From positions 744,001-808,000 of the forward strand of contig NZ_AP024322.1 of assembly GCF_018408855.1 (NCBI RefSeq): a stretch of 64,000 bases of DNA, written 5' to 3'. Shown piece by piece: positions 1 through 64,000 of the stretch (position 1 is the stretch's first letter; every line of letters begins with the position of its first letter). Below the pieces are notes generated by a model, which did not search any database, was not told the DNA's origin, and worked only from the letters and a program-made list of their open reading frames with translations. Made by a program: the position numbers and the translations under genes. Origin of the DNA: Caballeronia sp. NK8 (GTDB lineage Bacteria; Pseudomonadota; Gammaproteobacteria; Burkholderiales; Burkholderiaceae).

Positions 1-657
1 ATCATCACGCCGGGACTCGACGTGGACGGCGAATTCGGCGAGACCGGCATTCCGGCCGCGATCGTGACGAAGTATCTGGCGGAGCACGGCATCATCGTGG
101 AGAAGACCGGGCTTTACTCGTTCTTCATCATGTTCACGATCGGCATCACGAAGGGCCGCTGGAACTCGATGGTCACCGAACTCCAGCAGTTCAAGGACGA
201 CTACGACAACAACCAGCCGCTGTGGCGCGTGCTGCCCGAGTTCGTCGCGCAGCATCCGTCGTACGAGCGCATCGGCCTGCGCGATCTGTGCGAGCAGATC
301 CACAGCGTCTATCGCGCGAACAACATCGCGCGTCTGACGACCGAGATGTATCTGTCGAGCATGGAGCCGGCGATGAAACCGTCCGAGGCGTTCGCCAAGC
401 TCGCGCACCGTGAGATCGATCGCGTACCGATCGACGAACTCGAAGGCCGCGTCACGTCGATTCTGCTCACGCCGTATCCGCCGGGCATTCCGTTGCTGAT
501 TCCGGGCGAGCGCTTCAATCGCACGATCGTCGATTACCTGCGCTTCGCGCGCGAGTTCAACGAGCGCTTCCCGGGCTTCCATACGGATATCCACGGGCTC
601 GTCGGCGAGATGATCAACGGGCGCATCGAGTATTTTGTCGATTGCGTGCGCGGCTGA
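1..657 (+). CDS. Orn/Lys/Arg decarboxylase, C-terminal part (5' end outside window)
   Basis: This is the last 218 codons of a PLP-dependent basic amino acid decarboxylase; the reading frame is open from base 1 and stops with TGA at 655. The visible part carries the conserved stretch DGEFGETGIPA, the segment GLYSFFIMFTIGITKGRW and the C-terminal domain signature TPYPPGIPLLIPGE, typical of the large biodegradative-type fold-type I enzymes of about 750 residues. Burkholderia relatives are annotated as arginine/lysine/ornithine decarboxylases; the substrate cannot be decided from this fragment. If it acts on arginine it would supply agmatine, the substrate of the agmatinase at 24 kb, but the two loci are not linked. 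Confidence 0.93.
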   Translation: MITPGLDVDGEFGETGIPAAIVTKYLAEHGIIVEKTGLYSFFIMFTIGITKGRWNSMVTELQQFKDDYDNNQPLWRVLPEFVAQHPSYERIGLRDLCEQIHSVYRANNIARLTTEMYLSSMEPAMKPSEAFAKLAHREIDRVPIDELEGRVTSILLTPYPPGIPLLIPGERFNRTIVDYLRFAREFNERFPGFHTDIHGLVGEMINGRIEYFVDCVRG

Positions 658-687
658 TGTTCGTCTGATCCGCTGCTGTAAAAAAAC

Positions 688-712
688 AAACGGCCCTTTC
701 AAAGGGCCGTTT
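688..712. terminator. bidirectional hairpin terminator between decarboxylase and gst
   Basis: Perfect inverted repeat AAACGGCCCTTT / AAAGGGCCGTTT around one central C. The A-run at 680-686 gives a long U-tract when read on the minus strand, so it should terminate the minus-strand glutathione transferase transcript well. It also follows the plus-strand decarboxylase stop by about 30 bases. Confidence 0.85.
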
Positions 713-736
713 GTCGTTTCAGGCGCTACCGGTCGT

Positions 737-1342
737 TCAGATCAGGCCTTCCGCTTTCATCGCTGCCTGCACGCCGGCACGCGCGCCGACACGCTCCTGA
801 TACGCGACGAGCGCGGGCCACTTGCCGAGATCGAGATCGATGTGCTTCGCCCAGCCGAGGACGGTGAAGAGGTAGGCGTCGCCGATGCCGAATTCGTTGC
901 CGAGCAGGAACTGCTTGTCGTCGACCTGTTGCGCGACATAGGTGAGACGGCGTTCGAGGTTGGCCATCGCGGCGGCTTTCCAGTCGCTGCTGGCGGCCGG
1001 ATTGAAGAACGGCGAGAAATTCTTGTGCAGTTCGGTGCCGATGAACGTGAGCCAGCCTTGCAGGCGATAGCGCGCCATGGCGTCGTTGAGCGGCGCGAGG
1101 TGTTTCGCCGGAACCTGATCCGCGATGTATTGCATGATCGCGGGGCCTTCGGTGAGCAGTTCGCCGTTGTCGAGCAGCAGGGCGGGAACGTAGCCCTTCG
1201 CGTTGATCTTGGTGAAATCCGCGCCGCTCGCGGTGAGCTTGGTCTTGAGATCGACGGCTTCGGTCTCGTAAGGCAGCCCCGATTCTTCGAGGACGATGTG
1301 TGATGCGAGGGAACAGGCGCCTGCTTTGTAGAACAGTTTCAA
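737..1342 (-). CDS. glutathione S-transferase (GstA-like)
   Basis: Cytosolic GST of about 201 residues. It has an N-terminal thioredoxin-like domain starting KLFYKAGACSLASHIVLEE, whose Ser/Cys region binds glutathione, with the cis-Pro loop in KGYVPALLLDNG and the GSH-binding TEGPAIMQYI. An all-helical domain follows. This matches the beta-class/GstA pattern. The frame is open up to 1369, but a TTG at 1342-1340 puts the protein start exactly where the family starts (MKLFYKAG). A GGAG Shine-Dalgarno lies 8 bases upstream of this TTG, while the further-upstream ATG has no such site, so I place the start at TTG. The substrate is unknown; detoxification by glutathione conjugation is the family role. 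Confidence 0.9.
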   Translation of the reverse strand: MKLFYKAGACSLASHIVLEESGLPYETEAVDLKTKLTASGADFTKINAKGYVPALLLDNGELLTEGPAIMQYIADQVPAKHLAPLNDAMARYRLQGWLTFIGTELHKNFSPFFNPAASSDWKAAAMANLERRLTYVAQQVDDKQFLLGNEFGIGDAYLFTVLGWAKHIDLDLGKWPALVAYQERVGARAGVQAAMKAEGLI

Positions 1343-1567
1343 AACGATTTCTCCGGGATGAACCGGCACGATTATGAACGATGTCGATCGCGGATGATGG
1401 TCGAAAATGTGAAATTATCTGTGTCGCATTGGTAGATGAATGCTTTCAAGTACGCGCTTTGGCCCGAAGTGAAAGCGTTCTAGGAAATAGGAATTTCCGT
1501 GTATGTACTTAGCATTGCAAAGAATAGTATTCAGTCAGACTGTGGGCTCAACCGAAAGGAGATATTC

Positions 1568-1606
1568 ATGAATGCGAGGCCATCAATTGCTGGTGCGTGG
1601 CTTTGA
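1568..1606 (+). other. 12-codon open frame with strong RBS, frame-shifted leader of the Tai4 gene
   Basis: AAAGGAG at 1555-1561 is followed 6 bases later by ATG at 1568, the best translation start in this interval. The frame reads MNARPSIAGAWL and stops at TGA 1604. Joined to the next frame it would give a normal signal peptide (charged N-terminus, then the hydrophobic stretch of the downstream ORF). It therefore looks like the original N-terminus of the immunity gene, separated from its body by a one-base frameshift. Confidence 0.55.
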
Positions 1607-1983
1607 CATTGCTGCGGACCACCGCACTCGCATTCGTTGCGGTGAACCAATTAGCGAACGCCGCATCGGAAGTCGCCCCCAAAGACGTGCAAATCGCATT
1701 ATTGAAAGACTGGGCCCTGAGCCGATGTCTCGCGAAGATGTACGCCGATCCGGTTGCCAAAAGTGACGCGAACGCCACAGCGAGCGCTTACCTCGAGAAG
1801 AGTAATTTGCCGATGGACGCGTACGATGCGGCCGACCGCCTGGCGTCGGATTACGCCAACCGGAAGTACGCGGGCTCGATCGAATCGGGGTTCGGCACAA
1901 AGAAGTGCATCGATTTCTTTGAGAGCGAGGAGCTGCGCGAACTCGCGACGAGACACGTCGAAGCGCTGCTAAGGACTCACTAA
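1597..1983 (+). CDS. T6SS amidase immunity protein, Tai4 family (orphan; 5' end probably frameshifted)
   Basis: A 128-residue secreted protein with a hydrophobic N-terminal segment ending in AAS, then the Tai4-family pattern LLKDWALSRCLAKMY, DANATASAYLE, RKYAGS and KKCIDFF. In the family, Tai4 sits in the periplasm and blocks the peptidoglycan amidase effector Tae4 delivered by type VI secretion. The only in-frame start is GTG 1597, inside the signal peptide and without a Shine-Dalgarno. A good RBS and ATG (1568) exist one frame away. No Tae4 effector or T6SS gene is beside it, so it is an orphan. It may be a recent pseudogene, a gene translated from GTG, or a sequencing error. Its last codons overlap the convergent bestrophin gene by 4 bases. 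Confidence 0.75.
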   Translation: MALTLLRTTALAFVAVNQLANAASEVAPKDVQIALLKDWALSRCLAKMYADPVAKSDANATASAYLEKSNLPMDAYDAADRLASDYANRKYAGSIESGFGTKKCIDFFESEELRELATRHVEALLRTH

Positions 1984-2912
1984 TCGATCACGAACTTCCG
2001 CTGCATCGTCGGGCCGCCCGCCGGCGGCATCGCAAATTCGGAATCGGCGGCCATATCATGCAGCGCAGTCTCGATGGCTTCACATATCGCGTTCAACGCG
2101 AGATCGTTTTCTTCCATCCCGAACGGATCTTCGATCTGCGCGGCGATTGCTTCCAGCGCCATGAACGCGTACGCCACGAGCAACGCGAAAAGCGGGGTGA
2201 GCAAGCCCGCGCCATCGACGAGCCCAAAGGGCAGCAGCGCGCAGAATAAATAAATCGTGCGGTGAATCATCACCGAATACGAGAACGGCAGCGGCGTCGT
2301 CGCGATGCGCTCGCATCCGCCGATCACTTCCGACAGCGCATTCAGATTGTGTTCGATAGCGAGCACCGCATAGCCGTCGATTGCGCCTTCGCGTCTGCGT
2401 TGCGCGACCCATTCGCCGAGCCAGAGCAGAATCAGCGCGGGGCGGAACCTGGCGACGGCCACCCGCGCGTGCAGATCGGGCGGCAGACGCGGCGCGAGAT
2501 CGGCGAGTGCATCGGTGGCGCGCAACTGATGCCGCAGCGCATGCGCCAGCCCACCGAGCGCGGCCAGAAAACGCCGCGACTCAGCGCGTTCGCGCGGATC
2601 AGGCAGCGACAATACCTGCTGGGCAAGCGCGCGCGACGTGTTGAGCAGCGAACCCCACAACTTGCGGCCTTCCCACCAGCGCTCGTAGCTCGCGCTATTG
2701 CGAAAGCCGAGAAATACCGCGAGCGCGATGCCGACGAGCGCGAACGGCGGTGTGCCGAGGCCGATCGGATAGGTTCGCATGTGGTCGTGCATGAAGATCG
2801 CCGCGACGGACAGCGCGAAGATCAGCCCGAGGCGCGGCAGCAGTTGCGGCAGCACGGAGCCATGCCACACGAACAGCAGCCGGAACCAATTGAGCTTGGG
2901 GCGGATGATCAT
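1980..2912 (-). CDS. bestrophin-family anion channel (UPF0187/YneE-like)
   Basis: A 310-residue inner-membrane protein. The N-terminus MIIRPKLNWFRLLFVWHGSV leads into a hydrophobic helix. The motif GFRNSASYERWWEGRKLWG is the hallmark of the bacterial bestrophin/UPF0187 family, and further hydrophobic helices lie around residues 215-250. The C-terminus has the family's acidic element with DPFGMEENDLALN. Bacterial homologues form pentameric channels; the ion carried is not predictable here. It is encoded convergently to the Tai4 gene and overlaps it by 4 bases. ATG start at 2912. Confidence 0.88.
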   Translation of the reverse strand: MIIRPKLNWFRLLFVWHGSVLPQLLPRLGLIFALSVAAIFMHDHMRTYPIGLGTPPFALVGIALAVFLGFRNSASYERWWEGRKLWGSLLNTSRALAQQVLSLPDPRERAESRRFLAALGGLAHALRHQLRATDALADLAPRLPPDLHARVAVARFRPALILLWLGEWVAQRRREGAIDGYAVLAIEHNLNALSEVIGGCERIATTPLPFSYSVMIHRTIYLFCALLPFGLVDGAGLLTPLFALLVAYAFMALEAIAAQIEDPFGMEENDLALNAICEAIETALHDMAADSEFAMPPAGGPTMQRKFVID

Positions 2913-3004
2913 GACCGGCCGTTTCGATGAGCGCGAGTGACTAACACTCGATTATCTCGAAAATGTCGCGCCTCGCGCAGAGACATGTCGCCGCGTCGGG
3001 CAAC

Positions 3005-3031
3005 AAAAAGGCCGTCCTTGCGAACGGCCTT
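3005..3031 (-). terminator. rho-independent terminator of argH
   Basis: On the minus strand the stem AAGGCCGT/ACGGCCTT (3031-3024 with 3015-3008) is followed by a short T-run. It lies about 35 bases after the argH stop codon. Confidence 0.8.
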
Positions 3032-3065
3032 CAATGTCACGAAGAAAACGCCTCGGAAAAATCGA

Positions 3066-4469
3066 TCAAAGAGCCGCGCGCGCCGCCTTCGCCGCCGCGC
3101 GGACCTGATCCGGCGCGGTGCCGCCCGGATGATTGCGGCTCGCAACCGAGCCTTCGAGCGTCAGATACTCGAACACGTCTTCGCCGATCAGATGCGCGAC
3201 GTTCGGCAATTCGCGACGCATCTCTTCGAGCGACAAATCCGCGATGTCGCATTCGCGATCCACGCAGATCCGCACCGCATGCGCGACGGCTTCGTGTGCA
3301 TCGCGGAAGGGCAGGCCGCGCTTCACGAGGTAATCCGCGAGGTCGGTCGCGGTCGAGAAGCCTTGCAGCGCCGCCGCGCGCATTGCTTCTGGCTTGACGG
3401 TGATGCCCGCCGCCATTTCCGCGAAGATGCGCAGCGTGTCCGCGACCGTATCGACGGTATCGAACAGCGGTTCCTTGTCTTCCTGATTGTCCTTGTTGTA
3501 CGCGAGCGGCTGGCCTTTCATCAGCGTGAGCAGCGCCATCAGATGGCCGTTCACGCGGCCGGTCTTGCCGCGCGCGAGTTCGGGCACGTCGGGATTCTTC
3601 TTCTGCGGCATGATCGACGAACCCGTGCAGAAGCGGTCCGCCAGATCGATGAAACCGACGCGCGGGCTCATCCACAGCACGAGTTCTTCGGAGAAGCGCG
3701 ACACGTGCGTCATGACGAGCGCGGCCGCCGCGGTGAATTCGATCGCGAAATCGCGGTCGGAGACCGCATCGAGCGAATTCGCGCAGATGCCGTCGAAGCC
3801 GAGCGTGGCCGCCACGGCGTGACGGTCGATCGGATAGCTCGTGCCCGCGAGCGCCGCCGCGCCCAGCGGCAGACGGTTCACGCGCTTACGCAGATCGCGC
3901 ATGCGTTCGGCGTCGCGCGCGAACATTTCGACATACGCGAGCAGGTGATGGCCGAACGTCACCGGTTGCGCCACTTGCAAATGCGTGAAGCCGGGCATGA
4001 TGGTGTCGGCGTGCTTTTCGGCCATGTCGATGAGCGCGAGACGCAGATCCTTCAGCAGATCGCCGATGCGGTCGATCTCGCCGCGCAGCCACAGGCGGAT
4101 ATCGGTCGCGACCTGGTCGTTGCGCGAGCGGCCGGTGTGCAGGCGCTTGCCCGCATCGCCGATCAGGGCCGTCAAACGCGCCTCGATATTCAGATGCACG
4201 TCTTCCAGATCCAGCTTCCACTCGAATTCGCCGCGCTCGATTTCGCCCTTGATCTGCGCCATGCCGCGCTCGATGGCGGCGAGGTCGTCCGTGCCGATGA
4301 TCTTCTGCGCCGCGAGCATCGACGCGTGCGCGAGCGAGCCCTGAATGTCGACGAGCGCGAGCCGATTGTCGAAGAACACCGACGACGTATAGCGTTTGAC
4401 GAGTTCCGACATCGGCTCGGAGAAGCGAGCCGACCAGGCTTCGCCTTTTTTGTGCAGTTGGGACGTCAT
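3066..4469 (-). CDS. argH: argininosuccinate lyase
   Basis: The 467-residue length is standard for this fumarase/aspartase superfamily enzyme, which splits argininosuccinate into arginine and fumarate as the last step of arginine synthesis in the cytoplasm. The superfamily signature is [12 protein letters not shown] (mobile catalytic loop with the catalytic Ser). [12 protein letters not shown] and the helix [20 protein letters not shown], with the catalytic His-containing region, are also present. The ATG at 4469 gives the usual N-terminus with the active-site segment [19 protein letters not shown]. The gene stands alone, ends in a terminator, and has a TAAAAT -10-like element (4526-4521) upstream on the minus strand. 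Confidence 0.97.
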
Positions 4470-4536
4470 GGTGATGTGCAGTGGCGGTTGAGGCGGCTCT
4501 ACGTCAAGCCGGAAGGTACGATTTTAACAAATGGCG

Positions 4537-5343
4537 TCAGGCATCCCCGACGAGAATCACCAGCTTCAGATCCTCCCGGTGCGCCGGCTTGAACGTGATC
4601 TGATTGAACACGATGCGCCCGCGCGCCGGATGATTGAACGCGCGCTCGCCGCCTTCGCGCTCGAACACGTCCTGCGAGGCCCAGTAGCGCGCGAACGCAT
4701 CGCTCGCGGCGCTCAGGCTGTCGATGAGCGCGCGCGTCGGCGCGTCGTTCAGATGGCGGATCGAATCGGCGCGAAATTCGGCGGCGAGACGCCGCGCGCG
4801 CGTGTCCCAATCGACGATCAGCGCGCGCGCCGCCGGCGACGTGAACGTGTACGTCAGAAGATTGCGGTCGTGTTCGCCATCCAGCCAGCCGACGAACAAC
4901 GCCGATGCCGGCTCGTTCCAGCGCAGCGCGTTCCATTGACGGTCGAGCACGTAGGCGGGCGCGCCGATCAGCGCGACCGTCTGCAACAGGGCGGCGGGCG
5001 CGTCCTGGCTCGCGGGATCGGGTTCGGCGGGATCGCGCTGGGCGGCGAGTTCGAAGAGATACGCGCGTTCGGCGCGCGACAGTTGCAGCGCGACGGCGAT
5101 GCGCGCGAGCGCATCGGCGGAAGCGGACACCGGGCGGCCCTGCTCGATCCACGTGTACCAGGTCGGGCTCACGCCGCACAGTTGCGCGACTTCCTCGCGG
5201 CGCAGCCCCGGCGTGCGGCGGCGCGGGCCCGGCGCCAGGCCGACGGCCTGCGGCGACAGCCGTTCGCGATGCGCGCGGATGAATTCGCCGAGCGCGTGGG
5301 CGGGCGTTTCGGCGAGTGGTTCGTTCTTCTCGGTGAGGTTCAT
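4537..5343 (-). CDS. XRE-type HTH regulator with MmyB-like ligand-binding domain
   Basis: A 268-residue protein. An N-terminal Cro/C1-type helix-turn-helix spans roughly residues 15-90 (LGEFIRAHRERL, TPGLRREEVAQLCGVSPTWYTWIEQGR, ALARIAVALQLS). A PAS-like MmyB-type domain follows, with QWNALRWNEPASALFV and NLLTYTFTSPAARALIVDWD. Members of this family, abundant in high-GC bacteria, are local repressors or activators thought to sense fatty-acid-like ligands. It is divergent from the methyltransferase at 5458, and the 114 bp between them hold a palindrome (5388-5401) that is the obvious candidate operator. The ligand is unknown. Confidence 0.88.
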   Translation of the reverse strand: MNLTEKNEPLAETPAHALGEFIRAHRERLSPQAVGLAPGPRRRTPGLRREEVAQLCGVSPTWYTWIEQGRPVSASADALARIAVALQLSRAERAYLFELAAQRDPAEPDPASQDAPAALLQTVALIGAPAYVLDRQWNALRWNEPASALFVGWLDGEHDRNLLTYTFTSPAARALIVDWDTRARRLAAEFRADSIRHLNDAPTRALIDSLSAASDAFARYWASQDVFEREGGERAFNHPARGRIVFNQITFKPAHREDLKLVILVGDA

Positions 5344-5387
5344 TCAAACATCGACGGGTGGTTTATATACCAGGATAGCTGCACAAC

Positions 5388-5421
5388 TTGTACTGGTACA
5401 AAGCGGGCTCTATTGTACTGG
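5388..5421 (+). promoter_or_regulatory. sigma70 promoter overlapped by palindromic operator, upstream of the methyltransferase
   Basis: TTGTAC (5388-5393) and TATTGT (5411-5416) are separated by 17 bases, a good -35/-10 pair reading towards the methyltransferase. The -35 is one arm of the inverted repeat TTGTAC-TG-GTACAA (5388-5401), and the sequence TTGTACTGG recurs at 5413-5421. A regulator bound here would cover both promoter elements. Assignment to the divergent XRE regulator is inference from position. Confidence 0.6.
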
Positions 5422-5457
5422 CAGGTCCCTCACCCAGAACGAAAATCGGAGCACACG

Positions 5458-6222
5458 ATGAAACACCACGACCAGGTCGCAGATGCATTCGGCAGCACGG
5501 CCGCCGCCTATCTCACGAGCGCCGTCCACGCGAGCGGTGCGGATCTGCAGAATCTCGCCGCGACCTTCGCGGCCACGTGCGGCAACGCGAGCGTGCTGGA
5601 TCTGGGCTGCGGCGCGGGTCACGCGAGTTTCGCGATCGCGCCGCACGTGCGGGAGGTCGTCGCGTACGACATCGCGCCGCAGATGCTCGCGACAGTCGAA
5701 GCCGCCGCGAAGGAGCGCGGCCTGACGACGATCCGCACGCAGCAAGGCGCGGCCGAGACGCTGCCGTTCGCCGATGCCACGTTCAACTGGGCCGTGAGCC
5801 GCATGAGCGCGCATCACTGGCGCGACGTGCCCGCCGCGCTGAAGGAAGTGCATCGTGTGCTGAAGCCGGGCGGGCGGCTCAGGTTCATCGATATCGCGGG
5901 CATCGACGATCCGCTCTACGACACGCACATTCAGGCGATCGAACTGCTGCGCGACGCGTCCCACATCCGCGACTATCGCGCCGACGAATGGATCGCAATG
6001 CTGGATGCCGCCGGCTTCGACGCGCAAGTGACCGAACGCTGGCGCATTGCGCTGGATTTCGAATCGTGGGTGACGCGGATGTGCACGCCGCCCGAGCGCG
6101 TGACGGCGATCAGATCGATGTGGGCGAGCGCGCCCGATGAAGTGCGCCAGTACTTCGGCGTGAAGGAAGATTGTTCGTTCGAACTCGACGCGATGATGAT
6201 CGAGGCGAATCGAAGAGACTGA
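5458..6222 (+). CDS. class I SAM-dependent methyltransferase
   Basis: A 254-residue Methyltransf_11/UbiE-like enzyme. SAM-binding motif I is VLDLGCGAGHASFAI (residues about 45-60), the acidic residue ending strand beta2 is in VVAYDIAPQML, and the post-motif is LPFADATFNWAVSRMSAHHW. The later strand is LKPGGRLRFIDIAG. The acceptor substrate is not apparent; relatives are often annotated as ubiquinone/menaquinone-type or arsenite-type methyltransferases, but no diagnostic residues are present. The start is ATG 5458, with GGAG 9 bases upstream. It is the only gene downstream of the shared regulatory region, so it is the likely target of the divergent XRE regulator. Confidence 0.88.
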   Translation: MKHHDQVADAFGSTAAAYLTSAVHASGADLQNLAATFAATCGNASVLDLGCGAGHASFAIAPHVREVVAYDIAPQMLATVEAAAKERGLTTIRTQQGAAETLPFADATFNWAVSRMSAHHWRDVPAALKEVHRVLKPGGRLRFIDIAGIDDPLYDTHIQAIELLRDASHIRDYRADEWIAMLDAAGFDAQVTERWRIALDFESWVTRMCTPPERVTAIRSMWASAPDEVRQYFGVKEDCSFELDAMMIEANRRD

Positions 6223-6263
6223 AATAACGGCGTCGTGCGGAAAACGCACGACGCCGTCCGGAC

Positions 6264-9200
6264 TCAACCCGTATTGCGCAATCCCGCCGCAATCCCGTTG
6301 ATCGTCAGGTGAATCCCGCGCCGCAACCGCACGTTCTGATCCCCCGCGCGATGCCGCTTGAGCAACTCGACCTGCAAGTGATTGAGCGGATCGAGATACG
6401 GAAAGCGGTTCTTGATCGAGCGCGCGAGCAGCGGATTGTCCGCGAGACGCTCGCCTTTGCCGGTGATCTCGGCCAGCACGTTCGACGTACGCTCATGCTC
6501 CGCGACGATCTTGTCGAACACGGTCTTGCGCAGCTTCTTGTCGGTGACGAGCTGCGCATAGCGCGACGCCACCGCGAGATCGGTCTTCGCGAGCACCATG
6601 TCCATGTTCGACAGCAGGTTCTTGAAGAACGGCCACGTCTTGTGCATCTTGCGCAGCGTGGCCAGCCGCTTCGCGCGTTCTTCGTCGGAGCCGGCCTTGT
6701 CGAGATAGGCCGTGACCGCGCTGCCGAAGCCGAACCAGCCCGTCAGCAACAAGCGGCACTGACCCCACGAAAAGCCCCACGGAATCGCGCGCAGATCCTC
6801 GATCTTGCGTTGCTTCGGGTCCTGGAGCTTGCGCGACGCCGGCCGGCTGCCGATGTTCAGCTCCGCGATCTCCGAAATCGGCGTCGACAGGAAGAAGTAA
6901 TCGGTGAAGCCGGGCGTCTCGTAGACGAGCGCGCGATACGCGGCCATCGCGGAATCGGACAGGGTCTGCATCGTCGCTTCGAATTGCGGCAACTGCGCGG
7001 GCGCGTTCTCGTGCGGCAGCAGCGATGCTTCGAGCGTCGCGGCGACCACCGTCTCCAGATTGCGCCGGCCGATTTCCGGATTGCCGAACTTGCTCGCGAT
7101 CACTTCGCCCTGCTCGGTCAGACGAATTTGCCCGTCGACGGTGCCGGGCGGCTGCGACAGAATCGCCTGATAGGTCGGGCCGCCGCCGCGTCCGACCGTG
7201 CCGCCCCGGCCATGGAACAGACGCAAGGTCGTGCCGCGTTCGTTGAAGAGCGCGACGAGCGCCAGTTCCGCGCGATACAGCTCCCAGTTCGACGTGAGGA
7301 AACCGCCGTCCTTGTTGCTGTCCGAGTAGCCGAGCATGACTTCCTGCTCGTTGCCCTGATTCTCGATGAGCGCGTCGATGCCCGGCAGCGCGAAGAACTC
7401 GCCCATGATGACGGGCGCATTGCGCAAGTCCGCGATGGTCTCGAAGAGCGGAATGACCATCAGGCCGTCGCGCGGGGAATCGTCCTTGGCGCCGAGACAG
7501 CCTTGCAGCACGCCCGTTTCCTTCTGCAGCAACATCACTTCGAGCAGATCGCTGACGGTTTCCGTGTGCGAGATGATGTAGTTGCGCACCGCGCGCGTGC
7601 CGAACTTCGCGCGCGTTTCGTGGGCGGCTTCGAGCACGCCGAGTTCGCTCTTCGCGAGATCGGAGTATTGCGCGTAGGGAATGCGCAGCGGACGCGGTTG
7701 CGCGAGTTCCTTCAGCAATACCTCGCGCTTCTGCTCCTCGGAAAGCGACGCGTAATCCGCGACGACGCCCGCGCGCGCGAGCAGCTCCGTGACGACCGCC
7801 TCGTGAATGTCCGAACTCTGCCGCAAGTCGATGCTCGCGAGATGGAAGCCGAACACTTCGGCGGCGCGCGCGAGCGGCGACAGACGCAGGATCGACATCG
7901 ACGCGCCATGATGTTCCGCGAGCGAATCGACCAGCACATGCAGGTCGCCCACGAATTCGGCGGCGTCGGCGTAAGGCTTCGCGCGAATCTGCGGCGCGCC
8001 CGGCCCCGCGCTGCGCACCGCGACGACGCCTTCGCCCAGCCGCACGCGCGCGCTCGCCGCGAGCCGCGTGTAAATGCCGATGAGCGCCCGCCGATACGGC
8101 TCGTCGGTGCGATGCGGCGATTGATCCGGCGACGCATCGGCGAGTGCTTTGAGCGCATCGCTCGAACCGGCGAGCAGGTTCGACACGGACAGTTCCGCGC
8201 CGAGCTTGTGCACCTCTTCCAGATAGTGTTCGAAGATCACGATCGCCTGGCGGGTGATCGCGGTTTCGAGCGTCTCGCCGGTGACGAACGGATTGCCGTC
8301 GCGATCGCCGCCGATCCAGCTTCCCATCTGGAAGAACGGCGGCAGGCGCACGGGCAGGCCGTGTTCGGCGAGCGCGCCTTCGATATCGGCATAGAGCGCG
8401 GGAATCTCCGCGAGGAAGGTCGCGCGATAGTAGGACAGCGCGTTGTCGATTTCATCGGTGACGGAAAGGCGCGTGTCGCGCAACATGCGCGTCTGCCACA
8501 GCGAGGTCACGCGCGCGCGCAACACTGCCACGTTCTGCGTGCGTTCGCGGTCGGTCAGTTCCTGATCGCGCTCGGCGAGCAGGCGCGCGATATCGTGCTG
8601 CGCATCGAGGATGCTCTTGCGCGACACTTCGGTCGGATGCGCGGTAAGAACGGGCACGATGAGCGCATCGCCGAAGAACTTGTCCAGCAGCTTGCGCGTG
8701 GAACTGATGTTCTTGTGCTCGCGCATGCGCTCGATCGCATAGGCGATGGTGCCCGGCTGCGAGCCTGAGCCCGCGAGCGCGTGAATGCGGCGGCGGCGAT
8801 TGTGATGGCGGTCTTCCGCGATATTCGCGAGATGCGAGAAGTAGCTGAACGCGCGCACCACGGACACCGTCTGTTCCGGCGACAGCGCGCGCAGCTTTTT
8901 CTCCAGCGCCTGCGCGGCTTCGCTGTCGTCCTCGCGGCGGAATTTCACGGCCGTCTGACGAATGGCTTCGACGACATCGAACACGGCGTCGCCTTCCTGC
9001 TCGCGCAGCACTTCGCCGAGCAGGCGCCCGAGGAAGCGGATGTCCTCGAAGAGCGGGCGGTCCTTGTCGTCGCGCGTGCGGCTGGCGGGCTTCGCGCCGT
9101 TCACGGCCGGCGCTTTCGCTTTGCTCGCCACGCGTTTCGCCGCCGGTTTGATGGCGGGCCTCGGCTTCGGCGCAATGGCCGCTTTCGATGCCTTCGCGGC

Positions 9201-9314
9201 CGTCGCGGCCTTCGTGACGATGGGCGACGACGCCGGGCGGGGCGCGTCGGAGGAGGAAGACTTGGGCAATGCGGCGTTGCGGCGCGCCGGGCGAGCCGAT
9301 CCAGAAGACGTCAC
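6264..9314 (-). CDS. ppc: phosphoenolpyruvate carboxylase with basic N-terminal tail
   Basis: The enzyme carboxylates PEP to oxaloacetate, replenishing the TCA cycle. The 1016-residue protein contains the catalytic motif TAHPTE (residues 224-229), [10 protein letters not shown], the [14 protein letters not shown] phosphate-binding loop and the invariant C-terminal NTG. The catalytic core begins near residue 85 ([19 protein letters not shown]). Residues 1 to about 84 are a low-complexity tail rich in Ala, Lys, Pro and Ser with repeated PAxK-like units, absent from the E. coli enzyme of 883 residues. An internal in-frame start without the tail is not obvious, so I keep ATG 9314. The gene is divergent from hemC. 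Confidence 0.97.
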
Positions 9315-9651
9315 GTTGGGTTCCTCTCAGAAGCTGCGAAGCCAAAGCCACATCGACGTGATGCCGCAACCCAAACGGGCGCCGCATCGGGCAGGAAACC
9401 GCAGGCCGTACGAACGGCCGTGCGTCAAACCGGCGACAGCATGCCGCGGCGTTCTTCGCGCCCTGACGCGTTCATCGCGCTCGCTGCGGCTGCCGCCGCC
9501 GTTCACTCGATAAGAAACGCACTGCGGACGCCCGGAAAGGCGCATCGGACAAGGCTCTCGCGCGCTGCCTGGGTGTCTGTGGACCTTGGCGTGCGTGCTA
9601 CCATTGTTCGCTAATGTCTATTCATCCATCCCGTCATTCGATCGAGCATCA
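9315..9651. other. intergenic region between divergent ppc and hemC
   Basis: 337 bases that must hold the promoters of both divergent genes. I see no convincing -35/-10 pair with correct spacing, no hairpin terminator and no small coding frame with a Shine-Dalgarno. A TAATGT at 9612-9617 could serve as a -10 for hemC, but its -35 (TTGGCG, 9586) is 20 bases away. Confidence 0.5.
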
Positions 9652-10659
9652 ATGAATTCCGAGACGCATTCAACGACACCGCCCGCGAGCATCACCATCG
9701 CTTCGCGGGAAAGCCGGCTTGCGATGTGGCAGGCCGAGCATGTGCGGTGTGCGCTGCACAAATTATATCCATCTTGCGACGTGAAAATCCTCGGAATGAC
9801 GACACGTGGCGATCAGATTCTCGATCGTACGTTATCGAAGGTCGGCGGCAAGGGTCTCTTCGTGAAGGAACTCGAAGCCGCGCTCGCCGATGGCCGCGCC
9901 GATCTCGCCGTGCATTCGCTGAAAGATGTCCCGATGGAACTGCCCGAAGGCTTCGCGCTCGGCGCCATTCTGGAGCGTGAAGATCCGCGCGATGCGTTCG
10001 TGTCGCCGCACTACGAATCGCTCGATGCGCTGCCGGCGGGAAGCATCGTCGGCACGTCGAGTCTGCGCCGCGAAGCGATGATCCGCGCGCGCTTTCCTCA
10101 TCTCGAAGTGCGTCCGTTGCGCGGCAATCTCGACACGCGGCTCGGCAAGCTGGATCGCGGCGAGTATGCGGCGATCATTCTCGCGGCCGCCGGTTTGAAG
10201 CGGCTCGGGCTCGAAGCGCGCATCCGTGCGTTGCTCGATCCGTCGGACAGCCTGCCGGCGGCGGGGCAGGGCGCGCTCGGCATCGAGATCCGCGCGGATC
10301 GCGCCGATCTCTTCGCGTGGCTCAAACCCTTGCACGACGAACCCACCGCGCTCGCGGTCGAGGCGGAACGCGCGGTGTCGCGCGCGCTCGGCGGCAGTTG
10401 CGAAGTGCCGCTCGCGGCGCATGCCGTGTGGCGTGAAGGCGCGCTGCATCTGCGCGGCGCGGTGTCGATGCCCGATGGCAAGCGCGTGCTGCGCGCGGAA
10501 GAAGCGGTGAGTTCGCCCGATCTCGCCGCCGCGCTCGCGCTCGGCAAACGCGTGTCATCGGACCTGGAAGCGCAGGGCGCGATGGACATCGTCAACGCGC
10601 TCACGACCATGAGCCGCGCGGACGGCCCGAACACCGCGCCTTCGGGGCCGAAGTCCTGA
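9652..10659 (+). CDS. hemC: porphobilinogen deaminase (hydroxymethylbilane synthase)
   Basis: It polymerises four porphobilinogen units into hydroxymethylbilane using a covalently bound dipyrromethane cofactor. The 335-residue protein shows [14 protein letters not shown], the substrate-binding [16 protein letters not shown] and [14 protein letters not shown], the RRxx[13 protein letters not shown] region, and the cofactor cysteine in [14 protein letters not shown]. The start is ATG 9652, leaving a short 14-residue tail before [11 protein letters not shown]; the longer GTG-initiated frame from 9586 adds no conserved sequence. The stop TGA overlaps the hemDX start (TGATG at 10657-10661), indicating translational coupling within a haem operon. 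Confidence 0.97.
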
Positions 10660-12791
10660 TGGCGAGCGAGCGCCGCGCCACCATCGTCGTCACGCGTCCG
10701 GACGGGCAATCGTCCGCATTGCTCGCGCGGCTCGCGAGCGCGGGCTTCGACACGCTGGAATTTCCGCTCATCGATATCGCGCCCGTCGCCGACGAAGCGC
10801 CGCTGCGCGCCGCGCTCGACGAGCTCTATCTGCCGCCTGACGCACCGGCGCGCTACGCGCTCGTCGTGTTCGTGTCGCCGAATGCGATCGATCATGCGTT
10901 CAGCCGGTTCGGCGCGCCGTGGCCCGCCGATCTGCCGGTCGCCGTGGTCGGGCCGGGCTCGGTCGCGGCGCTCGCGCGGCAGGGCGTCAATGCGCCTTCG
11001 CATCGCGTGATCAGTCCGTCGACCGAAGATGCCGATCCGCGCTTCGATTCGGAAGCGCTCTATGCGGCGATCGAAGCGCAGTTCGGCGCGAACGGTCTGG
11101 CAGGCAAGCGCGTGCTGATCGTGCGCGGCGACGGCGGCCGCGAGTGGCTCGCCGAGCGCCTCGCCGAAGCGGGCGCGCGGGTCGACAAGGCCGCCGCGTA
11201 TCGCCGCGTGCTGCCCGAGCCGTCGATGCAGAAATGGGAGCGCATCCACGAACTGCTCGCGGGCAAACCGCACGCGTGGCTGCTGACGAGTTCCGAAGGC
11301 GTGCGCAATCTCGCCGAGCTCGCGCACGAACATCTCACCGCCGACGAAATCGTGCTGCTCAGGCGCACGCCGCTCGTCTGCCCGCACCCGCGCATCGCCG
11401 AAGCCGCGCGGGGAGCGGGTTTTGATAGGATTACGGTGTCCGGCGCGGGCGACGAACGCATTGCCCACGCACTGGAAGCGCTGTTCCCGCACGCCGCCGC
11501 CGCTGCAACCGCGCAGGCGGAGTCACCAGGCAACTCACGCGATCCGGAGGCCCACGCACAGGCGAGCGCTACAGCGAACGCATCGAGCGCATCGAGTTCG
11601 GTCCATTCCTCATCCGCGCCGACGGACGCCCATCCGGCCACCGCGCCGGCCCACCAAACGGCTCAATCACGCATGACTGATTCGAACGATTCCAAGAAAG
11701 CCTCACCTCAGCCGAACGTGACACCGCCCGTGCCGCCGAACACGCCCTTCACGCCTTTCGAGCAGCAGAAGCGGCGCGGCGGCGCGGCCATCGTGTTGTT
11801 GTGGTTCGTCGTCGTCATTCTGGCGGTGGCGGCGGGCGCGGGCGCCTTCGTCCTGAACCGCAAGTTCGACCGCGCCGATGCACAACTCGCGCAGCGCGTC
11901 GCGCTTGCCGACGACCAGAACGCCGATCTGCGCGCGAAGGTTGATCAGGCCGCGAGCGCGACCACCGCGCTCAACACGCAGATCATCCAGTTGCAAGGCA
12001 AGCTCGCCGATGCCGAAGCGCACAGCCAGGCGCTCCAGCAGCAATATCAGGATCTCGCGAGCAACCGCGACGACTGGACCGTCGCCGAGGTCGAGCAGAT
12101 TCTGTCGAGCGCGAGCCAGCAGTTGCAACTCACCGGCAACGTGCAACTTGCGCTGTTCGCGCTGCAAAGCGCCGACACGCGCCTCGCCGCGACCAACGGC
12201 CCGCAGGTCGTGGCGATCCGCAAGGCGATCGCGCAGGATATCGACAAGCTGAAGGCCACGCCCACCACTGATCTGACGGGCCTCGCGATCAAGCTCGACA
12301 CGGCCATCGACCAGATCGACCAGCTGCCGCTCGCAGGCGAAGCGCCGATCGCGCGCGCGCAGGCGCAGGCCGCCGAGCCGGCAAACAGCGCGTCGATCGC
12401 GGCGGCGACCGGCGAGCCGCGCTGGAAGGTCCTCTGGCGTCAGATCACGAGCGGCATCGGCCAGCAGTTGTCGAGCCTCGTGTCGGTGCGCCGCATCGAC
12501 AATGCCGACGCCATGCTCACGTCGCCCGATCAGGGTTATTTCGTGCGCGAGAACGTGAAGCTGCGGCTGCTGTCCGCGCGTCTTTCGCTGCTGTCGCGCA
12601 GCGAGCCGACGCTCAAGTCCGATCTGCATGCCGCCGACGGGTCGCTCGCGCGCTACTTCGATGCGTCGTCCCGCAAAGTGCAGGCCGTGCGCGAGCTCGT
12701 GAAGCAGGTCGATCAGGCGTCGCTCGCCGTCGCCGTGCCGAACCTGAACGCGAGCCTCGCCGCCGTCCATCAGTTCAAGCGAGGCGGATGA
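10659..12791 (+). CDS. hemDX: fused uroporphyrinogen-III synthase HemD and membrane protein HemX
   Basis: A 710-residue fusion. Residues 1 to about 275 are HemD (RRATIVVTRPDGQSSALLARL, VVFVSPNAIDHAF, HAWLLTSSEGVRNL), which cyclises hydroxymethylbilane with D-ring inversion. An Ala/Ser-rich linker of about 65 residues leads to HemX, with a single transmembrane helix near residues 375-397, a coiled-coil segment and a periplasmic domain. An in-frame ATG at 11673 (MTDSNDSKK) marks where a separate HemX would begin. The RefSeq family for Burkholderia describes the same fusion. It overlaps hemC upstream, and its stop overlaps the hemY start. Confidence 0.95.
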   Translation: MASERRATIVVTRPDGQSSALLARLASAGFDTLEFPLIDIAPVADEAPLRAALDELYLPPDAPARYALVVFVSPNAIDHAFSRFGAPWPADLPVAVVGPGSVAALARQGVNAPSHRVISPSTEDADPRFDSEALYAAIEAQFGANGLAGKRVLIVRGDGGREWLAERLAEAGARVDKAAAYRRVLPEPSMQKWERIHELLAGKPHAWLLTSSEGVRNLAELAHEHLTADEIVLLRRTPLVCPHPRIAEAARGAGFDRITVSGAGDERIAHALEALFPHAAAAATAQAESPGNSRDPEAHAQASATANASSASSSVHSSSAPTDAHPATAPAHQTAQSRMTDSNDSKKASPQPNVTPPVPPNTPFTPFEQQKRRGGAAIVLLWFVVVILAVAAGAGAFVLNRKFDRADAQLAQRVALADDQNADLRAKVDQAASATTALNTQIIQLQGKLADAEAHSQALQQQYQDLASNRDDWTVAEVEQILSSASQQLQLTGNVQLALFALQSADTRLAATNGPQVVAIRKAIAQDIDKLKATPTTDLTGLAIKLDTAIDQIDQLPLAGEAPIARAQAQAAEPANSASIAAATGEPRWKVLWRQITSGIGQQLSSLVSVRRIDNADAMLTSPDQGYFVRENVKLRLLSARLSLLSRSEPTLKSDLHAADGSLARYFDASSRKVQAVRELVKQVDQASLAVAVPNLNASLAAVHQFKRGG

Positions 12792-13984
12792 TGACGATTC
12801 GTGGACTCATCTGGCTCGCGCTGCTGTTCGCCGTCGCGGTGATCGTCGCGACGGTCGGTGGCTTCAACGGCGGACAGATCCTGCTCGTGATGCCGCCGTA
12901 TCGCGTGGACATGTCGCTCAACCTGTTCGCGGTGGCGCTCGTCGTGCTGTTCATCGTGCTGTACGCGATCATCCGCGCGGCGCGCGGCGTGTGGAAGATG
13001 CCGTCGCGCGTCGCCGCCTACCGCGCGCGCAGCAAGCTCGCGAAGGCGAACGCGTCGCTGCGCGATGCGATCGGGCATCTGTACGCCGGACGCTTCTCGA
13101 AGGCCGAGAAGGCCGCGCGCGACGCGCTTTCCGTCGATGCCAACAAGGGCGCGGCCGGTCTCATCGGTGCGAACGCGGCGCATCGTCTGCACGAGTACGC
13201 GCGGCGCGACGAATGGCTTACGCAGGTCGGCGGCGCCGAATGGCAGGACGCGCGTCTGATGGCGACCGCCGACATGCGCGCCGATGGCCGCGACGCCGAC
13301 GGCGCGCTCATCGCGCTGACCGAGATGCAGGCGCAGGGCGGACGACGCATCCACGCGCAGCAGATCGCATTGCGCGCGCAACAGCAGTTGAAGAACTGGA
13401 GCGAAGTGCTGAAGCTCGTGCGCATGCTGGAAAAGCGCGAGGCGCTGCATCCGGCGGTCGCGGTGCGGCTGCGTCAGGTGGCGGCGGAAAACCTGCTGCG
13501 CGATCGCCGGCACAATCCCGATGCGCTGCTCGAACTGTGGCAGTCGCTGTCGGCGACCGAGCGCCAGTCGCCGCGTCTCGCCGATCTCGCCGCCGAACTG
13601 CTGATCGCGCTGGATCGCCGCGCGGAGGCGAAGAAGATCGTCGAGGACGCGCTCGCGCACAACTGGGACGCGCGGCTCTTGCGGCGCTATCCCGATTGCA
13701 TCGTCGGCGGCGACGCGTTCCCGCTGATCCAGCGCGCCGAAGCGTGGCAGAAGGAGCGCACCGAAGACGCCGACCTGCTGTTCACGCTCGGCCGCCTGTG
13801 CCTGCATCAGCAGTTGTGGGGCAAGGCGCAGGCTTTCCTCGAATCGGCGCTCAAGCTCGCCGACAACGAGCCGCTCAAGATCCGCACGCATCGCGCGCTT
13901 GCTCGTCTGCATGAACAACTGGGCGACACGGAAAAGGCGGCGGAGCATTATCGCGCTAGCGCGCTGGCGATGAACGTGGTCTGA
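12788..13984 (+). CDS. hemY: HemY family haem-biosynthesis-associated membrane protein
   Basis: A 398-residue protein with two N-terminal transmembrane segments (about residues 5-25 and 43-64) and a cytoplasmic domain of TPR-like helices, including AGRFSKAEKAARDAL and ARLHEQLGDTEKAAEHYRA. This is the proteobacterial HemY of the hemCDXY operon, not the protoporphyrinogen oxidase also named HemY in Gram-positives. Its biochemical role is not settled; it is proposed to organise haem enzymes at the membrane. Two adjacent ATGs (12788 and 12791) are possible, and the hemDX stop TGA lies across them, so translation is coupled. Confidence 0.93.
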   Translation: MMTIRGLIWLALLFAVAVIVATVGGFNGGQILLVMPPYRVDMSLNLFAVALVVLFIVLYAIIRAARGVWKMPSRVAAYRARSKLAKANASLRDAIGHLYAGRFSKAEKAARDALSVDANKGAAGLIGANAAHRLHEYARRDEWLTQVGGAEWQDARLMATADMRADGRDADGALIALTEMQAQGGRRIHAQQIALRAQQQLKNWSEVLKLVRMLEKREALHPAVAVRLRQVAAENLLRDRRHNPDALLELWQSLSATERQSPRLADLAAELLIALDRRAEAKKIVEDALAHNWDARLLRRYPDCIVGGDAFPLIQRAEAWQKERTEDADLLFTLGRLCLHQQLWGKAQAFLESALKLADNEPLKIRTHRALARLHEQLGDTEKAAEHYRASALAMNVV

Positions 13985-14010
13985 TCCACAAGCCGTCAGG
14001 CGCACAAGGA

Positions 14011-14052
14011 ACGGGCCGCATGGGCGAAATGCTCCTGCGGCCCGTTTTTTTG
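14011..14052 (+). terminator. terminator of the hemCDXY operon
   Basis: Ten-base-pair stem ACGGGCCGCA/TGCGGCCCGT followed by seven T residues, 25 bases after the hemY stop. It ends the haem operon. Confidence 0.9.
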
Positions 14053-14196
14053 CTGCGCGGCAAAACCACCGTTATTGCGTTGTCTGTACGCCAGCGCACG
14101 GCCATGAACGGGACATCATGGTCTAGTTTCCCCTCTACCAAAAAGAGCGATCGCGCCGCGTGTTCGATGCGTAGTCGCGACCGAAACGGAGGCGGA

Positions 14197-15771
14197 GTGA
14201 AACGAGGGCTTCAAAAGCTGATCGGGCTCGCGCTCGTCGTCTTTCTGTTCTGGCCCGATACGTCGCATTATTTCGCGCAGGGCTTCATCACGAACGCGCC
14301 ATGGACCGGAACCTGGTCGAGCGCGCCGGCCGTCACGTCCGATCCGGGCTTCAACAATCAGACGATTCGCCAGATCGTGCATACGAGCATCGGCGGCACG
14401 GCGGCGCGGCTCACGCTTTCCAATCTGTTCGGCGAGAAACCAGTCACGATCGGCGACGTGCGCATCGCGCGCCGCCAGCACGGTGCCCGCACGATCGCGG
14501 GCACCGACCGGCAAGTGACCTTCAACGGCCAGTCGTACGTGACGATTCCCGCGGGCGGCTCGGTGCAGAGCGACGCCGTCGCGTTTCAGGTGCCCACGCT
14601 CGGCGACATCGCCGTGAGCATGCACATTCCATCGCAGACGCCGCCGAACTCGACCGGCCACATCGACGCGATGCAGGACGTCTATATCGCGCCGGGCGAC
14701 GTGAGCGCGGATTCGAACTTCGCGGGCGGCGTCGTGAATGCGGCGGGCGGCCAGTCGAACTATTTCCTCACCAATGTCGACGTGATGAACGCCGCCGCGA
14801 CGGGCGCGGTGGTTGCATTCGGCGCGTCGATCACGGAGGGGACGGCGTCCACGCCCAACACGAACCGGCGCTGGCCGAACCGGCTGGCGGAGCGGCTGAA
14901 CCGCGCGGGCATGACGGTTGGCGTGCTGAATCAGGGCATCAGCGGCAATGACTTCTTCACCGATGCCTCCGGCCAGGCCGGCCTCACGCGCTTCGCACGC
15001 GACGTGCTCGGCCAGGCGAACGTGAAGTGGGTGATCATTTCCGACGATGCGGTGAACAACCTCATCAGCGGCAATCCGCCGAGTGCGCAGCAGCTCATGA
15101 CCGCGTATCAGCGGCTCGCGCGGCAGGCGGGCGATGCGAAGGTCGGCGTGATCTGCTCGACCCTGACGCCGTTCGAAGGCATGGCCGAATGGACGCCTGC
15201 GATCGAAGACACGCGCCAGACCGTGAACGCATTCTTGCGCGGCAGAAGCAGCGGCTGCGATGCCGTGCTCGATCAGGCGCAAGTGCTGGGCGACCCGGCA
15301 AGCACGGCCGCGGATGCCGCCTATGCGCGCAGCTACAACAGCGGCGACGACCTGCATCCGAACGACGCGGGCATGCAGGCGATCGCCAATGCCGTCGATC
15401 TGACCTGGTTCGCCGCGCTGCCGCCGATCAACGCGCCGAGCGCGTGCGGCCGGCTCACGACGGGAGAGGGTATCGCGATGGGACAGTCGCTCGCGGCGTG
15501 CAGCGGCAGTGTGGAGCTGACCTTGCAGGACGATGGCTATCTCGTCGCCGTGCTGAACGGCGAGACGATCTGGTCATCGCATGTGAGCGGCACGCCGGGC
15601 GTCGAAATCCGCATGCAGGAGGACGGCAACCTCGCGATGTACGACAGCAACGGCGCGATGGTCTGGCAGACGCGCACCTCGGTTCCGGGCGCCTACGCGA
15701 CGATCCAGAAGGACGGGCATCTCGTCATCTATTCGCCGCACGGCACGGCGCTGTGGTCGAGCGCGGGATGA
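14197..15771 (+). CDS. secreted SGNH/GDSL hydrolase fused to a bulb-type (mannose-binding) lectin domain
   Basis: About 524 residues. An N-terminal hydrophobic signal/anchor segment (LIGLALVVFLFW) is followed by a beta-rich domain and an SGNH esterase fold. The nucleophile Ser is in AFGASITEG (Ser about 211, with Ala replacing the usual Asp of GDS), the Gly-Asn block is in ISGNDF, and the Asp/His pair is in DDLHPNDAG (His about 387). The last 110 residues contain three repeats QDDGYLVAV, QEDGNLAMYD and QKDGHLVIYS, the signature of B-lectin (monocot mannose-binding) domains. It probably de-esterifies an extracellular polysaccharide to which the lectin binds. I chose GTG 14197 (GGAGG 4 bases upstream); an ATG at 14167 is the alternative. 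Confidence 0.8.
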   Translation: MKRGLQKLIGLALVVFLFWPDTSHYFAQGFITNAPWTGTWSSAPAVTSDPGFNNQTIRQIVHTSIGGTAARLTLSNLFGEKPVTIGDVRIARRQHGARTIAGTDRQVTFNGQSYVTIPAGGSVQSDAVAFQVPTLGDIAVSMHIPSQTPPNSTGHIDAMQDVYIAPGDVSADSNFAGGVVNAAGGQSNYFLTNVDVMNAAATGAVVAFGASITEGTASTPNTNRRWPNRLAERLNRAGMTVGVLNQGISGNDFFTDASGQAGLTRFARDVLGQANVKWVIISDDAVNNLISGNPPSAQQLMTAYQRLARQAGDAKVGVICSTLTPFEGMAEWTPAIEDTRQTVNAFLRGRSSGCDAVLDQAQVLGDPASTAADAAYARSYNSGDDLHPNDAGMQAIANAVDLTWFAALPPINAPSACGRLTTGEGIAMGQSLAACSGSVELTLQDDGYLVAVLNGETIWSSHVSGTPGVEIRMQEDGNLAMYDSNGAMVWQTRTSVPGAYATIQKDGHLVIYSPHGTALWSSAG

Positions 15772-15793
15772 GGCGCGCTCGTTACCGAGGAAA

Positions 15794-16117
15794 TCAGTAC
15801 GTGGGAACAGACGGATCGACCTGACGCGACCACGCGTCGATGCCGCCGTACAGGTTGAAGGTCTTCGTGAAGCCGCGCGATTCCAGGAACATCGCGACCT
15901 GCGCGCTGCGTGCGCCGTGATGGCAGATGCAGACGATCTGCGCTTCGTCGTCGAGTTCCTCGCTGCGCGCGGGGATCTCGCGCATCGGGATCGCTACGAT
16001 GTTGGCCAGTTTCGCCGTCTGGATTTCCCAGGGCTCGCGCACGTCGAGCAGGACGGGAGCGGGGCGCGAGTCATCGGCGAGCCACGCGGCGAGTTCGGGG
16101 GCGGTGAGATTTTGCAT
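15794..16117 (-). CDS. single-domain rhodanese-like protein
   Basis: A 107-residue rhodanese domain (GlpE/PspE type) that can transfer sulfane sulfur via a cysteine persulfide. The substrate-loop Cys is present in VCICHHGARSAQVAMFL, so the protein should be catalytically active. VLLDVREPWEIQTAKL is the conserved CH2A-type motif. The physiological acceptor is unknown. It lies 54 bases downstream of the PCMT-type methyltransferase on the same strand and is probably co-transcribed with it. Confidence 0.9.
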   Translation of the reverse strand: MQNLTAPELAAWLADDSRPAPVLLDVREPWEIQTAKLANIVAIPMREIPARSEELDDEAQIVCICHHGARSAQVAMFLESRGFTKTFNLYGGIDAWSRQVDPSVPTY

Positions 16118-16171
16118 GGGGCTTCCGGCAGGACGCGCGCGGCCGGTTGCGACCGGCAGCGCGCTTTCGGC

Positions 16172-16825
16172 TTAGAACTTGAACTGCGAAGGGTGTACCG
16201 CGTTCTTCAGCGGCGCGACGAGCGTTTCGAACACATCCGACACGCGGAACTGCTTTTCGTCCACGCGCGTGATGATCTGCGCCTTCATGACCGGCGCCGC
16301 GCCGACGAACGCCGCGATGCGCCCGCCGATCTTCAGTTGCTCCAGAAACTGCTGCGGCATGACCGGCAGGCCGCCCGACACGCAGATCACGTCGTAGGGC
16401 GCGCCCTGATCCCAGCCGAGCGAGCCGTCGCCGGTGATCACGTCCACGTTCGTCACGCCGTTCGCCGTGAGATTCTGCTTCGCGAAATCGGCGAGTTCCG
16501 GCGCGATTTCGACGCTCGTCACGCTGCGCCCGCGATGCGCGAGCAGCGCCGCCATGTAACCCGAGCCCGTGCCGATTTCCAGCACGGTTTCGCCCTTGTG
16601 AACCGCGAGTTCCTGCAGGACGCGCGCTTCGACCCTGGGTGCGAGCATGCGCTCGCCGCCGGGCAGCGGAATTTCGAGGTCCGCGAAAGCGATGTTGCGA
16701 TACGCGGCGGGAACGAAGTTCTCGCGCTTGACGATCGTGAGCAGGTTCAGAACGTCCTGGTCCAGCACTTCCCAGGGACGAATCTGTTGCTCGATCATGT
16801 TGAAACGCGCTTGCTCGATGTTCAT
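16172..16825 (-). CDS. protein-L-isoaspartate O-methyltransferase family protein
   Basis: A 217-residue SAM-dependent methyltransferase. It has the PCMT N-terminal helix NMIEQQIRPWEVLD, the motif PLPGGERMLAPRVEARVLQEL and SAM motif I VLEIGTGSGYMAALLA. The usual repair enzyme carries an active-site Ser/Thr in a GYGQTISQP segment; here that segment is GGERMLAPR. The protein is therefore a member of the Pcm-like subgroup common in beta-proteobacteria, and isoaspartate repair should not be assumed. It is followed by the rhodanese gene in the same orientation. Confidence 0.85.
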   Translation of the reverse strand: MNIEQARFNMIEQQIRPWEVLDQDVLNLLTIVKRENFVPAAYRNIAFADLEIPLPGGERMLAPRVEARVLQELAVHKGETVLEIGTGSGYMAALLAHRGRSVTSVEIAPELADFAKQNLTANGVTNVDVITGDGSLGWDQGAPYDVICVSGGLPVMPQQFLEQLKIGGRIAAFVGAAPVMKAQIITRVDEKQFRVSDVFETLVAPLKNAVHPSQFKF

Positions 16826-16932
16826 GTTCTGTGTGCGTGGTGGCGACCGGAGCGCACTGCGTCGCGGCCGGATGCGGGGTCAGAAAACTACGCGATTGTA
16901 GCAAAACGGGGGGTTTTCCCGCCCGTTTCGCG

Positions 16933-17553
16933 CTAATGCGGCAGCCGGATATCGAACTTGAACGTGATGAGCCGCGCGATCAGGATGAAAGCCGTCGAAA
17001 AGAGGACGTTGTAGATCGTGTCGACATCGAGCCGCTCCAGCCCGATATAGATCCAGCAGCCCGCGAACGCGCAGACCGCGTACGGGCGCGAGTCGCGCAG
17101 GATCAGCGGAATCTCGTTGCAGAGCACGTCGCGCAGTACGCCGCCGAACACGCCCGTGACGACGCCCATCATCGTGGCGGTGAAGGCGGGCATCTGCGCG
17201 TCGAGCGCGATCGAGGTGCCCGACACGCTGAAGAGGCCGAGGCCGATCGCATCGGTGATGAGCAGCGCGCGCTGATCGAAGAGGCGCGAGGTCACGCGCA
17301 GGAAAAGCGGCGCGAAAATCGCCATCGCGAAGATGAACAGCACGTAATCCTGATGCTCGACCCAGTAGAACGGGCGGCGCGAGAGCAGCACGTCGCGCAC
17401 CGTGCCGCCGCCGAACGCGGTGACGAGCGCGACGAGAAACGCGCCGACCGCGTCGAGCCGGCGTTTGCGCGCCTCGAGAAGCCCGGAGAAGGCGTACGCG
17501 AAAATCGCGAGCGCCTCCATGATGGTGATGGCGAGCGTCAGTCTAGGATGCAC
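16933..17553 (-). CDS. trimeric intracellular cation (TRIC/YadS) channel family protein
   Basis: A polytopic membrane protein of about 206 residues with seven predicted helices and the internal duplication characteristic of the UPF0126/TRIC family. The repeats carry GGGTVRDVLLSRRPFYWV and GGVLRDVLCNEIPLIL, the glycine-rich breaks that line the cation pore in prokaryotic TRIC channels. The start is uncertain: the GTG at 17553 gives the usual length and overlaps the end of the Smr gene by 11 bases, while an ATG at 17520 would trim the first helix. The overlap suggests co-expression with the Smr protein. Confidence 0.85.
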   Translation of the reverse strand: MHPRLTLAITIMEALAIFAYAFSGLLEARKRRLDAVGAFLVALVTAFGGGTVRDVLLSRRPFYWVEHQDYVLFIFAMAIFAPLFLRVTSRLFDQRALLITDAIGLGLFSVSGTSIALDAQMPAFTATMMGVVTGVFGGVLRDVLCNEIPLILRDSRPYAVCAFAGCWIYIGLERLDVDTIYNVLFSTAFILIARLITFKFDIRLPH

Positions 17554-18370
17554 TGTCCGGCCCCGGATAAGAATGCTTGCCGTGGCTCTTGTCTTGCGGA
17601 TGGTTATGATGCCGCGGCGCGCCGCCCGGCTGCAGCAGCACGAGCACCGCGCCCTCACCGCCGTCGTGCGGCCGCGCCTGACAGAACGCAATCACTTCCG
17701 ACTTCTGCACGAGCCACGCGCGCACCTTGCCCTTGAGCACCGGCTCGCGGCCGATGGAGCCGAGCCCCTTGCCATGGATCACGCGCAGACACCGCAAGCC
17801 GCGCTTCACCGATTCACGGATGAATTCCGCGAGCGCCTCGCGCGCTTCCTCGCGCCGCATGCCGTGCAGGTCTAGCTGCGCCTGCACGATCCACGCGCCG
17901 CGCCGCAGTTTCCTCACGACTTCCTGGCTGATGCCGGGGCGATGGAACGACAGCGTTTCGTCGATATCGAGCAGGCTTTCGGGATCGTATTCGTCCGAGA
18001 GCGCTTCCTGCAGCACGGCTTGCTCGTCGCGGCGGCTTTGCAGGGGCACCGGCGGAGGCGGCACGCGCGTGACGGTCGTGCGCGGCGGCGTCCTGAGCGG
18101 CTCGACCGCGCCGATCGAACGGCGGAACTCGTCGGCATCGGCGACGGCTTCGCGCTCGGCGTGCGCCGCCGCGACGCGTTGCACTTCGCGTTTCTCGGCA
18201 TCGGCTTTCAGCGCGCGCTTCAGCGACGACAGACCTGCGAGGCCGTCGCGCTTCACGGCGGCGGTGACATCGCGCGCGTCGGCCGGCTTCGCATCGACGG
18301 ACGCGGCCGGACGCGGCGCTTCCTTGCGCCGGACTTTCGGTTCGTTCGGATGGGGGAGGTTCTTCGGCAT
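17543..18370 (-). CDS. Smr-domain (MutS2 C-terminal-like) protein
   Basis: A 275-residue protein whose C-terminal third is a Smr domain, with the two hallmark motifs LDLHGMRREEAREAL and VIHGKGLGSIG, the putative nuclease residues. The first 170 residues are Arg/Ala/Pro-rich and probably disordered, ending in a segment LSFHRPGISQEVVRKLRRG typical of the E. coli SmrB/YdaL-like group. SmrB in E. coli cleaves mRNA at collided ribosomes; whether this protein does the same is inference. The start is ATG 18370 (MPKNLPHPNEP); the open frame extends to 18466 without conserved sequence. It lies upstream of, and overlaps, the TRIC gene. Confidence 0.88.
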   Translation of the reverse strand: MPKNLPHPNEPKVRRKEAPRPAASVDAKPADARDVTAAVKRDGLAGLSSLKRALKADAEKREVQRVAAAHAEREAVADADEFRRSIGAVEPLRTPPRTTVTRVPPPPVPLQSRRDEQAVLQEALSDEYDPESLLDIDETLSFHRPGISQEVVRKLRRGAWIVQAQLDLHGMRREEAREALAEFIRESVKRGLRCLRVIHGKGLGSIGREPVLKGKVRAWLVQKSEVIAFCQARPHDGGEGAVLVLLQPGGAPRHHNHPQDKSHGKHSYPGPDSAS

Positions 18371-18429
18371 CGTTCGGCCAGCGGAAGTCGACAGGAATCG
18401 GGCGCCGCACGCAACGTCGCGCCCCAATG

Positions 18430-18464
18430 AAAACGGGCCGACGGCGTGAACCGTGGCCCGTTTC
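18430..18464 (-). terminator. probable terminator after trxB
   Basis: On the minus strand the stem AACGGGCC ... GGCCCGTT is followed by a short TTTTCATT tract, about 100 bases after the trxB stop and before the Smr gene. The T-run is weak, so read-through into the Smr-TRIC genes is possible. Confidence 0.55.
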
Positions 18465-18560
18465 ATCTACGCGCCGTCATGAACCGGCGGGGCGCTGCAA
18501 AAGCGGGCGATCTCCATTTTACCGGCTCGCCGCGCGTCGCCGCGCCCGGATGACGCCCGA

Positions 18561-19724
<1,164 letters not shown>

Positions 19725-19916
19725 TCAATCGGTTTGATAGGCCCGGCGGGCGGGCCGGGCCGCATGACGAGCGCGTGACGAGTGTTACAGGTTGCAAGAA
19801 CGAGGCCGTTTTTGCGCCGTTCACCGCAATGCAGCGTTTACAATAGGCCACCGTTCCATGCGGCCCCGGTGCATCGGCGCGCGAGGCTGCAAGCGACACA
19901 CAGCGACACCGAATCA

Positions 19917-22232
19917 ATGGCCAAAGCTACTTATTCCGCGAGCCCGCAGGCATTGCCGCACCGCATGTCGCGGCTCTTCACCGAGATTCGCTGGATTCTC
20001 CAGGTCGCACTCGGACTCTTCCTCGTGATGGCGCTCCTCTCGTACAGCCGCAAGGACCCGAGCTGGACCCACGCGGTGAGCATCGATCACTTCGCGAACT
20101 GGGCGGGGCGCGTCGGCGCGTACACGTCGGACATTCTGCTGCTCGTGTTCGGGCTGTCCTCGTACTGGCTGATCGTGCTGCTCGCGCGGCGCATCGTCGC
20201 GAACTATCGGCGCATCACGCTGCCGCCCGTCGTCGATGAAGACGCGCCGAAGGATCGAACATGGCTCGCCGAAGCGTTCGCGTTCGTGCTCGTGCTGCTC
20301 GCGAGCGACGGCATCGAGGCGCTGCGCATGTGGTCGCTCAAGGTGCAGTTGCCGCGCGCGCCGGGCGGCGTCGTCGGCGACGTGGTCGCGCGGCATGTTT
20401 CGCATGCGCTCGGCTTCACGGGCGCCACGCTCTTTCTGCTGATCGCGCTGGCGATCGGCCTGTCGCTGTATTTCCGCTTTTCGTGGCTGTCCGTATGCGA
20501 GAAGGTCGGCGACGGCATCCTCAACGCGATCACCGGCGCGCAACTGCGCCGCGAAGCCGGACGTGACCGCAAGCTCGGCGAGGCCGCCGCTTCGAAGCGT
20601 GAAGGCAAGGTGGTGCGCTCGCGCGAAAAGAGCGAAGACCACGAGCCGGTGATGATCGTGCCCGCCGCGCCCGCGCCCGCGCGTTCGGAGCGCGCCGAGA
20701 AGGAAAAGCAGGTGCCGCTCTTCAAGGACCTGCCGGGCGACTCCACGCTGCCGCCGCTCGCGCTGCTCGATGCGCCGCCGAAGACGCAGGAAACCATCGC
20801 TGCGGATACGCTCGAATACACGTCGCGTCTCATCGAGAAGAAGCTGAAGGACTTCGGCGTCGAGGTGAGCGTGGTCGCGGCGTATCCGGGGCCGGTCGTC
20901 ACGCGCTATGAGATCGAACCGGCGACGGGCGTGAAGGGCAGTCAGATCGTCGGGCTCGCGAAGGATCTCGCGCGCTCGCTGTCGCTCGTGTCGATCCGCG
21001 TCGTCGAGACGATTCCGGGCAAGAACTTCATGGCGCTCGAATTGCCGAACCAGCGCCGTCAGACCGTCAAGCTCTCCGAGATTCTCGGCTCCGAGGTCTA
21101 CGCGGCCGCCGCGTCCAGTCTGACGATGGGCCTCGGCAAGGACATCGGCGGCAATCCGGTCTGCGCCGATCTCGCGAAGATGCCGCATTTGCTGGTCGCC
21201 GGTACCACGGGCTCGGGCAAGTCCGTCGGCATCAACGCGATGATTCTCTCGCTGCTCTACAAGGCGAGCGCGGAGCAGGTGCGCCTCATCCTCATCGACC
21301 CGAAGATGCTCGAAATGAGCGTCTACGAAGGCATTCCACACCTGTTGTGCCCGGTCGTCACGGACATGCGGCAGGCCGGCCACGCGCTCAACTGGGCGGT
21401 CGCGGAAATGGAGCGCCGCTACAAGCTGATGAGCAAGATGGGCGTGCGCAATCTCGCGAGCTTCAACACCAAGATCGACGAAGCGAAGAAGCGCGACGAA
21501 AAGATTCCGAACCCGTTCAGCCTCACGCCCGACGAGCCGGAACCGCTCACGCGCCTGCCGCACATCGTCGTCGTGATCGACGAGCTCGCCGACCTGATGA
21601 TGGTCGTCGGCAAGAAGGTCGAAGAGCTGATCGCGCGCATCGCGCAGAAGGCGCGCGCGGCGGGCATCCACCTGATTCTGGCGACGCAGCGCCCGTCCGT
21701 CGACGTGATCACCGGCCTCATCAAGGCGAACGTGCCGACGCGCATGGCGTTCCAGGTGTCGTCGAAGATCGATTCGCGCACGATTCTCGATCAGCAGGGC
21801 GCCGAGTCGCTGCTCGGCATGGGCGACATGCTCTATCTGCCGCCGGGCTCCGGCCTGCCGGTGCGCGTGCACGGCGCGTTCGTGTCGGACGAGGAAGTGC
21901 ATCGCGTTGTCGACAAGCTGAAGGAACACGGCGAGCCGAACTATATCGAGGGCATTCTCGAAGGCGGCCTCGCGGGCGACGGCGACGAAGGCTCGGCGGG
22001 CGCGGGCGGAACCGCCGGCGCCGACGGCGAGTCGGACCCCTTGTACGATCAGGCGGTCGAGGTCGTCATCAAGAACCGGCGCGCGTCGATCTCGCTCGTG
22101 CAGCGGCATTTGCGCATCGGCTACAACCGCGCGGCGCGCCTGCTCGAACAGATGGAGAACTCGGGGCTCGTGTCGGCGATGTCGTCGAACGGCAACCGCG
22201 AAATCCTGACGCCGGCGCGCGACGAGCAATGA
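19917..22232 (+). CDS. ftsK: DNA translocase FtsK
   Basis: A 771-residue translocase that anchors to the division septum and pumps chromosome termini to the dif region for XerCD resolution. Four N-terminal transmembrane helices lie within residues about 25-190. A short Glu/Lys/Pro linker, much shorter than the E. coli one, follows. The motor has Walker [11 protein letters not shown] (from residue 429) and Walker [14 protein letters not shown]. The C-terminal winged-helix gamma domain ([34 protein letters not shown]) recognises KOPS. I chose ATG 19917; the frame from 19782 is open but lacks conserved residues. lolA follows after 32 bases, as in many proteobacteria. Confidence 0.97.
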
Positions 22233-22264
22233 CGCGCGCCGGGAATCAAAGGGAGAACACAACG

Positions 22265-22945
22265 ATGAAACACCTTACGGGGAACCGCACGCTCAAGGTC
22301 TTGAGCGCTGCATTGTTTTCGGCGTCGATGCTGTTTGCATCGCACGCATTCGCGAGCGGCACGGAACAGTTGAAGGCGTTCGTGTCGCAGGTGCGCGCAG
22401 CGCGCGGCGACTTCACGCAACAGGAAATCAAGGCGCCCGGCCGCGCGAACAACGGCGCCACCTCGACCACGGTGCCGACCAAGGGCGCGACCTCCAGCGG
22501 CACGTTCATGTTCGCGCGGCCGGGCAAGTTCATCTGGTCCTATCAGAAGCCGTATTCGCAAATCCTGCAGGCCGATGGCGACAAGCTCTACGTCTACGAC
22601 AAGGACCTGAACCAGGTCACGGTGCGCACGCTCGGCGGTTCGCTCGGCGCGAGCCCGGCGGCGATTCTGTTCGGCAGCAACGATCTGGAAAAGAACTTCA
22701 ATCTGCGTGATGCGGGCGAGAAGGGCGGCATCGACTGGCTCGAACTTACGCCGAAGGCGAAGGACACGCAGTTCGAGACGGTCGGCATCGGCTTCAAGGA
22801 CGGCAACCTGCAGGCGATGGAACTGCACGACGTGTTCGGCAACGTCACGCTGCTCACGTTCTCGAACATCCAGAAGAACCCGCCGATCAAGAGCGATACC
22901 TTCAAGTTCACCGTGCCGAAGGGCGCGGACGTGATCAACGGCTGA
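22265..22945 (+). CDS. lolA: outer-membrane lipoprotein carrier protein LolA
   Basis: A 226-residue periplasmic chaperone that ferries lipoproteins from LolCDE to LolB. A signal peptide with the cut after SHAFA gives mature [23 protein letters not shown]. The hydrophobic-pocket strands include [35 protein letters not shown]. Between the first and second strands there is a Gly/Ser/Thr-rich insertion of about 25 residues ([20 protein letters not shown]), typical of Burkholderia LolA. The ATG at 22265 is preceded by AGGGAG. It is probably co-transcribed with ftsK, and the transcript is ended by the terminator at 22951. Confidence 0.95.
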
Positions 22946-22950
22946 TCCGC

Positions 22951-22980
22951 AAAGGGCGCGACGCAAAGCGCCCTTTTTTC
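22951..22980 (+). terminator. terminator of ftsK-lolA
   Basis: Nine-base-pair stem AAAGGGCGC/GCGCCCTTT with an 8-base loop, followed by a T-run that runs up to the stop codon of the convergent LysR gene. Confidence 0.9.
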
Positions 22981-23899
22981 ATTCGATAGCCGCGTGCGCC
23001 GCGGCCATATCCTCGATAAACGCCTCGACGATTTCGCGTTTTGCGTCACGCGCGCCGCTTGCACGCTCCGCGCGCGTGACCATCTGAAACGCGACGCGAT
23101 AGCGCATCGCCTGCGGATTCAATGGCGCGAGCAGACCGTCCTTCACATACGGCGCGGCGAAATGCTCGGGCAGATAGCCGAGATGCCGTCCCGACAGCAC
23201 GAGCATCGCGACGGCTTCCATGTTGTCCGCGAGCGCGCCGATATTGCGCGGCGTGAGTTCGCCCGCCTCCGGCAGCGGATAGCTGCGCCACGCCCAGTCA
23301 TGCTCGAACGCTTGCGTCACGCCGACGCGCCCGGCCTGCGCGAACAACGGATGCTCGTGCCCGCAATACGCGAGCTGGTCCTCCGCGAAGATCTCCGTGT
23401 AGTCGAGCGACGGCACGCGATGCCAGAAATATCCGATCGCCATCTGGATGCGCTCGGCCAGCAGCATTTCCTCCAGTTCGCCCGGCGAGCGCACGAGCAC
23501 CGCGAAGCGCACGGATTCGTCGCGCTGCCGGAACCGCGCGATCGCCTGACTGACGCGCGCATTCGCGCTCACGGGCGTGTTGCCGATCATCCCGAGCGTG
23601 AGCGTGCCGACGAGCTTCTTGCCGACGTTGCGCGCGGTCGAATCGAAGGTATCGATGGCCCCGAGCAGCGTCCTGCACGCGTCGACGAACTGTTCGCCGC
23701 GCGATGTCAGCGCGAAGCCGCCGCGCCCGCGTTCGCAGAGCCGGTAGCCGAGCCGCGTTTCGAGCGTCGCGAGCTGCGTGCTGATGGTCGATTGCCCGAC
23801 GTTGAGCGTCGCCTGTGCCGACGAGACGCCGCCCGCATCGGCGATGGCGAGAAACACGCGGATCAGGCGCAGGTCGAGGTCGGAAAGGTGAGTGAACAT
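22979..23899 (-). CDS. LysR-family transcriptional regulator
   Basis: A 306-residue LTTR. The N-terminal winged HTH is LDLRLIRVFLAIADAGGVSSAQATLNVGQSTISTQLATLE (shown here in pieces of the first 65 residues), followed by the linker helix and a periplasmic-binding-like effector domain (LGMIGNTPVSANARVSQAI; LSGRHLGYLPEHFAAPYV). It is transcribed away from the agmatinase gene with 114 bp between the two starts, and that gap holds a perfect palindrome. Classical LTTR logic suggests it controls the agmatinase in response to agmatine or a related guanidino compound. The inducer is inferred. Confidence 0.92.
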   Translation of the reverse strand: MFTHLSDLDLRLIRVFLAIADAGGVSSAQATLNVGQSTISTQLATLETRLGYRLCERGRGGFALTSRGEQFVDACRTLLGAIDTFDSTARNVGKKLVGTLTLGMIGNTPVSANARVSQAIARFRQRDESVRFAVLVRSPGELEEMLLAERIQMAIGYFWHRVPSLDYTEIFAEDQLAYCGHEHPLFAQAGRVGVTQAFEHDWAWRSYPLPEAGELTPRNIGALADNMEAVAMLVLSGRHLGYLPEHFAAPYVKDGLLAPLNPQAMRYRVAFQMVTRAERASGARDAKREIVEAFIEDMAAAHAAIE

Positions 23900-23912
23900 G
23901 GGCGTCGCCGAT

Positions 23913-23932
23913 ACATCGATAAATATCGATGT
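23913..23932. promoter_or_regulatory. LTTR-type palindromic operator between lysR and speB
   Basis: ACATCGATA-AA-TATCGATGT, nine-base perfect arms with a 2-base centre, 14 bases in front of the LysR start codon and 81 bases before the agmatinase start. It contains the T-N11-A geometry expected of LysR regulators and sits where a self-repressing, divergent-activating regulator would bind. A -10-like TATTAA for the agmatinase follows at 23975-23980. Confidence 0.65.
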
Positions 23933-24013
23933 TAAGTTATTTTCATCGCCATTTCATCTTCGCGAAAAAGCGGCTATTAATGGTGTCATCTCAACGCGCA
24001 CACATCCGACGCC

Positions 24014-25030
24014 ATGAATACATCCTCACTTTTCGCGCCCGCCGAACATTTCGATTCGCACTTTCTCGAACAGCGCGCCGAGCGTCCGCAGCCGCTGTCG
24101 GGCAACCAGATGCCGCGCTGCGGCGGCATCACGACGATGATGCGCCTGCCGCACGTGCAGTCGGCTTCAGGGCTGGATGCGTGCTTCGTCGGCGTGCCGT
24201 TCGATCTCGGTACGTCCAACCGGACCGGCGCGCGTTTCGGTCCGCGCCAGGTGCGCAGCGAATCCGTGCTGCTGCGCCCCTACAACATGGCGACGCGCGC
24301 CGCGCCGTTCGATTCGCTGCGCGTCGCGGATATCGGCGATGTCGCGATCAATCCGTACAACCTGCTCGATTCGATCGACCGCATCGAGCGCGCGTACCGC
24401 GAAATCCTCAAGCACGACTGCAAGCCGCTCACGCTCGGCGGCGACCACACCATCGCGTTGCCGATCCTGCGGGCGATTCACGCGAAGCACGGCAAGGTCG
24501 GGCTGATTCATATCGATGCCCACGCGGACGTCAACGACACCATGTTCGGCGAGAAGATCGCGCACGGCACGCCGTTCCGTCGCGCGGTGGAGGAGGGCCT
24601 GCTCGATTGCTCGCGCGTGGTGCAGATCGGTCTGCGCGGCACGGGCTACGAAGCCGGCGATTTCGACTGGTGCCGCGAGCAGGGCTTTCGCGTCGTGCAG
24701 ACGGAAGAATGCTGGAACAAGTCGCTCGCGCCGCTAATGGACGAAGTGCGCGCGCAGATGGGCGACGGCCCCGTCTACATCACGTTCGATATCGACGGCA
24801 TCGATCCGGCGTTCGCGCCGGGCACCGGCACGCCGGAAATCGCCGGATTGACCGTGCCGCAGGCGCTGGAGATCGTGCGCGGGGCGCGCGGGCTGAATAT
24901 CGTCGGCGCGGATCTGGTGGAAGTCGCGCCGCCCTATGACCCGTTCGGCACGACGGCGCTGCTGGGCGCGAACCTCGCGTTCGAATTGCTGTGCGTGTTG
25001 CCGGGCGTCGAGTATCGCGCGGCGAAGTAG
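24014..25030 (+). CDS. speB: agmatinase / guanidinobutyrase-type ureohydrolase
   Basis: A 338-residue arginase-superfamily enzyme that hydrolyses a guanidino compound to urea plus amine, for example agmatine to putrescine. The binuclear manganese ligands are all present: His in GGDHTIALP, the Asp-His-Asp cluster in HIDAHADVND, and FDIDGIDPAFAPGTGTPE. The long N-terminus with RCGGITTMMRLP is shared with the Pseudomonas GbuA/agmatinase subgroup, so 4-guanidinobutyrate or agmatine are both possible substrates. ATG 24014 is used; no strong Shine-Dalgarno is seen. The neighbouring LysR and permease genes suggest a small catabolic unit. The convergent permease stop is one base away. Confidence 0.9.
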   Translation: MNTSSLFAPAEHFDSHFLEQRAERPQPLSGNQMPRCGGITTMMRLPHVQSASGLDACFVGVPFDLGTSNRTGARFGPRQVRSESVLLRPYNMATRAAPFDSLRVADIGDVAINPYNLLDSIDRIERAYREILKHDCKPLTLGGDHTIALPILRAIHAKHGKVGLIHIDAHADVNDTMFGEKIAHGTPFRRAVEEGLLDCSRVVQIGLRGTGYEAGDFDWCREQGFRVVQTEECWNKSLAPLMDEVRAQMGDGPVYITFDIDGIDPAFAPGTGTPEIAGLTVPQALEIVRGARGLNIVGADLVEVAPPYDPFGTTALLGANLAFELLCVLPGVEYRAAK

Positions 25031-25031
25031 G

Positions 25032-26360
25032 TCACGCGTAAGCGCGACGCCTGCCCGACACGAGCAGCAGATAGCACACCGCGCCGAGCGCGAGTGCGGG
25101 CAGCGTCGCGCCGAGATTCGGCAGCCATTGATTGATCGCGTGATACGCCGCGATCCCGATGCCCCACGCGACGAACGCGCTCACGTGCCAGCCGCCCGAA
25201 TAGCCGTAGCGCCCGTCGGCAGCGCCGAGCGCGGCGGCATCGATGCGGCGCTTCCTCACGATGAAGTGATCCGCCAGCACGACGCCGAAGAGCGGCGCGA
25301 ACACCGAGCCGATCAGCAACAGGAAGTTCTGATACTTGCCCATCTCGACGGCGAGCGCGACGAGCGTGCATAACGCGCCGAACGCGCACGAGAGCATCGG
25401 CACGCTGGCGCGCGCCCAGAACGTTCCCGTCGATACGGCTGCCGAGTGGATATCAGCGAAGGCGTTGTCGATTTCATCGATCAGAATCAGAAATAGCGCG
25501 AGGCCGCCGCCAGCCTGCGCGAGCGCGGTCGTGAGGAGCGTATCGCCGCCGCCCGCCGCGAGGCCGTAGATCGCGCCGAGCGCGTAGAACCACACGTTCG
25601 CGATGCCGTAGCCGAGCAGCGTGCCGCGAAACGTGCCGCCCGCGCTCTTGCCGAAGCGCGTGTAATCGGCGATCAGCGGCAGCCACGAGAGCGGCATCGC
25701 GACGACCAGATCGATGCCCGCCCCGAACGCCATCTCGCCCGTGCCGGCGCGCGACATCAGCGCGCCAATGTCCTGTTTGGCCAGCAGATTCCAGGTGAGC
25801 CAGCCCGCGCCGCCGAGCAGGAGCCACACGCCCCACGTACGCAGAAAGCGCCGCACGAACGAGAGCGGGCCGCTGATCGCGAGCAGCGTCGCGAGCGCGC
25901 CGAAGATCAGCGTCCAGACGAGCGGCATCGACAAATGGAAGGATTGCTTCGCGAGGGCATCGGCGGAATCGCGCATCACGATGATTTCGAACGAGCCCCA
26001 GCCGACGAGCTGGATCGCGTTGAGCACCGCCGGCACCGACGCGCCGCGCACGCCGAGCGTCGGCCGCAGCGACGACATCGCCGCAAGCCCGGTATCCGTG
26101 CCGATCACGCCTGCGAGCGCGAGCAGCACGACGCCGATCACCGTGCCGATGACGATGGCCGCGAGCGCGTGCGGCAGCGACAGTCCCGGCACCAGCAGCG
26201 CGCCCGCCTGCGCGACCAGAAGGCCGATGCCGAGCGAGAACCACAGCGCGAAGGCATCGCTCGTGCCGAATGCGCGCCGCTCGGGCGGAACCGGCGTGAG
26301 CGGCGCGTAGGTCGACGTTTCGCCGTGCGCTGCGGCGTTCGTGGCGTGTTCTTGCCCCAT
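25032..26360 (-). CDS. NCS1-family permease, CytX-like (cytosine/hydroxymethylpyrimidine transporter)
   Basis: A 442-residue transporter with 12 predicted transmembrane helices. AFALWFSLGIGLLVAQAGALLVPGLSL, the helix-3 region NAIQLVGWGSFEIIVMRDS, MPLSWLPLIADYTRFG and DEIDNAFADIHSAA place it in the cytosine-permease/CytX branch of NCS1 transporters. CytX members are usually thiamin-related and TPP-riboswitch controlled, but no thi-box is visible upstream here. Its position next to an agmatinase leaves open another nitrogenous substrate. It converges with speB, leaving one base between stops. Confidence 0.85.
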   Translation of the reverse strand: MGQEHATNAAAHGETSTYAPLTPVPPERRAFGTSDAFALWFSLGIGLLVAQAGALLVPGLSLPHALAAIVIGTVIGVVLLALAGVIGTDTGLAAMSSLRPTLGVRGASVPAVLNAIQLVGWGSFEIIVMRDSADALAKQSFHLSMPLVWTLIFGALATLLAISGPLSFVRRFLRTWGVWLLLGGAGWLTWNLLAKQDIGALMSRAGTGEMAFGAGIDLVVAMPLSWLPLIADYTRFGKSAGGTFRGTLLGYGIANVWFYALGAIYGLAAGGGDTLLTTALAQAGGGLALFLILIDEIDNAFADIHSAAVSTGTFWARASVPMLSCAFGALCTLVALAVEMGKYQNFLLLIGSVFAPLFGVVLADHFIVRKRRIDAAALGAADGRYGYSGGWHVSAFVAWGIGIAAYHAINQWLPNLGATLPALALGAVCYLLLVSGRRRAYA

Positions 26361-26541
26361 CGGATTGCGTCCTTTATATGGTCAGAGCGTGATTCAACCG
26401 GCGCGTGGCCCGCTTCGTGCGAAAGCCGTGCGCCGTCAGGCTGTCATAATGACCCGATTCTGCGGCCGCGCCGCGCTTTTCGGGAAGCGCGAGATTATCG
26501 CCGCGATCCACCCAACTGCGTCAACCTGCATCGCACAGCAC

Positions 26542-27858
26542 ATGTTCGAAGAAAACCGTGGCACCGTTCCGCTCGCGGAGCGCCTGCGCCCCCGCACCAT
26601 CGACGACGTGATCGGCCAGAAGCATCTGCTCGGCAAAGCGAAGCCGCTACGCGTCGCGTTCGAATCGGGCGAAGCGCATTCGATGATTCTCTGGGGCCCG
26701 CCCGGCGTCGGCAAGACCACGCTCGCGCGTCTCATGGCCGATGCGTTCCACGCGCAGTTCATCTCGCTGTCGGCGGTGCTTTCCGGCGTCAAGGATATCC
26801 GCGAGGCGGTGGAAACCGCGCAGATCCATCGCGCGAACGGGCATCAGACGCTCGTGTTCGTCGACGAGGTGCATCGCTTCAACAAGAGTCAGCAGGACGC
26901 GTTCTTGCCGCACGTGGAGTCGGGCCTGTTCGTGTTCGTCGGCGCGACGACGGAGAATCCGTCGTTCGAAGTGAACAGCGCGTTGCTGTCCCGCGCGGCG
27001 GTCTACGTACTGAAGAGTCTCGATGCCGACGAGCTGAAGGAACTGCTGGAGCGCGCGTCGAAGGAACTCGGCGGCCTCACGTTCACCGACGAAGCCCGCG
27101 ACGCACTGATCGGCTCCGCCGACGGCGACGGCCGCAAGCTGCTGAACAACCTCGAGATCGTCGCGCGCGCGGCGGCGCAGCAAAAGCAGACGGAGATCGA
27201 CGGCACGCTGCTCGGCAGTGCCCTCGCGGAGAATCTGCGGCGTTTCGACAAGGGCGGCGACGCGTTCTACGATCAGATCAGCGCGCTGCATAAATCGGTG
27301 CGCGGCAGCAATCCGGACGCCGCGCTCTACTGGTTCTGCCGCATGCTCGACGGCGGCGCGGACCCGCGCTACATGGCGCGGCGCATCGTGCGTATGGCGT
27401 GGGAGGACATAGGCCTCGCCGATCCGCGCGCCGCGCGCATCACGCTCGACGCCGCCGAGACCTACGAGCGGCTCGGCTCGCCGGAAGGCGAACTGGCGCT
27501 CGCGCAGGCGCTCATTTATCTGGCCGTCGCGCCGAAATCGAACGCGGGGTACAACGCGTACAACGAGGCGCGGCGCTTCGTCGGCAAAGATCAGTCGCGC
27601 GGCGTGCCGGTGCATCTGCGCAACGCGCCGACCAAACTGATGAAAGAACTCGGCTACGGTCACGAGTATCGTTACGCGCACGACGAGCCGGATGCCTACG
27701 CGGCCGGCGAAACCTATCTGCCCGACGGCATGCGCGATCCGCGCTGGTACCAGCCGACGCCGCGCGGGCTCGAAGGCAAGATCGGCGACAAGCTCGCGCG
27801 CCTCGCCGAACTCGACGAAGCCTGGCGGCGCGAGCATCGCGACGAGAAGAAGCGATGA
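26542..27858 (+). CDS. rarA: replication-associated recombination protein A
   Basis: A 438-residue AAA+ ATPase of the RarA/MgsA/WRNIP1 family that acts at stalled replication forks, interacting with SSB. Walker A is WGPPGVGKTTLARLM, Walker B VFVDEVHRFNKSQQDAFL and sensor 1 GATTENPSFEVNSALLSR. The C-terminal tetramerisation region holds KSVRGSNPDAALYWFCRMLDGG and YNAYNEARRFV. The start is ATG 26542 (MFEENRGTVPLAERLRP); upstream in-frame codons lack family similarity. serS follows after 128 bases, the gene order found across many proteobacteria. Confidence 0.96.
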   Translation: MFEENRGTVPLAERLRPRTIDDVIGQKHLLGKAKPLRVAFESGEAHSMILWGPPGVGKTTLARLMADAFHAQFISLSAVLSGVKDIREAVETAQIHRANGHQTLVFVDEVHRFNKSQQDAFLPHVESGLFVFVGATTENPSFEVNSALLSRAAVYVLKSLDADELKELLERASKELGGLTFTDEARDALIGSADGDGRKLLNNLEIVARAAAQQKQTEIDGTLLGSALAENLRRFDKGGDAFYDQISALHKSVRGSNPDAALYWFCRMLDGGADPRYMARRIVRMAWEDIGLADPRAARITLDAAETYERLGSPEGELALAQALIYLAVAPKSNAGYNAYNEARRFVGKDQSRGVPVHLRNAPTKLMKELGYGHEYRYAHDEPDAYAAGETYLPDGMRDPRWYQPTPRGLEGKIGDKLARLAELDEAWRREHRDEKKR

Positions 27859-27947
27859 AAACCGCGCCGTGCGTTTCGCGCGCGGGCACACTGCGTTTCG
27901 CCGGGCGCGTCGCCGATTGCGCCCGGCGCGCAATGACCGTGCGCTAA

Positions 27948-29285
<1,338 letters not shown>

Positions 29286-29306
29286 CGTTTATTTTCAAAA
29301 AGGGGC

Positions 29307-29335
29307 TTGGAAAGCACGAAAGGGTTCGATATACT
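29307..29335 (+). promoter_or_regulatory. promoter of tRNA-Ser(CGA)
   Basis: TTGGAA (29307-29312), 17-base spacer, TATACT (29330-29335), giving a predicted start about 45 bases before the tRNA. This allows the tRNA to be expressed independently of serS. Confidence 0.75.
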
Positions 29336-29387
29336 TTCGTTCTTCGTTGAGCAACGACCAGTTCACGAAGACCCGAAAGGGTAGACG

Positions 29388-29477
<90 letters not shown>

Positions 29478-29485
29478 AAATACTG

Positions 29486-29519
29486 AAACCCCGCATGTCG
29501 TGAGACTGCGGGGTTTTGC
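29486..29519 (+). terminator. terminator of tRNA-Ser(CGA)
   Basis: Ten-base-pair stem AAACCCCGCA/TGCGGGGTTT with an 11-base loop and a short T-tract, 9 bases after the tRNA CCA end. Confidence 0.85.
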
Positions 29520-29548
29520 TTTTGGGCTTCGAGTTTCGGCTTCAATTC

Positions 29549-29577
29549 GTCGCTCCGCTTCGATGAAGCGGAGCGAC
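29549..29577. repeat. perfect 13-bp hairpin after the lipoprotein gene
   Basis: GTCGCTCCGCTTC and its exact complement flank the 3-base loop GAT. It follows the stop codon of the minus-strand lipoprotein by 4 bases but has no T-run on either strand. It could be an mRNA 3' stabiliser or a rho-assisted terminator. Confidence 0.6.
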
Positions 29578-29581
29578 AGCG

Positions 29582-29932
29582 TCAAGTCGTACAACGCGCG
29601 ATATCGAAGCGCAGTTCCGGCTCCGGCACACCGCCATCGTCGCTCGACGACTGCTGCACCTTCACGATCGATCCATACGCCGAAGGCGTGAGCGTCACGA
29701 GCCACGCGTTCGATCCGACCAGCAATTCGGTCGTCCCTTGAGCGCGCCTCGTCTGCGCGGACGGAATCATGCGTTGCAGACAACTCGATATATCCGACGC
29801 AGGCCGCGCCGACGAAACGTGGATCACGGGCTTCGACGCGCGCAGCTCGGGATCGCTCGTCGAACTGCAGGCGACGAGGGCGGCGGCGCTCGAAAGTACA
29901 GCGGAAATCAAGGCAAATCGATGCAAGGTCAT
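29582..29932 (-). CDS. small putative lipoprotein
   Basis: A 116-residue protein with a lipoprotein signal peptide: MTLHRFALISAVLSSAAALVAC, lipobox LVAC, Cys at residue 22. The mature part has a conserved-looking core (SDISSCLQRMIPSA, NAWLVTLTPSAYGSIVKVQQS) with two Cys near either end (SSCLQ and IARCTT) that may form a disulfide. I do not recognise a named family; it resembles unassigned Burkholderia lipoproteins. The start is ATG 29932; the open frame further upstream lacks a hydrophobic leader. It stands alone between tRNA-Ser and map. Confidence 0.75.
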   Translation of the reverse strand: MTLHRFALISAVLSSAAALVACSSTSDPELRASKPVIHVSSARPASDISSCLQRMIPSAQTRRAQGTTELLVGSNAWLVTLTPSAYGSIVKVQQSSSDDGGVPEPELRFDIARCTT

Positions 29933-30190
29933 AGCGTTCCGGCAAGTTCGAATTCGCGCCACTAAAACACAAACACGCTTTCATCACAAGGGCGAGCGCC
30001 GTTCGCTTCGCGTTCGGTAGAGCGCACACGAAGCGTCGAAATGCAGCGCCCAAGCGGCTCTCCAAGCGGCGACGCCGCTCGGGAGTGCTATCATCGGCCC
30101 CATTGTCCTCGCGCGCGGCCTGCCTGAAACACCGGCGAAAGCGCACGCGCGGGCAGCACGCATCCGGCACGAACCCATTCGCATTGCTCA

Positions 30191-30973
30191 ATGGCCATCA
30201 CGCTCAAGACCCCCGCCGACATCGAAAAGTTGCGCATCTCCGGCCGCATGGCCGCCCAAGTCCTCGCGATGATCGCCGAACACGTCCGTCCGGGCGTCAC
30301 CACGGATGAACTCGACGCCATCTGCAATCGCTTCATCGTCGACGAACTGAAGGCCATTCCCGCCAACGTCGGCTACATGGGTTTTCCGAAGACGGTCTGC
30401 ACCTCGGTGAATCATGTCGTGTGCCACGGCATTCCCGGGCCGAAAGAACTGAAGGACGGCGACATCATCAACATCGATGTCGCGATCATCAAGGACGGCT
30501 ACTACGGCGACACGAGCCGTATGTATTACGCCGGCACGCCGAGCGCCGAAGCGCGCCGCCTCACCGAAACGACCTACGAAGCCATGATCGCGGGCATCCG
30601 CGAAGTGCGCCCGGGCGCGACGCTCGGCGATGTCGGCGCGGCCATTCAGAGCGTCGCGCATCGGGAAGGCTTCTCCGTGGTGCGCGAGTACTGCGGCCAC
30701 GGCATCGGCCGCGTGTATCACGAAGACCCGCAAGTGCTGCACTACGGTCAGCGCGGCGCGGGCCTGCGTCTGAAGCCCGGCCTCGTGTTCACCATCGAGC
30801 CGATGATCAACGCGGGCCGCGCGGCCACGCAGCAATCGCGCGACGGCTGGACCGTGACGACCAAGGACCGCTCGCTTTCCGCGCAATGGGAGCACATGGT
30901 CGCCGTCACCGATGAAGGCTTCGAGTTGCTCACGCCGTGGCCCGACGGCACGGGCAGTTATGCGGCGCCATGA
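30191..30973 (+). CDS. map: type I methionine aminopeptidase
   Basis: A 260-residue enzyme that removes the initiator methionine from nascent proteins. The five metal ligands of the pita-bread fold are visible: Asp in IINIDVAI, Asp in GDTSRMYYAG, His in YCGHGIGR, Glu in FTIEPMINAG and Glu in QWEHMVAV. The substrate-positioning His lies in VNHVVCHGIPG. Length and start (MAITLKTPADIEKLRISGRMAA) match the E. coli-type enzyme. It is monocistronic in this view; it is often found near rpsB in proteobacteria, but not here. Confidence 0.96.
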   Translation: MAITLKTPADIEKLRISGRMAAQVLAMIAEHVRPGVTTDELDAICNRFIVDELKAIPANVGYMGFPKTVCTSVNHVVCHGIPGPKELKDGDIINIDVAIIKDGYYGDTSRMYYAGTPSAEARRLTETTYEAMIAGIREVRPGATLGDVGAAIQSVAHREGFSVVREYCGHGIGRVYHEDPQVLHYGQRGAGLRLKPGLVFTIEPMINAGRAATQQSRDGWTVTTKDRSLSAQWEHMVAVTDEGFELLTPWPDGTGSYAAP

Positions 30974-31143
30974 GCGCGCATTCGCCGCTTTGGGCCGCGT
31001 CGTGTGCGCTGTAAAGCACTTTCCCGGATTTATGAATTGACGGGTACGCCCGTTCGGTTGAAGCTATATGAGTGGTCCACGCGCCGGACCGGCCGACAGA
31101 GCCGCACGCGCATGAGCCTGAAAGCCAGAGAGAAATAGCCCGC

Positions 31144-31668
31144 ATGAGTCCCTCATTGACCGTCAGCCGCATCGCCGCGCAACAAGGTTTCGTGCTGCGT
31201 GAGCTTCGCACGGCATCGCTGCGCGAAGCGCCGTATGCATTCGGCGAGACGTTGGAAGATGCGCTGCTCGTCGAGCCGTCGTCGTTCGACGCAACCGCCG
31301 AGCTGCACGCGAATTCCCCCCGGCTCGCGACGTTTCTGCTCTACACGGAAGGTCATCCCTGCGGTCTCGTGCACGCCTACATCGAAGAGGCGCCGAACGC
31401 GCGCGCGTTCGTGAGCGCGCTGTGGGTCGCGCCCGCGGTGCGGCATCTGCGCGGCGGCGAGCTGCTCGTGAACGCTGCATCGCAATGGCTCGCGGAGCAG
31501 GGCGCCGCCGAAGTGCATGCGTGGATCTCCGAGGAAAACCGCACCGCGATGCGCTTCTACGAGCGCCTTCATTTCGGCCCTACCGGCGATCGCCGCGCAA
31601 TGCCTTCGCACGAGCAGGAAGCCGAGTCGCTCTACGTGCGCCACATGCACTCCGAACATCACGCCTGA
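31144..31668 (+). CDS. GNAT-family N-acetyltransferase
   Basis: A 174-residue acetyltransferase of the GNAT fold. The acetyl-CoA binding motif A is VSALWVAPAVRHLRGGELLVNAASQWL, a degenerate form of V-x-P-x-x-R-G-x-G in which RHLRGGE replaces the usual pyrophosphate loop. Motif B is AEVHAWISEENRTAMRFYERLHFGPTG. The substrate is unknown. The start is ATG 31144, with GAGAG about 11 bases upstream. Confidence 0.85.
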   Translation: MSPSLTVSRIAAQQGFVLRELRTASLREAPYAFGETLEDALLVEPSSFDATAELHANSPRLATFLLYTEGHPCGLVHAYIEEAPNARAFVSALWVAPAVRHLRGGELLVNAASQWLAEQGAAEVHAWISEENRTAMRFYERLHFGPTGDRRAMPSHEQEAESLYVRHMHSEHHA

Positions 31669-31763
31669 CGCACGTAACTTCGAGCTCCGTCCTCGCTTCC
31701 CGCGCGCATCCCGTGCGTACGCGCGGCACACGTTCCTCGTTTCCGATCGCCGAAATCGGTCCT

Positions 31764-31818
31764 AAAAATTATGGCCGTGTGCGACAACGCCTGTAAAATA
31801 CGCAAAATTTTTGGCCGT
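31764..31818 (+). promoter_or_regulatory. imperfect 15-bp direct repeat and -10 element upstream of minC
   Basis: AAAAATTATGGCCGT (31764-31778) and AAAATTTTTGGCCGT (31804-31818) match at 13 of 15 bases and flank a TAAAAT -10-like box (31794-31799). The second copy ends 5 bases before the minC ATG. They may be paired binding sites of an unknown regulator of the min operon. Confidence 0.4.
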
Positions 31819-31822
31819 TCCT

Positions 31823-32608
31823 ATGTCGCTCAACAAAACGCCCTTCTTTGAACTGCGCAGCGGCTCCGTCGACACGCTTCTCTTCGTCGTCAAGACTCCC
31901 GACCTCGACGCCCTGCGTACCGAACTCACGCGGCGCTTCGAAGCGACTCCCGAATTCTTCGCGGGCGACGTCGTCGCCATCGACGTGCGCCGTCTGGCTG
32001 ATGCCGCGAAGGGCGGCGAAGGCGAGCGCGTGTCGCTCGCGGAACTCGAGACCTTGCTGAAGATCGTACGTATGCGGCCAATCGGCATCGTCGCGCTGCC
32101 CGCGCAGACGTGGGCGATCCAATGGGCGAACGAAGGCGGCCTGCCGGTGCTCGAAGCGCGCGACCGGCGCGGCGCGCCGAAGCCCTCCGTCGACGAAGCG
32201 AAGCCGAACACCGAAGCCGCCGCCGTGATCGAAGCGGCCGTTGCGAAGGCGCCCGCGCCCGCGGCGCTGCCCGCGCCCGCGACCATCATCGACCGGCCGC
32301 TGCGCTCGGGCCAGCAGGTCTACGCGAAGGGCGATCTCATCGTGCTCGGTCTCGTGTCGTATGGGGCCGAGGTGATCGCGGAAGGCAATATCCATATCTA
32401 TGCGCCGTTGCGTGGCCGCGCGCTCGCGGGCGTGCACGGCAATCTCGACGCGCGGATCTTCTGCACGTGTCTCGAGCCGGAACTCATCTCCATCGCGGGC
32501 ATCTATCGAACGACCGAGAACCCGCTGCCGGCCGACGTGCTCAGTAAGCCAGTGCAGATCTGGCTGAACGAAGAAAAACTCATGATCGAACCGCTGCGGC
32601 TGACCTGA
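31823..32608 (+). CDS. minC: septum site-determining protein MinC
   Basis: A 261-residue division inhibitor that, recruited by MinD, blocks FtsZ assembly at the poles. The N-terminal FtsZ-binding domain covers residues 1 to about 105. An Ala/Pro/Lys-rich linker follows ([13 protein letters not shown]). The C-terminal beta-helix domain, which binds MinD and dimerises, carries [33 protein letters not shown] and [10 protein letters not shown]. The start is ATG 31823; a TTG four codons upstream is a less likely start. First gene of minCDE. Confidence 0.96.
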
Positions 32609-32696
32609 CGGGTCGGATCGACTCGCGCGCCCGATGCCCCTGGCGCGCGCTCGGCAGCACCGCGAGCGGACCTATTGACGAACACAAGGTACTTGT

Positions 32697-33512
32697 ATGG
32701 CAAAAATCATTGTGGTGACTTCGGGGAAGGGCGGCGTCGGCAAGACGACCACCAGCGCGAGCTTCGCATCGGCGCTCGCATTGCGCGGCCACAAGACGGC
32801 CGTGATCGACTTCGACGTCGGTCTGCGCAATCTCGACCTCATCATGGGTTGCGAACGCCGCGTGGTGTACGACCTCATCAACGTCATTCAGGGCGAAGCG
32901 AACCTGCATCAGGCGCTCATCAAGGACAAGAAGTGCGAGAACCTCTTCATCCTGCCGGCATCGCAGACGCGCGATAAAGATGCGCTCACGCTCGAAGGCG
33001 TCGAGAAGGTCATCAACGAACTGATCAAGATGGACTTCGAGTACATCATCTGCGACTCGCCGGCGGGTATCGAATCCGGCGCGTTGATGGCGATGCACTT
33101 CGCCGACGAAGCGCTCATCGTGACGAATCCTGAAGTGTCGTCCGTGCGCGACTCGGATCGCATTCTCGGCATTCTGTCGTCGAAGACCAAGCGCGCGGTC
33201 GAAGGCAAGGAGCCGGTGAAGGAGCATCTGCTCATCACGCGCTACAACCCGAAGCGCGTGAGCGAGGGCGAGATGCTGTCGCTCTCGGACATCCAGGAAA
33301 TCCTGCGCATCGATCTGATCGGCGTGATTCCGGAATCGGAAGCGGTGCTGCATGCATCGAATCAGGGTTTGCCGGCGGTGCATCTGGACGGCACGGATGT
33401 CGCCGAATCGTACAAGGACGTGGTGTCGCGCTTCCTCGGAGAAGAAAAGGCGCTGCGCTTCACCGATTATCAGAAGCCAGGTCTGCTGCAACGTATCTTC
33501 GGCACCAAGTAA
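32697..33512 (+). CDS. minD: septum site-determining protein MinD
   Basis: A 271-residue ParA/MinD ATPase that oscillates between the poles on the inner membrane. It carries the deviant Walker A GKGGVGKTTTSAS (signature Lys before the second Gly) and Walker B-type CDSPAGIESG. The C-terminal amphipathic membrane-targeting helix is LLQRIFGTK. It lies 88 bases after minC and 9 bases before minE. All motifs are intact. Confidence 0.98.
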   Translation: MAKIIVVTSGKGGVGKTTTSASFASALALRGHKTAVIDFDVGLRNLDLIMGCERRVVYDLINVIQGEANLHQALIKDKKCENLFILPASQTRDKDALTLEGVEKVINELIKMDFEYIICDSPAGIESGALMAMHFADEALIVTNPEVSSVRDSDRILGILSSKTKRAVEGKEPVKEHLLITRYNPKRVSEGEMLSLSDIQEILRIDLIGVIPESEAVLHASNQGLPAVHLDGTDVAESYKDVVSRFLGEEKALRFTDYQKPGLLQRIFGTK

Positions 33513-33521
33513 GGGGACGCA

Positions 33522-33776
33522 ATGTCGATTCTTTCGTTTTTGCTGGGCGAGAAAAAAAAGTCCGCTTCGGTCGCGAAGGAACGCTTGCAGTTGATCATTG
33601 CGCACGAGCGCGCGGGTGGCAGAGCCGCCGCCGATTATCTGCCGGCGTTGCAACGGGAACTGGTTGCCGTGATTTCGAAGTACGTGAAGATTTCCGATGA
33701 CGATATTCGAGTCAGCCTCGAACGTCAGGACGACCTCGAAGTGCTTGAAGTGAAGATCGAGATTCCGCAGGCGTAG
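33522..33776 (+). CDS. minE: cell division topological specificity factor MinE
   Basis: An 84-residue protein that stimulates MinD ATPase and drives the pole-to-pole oscillation. The N-terminal membrane/MinD-binding segment is [29 protein letters not shown], and the C-terminal dimerisation domain has [16 protein letters not shown]. It ends the minCDE operon, and a strong hairpin terminator follows. Confidence 0.97.
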
Positions 33777-34175
33777 TAACGAACGTCAGCGCGCGGCGCC
33801 GCGTCCGGTCAGGGCCGGGCGCGTGCCGCTGAGAAAAAAGCGAAAGCCAGAATCAGGTGATTCTGGCTTTTTTGTTGTGCGCGCTATCGTTTGCGCGCTC
33901 GGCTCGGGCGATGCGCGAGCGCTGTTCGCATCGGTTCGATGCGTCGGCACGGATGATTGCGGGAGCCAGAAAAAAGAACAGGCGCGAGGCTTTCGCCGGG
34001 CGCCCAGGAAACGCTCCCGCCAGAAGCAGGAACGGAGAGGAGAAGAGAGCAATTCGCCCAGCAATGACCACCAGCTGCACGAACCGCATTACCTGCTCAG
34101 AGTGTCCGTTCCAAGGAAAGTTCAACCACGTTGAAAATTTTTTGTAGGTTCGCTGTGGGAAGCCGGGCGGCCGTC
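33777..34175. other. intergenic region after minE
   Basis: About 400 bases. The only clear element is the hairpin terminator at 33842. Open frames here lack a Shine-Dalgarno and recognisable composition; I see no gene. Confidence 0.5.
33842..33876 (+). terminator. terminator of minCDE
   Basis: Near-perfect 13-bp inverted repeat AAAGCCAGAATCA/TGATTCTGGCTTT followed by a run of T residues, about 65 bases after the minE stop. Confidence 0.9.
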
Positions 34176-34355
34176 TCAGGCTGTCAGGACTTCGAATGCG
34201 AGCACCGCGACAATCGCGCCGACGTTCGCGATGACCGCTTCGAACAGCACGCCGCGCCACGTCGCGGGACGGAATTTCACGGCGAGCAGCAAAGCCGTCA
34301 CAAGCGCGATGGCCACGATCGCGACCAGATGCGAACTCTCCAGATAAATGCGCAT
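34176..34355 (-). CDS. small two-helix membrane protein (59 residues)
   Basis: The frame MRIYLESSHLVAIVAIALV ... VLFEAVIANVGAIVAVLAFEVLTA has two hydrophobic segments (about residues 9-26 and 37-57) separated by a basic loop KFRPATWR. It starts at ATG 34355 directly behind AAAGGAGG, one of the strongest Shine-Dalgarno sequences in the window, which supports real translation. No named family is recognised. It is monocistronic and divergent from the OpgC-like gene. Confidence 0.65.
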   Translation of the reverse strand: MRIYLESSHLVAIVAIALVTALLLAVKFRPATWRGVLFEAVIANVGAIVAVLAFEVLTA

Positions 34356-34491
34356 GGCGGCCTCCTTTTTCATTCGCGGCATTACTTTCCGCGCGGCGGT
34401 TTTTGTCGAACTTGTTTCGAGTATAGGCAGTGGCATATTTACTGGAAAGCGGACAAAAAAGTCATTTTGCCGCCAGCTTGCCGACTGCCAT

Positions 34492-34541
34492 CGAGTGTTA
34501 ATTTAAATACTCGTTGATTCACGGAATTTTCTTTCTAGACT
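34492..34541 (+). promoter_or_regulatory. promoter of the OpgC-like gene with inverted repeat
   Basis: TTGATT (34514-34519), a 16-base spacer and TAGACT (34536-34541) form a sigma70-like promoter. Immediately upstream CGAGT (34492-34496) and ACTCG (34509-34513) form an inverted repeat around an AT-rich centre, abutting the -35. Confidence 0.5.
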
Positions 34542-34613
34542 AGGTACAAACCCCGTATGTGCGCGAGCCAGCCCGGCAGCGCGCCGAACCGCAGGCTCGT
34601 GGAGCATTCGCCA

Positions 34614-35804
34614 ATGACTTCCCCGACGACACGTTCTCTCGAAGTCGATTTCTTTCGAGGAATCGTGCTGCTCATTATCGCGGTCGACCATATAACGGGA
34701 AGTGTGCTTTCGCGCTTTACGCTGCATCAATACGCATTCTGTGATTCCGCTGAGGTATTCGTGTTTCTCGGAGGTTATGCGTCGGCGGCGGCTTTTACGG
34801 CGCTTGCGACTCGCCGTAGCGATTCAGCCGCTCGCCGACGCTTTTTCAAACGCAGTTGGGAAATCTATCGCGCGTACCTGTTCACGGCGTTCCTGATGCT
34901 GATCGGCGGCGCGCTTTTGATGGCCCTGAAGGTCGACACGCCGATGGTCCAGTACACCGAATGGCCGAATTTCCTCGAGCGTCCGTTCGGCCTGACCGTC
35001 GATATCGCGTTGCTGCGTCAGCAGCCGTATCTGTCCGCCGTGCTGCCGATGTATTCCGTGTTCGCGCTCGCCGTGCCGGTGATAGTGCCGCTCGCGCAGA
35101 AGAAGCCTGTCGTCGCGATGTTCGGCAGCCTGCTCGTGTGGCTCGCCGCCATGCCGCTCCTGCGCTTCCTGCCGGGCACCTACGGCGAGGCGTGGTCGTT
35201 CAATCCGTTCGCCTGGCAGCTGATGTTCATGACCGGCATACTGGCGCGCGTCCAGCCGATCAGCGGCGAATTCCACGCGGGCAGGATCGCGCGCTGGCTG
35301 ACCGCGGGCGCCATCGGCGTCGCGCTCACGTTCGCGTTCTACAAGCTTTTCCTCGAAACCCAGGCGCCGCCGGGATACATGAAGCAGAACCTCGCGACGC
35401 TGCGCATCGTCAGCTTTGCGGCGATCGCCTGGGTCGTCGCGCGCGGCGTCCATGCAGGATGGGTCGGCCAGCTCGCGCGCAAGCTGCCGGGCATCGTGAC
35501 GATCGGGCAGCAGGGGCTCGTGTGCTTCATCGCGGGAACGTGCGTGTCGCTCGTGCTGGATTCCGCGCTGCGCGCGATGGGCGTGCTCGGCCTCGGCCGC
35601 TATCCGTCGCACTGGATTCTGGGGCTTATCGCGGATGGCATCGCGATCGCCACCCTGCTGTGGCTCGCGCGCTTCTGGGCCAACCGCAAGGCCACCAAAG
35701 CAGCGCGCGCGAAGGGCGTCGAGCGGCAGACTCCGCCGCCGCGGTTGCCCGTCATCGAAACACGTCCGGTGCCGGTGCACGCCGCCAGTCGGCGCGAGCG
35801 CTGA
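34614..35804 (+). CDS. OpgC-domain acyltransferase-like integral membrane protein
   Basis: About 396 residues and 10 predicted transmembrane helices. The N-terminus RSLEVDFFRGIVLLIIAVDHITGSVLSRFTLHQY and the motif SAEVFVFLGGYASA are the signature of OpgC family proteins, related to acyltransferase 3, which succinylate periplasmic glucans. No opgG/opgH is nearby, so the acceptor is open. I start at ATG 34614, with GGAG 9 bases upstream; an ATG at 34557 lies almost at the predicted transcription start and adds only non-conserved residues. It converges with the MHS transporter, 3 bases apart. Confidence 0.85.
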   Translation: MTSPTTRSLEVDFFRGIVLLIIAVDHITGSVLSRFTLHQYAFCDSAEVFVFLGGYASAAAFTALATRRSDSAARRRFFKRSWEIYRAYLFTAFLMLIGGALLMALKVDTPMVQYTEWPNFLERPFGLTVDIALLRQQPYLSAVLPMYSVFALAVPVIVPLAQKKPVVAMFGSLLVWLAAMPLLRFLPGTYGEAWSFNPFAWQLMFMTGILARVQPISGEFHAGRIARWLTAGAIGVALTFAFYKLFLETQAPPGYMKQNLATLRIVSFAAIAWVVARGVHAGWVGQLARKLPGIVTIGQQGLVCFIAGTCVSLVLDSALRAMGVLGLGRYPSHWILGLIADGIAIATLLWLARFWANRKATKAARAKGVERQTPPPRLPVIETRPVPVHAASRRER

Positions 35805-35807
35805 ATA

Positions 35808-37112
35808 CTACTCCAGCGTGATGTTGCGCGTCTCGCGCATGCACAGCACGGCGATCAGGCTCACCGCCGCCGCCGCCGACACATAGCCGCCCACCCACGT
35901 CAGCCCGCCGCGATTCGCGAGCAGTTGCGCGATATACGGCGCCACCGACGCGCCCAGAATCCCGCCGAGGTTGTACGCGACCCCCGCGCCCGTGTAACGC
36001 ACGTTGGTCGGGAACAGTTCGGGCAGCAGCGCGCCCATCGGTGCGAACGTGACGCCCATCAGAAACAGTTCGATGGTGAGGAACAGCGCGACCTTGATCG
36101 TGTCGCCGCTGCCGAGGAGCGGGGCCATCGCGAAGCCGGAGAGGATCGCGAGCAGGCAGCCGACCATCAGCACCGGCTTGCGGCCGAAGCGGTCGCTCGC
36201 GATCGCGGAGATCGGCGTGGCGATCGCCATGAACAGCACCGCGAAGCACAGCAGGCCGAGGAACGTCTCGCGCGCGAAATGCAGCTTGGCGACGCCGTAG
36301 GACAGCGAGAAGACCGTCGAGATGTAGAAGAGCGTGTAGCAGACGACCATCGCGAACGCGCCGAGCAGTGTCGGCACGAGATGGCTGCCGAGCAGCGTCG
36401 CGATCGGCACCTTCACGCGTTCGTGCCGTTCGACGGCCGTGCGGAACGCCGGCGTCTCCGCGATCTTCAGGCGCACGTAAAGCCCAAGCGCGACGAGCAC
36501 CGCGCTCACGAGGAACGGCACGCGCCAGCCCCAGCTGCGAAACTGCTCGTCCGAGAGCGAAAGCGCGAGCCCGAAGAAGAGGCCGTTCGACGCGAGGAAG
36601 CCGATCGACGGCCCGAGCTGCGGAAACATGCCGAACAGACCGCGCTTGCCCTGCGGCGCGTATTCGGTCGCGAGCAGCGCCGCGCCGCCCCATTCGCCGC
36701 CGAGCCCGATGCCTTGCCCGAAGCGCAGCACGCACAGCAGGATCGGCGCGAGGCTGCCGATCGAATCGTAGCCCGGCACGAAGCCGATGAGCGTGGTCGA
36801 CACGCCCATCACCAGCAGCGAGGCGACGAGCGTCGACTTGCGGCCGATACGGTCGCCGAAGTGGCCGAACAGAAACGAGCCGATCGGGCGCGCGAAGAAC
36901 GCGATGCCGAACGTGACGAAAGCGGAAAGCGCCTGCGCGGCGGGCGAGTCGTGCGGAAAGAACACCGGACCGATGACGAGCGCGGCGGCGGTTGCATAGA
37001 CATAGAAGTCGTAGAACTCGATCGCGGTGCCGATGAAGCTCGCGAAGATCACGCGAGACGCGCTTTGAGATCCGTCGCCGGGCTTGGCGGCGGAAAGCGA
37101 GGATGAGGACAT
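35808..37112 (-). CDS. MFS transporter of the metabolite:H+ symporter (MHS) family
   Basis: A 434-residue, 12-helix permease. GTAIEFYDFYVYATAAALV in helix 1, the loop 2-3 motif GHFGDRIGRKSTL, GQGIGLGGEWGGAALL and DRFGRKPVL in loop 8-9 are the diagnostic pattern of MHS transporters such as ShiA, KgtP and ProP. The substrate (dicarboxylate, shikimate, osmolyte or aromatic acid) cannot be read from the sequence. It has no catabolic genes beside it. The ATG at 37112 is preceded by AGACCCTATG with only a weak Shine-Dalgarno. Confidence 0.92.
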   Translation of the reverse strand: MSSSSLSAAKPGDGSQSASRVIFASFIGTAIEFYDFYVYATAAALVIGPVFFPHDSPAAQALSAFVTFGIAFFARPIGSFLFGHFGDRIGRKSTLVASLLVMGVSTTLIGFVPGYDSIGSLAPILLCVLRFGQGIGLGGEWGGAALLATEYAPQGKRGLFGMFPQLGPSIGFLASNGLFFGLALSLSDEQFRSWGWRVPFLVSAVLVALGLYVRLKIAETPAFRTAVERHERVKVPIATLLGSHLVPTLLGAFAMVVCYTLFYISTVFSLSYGVAKLHFARETFLGLLCFAVLFMAIATPISAIASDRFGRKPVLMVGCLLAILSGFAMAPLLGSGDTIKVALFLTIELFLMGVTFAPMGALLPELFPTNVRYTGAGVAYNLGGILGASVAPYIAQLLANRGGLTWVGGYVSAAAAVSLIAVLCMRETRNITLE

Positions 37113-37344
37113 AGGGTCTCCGTTGTCGTGTTGTGCGCGTCAGCTTTTTGTAGGGATTGCGATGCAATGGCAGGCATGCCAGAAGTCGACGGCGCGTGCG
37201 AGTAGCGCGCGATGTCGCGGCGCAGTGGGCTGCGCACGAGGCCTCTCGCGCGACGCGCGGGGTGAGCGCACGGCGAAGGCCGCGCCGGAAGCGGGTCCGG
37301 CAGGGGTGTCGAAAATTATAACGAGCGTGCCGGACGAGCGCCAA

Positions 37345-37833
37345 TCAATCGATGGTCGTGGCTTGCGGCGAATGCGAGGTTTGCAACTGGAACTGGCCGT
37401 TGTCGTTGAACATCCAGCCTTCGAAAAGCTCCAGTTGGCCCTTGCCGTTCAGGAGCTTTGCGGGCGGTGCGGGCAATGGCGACGCGCGGCGCAGCGAGGC
37501 GAGCGCGGTGGCTTCGGCTTCGTCATCGCCATTGGTGCGATACACCGACGATTCGACGAGCCGTCCGCCACGGTCCACCGTGAACGAGACCAGCACGAAC
37601 GAGCGCAGCATGGCCTGCGGCGTGCCTTTGAGCACGAGCGACGGATTACGTTCGAAGATACGTTGGGCGATGCGCGTCTTGTATTCGTCGAGCGTCGGAC
37701 CGGCGACGGTAGGCGCGGCGGTGCGCGCGGCCACGACGCTCGGCGGCGGCGTGATCGTGCAGGCGCTCATCGCGAGCGCGCCGACGATCGCGATGAGGAT
37801 GAGGCTGAAACGTGACGCGGACATCGCAGGCAT
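37345..37833 (-). CDS. lipoprotein with TonB-like C-terminal domain
   Basis: About 162 residues. The lipoprotein signal peptide has the lipobox MSAC in GALAMSACTITPPPS. The rest is a TonB C-terminal-like fold: LDEYKTRIAQRIFERNPSL, then SFVLVSFTVDRGGRLVESSVYRTNGDDEAEATALASLRRASPLPAPP (in parts), the strand-turn pattern of TonB/TolA family proteins. There is no transmembrane anchor or Pro-rich spacer, so it is not a classical TonB; an outer-membrane-attached adaptor is more likely. ATG 37833 or 37824 are both possible starts. Confidence 0.75.
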   Translation of the reverse strand: MPAMSASRFSLILIAIVGALAMSACTITPPPSVVAARTAAPTVAGPTLDEYKTRIAQRIFERNPSLVLKGTPQAMLRSFVLVSFTVDRGGRLVESSVYRTNGDDEAEATALASLRRASPLPAPPAKLLNGKGQLELFEGWMFNDNGQFQLQTSHSPQATTID

Positions 37834-37964
37834 CGATGAAGATGGCGTTACTTCAATAGTAGTCGCTGCAAAGGCAGCGAAGCGGAGAAAACGTGTGGTC
37901 GCGCGCGTTCGGGCGCGGCGCTTGCTCACGATCCTTGCATTCAAAAGCACCGAGGGAGGAAGCC

Positions 37965-38123
37965 ATGAGCAACGAGACGAATCATCCGGAAGGCGAGCAG
38001 CCTGTCGAGCACAGCGACAACGAGAAGAGCAAGCTGCCTGAGCGCGACGACGAAAACCGCAAGCAAGGTCCGAACGACAGGCCGGGCAAGCAATCGGGCG
38101 AGGGCGAAGCGCCGGTCGGCTGA
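37965..38123 (+). CDS. 52-residue hydrophilic disordered protein
   Basis: MSNETNHPEGEQPVEHSDNE and the remainder are almost wholly charged or polar with no hydrophobic residues to form a core, so the protein is expected to be disordered. ATG 37965 lies 5 bases after GGGAGGA, a strong Shine-Dalgarno, which supports translation. Such small, highly charged proteins are often stress-associated, but no function can be assigned. A second tiny protein follows 81 bases downstream. Confidence 0.6.
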   Translation: MSNETNHPEGEQPVEHSDNEKSKLPERDDENRKQGPNDRPGKQSGEGEAPVG

Positions 38124-38204
38124 GTCCCGCCGCACGCGTGCGGCGGGGGCGCGGCAGTGCTAAGGTAGCAGGGGGATGTCCCCGTCTATTTTCGGGAGAA
38201 CGCC

Positions 38205-38375
38205 ATGTCACGCAAGTCACATCCGGTGCCGTCAGGTGCGCCCGCGCGGCAACAGCAACCGGCTTCCGCCGCGCATCCGAAGAGCGAATCGAAACGTGCC
38301 GCGCCCAAGCAGGACGCGGCACGCGCGGAGCCGGTTCCGCACGTCCGCCCGCCCGTCAGATCCGATGACAATTGA
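38205..38375 (+). CDS. 56-residue Ala/Pro/Lys-rich small protein
   Basis: Frame MSRKSHPVPSGAPARQQQPA ... PVRSDDN, ended by TGA at 38373. It is basic, low in hydrophobics and rich in Pro, Ala, Ser and Lys. GGGAG sits 7 bases before ATG 38205. No family is recognised; the composition is like small nucleoid- or RNA-associated tails, but that is only a resemblance. Together with the preceding 52-residue gene it may form a small transcription unit. Confidence 0.5.
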   Translation: MSRKSHPVPSGAPARQQQPASAAHPKSESKRAAPKQDAARAEPVPHVRPPVRSDDN

Positions 38376-38387
38376 TGTCAGTCAAAG

Positions 38388-38705
38388 TCAGTCGGTATAG
38401 GGTTTGACGAGTTCGGCGCAGCGTATCGGCGCGGTCGCCCGGACCGTGCCGGTTTCGGCTGCGCGTGTTTCCACGCAGCGATAGACACTATTGGTTTTCT
38501 GAAGCACATAGGTGTCTTCGGGCAAGCCTGAACTGCGCGCGGCGACGCTCGTCACCGCGACGATTCCATATCCGTTCTGAATCAGGTCGAAGAGGGTCGC
38601 TTCGGTCGCGCGCCATTGCGCGTTGGACTGAGGCTGGGCATGCGCCGACAGGCTTACGGCGGCGACGCAGCCGAAGAGGATGGGCAGGATGCGGCCTGAC
38701 TTCAT
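38388..38705 (-). CDS. small periplasmic protein of unknown function
   Basis: A 105-residue protein with a clear signal peptide (MKSGRILPILFGCVAAVSLSAHA, cut after AHA). The mature part reads QPQSNAQWRATEATLFDLIQNGYGIVAVTSVAARSSG with two cysteines (VYRCVET and PIRCAEL) likely to pair. The pattern, a mature-domain helix then YVLQKTNSVYRC, recurs in many short Burkholderia exported proteins of unassigned role. The start is ATG 38705; the longer frame up to 38831 would bury the signal peptide. Confidence 0.7.
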   Translation of the reverse strand: MKSGRILPILFGCVAAVSLSAHAQPQSNAQWRATEATLFDLIQNGYGIVAVTSVAARSSGLPEDTYVLQKTNSVYRCVETRAAETGTVRATAPIRCAELVKPYTD

Positions 38706-38810
38706 GGGCGATTCTCCGCGTTTGTTATCGATGAGGCCGTTAGATGGCGAGATGGCCGGTGTGTTCACAGCGATTTTCATCGAAACGCGCGTTCGACTGG
38801 GCGACGGACG

Positions 38811-38838
38811 AAAAAATGGCCTCGATTGCAACGAGGCC
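38811..38838 (-). terminator. minus-strand hairpin terminator without an evident upstream gene
   Basis: Stem GGCCTCG/CGAGGCC with a 7-base loop; on the minus strand it is followed by ATTTTTT. The nearest minus-strand transcription unit upstream is tRNA-Ser(TGA), over 430 bases away. Confidence 0.65.
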
Positions 38839-38968
38839 CAAGTCCAACCTTACCCATTGAAGGCCTCCGACGCACGAGAATGGGGAAACTCGGGAAGGAG
38901 GCAGGGCGACGATACTTGGCTCTCGATGCGTTGCATACGCGTATTGTCCGAATTTGCGGGGGAACGGT

Positions 38969-39184
38969 ATGGTGTGGTTGCTGCTCGACGATATTTGTCA
39001 GGATATCGAAGTGAGGAAGAGGACTTCGCGCCGAGCACTCTCTCGCGCATTCCGTGGCGCGCAAAGTGGCAGCGGTATGTCGGTGCTAGGGTTCGTCGCG
39101 TTGATCACCCGTCACGTTCCCGACGACATTCGCGCCATGATGGAGGCGATCGATGGAACCGTCGAGATTGACGAATACCGATAG
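38969..39184 (+). CDS. possible 71-residue protein
   Basis: ATG 38969 is preceded by GGGGGAA, a usable Shine-Dalgarno. The frame reads MVWLLLDDICQDIEVRKRTS, then RALSRAFRGAQSGSG and MSVLGFVALITRHVPDDIRAMMEAIDGTVEIDEYR, a composition more protein-like than the other frames here. No family is recognised and it lies in an otherwise gene-poor 560-base interval, so it may be spurious. Confidence 0.35.
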   Translation: MVWLLLDDICQDIEVRKRTSRRALSRAFRGAQSGSGMSVLGFVALITRHVPDDIRAMMEAIDGTVEIDEYR

Positions 39185-39271
39185 GCGGCGCGTTGTCGGC
39201 CGTTCTCTGACCCCTGGCGCGGTGCGCGCCGTGCAGATCAGGGCGTTACGGACAAGCGGGCATAGGAGGGC

Positions 39272-39361
39272 TGGCGGAGGCGGTGAGATTCGAACTCACG
39301 GAAGGATCGCTCCTTCGCCGGTTTTCAAGACCGGTGCCTTAAACCGCTCGGCCACACCTCC
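39272..39361 (-). tRNA. tRNA-Ser(TGA)
   Basis: A 90-nt class II tRNA on the minus strand. Acceptor GGAGGTG pairs with CGCCTCC (one G-T), and discriminator G and encoded CCA follow. The anticodon stem CCGGT/ACCGG closes the loop CTTGAAA with anticodon TGA (complement of 39325-39327). A long variable arm (CGAAGGAGCGATCCTTC) is present. A TACAAT -10 element lies at 39379-39374 on the minus strand. Confidence 0.97.
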
Positions 39362-39404
39362 AGCAAGGCGCGTATTGTAGCGCAACTCCTCGGCGGGCAG
39401 AAGT

Positions 39405-40628
39405 TCAGCCTTCCAGCGATTTCGTCGCCCTCAGCGCAGGAAAAAGACGCATCCACAAAAGCGCGACGACGATCGTGCCAATCCCGCCGATCAGCACCGC
39501 CGGGACCGCGCCGAACAATCCCGCCGTCATCCCCGATTCGAACTCGCCGAGCTGATTCGACGTCCCGATGAAGAGCGAATTGATCGCCCCGACGCGTCCG
39601 CGCATCTCATCGGGGGTCTGCAACTGCACGAGCGACATCCGCACGACCACGCTGATCACATCCGACGCCCCCAACGTCGCGAGCGCGACCAGCGACACAT
39701 AGATATTGCGCGACAGCCCGAACACGATCGTCGCGATGCCGAATGCGATCACGCCGCCGAACAACGCCGTGCCAGCACGCTGCCGCAACGGAAAATGCGC
39801 AAGCCAGATCGATCCGGCGAGCGCGCCAGCGGCAGGCGCCGCGCGCAGAATCCCGAGTCCCCACGGTCCCGTGTGCAGGATGTCGCGCGCATAGACAGGC
39901 AAGAGCGCGGTCGCGCCGCCGAGCAGCACCGCGAAGAGATCGAGCGACAGCGCGCCGAGGATCACCGGCTTGCTGCGAATGAAGCCGATGCCCGAAAACA
40001 GCGCCCGGAACGACAACGGCGCGCGCATGCGGACGGCTTCATCGATTTTGATGCCGACCACCGCGCACGCCGCGACGAAAAACGCGACGGTCACCGCGCC
40101 GTACACCGTCAGCGCGCCGAGCCCGTAGAGCACGCCGCCCATCGCGGGGCCGAGAATCTGCGCGGTCTGGTTCGCGGACGTCGACCACGCGCTCGCATGC
40201 TGCAACTGGTTTCGCGCGACGAGATTGGGCAGCAGCGCCGCCATCGACGGCGATTCGAACGCGCGCGCCGCGCCCGTCACGGCGGCGATCGCGTAAATGG
40301 GCGCGACATCGTGCCAGCCCTGCCATGCGCCGAGACAAAGCACCAGCGCGGCGATGCCTTCGATCGACTGGCACACATACGCGATCGTGCGCCTGTCGTA
40401 ACGATCCGCGACGTGCCCGACGACGAGCGTCAGCACGAACATCGGCACGAACTGCGCGAGCCCGACGAGACCGAGCGCGTACGCGCTATGCGTGATCGAA
40501 TAGACCTGCCATCCGATCGCGACCGACATCATCTGAAACGCCACCGACGACATCACCCGCGCGGTCCAGAACAGCGCAAACGGGCGATGCCGCATCACCG
40601 AGTCCGGCGCCATCGTCGGTGCGCTCAA
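39405..40628 (-). CDS. MFS transporter, EntS/MFS_3-like exporter
   Basis: A 407-residue, 12-helix transporter of the drug/siderophore exporter group: RPFALFWTARVMSSVAFQMMSVAIGWQVY, the loop 2-3 GHVADRYDRRTIAYV, and PDEMRGRVGAINSLFIGTSNQLGEFESG, all typical of the MFS_3/EntS family. The cargo is unknown; there are no siderophore genes nearby. TTG 40628 overlaps the hemW stop (TTGA) and has AAGGA 9 bases upstream. ATG 40613 would remove five residues but lacks a Shine-Dalgarno. It is the last gene of the rph-rdgB-hemW chain. Confidence 0.88.
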   Translation of the reverse strand: MSAPTMAPDSVMRHRPFALFWTARVMSSVAFQMMSVAIGWQVYSITHSAYALGLVGLAQFVPMFVLTLVVGHVADRYDRRTIAYVCQSIEGIAALVLCLGAWQGWHDVAPIYAIAAVTGAARAFESPSMAALLPNLVARNQLQHASAWSTSANQTAQILGPAMGGVLYGLGALTVYGAVTVAFFVAACAVVGIKIDEAVRMRAPLSFRALFSGIGFIRSKPVILGALSLDLFAVLLGGATALLPVYARDILHTGPWGLGILRAAPAAGALAGSIWLAHFPLRQRAGTALFGGVIAFGIATIVFGLSRNIYVSLVALATLGASDVISVVVRMSLVQLQTPDEMRGRVGAINSLFIGTSNQLGEFESGMTAGLFGAVPAVLIGGIGTIVVALLWMRLFPALRATKSLEG

Positions 40629-41848
40629 TTTTGCGGGTCCTTCAAGAACAGCTCCTGCAGATCGTTGAGAAAGCGCTGCCCGAGCTCGGTCGGCGCGATG
40701 CGTTCGATGTCGCGCGTGATGAGGCCGCGCTTCTCCGCTTCGACGAGCGCGGGCTCGATCGCCGACAGCGCGAGCCCCGTGCGCTCGATGAACGAATGCA
40801 CCGGAAAGCCTTCGACGAGCCGCAGCGTATTCAGCATGAATTCGAACGGCAGATCGCGCGGGCCGACTTCGCGTTCTTCCTGAATCGCGGTTTCGGCGGG
40901 TGAGAGCGCGTGGTCCATGTAGCTCGCCGGATGCTTGAAGCGCGCCTGCCGCAGGATCTTGGAAGGAAACGACAGCTTCGTATGCGCGCCCGCGCCGATG
41001 CCGAGGTAATCGCCGAAACGCCAGTAATTGAGGTTGTGCCGGCTCTGGCGATGCGGCTTCGCATACGCCGACACTTCATAGCGCGCGTAGCCCGCATCGC
41101 GCGTGCGCTCGTGAATCCAGTCCTGCATGTCGGCGGAGGCGTCGTCGTCGGGCAGGGCGGGCGGGTACTTGGCGAAGACCGTGTTCGGCTCCATCGTCAG
41201 GTGATACAGCGACAGATGCGGCGGCGCGAAGGAAATCGCCGTATCGATGTCATGCCTGCACTCGTCGAGCGACTGCTGCGGCAGCGCGAACATCAGATCG
41301 AGATTGAAGTTGTCGAAGTGTTTCGCGGCGATCTCGACGGCTTTACGTGCCTGCGTCGCATCGTGAATGCGGCCGAGTGCCTTCAGATGCGCTTCGTTGA
41401 AGCTCTGAATGCCGATCGACAAGCGGTTCACCCCGCTCGCGCGGAACGACGCGAACTTCGCGGCCTCAAACGTGCCGGGGTTGGCTTCGAGCGTGATTTC
41501 GGCGTCGGCGTCGATGGGCAGCAACGCGCGCGCATCGGAAAGAAGCCGGTCGAGGCCTTTCGCCGACAACAGCGACGGCGTGCCGCCGCCTATGAAGATG
41601 GTATGCACCTGCCGTCCCCACACGAGCGGCAACGCGCTTTCGAGATCGGCGCGCAAGGCGTCGAGATAGCGTTCCTCGGGGAACGTATCGTCCTTCCATT
41701 CGTGCGAGTTGAAGTCGCAGTACGGACACTTGCGCACGCACCACGGGAAATGCACGTACAGCGCGAGCGGCGGCAGCGACGTCAGCCGGATACTCCCCGG
41801 CGACGTGAAAGCCTGCACGACGTTGATGGTCTTCGGTCCGGCGCTCAC
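40625..41848 (-). CDS. hemW: radical SAM haem chaperone HemW
   Basis: A 407-residue protein formerly annotated as coproporphyrinogen dehydrogenase-like. The radical-SAM cluster motif is CVRKCPYCDF (CxxxCxxC), followed by GGGTPSLL, ANPGTFE and LSIGIQSFN. The C-terminal HemN-like domain includes NLNYWRFGDYLGIGAGAHT. HemW lacks the N-terminal tail Cys of HemN and binds haem, transferring it to respiratory enzymes. The start is GTG 41848, overlapping the rdgB stop as GTGA, which agrees with translational coupling. Confidence 0.95.
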   Translation of the reverse strand: MSAGPKTINVVQAFTSPGSIRLTSLPPLALYVHFPWCVRKCPYCDFNSHEWKDDTFPEERYLDALRADLESALPLVWGRQVHTIFIGGGTPSLLSAKGLDRLLSDARALLPIDADAEITLEANPGTFEAAKFASFRASGVNRLSIGIQSFNEAHLKALGRIHDATQARKAVEIAAKHFDNFNLDLMFALPQQSLDECRHDIDTAISFAPPHLSLYHLTMEPNTVFAKYPPALPDDDASADMQDWIHERTRDAGYARYEVSAYAKPHRQSRHNLNYWRFGDYLGIGAGAHTKLSFPSKILRQARFKHPASYMDHALSPAETAIQEEREVGPRDLPFEFMLNTLRLVEGFPVHSFIERTGLALSAIEPALVEAEKRGLITRDIERIAPTELGQRFLNDLQELFLKDPQN

Positions 41849-42462
41849 GCAAGTTCCTTCAGTCGTTGCAGCAGATCACGCAGCGCGAGCGCGCGATGAC
41901 TCAGCGCATTCTTGCGCGCGGGATCGAGCTCGGCGGCGCTCGCGTTGAGTGTCGGCAGGAAAAAGTGCGGGTCGTAGCCGAAGCCGTTCGCGCCGCGCGG
42001 CGCATCGATCACTTCGCCGTGCCAGCGGCCTTCCGCGATGAGCGGCTCGGGATCGTCCGCGTGACGCACCAGCACGAGCACGCAGAAGTAATACGCACGG
42101 CGATCGGTCTCGCCGGCGAGATCGGCGACGAGGCGCGCATTGTTGGCCGCGTCGCTCTTTTCGCCGCCGTTCATCGACGCATAGCGCGCCGAATACACGC
42201 CCGGCGCGCCATTCAACGCGCGCACGCACAGGCCGGAATCGTCGGCGAGCGCGGGCAGGCCGGTGAGCGCCGACGCGTGCCGCGCCTTCGCCAGCGCGTT
42301 CTCGACGAAAGTCGCGTGCGGCTCGGGCGCTTCGGGCACGCCGAGCTCGCCCTGCGCGATCAGTTCGATGCCCGCCGCATCCAGCAGCGACGCGAATTCG
42401 CGCAGCTTGCCCGCATTGTTCGATGCGAGCACGACGCGGCCCAACTCCGTTGCTTCAGACAC
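41845..42462 (-). CDS. rdgB: RdgB/HAM1 family XTP/dITP pyrophosphatase
   Basis: A 205-residue house-cleaning enzyme that hydrolyses dITP, XTP and dHAPTP to monophosphates, keeping deaminated purines out of DNA. It has the N-terminal phosphate-binding [37 protein letters not shown] with catalytic Asp and Glu-equivalent residues, and [11 protein letters not shown] near the C-terminus. The start is GTG 42462, inside the end of rph (8-base overlap). hemW follows with a 4-base overlap. Confidence 0.96.
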
Positions 42463-43213
42463 CTTTGATCTCCAGCGCTTCCTTCTGCTTCAGAATCAGC
42501 GCCTTGATGCCGCTGTCGGCGAGCGCGATCAGCTCGTTCATTTCCTCGCGCGAAAACGGCGCGCCTTCCGCCGTGCCCTGCACTTCGACGAAGCCGCCCG
42601 CGCCCGTCATCACGACGTTCATGTCGGTGTCGCATTGCGAGTCTTCGTCGTAGTCGAGATCGAGCACGGGCGAGCCCTCGAAGACGCCGACCGAGATCGC
42701 CGCGACGAAGTCCTTCACCGGCGTCTTCGCGATCTTGCCCGCCGCGAGCAGTTTGCCGACTGCATCGTGCGCGGCGACGAATGCGCCCGTGATGCTCGCC
42801 GTGCGCGTGCCGCCGTCCGCCTGGATCACGTCGCAATCGATATGCAGCGTGCGCGCGCCGAGCGCGTTGAGATCGAATACCGAGCGCAGCGCGCGGCCGA
42901 TCAGGCGCTGGATCTCCTGCGTGCGGCCGGTCTGCTTGCCGCGCGCGGCTTCGCGGTCGCTGCGCGTGTGCGTCGCGCGCGGCAGCATGCCGTATTCCGC
43001 GGTGAGCCAGCCTTGCTCGCGTCCGCGCAGGAATTCCGGCACGCGCTCGGCGACGCTCGCCGTGCAGATCACCTTGGTATCGCCGAATTCGACGAGCACC
43101 GAGCCTTCCGCATGCTTCGTGTAATTGCGCGTGATACGCACCTCGCGCAGTTGATTCGCGCGGCGGCCGCTCGGGCGCGGGGGAGAAGATTTCAGCAGGG
43201 GAGAGTCGGTCAT
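42455..43213 (-). CDS. rph: ribonuclease PH
   Basis: A 252-residue phosphorolytic 3'-5' exoribonuclease that trims tRNA 3' ends. [36 protein letters not shown] (in parts), [28 protein letters not shown] and [18 protein letters not shown] are the conserved RNA- and phosphate-binding segments. The start is ATG 43213 ([18 protein letters not shown]); the open frame further up lacks family similarity. First gene of the overlapping rph-rdgB-hemW-MFS unit. Confidence 0.96.
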
Positions 43214-43465
43214 GGACGTTGAAAACTGGAAGTGGACGGGCAAACCCCGCGGAATGGAGCGATTTTATCGTCAATCACCCGCCGGCGTTGCGCGCATGGC
43301 ACGCGCCGGAGCAAGCCGTATCGGCGGGCTTCCCGTCAAAAATGGGATAATGCGGATTCCTCGCCCGGCGGCCAGACGCGTGCCACTCCCAACGCACTTC
43401 GAGAGCGCCGGGCGCTTCGTATCGAAACGGCCTTCGCAACGAAGGTTTCAATCGCGAGACGTACC

Positions 43466-44410
43466 ATGATCTACAGCATGACAGGCTATGCCAGCGCGAC
43501 GCGCGAAGTCGTCGCGGATGGCGCCGGACCCAATGGCGCGGGCGGTTCGGGCGTCGGTGTATCGGTGGAATTGCGCACGGTGAATTCGCGCTTTCTCGAC
43601 CTGAATTTCCGCATGCCCGAAGACGTGCGCGCAAGCGAGCCGCAATTGCGCGAAATGCTGATGAACAAGCTCTCGCGCGGCAAGGTCGATATCCGCATCA
43701 ACCTGAATCGCGTCGAGCAGACGGCGAATGCGGGCGCGCTCAATCGCGAAGCGCTCACGCAACTCGCCGCGCTCGAGCGCGCCGTGCTCGACGTCTTCCC
43801 CGACTCCGAACGCATGCGTACCGGCGAAATCCTGCGCTGGCCCGGCGTGCTCGCGGAAAGCGCGGTGTCGCAGGAAACGCTGCGCGAAGCCGTGCTCGCA
43901 TGCGGCAAGCAGGCCATTGCCGATCTCATCGAAGTGCGCGCGCGTGAAGGCGCGGCGCTCGGCCGCGTGCTCATCGAGAACGTGACGGAGATGGAAGCGA
44001 TCGTCGCGCGCATCACGCCGCTCGTGCCGGAACTGATCGCGAAGCATCAGCAGAAGATCGTCGAGCGTCTGCACGACGCGCTCGGCATCGCGACCTCCGA
44101 AGGCGCCACGGCCACCAGCGTGCCGCGCGAGGAGATCGCCGAACGCATCCGTCAGGAAGTGACGATGTACGGCATCCGCATCGACATCGCGGAAGAGTTG
44201 CAGCGCCTCACCGCGCATCTCTCCGAAACGCGTCACGTGCTGCAGAAGGGCGGCAAGGTCGGCAAGCGGCTCGACTTCATGATGCAGGAGCTCAACCGCG
44301 AAGCGAACACGCTCGGCTCGAAGGCAGCCGCGAAGGAACTCGCCGATGCATCGATGACGCTCAAGCTGCTCATCGAACAGATGCGCGAGCAAGTACAGAA
44401 TCTGGAGTAA
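43466..44410 (+). CDS. yicC: YicC family endoribonuclease
   Basis: A 314-residue protein that starts MIYSMTGYASATRE (usual for YicC) and carries the N-terminal YicC domain with SVELRTVNSRFLDLNFRMPED and SRGKVDIRINLNR. The C-terminal DUF1732 domain ends in KRLDFMMQELNREANTLGSKA. YicC-family proteins degrade small RNAs in E. coli and are linked to stationary-phase survival. The 10-residue insert GPNGAGGSGVGV near residue 25 is a local variation. gmk follows after 9 bases, a common beta-proteobacterial pair. Confidence 0.94.
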   Translation: MIYSMTGYASATREVVADGAGPNGAGGSGVGVSVELRTVNSRFLDLNFRMPEDVRASEPQLREMLMNKLSRGKVDIRINLNRVEQTANAGALNREALTQLAALERAVLDVFPDSERMRTGEILRWPGVLAESAVSQETLREAVLACGKQAIADLIEVRAREGAALGRVLIENVTEMEAIVARITPLVPELIAKHQQKIVERLHDALGIATSEGATATSVPREEIAERIRQEVTMYGIRIDIAEELQRLTAHLSETRHVLQKGGKVGKRLDFMMQELNREANTLGSKAAAKELADASMTLKLLIEQMREQVQNLE

Positions 44411-44419
44411 CGCAACATC

Positions 44420-45094
44420 ATGCCGAACACTACGCACCGCTCGCATAGCCACTACACGGGCATCTATCCGGGTAACCTGTTCATGGTGGTCGCGCCTTCG
44501 GGCGCGGGCAAGTCCACGCTCGTGAACGCGCTGCTCGCCGAGGACAAGGACATTCTCCTGTCGGTTTCGTACACGACGCGTGAAGCGCGTTCGAAGGAAA
44601 CCAACGGCGTGCAGTATCACTTCGTGTCCGTCGATGAATTCATGGAGCGGCGCGAAAAGGGCGAGTTTCTCGAAAGCGCCGAAGTGCACGGCAACTACTA
44701 CGCCACCTCGAAGCTGTGGATCGCGGACCAGATGAAGCAGGGCCACGACGTGCTGCTCGAAATCGACTGGCAAGGCGCGCAGCAGGTGAAGAAGCAGTTC
44801 CGCAACGCGGTGGAGATTTTCATTCTGCCGCCGTCGCTCGATGCGCTCGAAGACCGCCTCAAGAAACGCGGCCAGGATTCCGAAAAAGTGATCGTGCGGC
44901 GTCTGCTCGCGGCGGGTAGCGAGATGGCGCATGCGTCGGAAGCGGAGTATGTCGTGATCAACGAGAACTTCGATCGCGCGCTCAACGAACTGCGCTGTCT
45001 CGTCGCCGCGACGCGCCTGCGCTTCACGTCGCAATACGCCCGCAATACGCAGCTTTTCGTGGACCTCGGCATTCATTCCACGCCGCAGGTCTGA
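44420..45094 (+). CDS. gmk: guanylate kinase
   Basis: A 224-residue enzyme that phosphorylates GMP to GDP with ATP. The P-loop is [16 protein letters not shown]. The GMP-binding domain includes [23 protein letters not shown] and [18 protein letters not shown]. The lid is [15 protein letters not shown]. The N-terminal 20 residues are longer than in E. coli, but the ATG at 44420 is the only good start. It forms a cluster with rpoZ and spoT, linking GTP supply and ppGpp. Confidence 0.96.
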
Positions 45095-45163
45095 CGGAGT
45101 GCAGTGGCCGGGTCGTACGGTCACATAAGGTAGAATAAAACCCATATTGAGAAGGAAGCAAAC

Positions 45164-45367
45164 ATGGCCCGCATCACTGTCGAAGACTGCCTGAAACAAA
45201 TCCCGAATCGCTTCGAGCTCGCGCTCGCGGCAACCTATCGCGCGCGTCAGCTCGCACAAGGCCATACGCCGAAGATCGAGAGCCGCGACAAGCCGACCGT
45301 CGTCGCGCTGCGCGAGATCGCCGCGGGCCAGGTTGGCATCGAAATGTTGAAGAAGGTGCCCGTTTAA
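45164..45367 (+). CDS. rpoZ: RNA polymerase omega subunit
   Basis: A 67-residue subunit that helps fold beta-prime and forms part of a ppGpp-binding site. [30 protein letters not shown] is the family signature. The Shine-Dalgarno AAGGAAG precedes ATG 45164. A TAGAAT -10-like box lies at 45131, but no matching -35 is convincing. The conserved gmk-rpoZ-spoT order is retained. Confidence 0.96.
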
Positions 45368-45436
45368 GGGCAACAGCTTTACCCGTCAATTCCCGCAACC
45401 GACGACCACGCGCGTCACACCACCACGGAGGCGAAG

Positions 45437-47833
45437 ATGAGTCAGACACCATTGCCCATCTCCGCCGCCGTGGATCCGGACCTCGAAATCGATCAGGATT
45501 CGATGCTCGATGCGGACAAGCCGCATGCGGCGCGCAAGTACATCGACGCGGTCCTCGAACAGTCCTTCCGCCATCTGTTCGGGCCGACCGCCACGCCGGA
45601 GCAGCCGCGCAAGCACGACGTCGTTTCCATCGCGAAACTGACCAACGGCCTCGCGAACTACATCACTCCGGAAGAGATCAAGGAAGTCAAGGCGGCGTTC
45701 CACTTCAGCGACGAAGCGCACCTCGGGCAGTATCGCCAGAGCGGTGAGCCGTACATCACGCATCCCGTCGCGGTCGCGGAAATCTGCGCGGGCTGGAAGC
45801 TCGACGCGCAATCGATCATGGCGGCCCTGCTGCACGACGTGATCGAAGATCAGGGCGTCACCAAGACCGAGATCGCGGAGCGCTTCGGCGCGAAGGTCGC
45901 GGAACTGGTCGACGGCTTGTCCAAGCTGGACAAGATGGAATTCCGCAATCGCGAGGAAGCGCAGGCGGAGAACTTCCGCAAGATGCTGCTCGCGATGGCG
46001 CGCGACGTGCGCGTCATTCTCGTCAAGCTCGCCGACCGGCTGCACAACATGCGCACGCTCGGCGCGGTGCCGCCGGAGAAACGCCGGCGCGTGGCGCGCG
46101 AGACGCTGGACATCTACGCGCCGATCGCGCATCGGCTCGGTCTGAACAATACGTATCGCGAGCTGCAGGATCTTTCGTTCGCGAACTTCAATCCGAACCG
46201 CTACGCCACGCTCGAAAAGGCCGTGAAGGCCGCGCGCGGGAATCGGCGTGAAGTAGTCGGCAAGATTCTCGAAGCGGTGCAGCGCACCATCGCGGACGCG
46301 AAGATCAACGCGGAAGTCACCGGCCGCGAGAAGACGATCTACAGCATCTACAAGAAGATGCGCGACAAGCAGTTGTCGTTTTCGCAGGTGCTCGATGTCT
46401 ACGGCTTTCGCGTGGTCGTCGAAAGCGCGCTCGAGTGCTATACGTGCATCGGCGCGCTGCACGCGCTCTACAAGCCGGTGCCGGGCAAGTTCAAGGACTA
46501 CATCGCCATACCCAAGGTGAATGGCTATCAGTCGTTGCACACCACGCTGGTCGGCCCGTTCGGCGCGCCGATCGAGTTCCAGATCCGCACCCGCAAGATG
46601 CACGAGATCGCCGAGGCGGGCGTCGCGGCGCACTGGCTCTACAAGAACGGCGGCGCAGATCTGAACGACGTGCAGAAGCGCGCGCATCAGTGGCTCAAGT
46701 CGCTGCTGGACATTCAGAGCGAAGCGGGCGATTCGAGCGAATTCCTCGAGCACGTCAAGATCGACCTGTTCCCGGACGCGGTCTATGTATTCACGCCGAA
46801 GTCGAAGATCATGCCGCTGCCGCGCGGCGCGACCGCGCTCGACTTCGCGTATTCGATCCACAGCGACCTCGGCAATCAGTGCGTCGCGGTGAAGATCAAC
46901 AACGAGCTCCTGCCGTTGCGCACGGAGCTGAAGAGCGGCGATATCGTCGAAGTGATCACCGCGCCGTACTCGAAGCCGAATCCCGCGTGGCTCGGCTTCG
47001 TGCGTACCGGCAAGGCCCGCTCGGCGATCCGTCACTATCTCAAGACGATGCGCCTGAACGAGTCCGTCCAGCTGGGCGAGCGGCTCGTCGATCAGAGTCT
47101 CAAGGGCTACGGCCTCGCGCTGTCGGACGTCACGCCGGAAGTGTGGGAAAGGCTCGTGCAGTGGACCGGCAACAAGACGCGCCAGGAAATCTTCGCGGAC
47201 ATCGGCCTCGGCCGGCGCGTGGCGGCGGTGATGGCCAAGCGCATCGAAGTGCTGATGAACGGCATCGCCGACGACGAAGATCATCCGCATCGCGAGCATC
47301 ACAACACCAATACCGCGCCGCCTGTCGTCATCACCGGCACGGAAGGCATGTCGGTGCAATTGTCGCCGTGCTGCCGCCCGATTCCCGGCGACGACATCAT
47401 GGGCTACATCGGCATCGGGCTCGGCATGGCGATCCACACGACCGAATGCCGCGTCGCGCAACGGATTCACCGGCGCGATCCGGGCCGCTGGATCGACGTC
47501 GCCTGGGCGCCGCAGCCGGGGCGTCTGTTCGATGTCGCCGTCAAGGTGCTCGTGAAGAACACGAAGGGCGTGTTCGCGCGTGTCGCGGCCGACATCACGT
47601 CGGCGGACGCGAACATCGTGCACATCGCGATGGACGAGGACGTGTCGCAGGAAGCGAAGATGCTGCGCTTCGTGATCCAGGTCAGCGACCGCGTGCATCT
47701 GGCGAACGTCATGCGCCGTGTGCGCACCAATCCGGATGTGATGCGCATCGCGCGCGAGCGTCCCAGCGACGAACCGCATCACCGCAATCAGGACGGCGGC
47801 ATGCGCATCGACCGCGAGCGCGCCGACTACTGA
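45437..47833 (+). CDS. spoT: bifunctional (p)ppGpp synthetase/hydrolase (SpoT/RelA family)
   Basis: A 798-residue RSH enzyme. The hydrolase HD domain has ALLHDVIEDQGVT and LADRLHNMRTLGA, so it should degrade ppGpp. The synthetase domain has EKTIYSIYKKMRDK, DVYGFRVVVES and IAIPKVNGYQSLHTT. The TGS domain is VYVFTPKSKIMPLPRGATALDFAYSIHSDLG (in parts). A Cys-rich ZFD segment SPCCRPIPGD and a C-terminal ACT domain follow. Both catalytic modules look intact, so this is the bifunctional SpoT type rather than RelA. Confidence 0.96.
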   Translation: MSQTPLPISAAVDPDLEIDQDSMLDADKPHAARKYIDAVLEQSFRHLFGPTATPEQPRKHDVVSIAKLTNGLANYITPEEIKEVKAAFHFSDEAHLGQYRQSGEPYITHPVAVAEICAGWKLDAQSIMAALLHDVIEDQGVTKTEIAERFGAKVAELVDGLSKLDKMEFRNREEAQAENFRKMLLAMARDVRVILVKLADRLHNMRTLGAVPPEKRRRVARETLDIYAPIAHRLGLNNTYRELQDLSFANFNPNRYATLEKAVKAARGNRREVVGKILEAVQRTIADAKINAEVTGREKTIYSIYKKMRDKQLSFSQVLDVYGFRVVVESALECYTCIGALHALYKPVPGKFKDYIAIPKVNGYQSLHTTLVGPFGAPIEFQIRTRKMHEIAEAGVAAHWLYKNGGADLNDVQKRAHQWLKSLLDIQSEAGDSSEFLEHVKIDLFPDAVYVFTPKSKIMPLPRGATALDFAYSIHSDLGNQCVAVKINNELLPLRTELKSGDIVEVITAPYSKPNPAWLGFVRTGKARSAIRHYLKTMRLNESVQLGERLVDQSLKGYGLALSDVTPEVWERLVQWTGNKTRQEIFADIGLGRRVAAVMAKRIEVLMNGIADDEDHPHREHHNTNTAPPVVITGTEGMSVQLSPCCRPIPGDDIMGYIGIGLGMAIHTTECRVAQRIHRRDPGRWIDVAWAPQPGRLFDVAVKVLVKNTKGVFARVAADITSADANIVHIAMDEDVSQEAKMLRFVIQVSDRVHLANVMRRVRTNPDVMRIARERPSDEPHHRNQDGGMRIDRERADY

Positions 47834-47895
47834 CGCGGCGCGGGTATGCGGCATGCATGCCTGTCGTCATTCGACGAACAGGAGAGAGCGCCGCA

Positions 47896-48384
47896 ATGAA
47901 CACTTCCGATCTCGAAGGCTCCACGCTCGACTATTGGGTCGCGCGCGGGCTGCACGAATTCATCCGCGAGATTCACTTCACCGATAGCGGCGAGACGCTC
48001 TCGATACGCGGCAACGACCGCGGCAAGCCGTGGGACGGGCGCTTCCTGCCGTCGACGTCGTGGGAAGCGGCGTCGGTCGTGCTGGAGCGCGCCTGCCGGC
48101 TCGAGATGCACGATCACGGGCGTGGTGAGGTGATCTGCACCGTCACCTTCGGCAAGGACGGGCAACCGGTCGAAGGGCGCGGACCGTCGCTGCGCATTGC
48201 CTTGCTGCGCGCGTTCGTGCGGCATGCGTTCGGCGATGCTGTCGAGGATGAAGTTCTGCGCCGTCCACAATCGCTGCTCGGCGCGCGCGCGGAGGCGATC
48301 GGCGAGTCGAGCGCGGTGGCGTCGGTGGAAGACGTGCCATCGCCTGATAAGCACATCGGCGATATCGGCTCGGCGCCGCGTTGA
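47896..48384 (+). CDS. NinX-like (DUF2591) protein
   Basis: A 162-residue protein with the N-terminal signature STLDYWVARGLH and later SWEAASVVLERACRLEMHD and IALLRAFVRHAFGDAVEDE. This matches the phage NinX/DUF2591 pattern, in which an LDYWVA start and a conserved aromatic core recur. Here it is a single chromosomal gene, between spoT and two tRNA-Arg genes, with no other phage gene. AGGAGAGA sits 9 bases before ATG 47896. Role unknown; the family link is based on motif resemblance only. Confidence 0.65.
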   Translation: MNTSDLEGSTLDYWVARGLHEFIREIHFTDSGETLSIRGNDRGKPWDGRFLPSTSWEAASVVLERACRLEMHDHGRGEVICTVTFGKDGQPVEGRGPSLRIALLRAFVRHAFGDAVEDEVLRRPQSLLGARAEAIGESSAVASVEDVPSPDKHIGDIGSAPR

Positions 48385-48413
48385 TCGCTGCGCGCGTGAG
48401 CGGCGCGGCAAAC

Positions 48414-48443
48414 AAAAAGGGCCTTCCGTATGGAAGGCCCTTC
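48414..48443 (-). terminator. terminator of the tRNA-Arg unit (bidirectional)
   Basis: Nine-base-pair stem GGGCCTTCC/GGAAGGCCC with a GTAT loop. The A-run before it gives a T-run on the minus strand, ending the tRNA-Arg transcript; it also lies after the NinX-like gene on the plus strand. Confidence 0.85.
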
Positions 48444-48449
48444 AAAAGA

Positions 48450-48526
48450 TGGCGCGGCTGGCAGGATTCGAACCCACGACCCCTTGGTTCGTAGCCAAGT
48501 ACTCTATCCAACTGAGCTACAGCCGC
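48450..48526 (-). tRNA. tRNA-Arg(ACG), copy 1
   Basis: A 77-nt tRNA on the minus strand: acceptor GCGGCTG/CAGCCGC, discriminator G, encoded CCA. The anticodon loop CTACGAA has anticodon ACG, read as ICG after deamination. It is identical in the mature part to the copy at 48607. Confidence 0.97.
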
Positions 48527-48606
48527 ACGCAAAACGGTACTGCTTGTACTTCGCTGCGCTATGGTTAGCGCTTGATGCTTTCAGCGGGCGAAAACATCAG
48601 AATAAG

Positions 48607-48683
48607 TGGCGCGGCTGGCAGGATTCGAACCCACGACCCCTTGGTTCGTAGCCAAGTACTCTATCCAACTGAGCTACAGCCGC
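48607..48683 (-). tRNA. tRNA-Arg(ACG), copy 2
   Basis: Second tandem 77-nt copy on the minus strand, 80 bases upstream of copy 1 and identical to it. A perfect TATAAT -10 box (48702-48697, minus strand) lies just upstream, so the pair is probably one transcript ending at the terminator at 48414. Confidence 0.97.
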
Positions 48684-48696
48684 ACGCAGAAGCGGA

Positions 48697-48702
48697 ATTA
48701 TA
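48697..48702 (-). promoter_or_regulatory. -10 box of the tRNA-Arg pair
   Basis: TATAAT on the minus strand, about 14 bases before the tRNA 5' end. The -35 (TTCCTT at 17 bases) is weak. Confidence 0.55.
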
Positions 48703-48845
48703 GCCAAGCCTGTTCCGAAAAGGAAGGGGTTTCGGCCAAATTATCGGTTTTCCTTCGACGATTCGCTCGGCGGGAAGGGCACGAGGCGTGGTAAGTTGTT
48801 GTTTCGAAAGCAGCTCACTCCCGGAAATCGACAGCGTATCGCACC

Positions 48846-49397
48846 ATGAACAAGGCATTTGTCAAAGAGTCGGACGACGCCGACGACGACCTCGAACTCG
48901 GCCATCCCGATGTTCCGGCGGGCACGAAGAATTACATCACGCCCGCCGGCCATCAGCGGCTGCGAGACGAGCTCCTGCAGCTGCTCGACAACGAGCGTCC
49001 GGACGTGGTCAAGCTGGTCTCGTGGGCGGCCTCCAACGGCGATCGCTCGGAGAACGGCGACTATATCTACGGCAAGCGGCGGCTGCGCGAAATCGACCGG
49101 CGCATCCGTTTTCTGACCAAGCGGCTCGATCTCGCGGAAGTGGTGGACAGCAGCAGGCAGGAGAATGTCGATCAGGTGTTCTTCGGCGCGACGGTGGAAT
49201 ATGCGGGCGAGGACGGCGACGTGAAAACGGTGACGATCGTCGGCGTGGACGAGGTGGATCTCGACCGCGGTTACGTGAGCTGGATCTCGCCGGTCGCGCG
49301 GGCGCTCCTGAAGGCGAGGATCGGCGATACGGTCGCGTTGCACACGCCGGCCGGCGTGCAGCAGATCGATATCCTGGACGTCCGATATCTGCAGTGA
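48846..49397 (+). CDS. greB: transcription elongation factor GreB
   Basis: A 183-residue factor that rescues backtracked RNA polymerase by stimulating transcript cleavage. The N-terminal coiled coil carries the two catalytic acidic residues at its tip in GDRSENGDYIYGKRRLREIDRRI. The C-terminal FKBP-like domain includes VGVDEVDLDRGYVSWISPVARALLKA. The 25-residue acidic N-terminal extension (SDDADDDLELGH) before YITPAGHQRLRDEL is common in beta-proteobacterial GreB. A shared terminator separates it from the convergent porin. Confidence 0.95.
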   Translation: MNKAFVKESDDADDDLELGHPDVPAGTKNYITPAGHQRLRDELLQLLDNERPDVVKLVSWAASNGDRSENGDYIYGKRRLREIDRRIRFLTKRLDLAEVVDSSRQENVDQVFFGATVEYAGEDGDVKTVTIVGVDEVDLDRGYVSWISPVARALLKARIGDTVALHTPAGVQQIDILDVRYLQ

Positions 49398-49429
49398 ACC
49401 GGTTTTGATTCGCTGTCGCAAGAACGAAA

Positions 49430-49456
49430 AAAAGCCGCTCGAAAGAGCGGCTTTTC
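49430..49456. terminator. bidirectional terminator between greB and porin
   Basis: Stem AAAAGCCGCTC/GAGCGGCTTTT with a GAAA tetraloop. A-runs and T-runs on both sides allow termination in either direction. Confidence 0.9.
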
Positions 49457-49479
49457 TACAGCGATACTGCGGGTGAAGC

Positions 49480-50640
49480 TTAGAAGCGGTGACGCATGCC
49501 AACCGTTGCCGACACCTGATTCGAGCCCGACGACATGCCGACGCCGTTGATCACTGCGCCGATGGGAAGGTTTTCCTGGTCGGTCATGTGCTGGTACTCG
49601 CCTTGCAGGTAGACGTCGGTACGCTTCGACAGCGCGTACGCCGTTTGCAGGCTGAACTGATGGAACTTCGGCTTTTCGCCGTCGATGCGGCTGTCGGTGT
49701 ACGTGTACGCACCCGCCAGCGACAGAGCCGGCGTCAGATTGTAGCGGCCGTTGACTTCGTAGTTCGTGAAGCGGACGTGGCCATCGGTCAGGTTGATCGA
49801 ACCGGCGCCTTGCGTGCCGACGCTCGTGATCGACGAAGCGTTGTCCAGCATCGTTTGCGTGAACACGAAGCCGACGGTTGCCGGGCCGAACGCGTAGTTC
49901 AGGCCACCGCCGAAGATGCGCTGACGGCCAGCGACGAACGGCGTGTTGTCGGTCGTGATCGCGCCGTTGACGTTGTTGGTCGGCGAGCCGACGTTGTTCA
50001 GTTGCATGTACGCAGCAGCGACATTCAACGGGCCGTAGTTGTACGACGCGCCGACGCTGTATGCGCGGTTATCCGCGAAGCCGCCTGCTTCGTTCGAGAA
50101 GCCGTACATCGCGCCCAGCTTGAAGCCAGCGTAGTTCGCGCTCGTGTACTTGACCGAGTTGTTGACGCGGAACGTATTGTCGAGGTTGTCGTTGTCGAAC
50201 GGGTGGGCGAACTGCGTGCCGCCGTACTGCGTGCCCGTCAGAGCCAGCGGGCCCATGAAGTCGACCACGGAGTCATATTGACGGCCGAGGGTGATCGAGC
50301 CGAACTGGTTGCTCGACAGACCGACGAATGCCTGACGGCCAAACTCACGACCGCCCTGGCCGTTCGTGCCGTTCATGATGTTGAAGCCGTTCTCCAACGT
50401 GAAGATCGCCTTCAGGCCGCCGCCGAGGTCTTCAGACCCGCGCAAGCCCCAACGGCTGCCGTTGACCGAACCGCTCGTCGCCTTGAAGTTGCTGTGGCCC
50501 GGGCCGCCGACCTGCGTGATCTGGTTGTTCGTGTAGGTGATGCCCGCATCGATCAGGCCGTAAAGCGTGACGCTGCTTTGCGCATGGGCGGCGGTAGCAA
50601 AAACGCCCGACAGGGCGGCGACCATGAGAGTCTTTTTCAT
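49480..50640 (-). CDS. Gram-negative outer-membrane porin (OmpC/OpcP type)
   Basis: A 386-residue trimeric 16-stranded beta-barrel porin. The signal peptide is MKKTLMVAALSGVFATAAHA, cut before QSSVTLYGLIDAGITY, the standard first strand of Burkholderia general porins. SVNGSRWGLRGSEDLGGGLKAIFTLENGF leads to strand 3, the constriction loop follows, and the C-terminus TVGMRHRF ends in the Phe needed for BAM-dependent insertion. The ATG at 50640 is confirmed by the signal peptide; the longer frame upstream is not coding. Loops are of normal length. A leader of over 150 bases precedes it. Confidence 0.95.
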   Translation of the reverse strand: MKKTLMVAALSGVFATAAHAQSSVTLYGLIDAGITYTNNQITQVGGPGHSNFKATSGSVNGSRWGLRGSEDLGGGLKAIFTLENGFNIMNGTNGQGGREFGRQAFVGLSSNQFGSITLGRQYDSVVDFMGPLALTGTQYGGTQFAHPFDNDNLDNTFRVNNSVKYTSANYAGFKLGAMYGFSNEAGGFADNRAYSVGASYNYGPLNVAAAYMQLNNVGSPTNNVNGAITTDNTPFVAGRQRIFGGGLNYAFGPATVGFVFTQTMLDNASSITSVGTQGAGSINLTDGHVRFTNYEVNGRYNLTPALSLAGAYTYTDSRIDGEKPKFHQFSLQTAYALSKRTDVYLQGEYQHMTDQENLPIGAVINGVGMSSGSNQVSATVGMRHRF

Positions 50641-51047
50641 CTTTGTAACTCCGAGAGCAGATAGGGGCCGAGGACCCAGGCTTTGTGGAAACTTCGCTCC
50701 GTGGCGCTGCGAGAGGCGCGGGCGGAGGAGCAATGCATCGGCGACGCCGACACATTTGTTTCCGGACCAGACGAAGTGTAAAGACGGCGTTACAGGCGAG
50801 GCGTTCCGAATTCCGCAATAAACCATTGTTGATGCGGCAATGATCGACGGGGCGTATATTTTTCTTTATATACAATGATTTATCGGCGAATAAAGTCGTA
50901 AGTGAAGAGGTGTCAACTAAACGACGTTGCGCAAGCGCGACATGAGTTGGCGCGAAAATACAACGTAATATTTCCCAAATTCGATTGTTGATGTATTCGA
51001 AACAGAAGTTTGCGAATTTTGCAGGTAATTAATGCGGGCCTCATCGC
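50641..51047. other. AT-richer intergenic region upstream of the porin
   Basis: The porin's regulatory region. It is unusually A/T-rich for this genome between 50830 and 51030, with TATATTTTTCTTTATATAC near 50853-50871. I see no coding frame with a Shine-Dalgarno; the small open frames in it are short and lack composition bias. Confidence 0.5.
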
Positions 51048-51143
51048 TATACTGTCATTTCTGCTTTCCGAAGCAGACTTTTTCGTTGACGGAAAAAGAT
51101 CTCCAAACTTTGTCAGCGCGACTTTCCGGTCGCGCTTTTTTTT
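51048..51143 (+). ncRNA. candidate small RNA with three hairpins
   Basis: A TATACT -10 box (51048-51053) is followed by three consecutive hairpins. They are TCTGCTT-TCCG-AAGCAGA (51060-51077), CTTTTTC-7 bases-GAAAAAG (51078-51098) and the terminator GCGCGAC-TTTCCG-GTCGCGC with eight T residues (51116-51143). Between hairpins 2 and 3 lies an unpaired stretch, ATCTCCAAACTTTGTC. No coding frame fits. The arrangement is that of a roughly 85-nt Hfq-type or structured sRNA. The -35 is poor, so it may depend on an activator or alternative sigma. Confidence 0.55.
51116..51143 (+). terminator. strong orphan rho-independent terminator
   Basis: Seven-base-pair GC-rich stem, 6-base loop and a run of eight T residues on the plus strand, with no protein gene upstream for more than 1 kb. 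It is the 3' end of the candidate sRNA. Confidence 0.85.
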
Positions 51144-51956
51144 GCCCGATTCTCTCAGATGCGGGTGGCGAAGCGCCTTGCGTACAGGGGCGGAGCGGGA
51201 AGGCTCTGCCAGTAATCGCGATGCCATGCGGTAACGAATTCGCGCGATGAAACGGCTTCGGTCGTCTTGATGTTTGGATCATCGTCGGCGTTCTCTATTA
51301 CATTTAAGTTGTCGCTTAGTTTCCATCTTGCTTAATGCTGGAGGATCGGGCAATTTGAATCGGCAGTCACGCTCGGGATAATCTCGTCGCTGGAAATGGC
51401 GCGTTTGTTTTTAATCGAATGTTTTCACGATCAATTCAAGTTTGGTGATATTCGCTCGGTATGGTTTTTGCGGATATTAAAATCGCAGCAAGCACAAAGG
51501 ATCGGCGCGAAGGTGATTTAAAATACACGTTTTTTATCGCGAAAATTGATTATGATTTTTGCTCGGCATGAGTCCACGAAGCGCCATGACACTCAAGCTC
51601 CGCGCGGCTTCGGCGCAGGTGCGTGGTCCCGTGCAGGAGCGCGCTCGCGAGCGATGGTGCGGTCCATGCTGACGAAGCCTTACGCCAGCACTCAGTAATC
51701 ATGGAATAAGGGAATGCGATTACGGGTTACTCGCTATTGCGATTTTTAATCCTGATGTAACATTGCAGTGACTATTCAATACACCGCAACGGTCCGGCTC
51801 AAATAAAATAAAAAGCGTCGATGGTATCGGGCAAGAATTTTGAGCGGCATCAGCGCGACGGGCGCCATCCAAAGCCCAGGCCCTACGCTGCGTTAGAATG
51901 GGCAATCCAGCACACGCTCCATCCAGGCCTGACGCGCCGTCTTCCCGTCGTCCACG
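51144..51956. other. gene-poor AT-richer interval
   Basis: About 800 bases with no supported gene. T- and A-rich tracts such as TTTAAAATACACGTTTTTTATC occur near 51518-51540. An ATG-initiated 34-codon frame near 51568 lacks a Shine-Dalgarno. I see no repeats, att sites or further terminators. Confidence 0.5.
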
Positions 51957-53102
51957 ATGCTTCTCGATCCGTCCGCAAGCTTTGCCTATCCCTCCGCACC
52001 CATCGTATTCGTCGATCTCGAAACGACCGGCGCGACTTTCGGCGTGGATCGCATCACCGAGGTCGGCATCGTGGAGGTCGGGCCAACGGGGGTGTCGCAA
52101 TGGACATCGCTCGTCAATCCGCAAAAGCCGATTCCCGCATTCATCCAGCAGTTGACCGGCATCACCGATGCCATGGTCCGCGATGCCCCGACTTTCGAAC
52201 AGCTCGCCGCCGGTCTGCTCGAACGGATGAACGGCCGGCTGTTCGTCGCGCATAACGCGCACTTCGATCACGGCTTTCTCAAGGGCGAATTCAGGCGCAT
52301 GGGTCTTCGCTTCGCGCCCGACGTGCTGTGCACAGTGCAGCTTTCGCGCGCGGTGTATCCGGCCGAGAGCCGTCATGGTCTTGACGCGCTCGTCGAACGA
52401 CACGCGCTCGTCCCCGCCGCACGGCACCGTGCGCTCGCCGATGCCGACCTGCTCTGGCAGTTCTGGCAACACCTGCATCGCGCGCACGCGCCGGACGTGC
52501 TGCGCGCGCATCTCGACCGCGTGACGCGCCGCTTCCAGCTCGCCGCGCACATCGACGAAGACACCATCGAGCAAATGCCCGCCGGCTGCGGCGTCTATAT
52601 GTTCTATGGCGACGACGACGCACCGGTCTACGCAGGCCGCAGCGTGCGCCTGCGTCAGCGGGTGCGTTCGCATCTCGTCGGGCCGCGGCGTTCGGCGAAG
52701 GATCTGCGTCTTGCGGCGCTGGTGCGCCGCCTGGAATGGAAAGCGACCGGTGGCGAAATCGGCGCGCTGCTGGCGGAGGCGCAATGGATCGCGAACGCGC
52801 GTCCGGCACTCAATCGCGCGCCGAAGTCGCGTCCCGGCGACGCGCGCGGCGCGCCGTGGCCGTATGCGGGCGGCATCGCGATCGAAGAGCGCGACGATGC
52901 ATCGGGCGAGCGCGCGTGGCACGTCATCGACAACTGGTGCTATCTCGGCACGACCAGCACGCTCGCGCAAGCCGGCGCACTGCGCGCGAGCGCCGACGAA
53001 CCCGCATTCGAACTGTCGACCTATCGCATCCTCGGCGAGCGCCTCGCGCGTGGGCTCGTCGTGACGCCGCTTGTCTCGGCCACGCTCGCCACCGCTGTCT
53101 GA
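51957..53102 (+). CDS. DnaQ-like 3'-5' exonuclease fused to a GIY-YIG (UvrC/Cho-like) domain
   Basis: A 381-residue two-domain nuclease. Residues about 15-185 are a DEDDh exonuclease like DNA polymerase III epsilon: ExoI FVDLETTG, ExoII VAHNAHFDHGFL, ExoIIIe RHRALADADLLW with the catalytic His and Asp. Residues about 205-285 form a GIY-YIG module: CGVYMFYGD ... PVYAGRSVRLRQRV with catalytic Tyr/Arg, and the metal-binding Glu in IGALLAEAQWI. The rest is a Cho-like tail. It probably works in DNA repair, processing nicked ends. Start: ATG 51957 (MLLDPSASFAYPSAPIVFVDLET). Confidence 0.9.
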   Translation: MLLDPSASFAYPSAPIVFVDLETTGATFGVDRITEVGIVEVGPTGVSQWTSLVNPQKPIPAFIQQLTGITDAMVRDAPTFEQLAAGLLERMNGRLFVAHNAHFDHGFLKGEFRRMGLRFAPDVLCTVQLSRAVYPAESRHGLDALVERHALVPAARHRALADADLLWQFWQHLHRAHAPDVLRAHLDRVTRRFQLAAHIDEDTIEQMPAGCGVYMFYGDDDAPVYAGRSVRLRQRVRSHLVGPRRSAKDLRLAALVRRLEWKATGGEIGALLAEAQWIANARPALNRAPKSRPGDARGAPWPYAGGIAIEERDDASGERAWHVIDNWCYLGTTSTLAQAGALRASADEPAFELSTYRILGERLARGLVVTPLVSATLATAV

Positions 53103-53109
53103 AGCGGCA

Positions 53110-53712
53110 TTATCCGACCGCGCCCACGCCGCCTGTCGCGCAGACGTGCGACAGCGCGTGCATGAGCGGCGCATTCATCGACGAGTTGTAGCGCGTCAGA
53201 TGCTTCCATCGCGCGACGCTTTCCGCTAGCCGAACGGGGCAATCTTCCGCATGACGAATCGGCTCGACGTGCGCGAGGGCGGATACGAGCGACTGCGTGA
53301 GCCGATCGAGCTTCGGACGCGTGTCCGTGGCGAGATCGGGCGGCGATGTTTCCGGCGCGGCTTTCAGCGCGCGCCAGTTGGCGAACAGCGCGTTCTGCAC
53401 ATCCTTGCTCGCGTCGATCTGGTCGCGAAAGAACTGCCGCGCGAACTCGGGATCGACCTGCGCGGCGCTGGCCTTGGCTTCGACCTGCTTGAGCAGCGCC
53501 TCTTCGCGCGGCGCATCGGTGATCGGCTCCTGATGCGCCCATTTCCAGCGCGCGACCGGCTCCGCGAGCGCGAGCCGTTGCGAGACGAGCGCGATGAGAT
53601 TGGTGAACGGGGTGTCGTCGCCGTCGGCATGCACGGATGCGGGCGCGGCGAACGCGAGTGCGCAGGCGACAGCGGCGGAGGCGAGGAGGGAAGATTTCGA
53701 TCGACGGCGCAT
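53110..53712 (-). CDS. secreted (periplasmic) chorismate mutase, AroQ-gamma type
   Basis: A 200-residue protein with a signal peptide (AAVACALAFAAPASVHA, cut before DGDDTPF). The mature helical domain has LIALVSQRLALAEPVARWKWAHQEPITDAPREEALL (in parts), the *AroQ/chorismate mutase II pattern with a catalytic Arg in QRLALAEPVARWKW and Lys-Gln contacts. The C-terminal extension with DCPVRLAESVARWKH carries a Cys that could pair with the one in SHVCATGG. Periplasmic chorismate mutases convert chorismate to prephenate outside the cytoplasm; their physiological role is unclear. Confidence 0.88.
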   Translation of the reverse strand: MRRRSKSSLLASAAVACALAFAAPASVHADGDDTPFTNLIALVSQRLALAEPVARWKWAHQEPITDAPREEALLKQVEAKASAAQVDPEFARQFFRDQIDASKDVQNALFANWRALKAAPETSPPDLATDTRPKLDRLTQSLVSALAHVEPIRHAEDCPVRLAESVARWKHLTRYNSSMNAPLMHALSHVCATGGVGAVG

Positions 53713-53926
53713 CGGTTAGCGGGCAAAAGCGCCAGAATAGCGCACTGCTCTCCGATCGGAAGGACGAATCGACGAGGCGAGCCGCACCGCACGACTCACC
53801 CCGATGTGGTCATGGACGAGGGGCGCGACGCGGCCTGGCGTGAGCCATGTGCGGACCGGACGGTCCGGTTGCGCCGCGCGCAACGGGCGTCGTTCTCACG
53901 ACGACGGCGTGATCCAGCGTGTCCGC

Positions 53927-54076
53927 CTATTTCGACTGCGCCGAGTTGCGCTGTTCGTCGAAGAACGCGCGCACATGCTCGGGCAGCTCAGTCGCGAGAA
54001 ATTCGACGCCAACCGGTTCCGGATCCGGACAGTACACCTTGTCGGGCGTCGGGATTTTCGTCGGTTTTGCGTCCAT
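53927..54076 (-). CDS. 49-residue small protein
   Basis: Frame MDAKPTKIPTPDKVYCPDPE ... FFDEQRNSAQSK, ended by TAG. ATG 54076 follows TGAGGAGAGAAATC, a strong Shine-Dalgarno. It contains a single Cys (VYCPDP) and one amphipathic helix (LPEHVRAFFDEQRNSAQ), with codon usage biased to G/C in third positions. No family is recognised. It is upstream of, and in the same direction as, the chorismate mutase, 214 bases apart. Confidence 0.6.
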   Translation of the reverse strand: MDAKPTKIPTPDKVYCPDPEPVGVEFLATELPEHVRAFFDEQRNSAQSK

Positions 54077-54617
54077 GATTTCTCTCCTCAATGACTACAA
54101 CAATTGCGCCAACCTGGCCGTTGCGGCTTTTGCGCCGCCGCATGCGGCTGAAATAGCTGAAATACCAGTTAACCTTTCCCTCTATGGATGCTTTATCGGA
54201 TCGGAACCGCTTCGGCTTGAGCCGACTTGGTGCGTCTGATTATCAACGGATGAAAGCATCGGTAATTATTCGCTGTCCCTCGAATCCACTGCTGCAAAAA
54301 ATACAGGTTCGCCAGTGCTGACGGCAGCCCGGCGAGCCGCGTCCCGCCTGGCTCTGCACGAAACGCGTCAGTCGCTTACTTAGACTGTAGCTTTTCCTCT
54401 ATGGATATAACGATACCGGGAAACCTGCGTTGACGCTTCATGGTGCAAAGCGGAAAATAGCTCGTTGTTGTACGAAAGCGCACATATGAGGCGAATCAGC
54501 CACGCGGCGGGGCGGTTCTTGAAATCGGTGGGGCCGATTTTCTGTGCGAATCGCAATGTTGTGAACGCGTCGAGTGATCGTTGCGAAAATGCGAAACGCA
54601 GAAGGCGCCTCAAAAGC
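54077..54617. other. intergenic region
   Basis: About 540 bases in which I find no supported gene. It contains mixed-composition sequence including two A/T-rich stretches near 54170-54190 and 54380-54420, with no terminator, promoter pair or repeat that I can defend. Confidence 0.5.
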
Positions 54618-54650
54618 AAAAAACCCGTGTCACTTGCGTGATCACGGGTC
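54618..54650 (-). terminator. terminator of tRNA-Thr(CGT)
   Basis: Stem ACCCGTG/CACGGGT (extended by CAC/GTG around a bulge) followed on the minus strand by TTTTTT, 20 bases after the tRNA 3' end. Confidence 0.85.
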
Positions 54651-54670
54651 TCGATACTGCTGAATCTCGT

Positions 54671-54746
54671 TGGTGCCGGAAAGAGGAATCGAACCCCCGA
54701 CCTTCGCATTACGAATGCGCTGCTCTACCGTCTGAGCTATTCCGGC
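54671..54746 (-). tRNA. tRNA-Thr(CGT)
   Basis: A 76-nt tRNA on the minus strand with acceptor GCCGGAA/TTCCGGC, discriminator A and encoded CCA. The anticodon loop TTCGTAA has anticodon CGT, reading ACG. The T-loop TTCGATT and D-arm AGCTCAGACGGTAGAGC are normal. Confidence 0.96.
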
Positions 54747-54790
54747 TCCATTGTTGCGTTCGTTTAGTTCGTCAGCAACGAAGAAGTGAG

Positions 54791-54819
54791 ATTATGCAGA
54801 GGCTTTTTCCTCTTGGCAA
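54791..54819 (-). promoter_or_regulatory. promoter of tRNA-Thr(CGT)
   Basis: On the minus strand TTGCCA (54819-54814), a 17-base spacer and CATAAT (54796-54791). The spacer itself contains the inverted repeat AGAGG ... CCTCT around AAAAAG, which overlaps the region just after the fbp stop and could also act as the fbp transcript end. Confidence 0.65.
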
Positions 54820-54828
54820 TACCTTAGA

Positions 54829-55848
<1,020 letters not shown>

Positions 55849-55946
55849 GCTGGGGCTCCGTGAGCGTTAGACGAATATTCACGATTCTAACCGTTCGACC
55901 CGGCCGCTCCATGTGACAGCGACAGCGGACATCCGCCATAAGCGAG

Positions 55947-55983
55947 AACGGCCGCCGCGCGAAGTCCTCGCGCGGCGGCCGTT
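55947..55983 (-). terminator. 16-bp GC-rich hairpin after pepN
   Basis: AACGGCCGCCGCGCGA and its exact complement flank the loop AGTCC. The T-tract on the minus strand is short (TTCTCGCTT), so termination may rely on the very stable stem. It sits between the pepN stop and the fbp start. Confidence 0.75.
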
Positions 55984-56012
55984 GAACAGGCAAAACGCCT
56001 GACGAACAGCGC

Positions 56013-58730
56013 TTAAGCGGCGAGCGCCTTTTCGACCACTTCGCGCACGTCGCGCGATTTCGCCTTCGACGCGACTTCGCTCAAGGCGGCGTGCATCTTC
56101 TCGCGAAGTTGCGGCGTGAAGCGGCGCCACAGTTCGAGTCCGCGCGCGAGCCGCGCGGCGACCTGCGGATTGAGCGCATCGAGCGCGATCACCTGTTCGG
56201 CCCAGAACGCGTAACCGGAGCCGTCGGCGGCATGGAACTGCGCCGGGTTGCCGCTGCAGAAGCTGAAGATCAGCGAGCGCGCGCGGTTCGGGTTCTTGAG
56301 GTTGAACGCCTGATGCTGCATCAGCTTGCGCACGATCTCGATTACCTTGCGGTCCGGCCCGCCGCGCTGAGTCGCCTGGAGCGCGAACCACTTGTCGATG
56401 ACGAGCGCCTCGTTCTCGAAGCGGCGATAGAAGTCGGCCAGCGCCGCGTCGGCGACGCTCGCGTCCGCGCCCTTCGTCGCGCTCGCGAGCAACAGCGCCG
56501 AAAGCGCCGCCGAACGGTCGGTCATGTTGTTGGCGGCATCGTACTGCGCCTGCGCGAGCTTGACCGCTTCGCGCGGATCGTCGAGCTGGCTCAGATAGGC
56601 GAGGGCGAGGTTCTTGAGCCCGCGCTTGCCGGCATCTTCCGACACCGGACGGTATTCGCCCGGCGTGCGATTGGCTTCATAGGTCGCGAGCCACTTGTCG
56701 CGCAATTGCGACGCGAGGCGGCGGCTCATGAAGACGCGCGCGGCGTGCACCGCGGCGGGATCGGACACGGCCATCTGCTCGGCGAGATAGCTTTCCGACG
56801 GCAGCATCAGCGCGAGTTCGCGGAACGCGGGCGTGAGCGTGGTGTCGTCGAGCACGCGCGCGAAGGCGGCGATCACCTGATCGTCGATGGCAAGCGCTTC
56901 GCCCTTCGCCGCGCGCTCGGCGAGCGCGAGCAGCTCGCGCGTGGCGAGGCGCTGGCCGGCTTCCCAGCGGTTGAACGGATCGCTGTCGTGCGCGAGCAGG
57001 AACGCGAGTTCATCGTTCGTGTAGTCGTATTCGACGATCACCGGCGCCGAGAAATTGCGCAGCAGCGAAGGCAGCGGCGCCTCGTTCACGTCGACGAAAG
57101 TGAACGACTGATCGCGTTCCGTGAATTCGAGCACGCGCGTCGTGCCATTCGGTTCTTTTTCGCCGTCGAGCCGCAGGGGCAGATCCGCGCCGTTGCTGCC
57201 GATCAGGCCGACTGAGAACGGAATCAGCAGCGGGCCTTTTTGCGTGTCGCGGGCCGCCTCCGATGCGTCGCCGTAGCCCTGCGCGAGCGACAGCGTATAG
57301 CGCTTGTTCGCGGCGTCGTAGGACGCACGGACCGACACGCGCGGCGTGCCCGCCTGGCTGTACCAGCGCTCGAACTGCGCGAGATCGCGCTGATTTGCGT
57401 CGGCGAGTGCGTGGCGGAAGTCGTCGCAAGTCACGGCCTGGCCGTCGAAGCGCTGGAAGTAGAGATCCATGCCGCGGCGAAAACCGTCGCGGCCGAACAG
57501 CGTCTGATACATCCGCACGACTTCCGAGCCTTTTTCGTAGACGGTCATCGTGTAGAAGTTGTTGATCTCGACGTAGCTCTCCGGGCGCACCGGATGCGCC
57601 ATCGGGCCGGCGTCCTCGGCGAACTGCATCTGCCGCAGCACGCGCACGTCCTCGATGCGCTTGGTCGCGCGCGCGGCGGCGCTGGCGGCGCCATCGACAT
57701 CGCCGGCGGACATGTCGGCGGAAAATTCCTGATCGCGAAACACGGTCAGGCCTTCCTTCAGGCTCAGCTGGAACCAGTCGCGGCAGGTCACGCGGTTGCC
57801 GGTCCAGTTATGGAAATACTCGTGGCCGACCACGGCTTCGATGTTGGAGAAGTCGGTGTCCGTCGCGGTTTCGGGATTCGCGAGCACATACTTCGTGTTG
57901 AAGATGTTGAGCCCCTTGTTCTCCATCGCGCCCATATTGAAGTCGCTTACCGCGACGATCATGAAGCGGTCCAGATCCAGCTCCAGCCCGAAGCGCTTTT
58001 CGTCCCAGCGGATCGAGTTGATGAGCGAATCCATCGCATGACGCGTCTTGTCGAGGTCCTGCGGCTCGACCCAGACCTGCAGCAGCTTCTCCTTGCCCGA
58101 GCCCGACCGGATGCGCTCTTCGATACACACGAGCTTGCCCGCGACGAGCGCGAACAGATAGCTCGGCTTCTTGAACGGGTCTTCCCACTGGGCGAAGTGG
58201 CGGCCATCGGGCAGATCGCCTTCGCCGATCAGATTGCCGTTCGACAGCAGCACCGGATAAGCGGTCTTGTCGGCGCGCAGCGTGACGGTATAGGTGGCCA
58301 TCACGTCCGGGCGATCGAGGAAATAGGTGATGCGCCGAAAGCCCTCGGCTTCGCACTGCGTAAAGAAATTGCCGCTGGAGACATAAAGTCCGGAGAGCGT
58401 CGTATTCTCGGCCGGATTGCAAATGTTCTCGATGCTAAGCTCGAAGTCATCCGCAGGAATATTGCCGATGGACAGCCCGTTCTCACTGACGCGGACATCC
58501 GCGTGCGCCACGCCGTCGATCGTCGCGCGCACGAATTCGAGCTGTTCGCCCATCAGTTCGAGACGCGAGGCGTCGCCTTGCGCGTCGGGGTTGCGGCGCA
58601 GCTTCATCCTGTTCTTCACGACCGTGCGCGCCGGCACGAGGTCGAATTCGAGTGCGACGGAGTCGATCAGGAAAGCGGGCGGCGTGTAGTCCTGGCGGCG
58701 AATCACTGCGGCTGCGGTCGTGTTGGACAT
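56013..58730 (-). CDS. pepN: aminopeptidase N (M1 family)
   Basis: A 905-residue M1 zinc metallopeptidase that releases N-terminal residues from peptides in the cytoplasm. The exopeptidase motif is GAMEN (in FNMGAMENKGLN). The zinc motif is HEYFHNWTGNRVT (HExxH), with the third ligand Glu in SLKEGLTVFRDQEFS. A C-terminal all-alpha domain covers the last 350 residues. The start is ATG 58730 (MSNTTAAAVIRRQDY); an upstream frame to 58769 is unlikely. Length is close to the E. coli enzyme (870). Confidence 0.96.
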   Translation of the reverse strand: MSNTTAAAVIRRQDYTPPAFLIDSVALEFDLVPARTVVKNRMKLRRNPDAQGDASRLELMGEQLEFVRATIDGVAHADVRVSENGLSIGNIPADDFELSIENICNPAENTTLSGLYVSSGNFFTQCEAEGFRRITYFLDRPDVMATYTVTLRADKTAYPVLLSNGNLIGEGDLPDGRHFAQWEDPFKKPSYLFALVAGKLVCIEERIRSGSGKEKLLQVWVEPQDLDKTRHAMDSLINSIRWDEKRFGLELDLDRFMIVAVSDFNMGAMENKGLNIFNTKYVLANPETATDTDFSNIEAVVGHEYFHNWTGNRVTCRDWFQLSLKEGLTVFRDQEFSADMSAGDVDGAASAAARATKRIEDVRVLRQMQFAEDAGPMAHPVRPESYVEINNFYTMTVYEKGSEVVRMYQTLFGRDGFRRGMDLYFQRFDGQAVTCDDFRHALADANQRDLAQFERWYSQAGTPRVSVRASYDAANKRYTLSLAQGYGDASEAARDTQKGPLLIPFSVGLIGSNGADLPLRLDGEKEPNGTTRVLEFTERDQSFTFVDVNEAPLPSLLRNFSAPVIVEYDYTNDELAFLLAHDSDPFNRWEAGQRLATRELLALAERAAKGEALAIDDQVIAAFARVLDDTTLTPAFRELALMLPSESYLAEQMAVSDPAAVHAARVFMSRRLASQLRDKWLATYEANRTPGEYRPVSEDAGKRGLKNLALAYLSQLDDPREAVKLAQAQYDAANNMTDRSAALSALLLASATKGADASVADAALADFYRRFENEALVIDKWFALQATQRGGPDRKVIEIVRKLMQHQAFNLKNPNRARSLIFSFCSGNPAQFHAADGSGYAFWAEQVIALDALNPQVAARLARGLELWRRFTPQLREKMHAALSEVASKAKSRDVREVVEKALAA

Positions 58731-58935
58731 GGCAAGATCTTCAAAGTGAATTGAGCGGCGCGGGCGCATTGCCTGACGTGTCGTTCAGGGCACGAACGCA
58801 GGCGCGGCATGTCGGACCATTGTACAAAACGCCCGTCGATCGTGAGCGGCGTCTCGCCGACGCGCGCGGTCATGCGCCGGGCGCTTGCACTAACTATAAC
58901 TAACCAGGAAGGGCAGTTTCCGAGTGAGGACGACC

Positions 58936-59622
58936 ATGAATTTCCCGATCAAGGCGCTCTGCAGATGGGCATTGATACTGGCGGCGATGTGGCTCGCGGG
59001 CTGCACGACCTACGTGCAGACGCAGGTGACCGCCTTCTCCGACTGGAGCGGCAGCGACGTGACGCGCACCTACGCGTTCGCGCGACAGGGCGAGCAGCAG
59101 AACAGCATCGAGCAGACGACCTACGAAACGCTCGTCGCGAACGAGCTGTCGAAGTACAACTTCCGGCAGGTGCCCGAAGCCAGCGCGCGTTATTCGGTGG
59201 CGCTCGCGTATTCGGTCCGTGGCGACATGATGACCGTGCGCCAGCCGGTCTATTACGATCCGTGGCCGATGTACGGTCCCTACGGACGTCCGTTCTGGGG
59301 CCCGTGGGGCGGCTGGGGCCCGTACGGTCCGTGGGGTCCGACGGGCTATGTCGACCAGAGCTATCCCGTGTACATCCACGCGTTGCAGATTCGCATTACC
59401 GACCGCCAGAACAGCCGCGAGGTCTACAAAGTGACCGCGGTGAATTCCACGGGCGATGCCTCGCTCTATCAGGCAATGCCCTATCTCACCCGCAGCGCGC
59501 TCGCCGATTTCCCGCTGGGCAACGGCACGGTGCGTACCGTGACCTTGCCGGTGGACAAGAACGGCGGCATGTCGAACGAAACGGCGGCGGCGCCGCCGCC
59601 CGCGCCCAAGACCGTCGACTGA
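58936..59622 (+). CDS. DUF4136 domain lipoprotein
   Basis: A 228-residue outer-membrane-type lipoprotein. MNFPIKALCRWALILAAMWLAGC gives the lipobox LAGC (Cys 23). The DUF4136 domain has FSDWSGSDVTRTYAFARQ, TYETLVANELSKYNFRQVPEASARYSV and an extended segment with a Pro/Gly/Trp/Tyr repeat (PWPMYGPYGRPFWGPWGGWG) at residues about 115-138, which is disordered and may contact the cell wall or other proteins. Function unknown. GAGGA lies 7 bases before ATG 58936. Confidence 0.85.
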   Translation: MNFPIKALCRWALILAAMWLAGCTTYVQTQVTAFSDWSGSDVTRTYAFARQGEQQNSIEQTTYETLVANELSKYNFRQVPEASARYSVALAYSVRGDMMTVRQPVYYDPWPMYGPYGRPFWGPWGGWGPYGPWGPTGYVDQSYPVYIHALQIRITDRQNSREVYKVTAVNSTGDASLYQAMPYLTRSALADFPLGNGTVRTVTLPVDKNGGMSNETAAAPPPAPKTVD

Positions 59623-59797
59623 GCGGCGCGCAAGAACGCGTCGGAAATTTTTGCCGCGGCGCGTCGACATCGATTTTGTCGACAGCGCCGCGCGGCATTT
59701 CAGAGTCGCCCGCGGGCCTTGATCAAACAAGGATTTATCACCGCGACGCGGGGCCGCAATATATGCAGGTCCGGCCAAATAGCGATATATTCGCGGG

Positions 59798-60496
59798 ATG
59801 ACAAAATCGTGTCCGCCCAATCCTAAAGCCGTTCCCGAGCCCACCACATGGGATGCGCGGCTCGCCCGCCGTCTCGTCACACCGCTCGTCGGCACGCCGG
59901 TAACACCCAACCATCTGACCACGCTGCGCCTCGCCATCGGTGTGGCCGGCGCGTATTATCTGTCGCTCGGTCAGTTCTGGATGTGCACGCTCGGCGCACT
60001 CCTGATCGCACTGTCAAATTTCGTCGATCACACTGATGGCGAACTCGCGCGCATCAGCGGCAAGTCGAGCAAGATCGGGCACTTCTACGACCTCGCGAGC
60101 GACGCGCTCGTGACCGTGCTGCTGTTCCTCGGCCTCGGGTTCTATGTCGCCGTGCATCATCCGTCGATCATCGTCCCCGCGCAGTGGCTCGGCGGCATCG
60201 CGGGCGTGGCGGTTGCGCTGATTTTCTTCCTGCGCATGCGCGTCGAGTCGATGGTCGGCAAGTCGGGCACGAAGCAGGCGTCGATGGCCGGCTTCGAAAC
60301 GGAAGACGTGCTGTATCTGGTGCCGGTGGTGACTATCCTGAACGGCATGACGCCGTTTCTGATCGCGGCGGCGATCGGCGCGCCGCTCTTCGCCATTTAC
60401 GTGGCGGTCGACTATCGGCGCGTCGTGCGGCGGTTGAAGCGGCACGCGCAAGCGTCGCATGCAAAAGACGGTAATGATCTACAGGCGGTGAGATGA
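59798..60496 (+). CDS. CDP-alcohol phosphatidyltransferase family protein
   Basis: A 232-residue membrane enzyme with 5-6 helices and an intact catalytic motif D-x2-DG-x2-AR-x8-G-x3-D-x3-D: DHTDGELARI, then GHFYDLASD. Family members displace CMP from a CDP-linked substrate with a lipid or polyol alcohol. Because the next genes make and activate a phosphonate, I infer it transfers a CMP-activated phosphonate to an alcohol such as diacylglycerol, giving a phosphonolipid. An ordinary phospholipid role is the alternative. ATG 59798; its stop overlaps the next start as ATGA. Confidence 0.88.
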   Translation: MTKSCPPNPKAVPEPTTWDARLARRLVTPLVGTPVTPNHLTTLRLAIGVAGAYYLSLGQFWMCTLGALLIALSNFVDHTDGELARISGKSSKIGHFYDLASDALVTVLLFLGLGFYVAVHHPSIIVPAQWLGGIAGVAVALIFFLRMRVESMVGKSGTKQASMAGFETEDVLYLVPVVTILNGMTPFLIAAAIGAPLFAIYVAVDYRRVVRRLKRHAQASHAKDGNDLQAVR

Positions 60497-61305
60497 GCGA
60501 TACGGCAACTCCGGACAACACGCTGACCCGGCCGGCGCAAACGGCAACGGGCGCGGGCCCGTCGACGCGCGACATCGATTCGACCCTGAACACGCGCCTC
60601 GCCGCGCTGCACACGCCGAAGCTGCGCGACGACTACGGCCAGCAAGGTTCGTTTCTCTATATAGAGGACTTCCTGCCGCGCGATTACACCGAGCGCCTGA
60701 TCGCCGCCGTGCACGACGTGATGCCAGCCGTGAACCGCAATTATCTGCCGGGCCACAAGGCGGGCGGCAGCGTCAGCCGCCATACGCTCGACAAGCTCGC
60801 GCCGTTCATCGCGGATTTGTACCGCTCCGAAGCGCTCATCAAGTGGCTGGAGACGATTACCGGCGACAAGCTGCAACTCTCGCCCGAAGACGATCCGCAC
60901 GCCTACGCGCTGTATTTCTACACGCGCCCGGGCGATCACATCGGCTGGCACTACGACACGTCGTATTACGAAGGCCGCCGCTATACGCTCCTGCTCGGCG
61001 TGATCGACGATTCCTCCTGCCGGCTCGATTACGAGCTGCACACCAAAACGCCCGGCATTCCGGATCAGCCGGGTTCGGTGCAATATCCGCCGGGCGCATT
61101 CGTGTTCTTCGACGGCGACAAGCTGCGCCATCGCATCACGCCGCTCGGCGAGAACGAGATGCGCGTGTCGCTCACGTTCGAGTACGTGACCAACCCCAAC
61201 ATGCGGCCGTTCCAGCGCTTCATTTCGAACATGAAGGACTCGATCGCGTATTTCGGTTTCAGGCAGGTCTTTCGCCGCAAAAGCGGCAAGACCGGACAGG
61301 CATGA
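60493..61305 (+). CDS. 2-oxoglutarate/Fe(II)-dependent oxygenase in the phosphonate operon
   Basis: A 270-residue prolyl-4-hydroxylase-like dioxygenase. The iron ligands are HxD in GWHYDTSYYEGR and the distal His in KLRHRITPLGENEMRVSL, and the 2-oxoglutarate-binding Arg is in MRVSLTFEY. A 45-residue Thr/Ala-rich N-terminus precedes the domain. Oxygenases of this class hydroxylate unactivated carbons. In this operon the natural target is the phosphonate or the lipid it sits on, for instance 1-hydroxylation of 2-aminoethylphosphonate. It overlaps both neighbours by ATGA. Confidence 0.88.
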   Translation: MSDTATPDNTLTRPAQTATGAGPSTRDIDSTLNTRLAALHTPKLRDDYGQQGSFLYIEDFLPRDYTERLIAAVHDVMPAVNRNYLPGHKAGGSVSRHTLDKLAPFIADLYRSEALIKWLETITGDKLQLSPEDDPHAYALYFYTRPGDHIGWHYDTSYYEGRRYTLLLGVIDDSSCRLDYELHTKTPGIPDQPGSVQYPPGAFVFFDGDKLRHRITPLGENEMRVSLTFEYVTNPNMRPFQRFISNMKDSIAYFGFRQVFRRKSGKTGQA

Positions 61306-62318
61306 GCCGCGCGGGCACATTTCTGCTGTCCGTCGGCGTGGTGCTGTTCATCGCGCTGCTCGGCTGGCAAGGCTTCGGTTCGGTCGCATCGACGCTGGCC
61401 GCGGCCGGCTGGGGTCTGCTCGCGGTCGCGGCCTTTCACTTCGTGCCGCTTTTGATCGACGCCGGCGCAATCAGCGTGCTGTTCTCGCACAAGGAGCGCG
61501 ACGTTTCCCTGCGCGACGCCTTGCTCGCACGCTGGGCCGGCGAATCCGTAAACAGCCTGATGCCCGCCGGCCAGATCGGCGGGCCGATGCTGATGGTCCG
61601 CTACCTTGCGCAGCGCGGCATGCGCGCGCGCGACGCCGCCGCCGTCATCACCGTCAGCACGACGATGCAGACCGTCGCGCAACTGATCTTCGCGCTGATC
61701 GGCGTCGTGCTCCTGACGGGTTATGTCGGGGGCGGTTCGTCGTCGACCGTGACGATCGCCGTGCTGGCGGTGATCGGCGTGATCGGCGTGATGATCTTCG
61801 GTTTCTATCTGGCGCAGCGGCGCGGTCTGTTTGGCCGCGCGATGCGCTTCGCGTCCGGCATCGCGGCGAAATTCTCGGCGAAGCGCGACTGGTCGTCGCT
61901 CGTCACGCGCGCCGAAGCCGTCGATGCCGCCGTGCACGAGATGTATCGCGAGCGCGGCAAGGTCGCGGCGAGCTTCGGCCTGAGTCTGGTTGGCTGGATC
62001 GTCGGCACGGGCGAGGTGTGGCTCGCGCTGCATCTGCTCGGCCATCCGGTCGGCTGGGCGGAAGCGCTGTTGCTCGAAAGCCTCGGCCAGGCGATTCGCG
62101 GCGCCGCGTTCGCCATTCCCGGCTCGCTCGGCGTGCAGGAAGGCGGCTATCTGCTGCTCGCGCGTCTGGTCGGCCTGCCGCCCGAGGCGGCGCTTGCGCT
62201 GTCGCTCGCCAAGCGCGCGCGGGAACTGCTGCTCGGCGTGCCGGGCATCGTCTATCTGCATTTCGTTGAAAAAGGCTGGCAGCGCCGCCGTCTCGCGCGC
62301 GTGCCGGACATCGACTGA
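61302..62318 (+). CDS. flippase-like integral membrane protein (UPF0104/HpnL/MprF-N-terminal family)
   Basis: A 338-residue, 8-9-helix membrane protein of the lysylphosphatidylglycerol-synthase transmembrane superfamily. RWAGESVNSLMPAGQIGGPMLMVRYL and RGAAFAIPGSLGVQEGGYLLLARLVGLPPE are the family's paired signature motifs. Relatives flip or present modified lipids (MprF N-terminal half, HpnL in hopanoid clusters). Here it is the likely transporter of the phosphonolipid. The start ATG 61302 overlaps the oxygenase stop as ATGA. Confidence 0.85.
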   Translation: MSRAGTFLLSVGVVLFIALLGWQGFGSVASTLAAAGWGLLAVAAFHFVPLLIDAGAISVLFSHKERDVSLRDALLARWAGESVNSLMPAGQIGGPMLMVRYLAQRGMRARDAAAVITVSTTMQTVAQLIFALIGVVLLTGYVGGGSSSTVTIAVLAVIGVIGVMIFGFYLAQRRGLFGRAMRFASGIAAKFSAKRDWSSLVTRAEAVDAAVHEMYRERGKVAASFGLSLVGWIVGTGEVWLALHLLGHPVGWAEALLLESLGQAIRGAAFAIPGSLGVQEGGYLLLARLVGLPPEAALALSLAKRARELLLGVPGIVYLHFVEKGWQRRRLARVPDID

Positions 62319-62342
62319 CCCACCCACGAAGGGAAAACAAGC

Positions 62343-63131
62343 ATGCGCGCAATTATTCTTGCGGCCGGGATGGGCTTGCGCCTCGTTCAGCCCGAAGGCC
62401 AGCAAAAGCCGAAGTGTCTGCTGCGGTTTGGTGATGCATCGCTGCTGGAGCGTCATCTGCACTTTTTGAAAGCCGCGAGTGTCGATGAAGTCGTCTTCGT
62501 GACCGGCTTCAAGAGCGAGCAGATCGAGGCGGAACTCGCATCGATCGACTGGAAGCCGAAGACCGAAATCGTCGTCAACGACGAATTCACGCTCGGCAGC
62601 GTGCTGTCGGTGCACACCGCGCGCGACGCGATGACGCGCGGCGGCGACGTTCTGCTGATGGACGCCGACGTGCTCTACGACGAACGCATTTTCGAGCCGC
62701 TCGTCGCGGGCGGCCCGGTGAATCGCCTGTTGATCGACCGCGATTTCGAAGCGGGCGACGAACCCGTGAAGCTGTGCGTCGACAATGGCGTGCCGGTCGA
62801 GCTGCGCAAGCAGGTCGCGGCGGGCCTGAAGTACGACACGATCGGCGAATCGGTCGGCTTTTTCCGCTTCGATCAGGCGACGGCCACGCGTCTCGCCGAA
62901 ATCTGCGCGGACTATGTCGCGACCGGCCGCGCGAAGATGCCGCACGAAGAAGCGGTGCGCGACCTGTTGCTGGAGAATGTGCAAAACCCGTCCCACGTGT
63001 TCGATATCGCCGACGTGACCGGCGCACCGTGGATCGAAATCGATTTTCAGAACGACGTGAAGCGCGCGGCCGACGAAGTGCTGCCGCAATTGAACGCGCT
63101 GAGTCAGTTTGCAGGAGCATCACAACAATGA
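62343..63131 (+). CDS. NTP-transferase-fold cytidylyltransferase (PntC-like)
   Basis: A 262-residue Rossmann-like nucleotidyltransferase. The N-terminal signature is [13 protein letters not shown], followed by [21 protein letters not shown], and the metal-binding Asp pair in [14 protein letters not shown]. In phosphonate clusters, enzymes of this fold (PntC) make CMP-2-aminoethylphosphonate from CTP. It lies 24 bases after the flippase gene and its stop overlaps the PEP mutase start (ATGA). CTP and the phosphonate as substrates are inferred from context; sugar-1-phosphate activity is the alternative. Confidence 0.85.
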
Positions 63132-64000
63132 ACGCACCCGGAAACATTCCCGTCGGCTATTCGCGCACCATGCGTCTGCGCGAGATGCTGCAAAGCAATC
63201 GCCTCGAATTCCTGATGGAAGCGCACAACGGCATTTCGGCGCGCATCGCGAAGGAAGCGGGCTTCAAGGCGATCTGGGGCTCCGGCCTGTCGATTTCCGC
63301 GCAGTTCGGCGTACGCGACAACAACGAAGCGAGCTGGACGCAGGTCGTCGACAACCTCGAATTCATGGCCGACGCGAGCGATCTGCCGATCCTGCTCGAC
63401 GGCGACACGGGCTACGGCAACTTCAACAACGTGCGCCGGCTCGTGAAGAAGCTGGAGCAGCGCGGCATCGCGGGCGTGTGCATCGAGGACAAGCAGTTTC
63501 CGAAGACCAACAGCTTCATCAACGGCGAGGCGCAGCCGCTTGCCGACATCGACGAGTTCTGCGGCAAGATCAAGGCCGGCAAGGATTCGCAGAGCGATCC
63601 GAACTTTTCGATCGTCGCGCGCGTGGAAGCGCTGATCGCGGGCTGGGGTATGGAAGAAGCGCTCAAGCGCGCCGAGGCGTATCGCCGGGCGGGCGCGGAC
63701 GCGATCCTGATCCACAGCAAGCTCTCGAAGCCCGACGAGATCCTGACGTTCGCACGCGAGTGGGCCGGTCGCGGTCCGCTCGTCATCGTGCCGACGAAGT
63801 ACTACAGCACGCCGACCGACGCGTTCCGTCAGGCCGGCATCAGCTGCGTGATCTGGGCGAACCATCTGATTCGCGGCGCGGTCTCCGCGATGCAGGCGAT
63901 CGCGAAGGAAATCCACGACAGCGAGACGCTCGTGAACGTGGAAGACCGCATCGCCTCGGTGAATGAGATCTTCCGTCTGCAGGACGCGGACGAGTACTCG
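63128..64000 (+). CDS. aepX: phosphoenolpyruvate mutase (partial, continues past window)
   Basis: The first 291 codons; the frame runs off the window. PEP mutase rearranges PEP to phosphonopyruvate, the entry step to almost all natural C-P compounds. The ICL/PEPM fold shows [24 protein letters not shown] with metal-binding Asp residues and the diagnostic PEP-mutase loop [11 protein letters not shown] (ED-K...NS), which separates true mutases from isocitrate lyases. [33 protein letters not shown] follows (in parts). Phosphonopyruvate decarboxylase and an aminotransferase are expected just downstream. Confidence 0.95.

Follow-up and report, generated by a model that had tools for sequence, protein, structure and literature searches.

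The window analysed here, a stretch of 64,000 nucleotides from the soil bacterium Caballeronia sp. NK8, ends in five genes that all lie on the + strand. These genes, their motifs and one flanking feature are located as follows (positions in the window; protein family scores in bits).

59624..59643, + strand: terminator-like hairpin, 3' of a DUF4136 gene (consensus match only)
59798..60496, + strand: CDPOH, a CDP-alcohol phosphotransferase of 232 aa (PF01066, 47.3 bits, cut-off 22)
60026..60103, + strand: complete CDP-alcohol motif of CDPOH, DxxDGxxAR-x8-GxxxDxxxD (DHTDGELARISGKSSKIGHFYDLASD), found in the sequence by regular expression
60493..61305, + strand: OXY, an Fe(II)/2-oxoglutarate oxygenase of 270 aa (PF23169, HalD-type, 39.3 bits, cut-off 26)
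60949..60957, + strand: HxD iron-binding motif H153-Y-D155 of OXY
61302..62318, + strand: HpnL-family membrane protein (UPF0104/flippase-like) of 338 aa (TIGR03476, 350.5 bits, cut-off 195.65)
62343..63131, + strand: NTP1, a stand-alone NTP transferase (PF12804 NTP_transf_3, 48 bits, cut-off 27)
62367..62414, + strand: NTP-binding loop of NTP1, G9-M-G-L-R13 ... P23-K24, with Arg and Lys retained
63128..64000 (window end), + strand: Ppm, a PEP mutase, the 5' part of a gene for a 565-aa fusion (TIGR02320, 405 bits, cut-off 319.55)
63485..63517, + strand: PEP mutase motif EDKxxxxxNS, part of Ppm, read from the sequence

Recomputed coordinates reproduced the layout described by the initial annotation, namely five genes in one direction with three ATGA overlaps (at 60493, 61302 and 63128) and one 24-base gap. 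However, the Ppm gene crosses the window edge, extending to the equivalent of position 64825 (L011 7128-8825) with a C-terminal second NTase domain (NTP2), and it is followed by genes for phosphonopyruvate decarboxylase (Ppd) and 2-aminoethylphosphonate (AEP) aminotransferase (AEPT). Therefore the operon comprises seven genes and not the five first proposed. Both added enzymes, which the initial annotation had suggested looking for past 64000, score above their family cut-offs (Ppd, TIGR03297, 452 bits against 312.5; AEPT, TIGR03301, 388 against 360.8). A scan of 401 bases gave two terminator-like sites, counting both strands, where shuffled sequences gave 0.4; the hairpin listed above could set the DUF4136 gene apart from the operon. 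A promoter scan found none (0.1 expected). Chance or artefactual reading frames were ruled out by the protein families, the conserved overlaps and dN/dS values of 0.045-0.218 across 23 comparisons.

The arrangement is strongly conserved. Among the best 80 of 325 relatives, all 80 named loci displayed the order CDPOH-OXY-HPNL-NTP1, and the OXY-HpnL overlap was -4 in 75/75 measured cases. Ppm was absent from the locus of this four-gene module in 41 cases, which first suggested a different head group; this idea was discarded, since 39 of the 41 genomes carry a true Ppm elsewhere. Co-inheritance was assayed in 200 genomes of the window's family with OXY as a proxy for the module: OXY and a true Ppm occurred together in 110, OXY alone in 3, Ppm alone in 1 and neither in 86, counts that are inflated by relatedness and by many small genomes. 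The two genes lay no more than 6 kb apart in 92 genomes and did not in 18. Seventeen of these 18 belong to a single genus and perhaps reflect one event; in the last, both genes are near contig ends.

Ppm combines a family score above cut-off with an intact PEP mutase motif, which confirms its earlier identification as a PEP mutase, and the motif was recovered in the consensus of the fusions of 65 relatives and the window, Q being the only position below 95%. Ppm would convert PEP to phosphonopyruvate, Ppd would decarboxylate this to phosphonoacetaldehyde, and AEPT would yield AEP. Ppd lacked an adjoining AEPT in 10 loci. Another end product for these loci was considered and rejected, as an AEPT over cut-off, though possibly a catabolic one, is found elsewhere in all 10 genomes.

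Two domains might activate AEP, NTP1 and the Ppm-fused NTP2. The best PDB match of NTP1 by profile was 6pd1, an AEP-specific PntC (E 5.8e-12), in agreement with the PntC-type fold that had been proposed for it; its structure model is close to both IPCT and PntC, with an inositol-phosphate cytidylyltransferase ranking first. In 22 sequences R13 of NTP1 was invariant and K24 conserved in at least 90%. The loop Arg was present in 80/80 readable NTP1 loops (81 in total) and absent from 93/93 readable NTP2 loops (94 in total). By profile alignment, with positions counted by hand, R13, K24 and K156 correspond to R15, K25 and K153 of Tde-PntC, whose Ala mutants keep less than 10% activity according to the portion of PMC6697681 on these mutants. 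The PntC consensus GXG(T/S)RX4-8PK is not matched exactly, as NTP1 has Leu at the T/S position and nine residues before PK; moreover, Glu104 of Tde-PntC is Asp in NTP1, as in the cytidylyltransferase LicC. NTP1 could function like a PntC. CMP-AEP would be expected from NTP1 rather than from the Ppm-fused domain. The missing catalytic Arg in NTP2, with the Arg kept in a separate NTP1, is a new observation, and it casts doubt on reading a Ppm fusion alone as CMP activation.

The CDP-alcohol motif that the initial annotation reported as complete is indeed so in CDPOH, which also matches PF01066, and it is complete in 14/14 CDPOH genes of a second family (regular expression). CDPOH would transfer the AEP group from CMP-AEP to a lipid hydroxyl. 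Its closest solved relatives by sequence are AF2299 and IPCT-DIPPS, and choline/ethanolamine phosphotransferases gave weak PDB matches (E 0.02-0.11). The usual acceptor of lipid-using PF01066 enzymes is diacylglycerol. That NTP1 and CDPOH match the two halves of an IPCT-DIPPS type enzyme raises the question of whether their substrate is a different phospho-alcohol, for instance inositol phosphate, with the promoter shared with AEP synthesis by accident and NTP2 activating AEP. The module loci separate from Ppm would fit this, as would the single-sequence search, where LicC matched NTP2 better (E 9e-14) than NTP1 (8e-7). However, nearly all of those genomes have their Ppm elsewhere, both genes occur in 110 of the 114 genomes having OXY or Ppm, and NTP2 is without the catalytic Arg, so that we regard this explanation as improbable. 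Equally improbable is a phosphonate carried on a surface glycan, as proposed for LicD-type clusters of oral anaerobes: although most bacterial Ppm clusters are predicted, in the part of PMC6697681 concerned, to serve phosphonoglycans or phosphonolipids, glycosyltransferase and LicD-like genes are absent from all seven genes here, and an integral CDP-alcohol lipid-type enzyme is present instead. Our preferred reading, with a probability of roughly 0.78 irrespective of the acceptor, is that NTP1 and the CDP-alcohol enzyme serve to make a phosphonate-headed membrane lipid.

OXY shares its fold family and PF23169 with the radical halogenases HalD and BesD. In fold its model, which is weak (pLDDT 60), most resembles HalD and also lies close to a BesD-like hydroxylase whose solved structure contains lysine, both being enzymes of free amino acids. 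H153, D155, H213 and R224 were invariant in 22 sequences. HalD has Gly at the Asp position (HWG), whereas OXY has D155; this HxD makes hydroxylation the probable reaction of OXY and halogenation unlikely, and the database label 'HalD/BesD family halogenase' is probably misleading. OXY would hydroxylate the head group or the product, 1-hydroxy-AEP being favoured. A wider spread of OXY was not supported by 398 sampled genomes of the phylum, where 7 matched, 5 of them strongly, and all 5 belong to the window's family.

The flippase-like protein described initially as UPF0104/MprF-like is present, and its assignment can be refined to the hopanoid-associated HpnL family by its TIGR03476 score. A second HpnL, a paralogue with 32% identity, is found in the same genome within an hpnI-hpnL-hpnJ cluster. 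The function of HpnL is described as not established in a passage of PMC12583986; in the operon it might handle or flip the finished lipid.

Hopanoids are the bacterial counterparts of cholesterol. A squalene-hopene cyclase (SHC) match was found in 113/113 family genomes with OXY, and OXY in none of the 62 cyclase-free ones; 25 others have the cyclase without OXY. Hopanoid genes lay close to the operon in 23 of the 107 placed genomes, from three genera; in the other 84 they were not within 25 kb of it on one contig. In the window's genome it is unlinked (operon on contig C1, SHC on C2, hpnI-L-J on C3). In the second family, Acetobacteraceae by inference, hopanoid genes were near 8 of 23 mutase loci in another arrangement: they accompanied 8 of the 14 Ppm loci with CDPOH versus 0 of the 9 without it, several contigs being short. 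Weak HPNJ-like radical SAM matches (21-27%) and a 30% DXS match were left out of this linkage. A general Ppm-hopanoid link was rejected on the 0/9 result and also because SHC exceeded its cut-off in only 3/14 Ppm genomes of other families in the phylum sample, each time on a different contig from Ppm. The OXY-cyclase co-occurrence and the proximity of operon and hopanoid genes in two families are new here.

What is observed are the genes, their motifs, their co-inheritance and, in some relatives, their proximity to hopanoid genes; from these we infer all substrates, the acceptor and any flipping. The product is best read as a membrane lipid, perhaps of the hopanoid type, that carries AEP or hydroxy-AEP. 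Gene context would indicate a hopanoid acceptor at least as much as a glycerolipid, and a hopanoid polyol is slightly favoured, as a tentative choice. Phosphonohopanoids might then form, at the same tentative level, with AEP (1-hydroxy-AEP where OXY is present) joined to bacteriohopanepolyol by the CDP-alcohol enzyme through a phosphonate ester and the lipid moved by HpnL; for bacteriohopanetetrol the computed [M+H]+ is 654.4857 with AEP and 670.4806 with hydroxy-AEP. A slightly less probable acceptor is diacylglycerol, which would give diacylglyceryl-AEP or hydroxy-AEP by a Kennedy-type route, with hopanoid proximity reflecting only shared envelope biology. The mass computed for a 16:0/16:0 diacylglyceryl-AEP is 676.5276. 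This would suit the habit of PF01066 enzymes and the weak choline/ethanolamine phosphotransferase matches, and DAG, alkyl-acylglycerol and HAEP are among the abbreviations of PMC5987646. However, diacylglycerol alone leaves unexplained the HpnL in the operon, the co-occurrence of OXY with a cyclase match (113/113 versus 0/62) and the hopanoid neighbours in two families. Should a hopanoid be the acceptor, C-P hopanoids would form a new class of lipids, produced by Burkholderiaceae at the least and, on the inferred family assignment, by Acetobacteraceae as well; they would give the orphan family HpnL a possible role and offer geochemists a new biomarker mass. The literature searched yielded no measurement of a phosphonate lipid for these family genomes; if the preferred lipid reading is true, over half of those sampled (110/200) have the capacity to make one.

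The gene set itself is not new. The Fig. 7 legend of PMC5987646 (2018), a figure adapted from Yu et al. 2013, describes predicted phosphonolipid genes of a lichen Nostoc with a homologous Burkholderia cluster, so that the combination, which the initial annotation did not recognise as characterised in Burkholderiaceae, had been described before as a prediction. The legend names a CDP-alcohol transferase, OG-Fe(II) oxidase, NTP transferase, pepM, ppd, AEPT and hpnL, all found here; the likeness is one of gene set by legend, and the passages of that paper concerned name no hopanoid acceptor and hold no co-inheritance test. In Roseomonas, PEP mutase-hopene cyclase hybrid clusters led to the suggestion of an undiscovered terpene-phosphonate (PMC8776678). 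There Ppm is likewise linked to hopene cyclase, but in Acetobacteraceae and not Burkholderiaceae, and the text concerned does not name a CDP-alcohol enzyme, NTP1 or HpnL for these clusters. Finally, NTP1 resembles PntC as described in part of PMC6697681 (Rice et al. 2019) in its fold and its Arg/Lys/Lys set, and the same source also notes clusters with a Ppm-fused plus a separate NTase. The PntC neighbourhoods it describes contain LicD-like or glycosyltransferase genes, whereas CDPOH, OXY and HpnL are found in the operon studied here.

The five genes at the window edge (G000:C1:744001-808000; genome 9.2 Mb) and the overlaps described for them in the initial annotation were borne out when the sequence was checked. 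They encode a CDP-alcohol phosphotransferase (CDPOH), an oxygenase, an HpnL-family membrane protein, a stand-alone NTP transferase (NTP1) and a PEP mutase (Ppm). The oxygenase shares 98% identity with its Caballeronia pedi counterpart, and on this basis the family of the window's genome (f1) is taken as Burkholderiaceae. In L011, the locus including sequence past the window edge, Ppm is fused at its C-terminal end to a second nucleotidyltransferase domain (NTP2), each making up one half of the 565-aa protein. Phosphonopyruvate decarboxylase (Ppd) and 2-aminoethylphosphonate (AEP) aminotransferase (AEPT), which that annotation proposed to look for beyond the edge, are both present downstream of the fusion, followed by a guanine deaminase on the opposite strand. 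No further AEPT above the family cut-off was found elsewhere in the window's own genome. AEPT is absent next to Ppd in ten loci (L043-L047, L051-L053, L060 and L084); all ten genomes have an above-cut-off AEPT elsewhere.

Gene order was counted in the best 80 of 325 oxygenase relatives in named genomes, and the order CDPOH-oxygenase-HpnL-NTP1 was found in 80/80. This four-gene module runs on into Ppm-NTP2 and Ppd in 38 loci and stops short in 42. One of the latter (L042) lies on a 3.3-kb contig; the other 41, mostly named Paraburkholderia, were counted further. A true PEP mutase was detected elsewhere in 39 of these 41 genomes, the exceptions being those of L085 and L090, and in 4/4 control genomes. 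In ten split-module genomes examined, Ppm-NTP2, Ppd and AEPT are grouped at a second site. A further NTP1 adjoins Ppm in two of the ten (L134 2215-2979 and L141 8095-8835), and these genomes also retain the module NTP1 (L101 and L059); the extra copies are perhaps relics of operon splitting.

Co-inheritance was assessed in 200 family genomes, the module being represented in the search by its oxygenase alone. The oxygenase was found in 113 and the true mutase in 111: both in 110, oxygenase alone in 3, mutase alone in 1 and neither in 86, counts that do not represent independent trials, since the genomes are interrelated and many of those lacking both genes are small. The two genes lie within 6 kb of each other in 92 of the 110 genomes having both. 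The 18 others include 17 from a single genus (g5), which may reflect one event; in the last (G611) both genes are close to contig ends. Among the oxygenase-only genomes, the oxygenase is stop-broken in G605 (C97) and fragmentary in G575 (C12). Decay following Ppm loss is only a possibility, since the oxygenase match also has a stop or frame break in four mutase-bearing genomes (G531, G617, G621 and G628). The mutase of the mutase-only genome, G449, is, judging from its 302-aa frame, the unfused form. Joint retention of oxygenase and mutase at separate sites is best explained by a functional tie.

We infer that AEP activation would be the job of the separate NTP1 rather than of the fused domain. 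By profile, the top solved-structure match of NTP1 was Tde-PntC, an AEP-specific cytidylyltransferase; Foldseek with the NTP1 model (pLDDT 75) placed an inositol-phosphate cytidylyltransferase first, with PntC close behind. Section 9 of the 2019 Tde-PntC study (PMC6697681) describes three residues whose alanine mutants retain less than 10% activity, and all three are retained in NTP1 (positions counted by hand). That study assayed one stand-alone and one AEPT-fused PntC. The Arg of the GxGxR loop is present in 80/80 readable loops of Burkholderiaceae stand-alone NTP1 (81 in total); in a second family, described below, it was found in 17 of 22 by script and in three more by eye (L220, L221 and L227), two being unread. 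It is conceivable that the fused domain is itself active, as it matches the cytidylyltransferase LicC more closely than NTP1 does by single sequence (E 9e-14 vs 8e-7) and Burkholderiaceae fused loops carry an Arg at another position (SRGxG); however, the GxGxR Arg is missing in 93/93 readable fused loops (64 of 65 Burkholderiaceae fusions, 22 from the second family and 7 others). Given this absence in relatives, and likewise in the window's own fused domain (L011 8028-8822), a Ppm-NTase fusion on its own may not imply CMP activation.

The oxygenase (window 60493-61305) contains H153, D155, H213 and R224, invariant among 22 homologues. Unlike HalD, which has Gly at this position, it keeps the Asp of HxD, from which hydroxylation, not chlorination, would be expected. 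Public records label its relatives HalD/BesD family halogenases despite the hydroxylase-type HxD. Structures of its fold relatives were solved with lysine or ornithine, which favours AEP, a small amine, or an AEP ester over an acyl chain as the putative substrate, the window oxygenase model itself being weak (pLDDT 60).

According to PMC12583986, HpnL is a hopanoid-associated family of function not established. A second HpnL lies between hpnI and hpnJ in the window's own genome and is 32% identical to that of the operon. Among the 200 family genomes, 138 gave a squalene-hopene cyclase (SHC) match, which scored above cut-off in 136; going by E-values, the two weaker matches belong to G448 and to the oxygenase genome G587. 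A cyclase match accompanies the oxygenase in all 113 genomes that carry it, 25 genomes have such a match without the oxygenase, and 62 have neither. A cyclase position was listed for 107 of the 110 genomes that have both genes, oxygenase and Ppm. Cyclase and Ppm share a contig and are 14-21 kb apart in 23 of them, representing three genera (g4, 18; g223, 3; g218, 2); in the other 84 the cyclase is farther away or on another contig. In one genome read per linked genus, the order is operon-DXS-HpnN-HpnM-HpnH-HpnA-HpnB-HpnG-SHC plus HpnD, DXS being 1-deoxy-xylulose-5-phosphate synthase. The hpn families were confirmed in G572 alone, where HpnE is also present and HpnG scored slightly below the family cut-off; no HpnM family match at 1e-30 was obtained in G572, and the name HpnM is our reading. 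In relatives with hopanoid linkage, DXS lies directly beside the phosphonate genes (L199 14396-16300, L201 12938-14806, L213 11175-13010 and L224 5587-7461), beginning about 21 nt past AEPT in L199.

A true mutase was found in 19 of 398 phylum-sample genomes, 14 of them outside the window's family. At fifteen mutase loci from these outside-family genomes, no oxygenase relative was found, CDPOH occurred once, weakly (L174), and HpnL once, at 27% (L179). One of these genomes, G345, led to the second family, where a true mutase was found in 23 of 200 genomes. We take this family to be Acetobacteraceae from the names of its CDPOH homologues (Roseomonas, Muricoccus, Belnapia and Roseicella, among 120 listed of 304). 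NTP1 lies within 5 kb of Ppm in 23/23 loci, CDPOH is present in 14 and a close HpnL in 14, in an order unlike that of Burkholderiaceae. No oxygenase relative was seen at these 23 loci, and the oxygenase thus looks like an addition outside the core. Genes for hopanoid synthesis (hpn) occur in the fetched flanks of eight loci (G645, G642, G744, G795, G739, G798, G804 and G808), that is in 8/14 loci with CDPOH vs 0/9 without, several of the 23 contigs being short. In G804, the phosphonate genes are sandwiched by HpnM-HpnN-DXS and HpnH-HpnG-SHC. For flanks spanning some 40 kb of a 5-Mb genome, simple arithmetic that ignores shared ancestry gives a chance expectation below 1% per locus.

Altogether, synthesis of a phosphonate lipid via NTP1 and the CDP-alcohol enzyme is likely (probability of roughly 0.8). 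A hopanoid as the lipid acceptor is the bold part of this reading, and we propose it tentatively, at somewhat under even odds.

The window locus is a member of an already predicted cluster type. PMC5987646 describes this gene set in lichen Nostoc, ascribed to phosphonolipid synthesis and compared with a homologous Burkholderia cluster, the comparison being adapted from Yu et al. 2013. PMC8776678 reports that hopene cyclase and PEP mutase are linked in several Roseomonas, and suggests that a terpene-phosphonate awaits discovery; PMC12871164 concerns another, different Burkholderia phosphonate. Among the matches listed from the open-access literature, most of them judged by title and opening lines of the abstract, no paper links the Burkholderia cluster to hopanoids and no measured Burkholderiaceae phosphonolipid is reported. 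What the present analysis adds to this known cluster type is chiefly its hopanoid context, together with the co-inheritance counts, the case for NTP1 as the AEP-activating enzyme and the HxD motif of the oxygenase.
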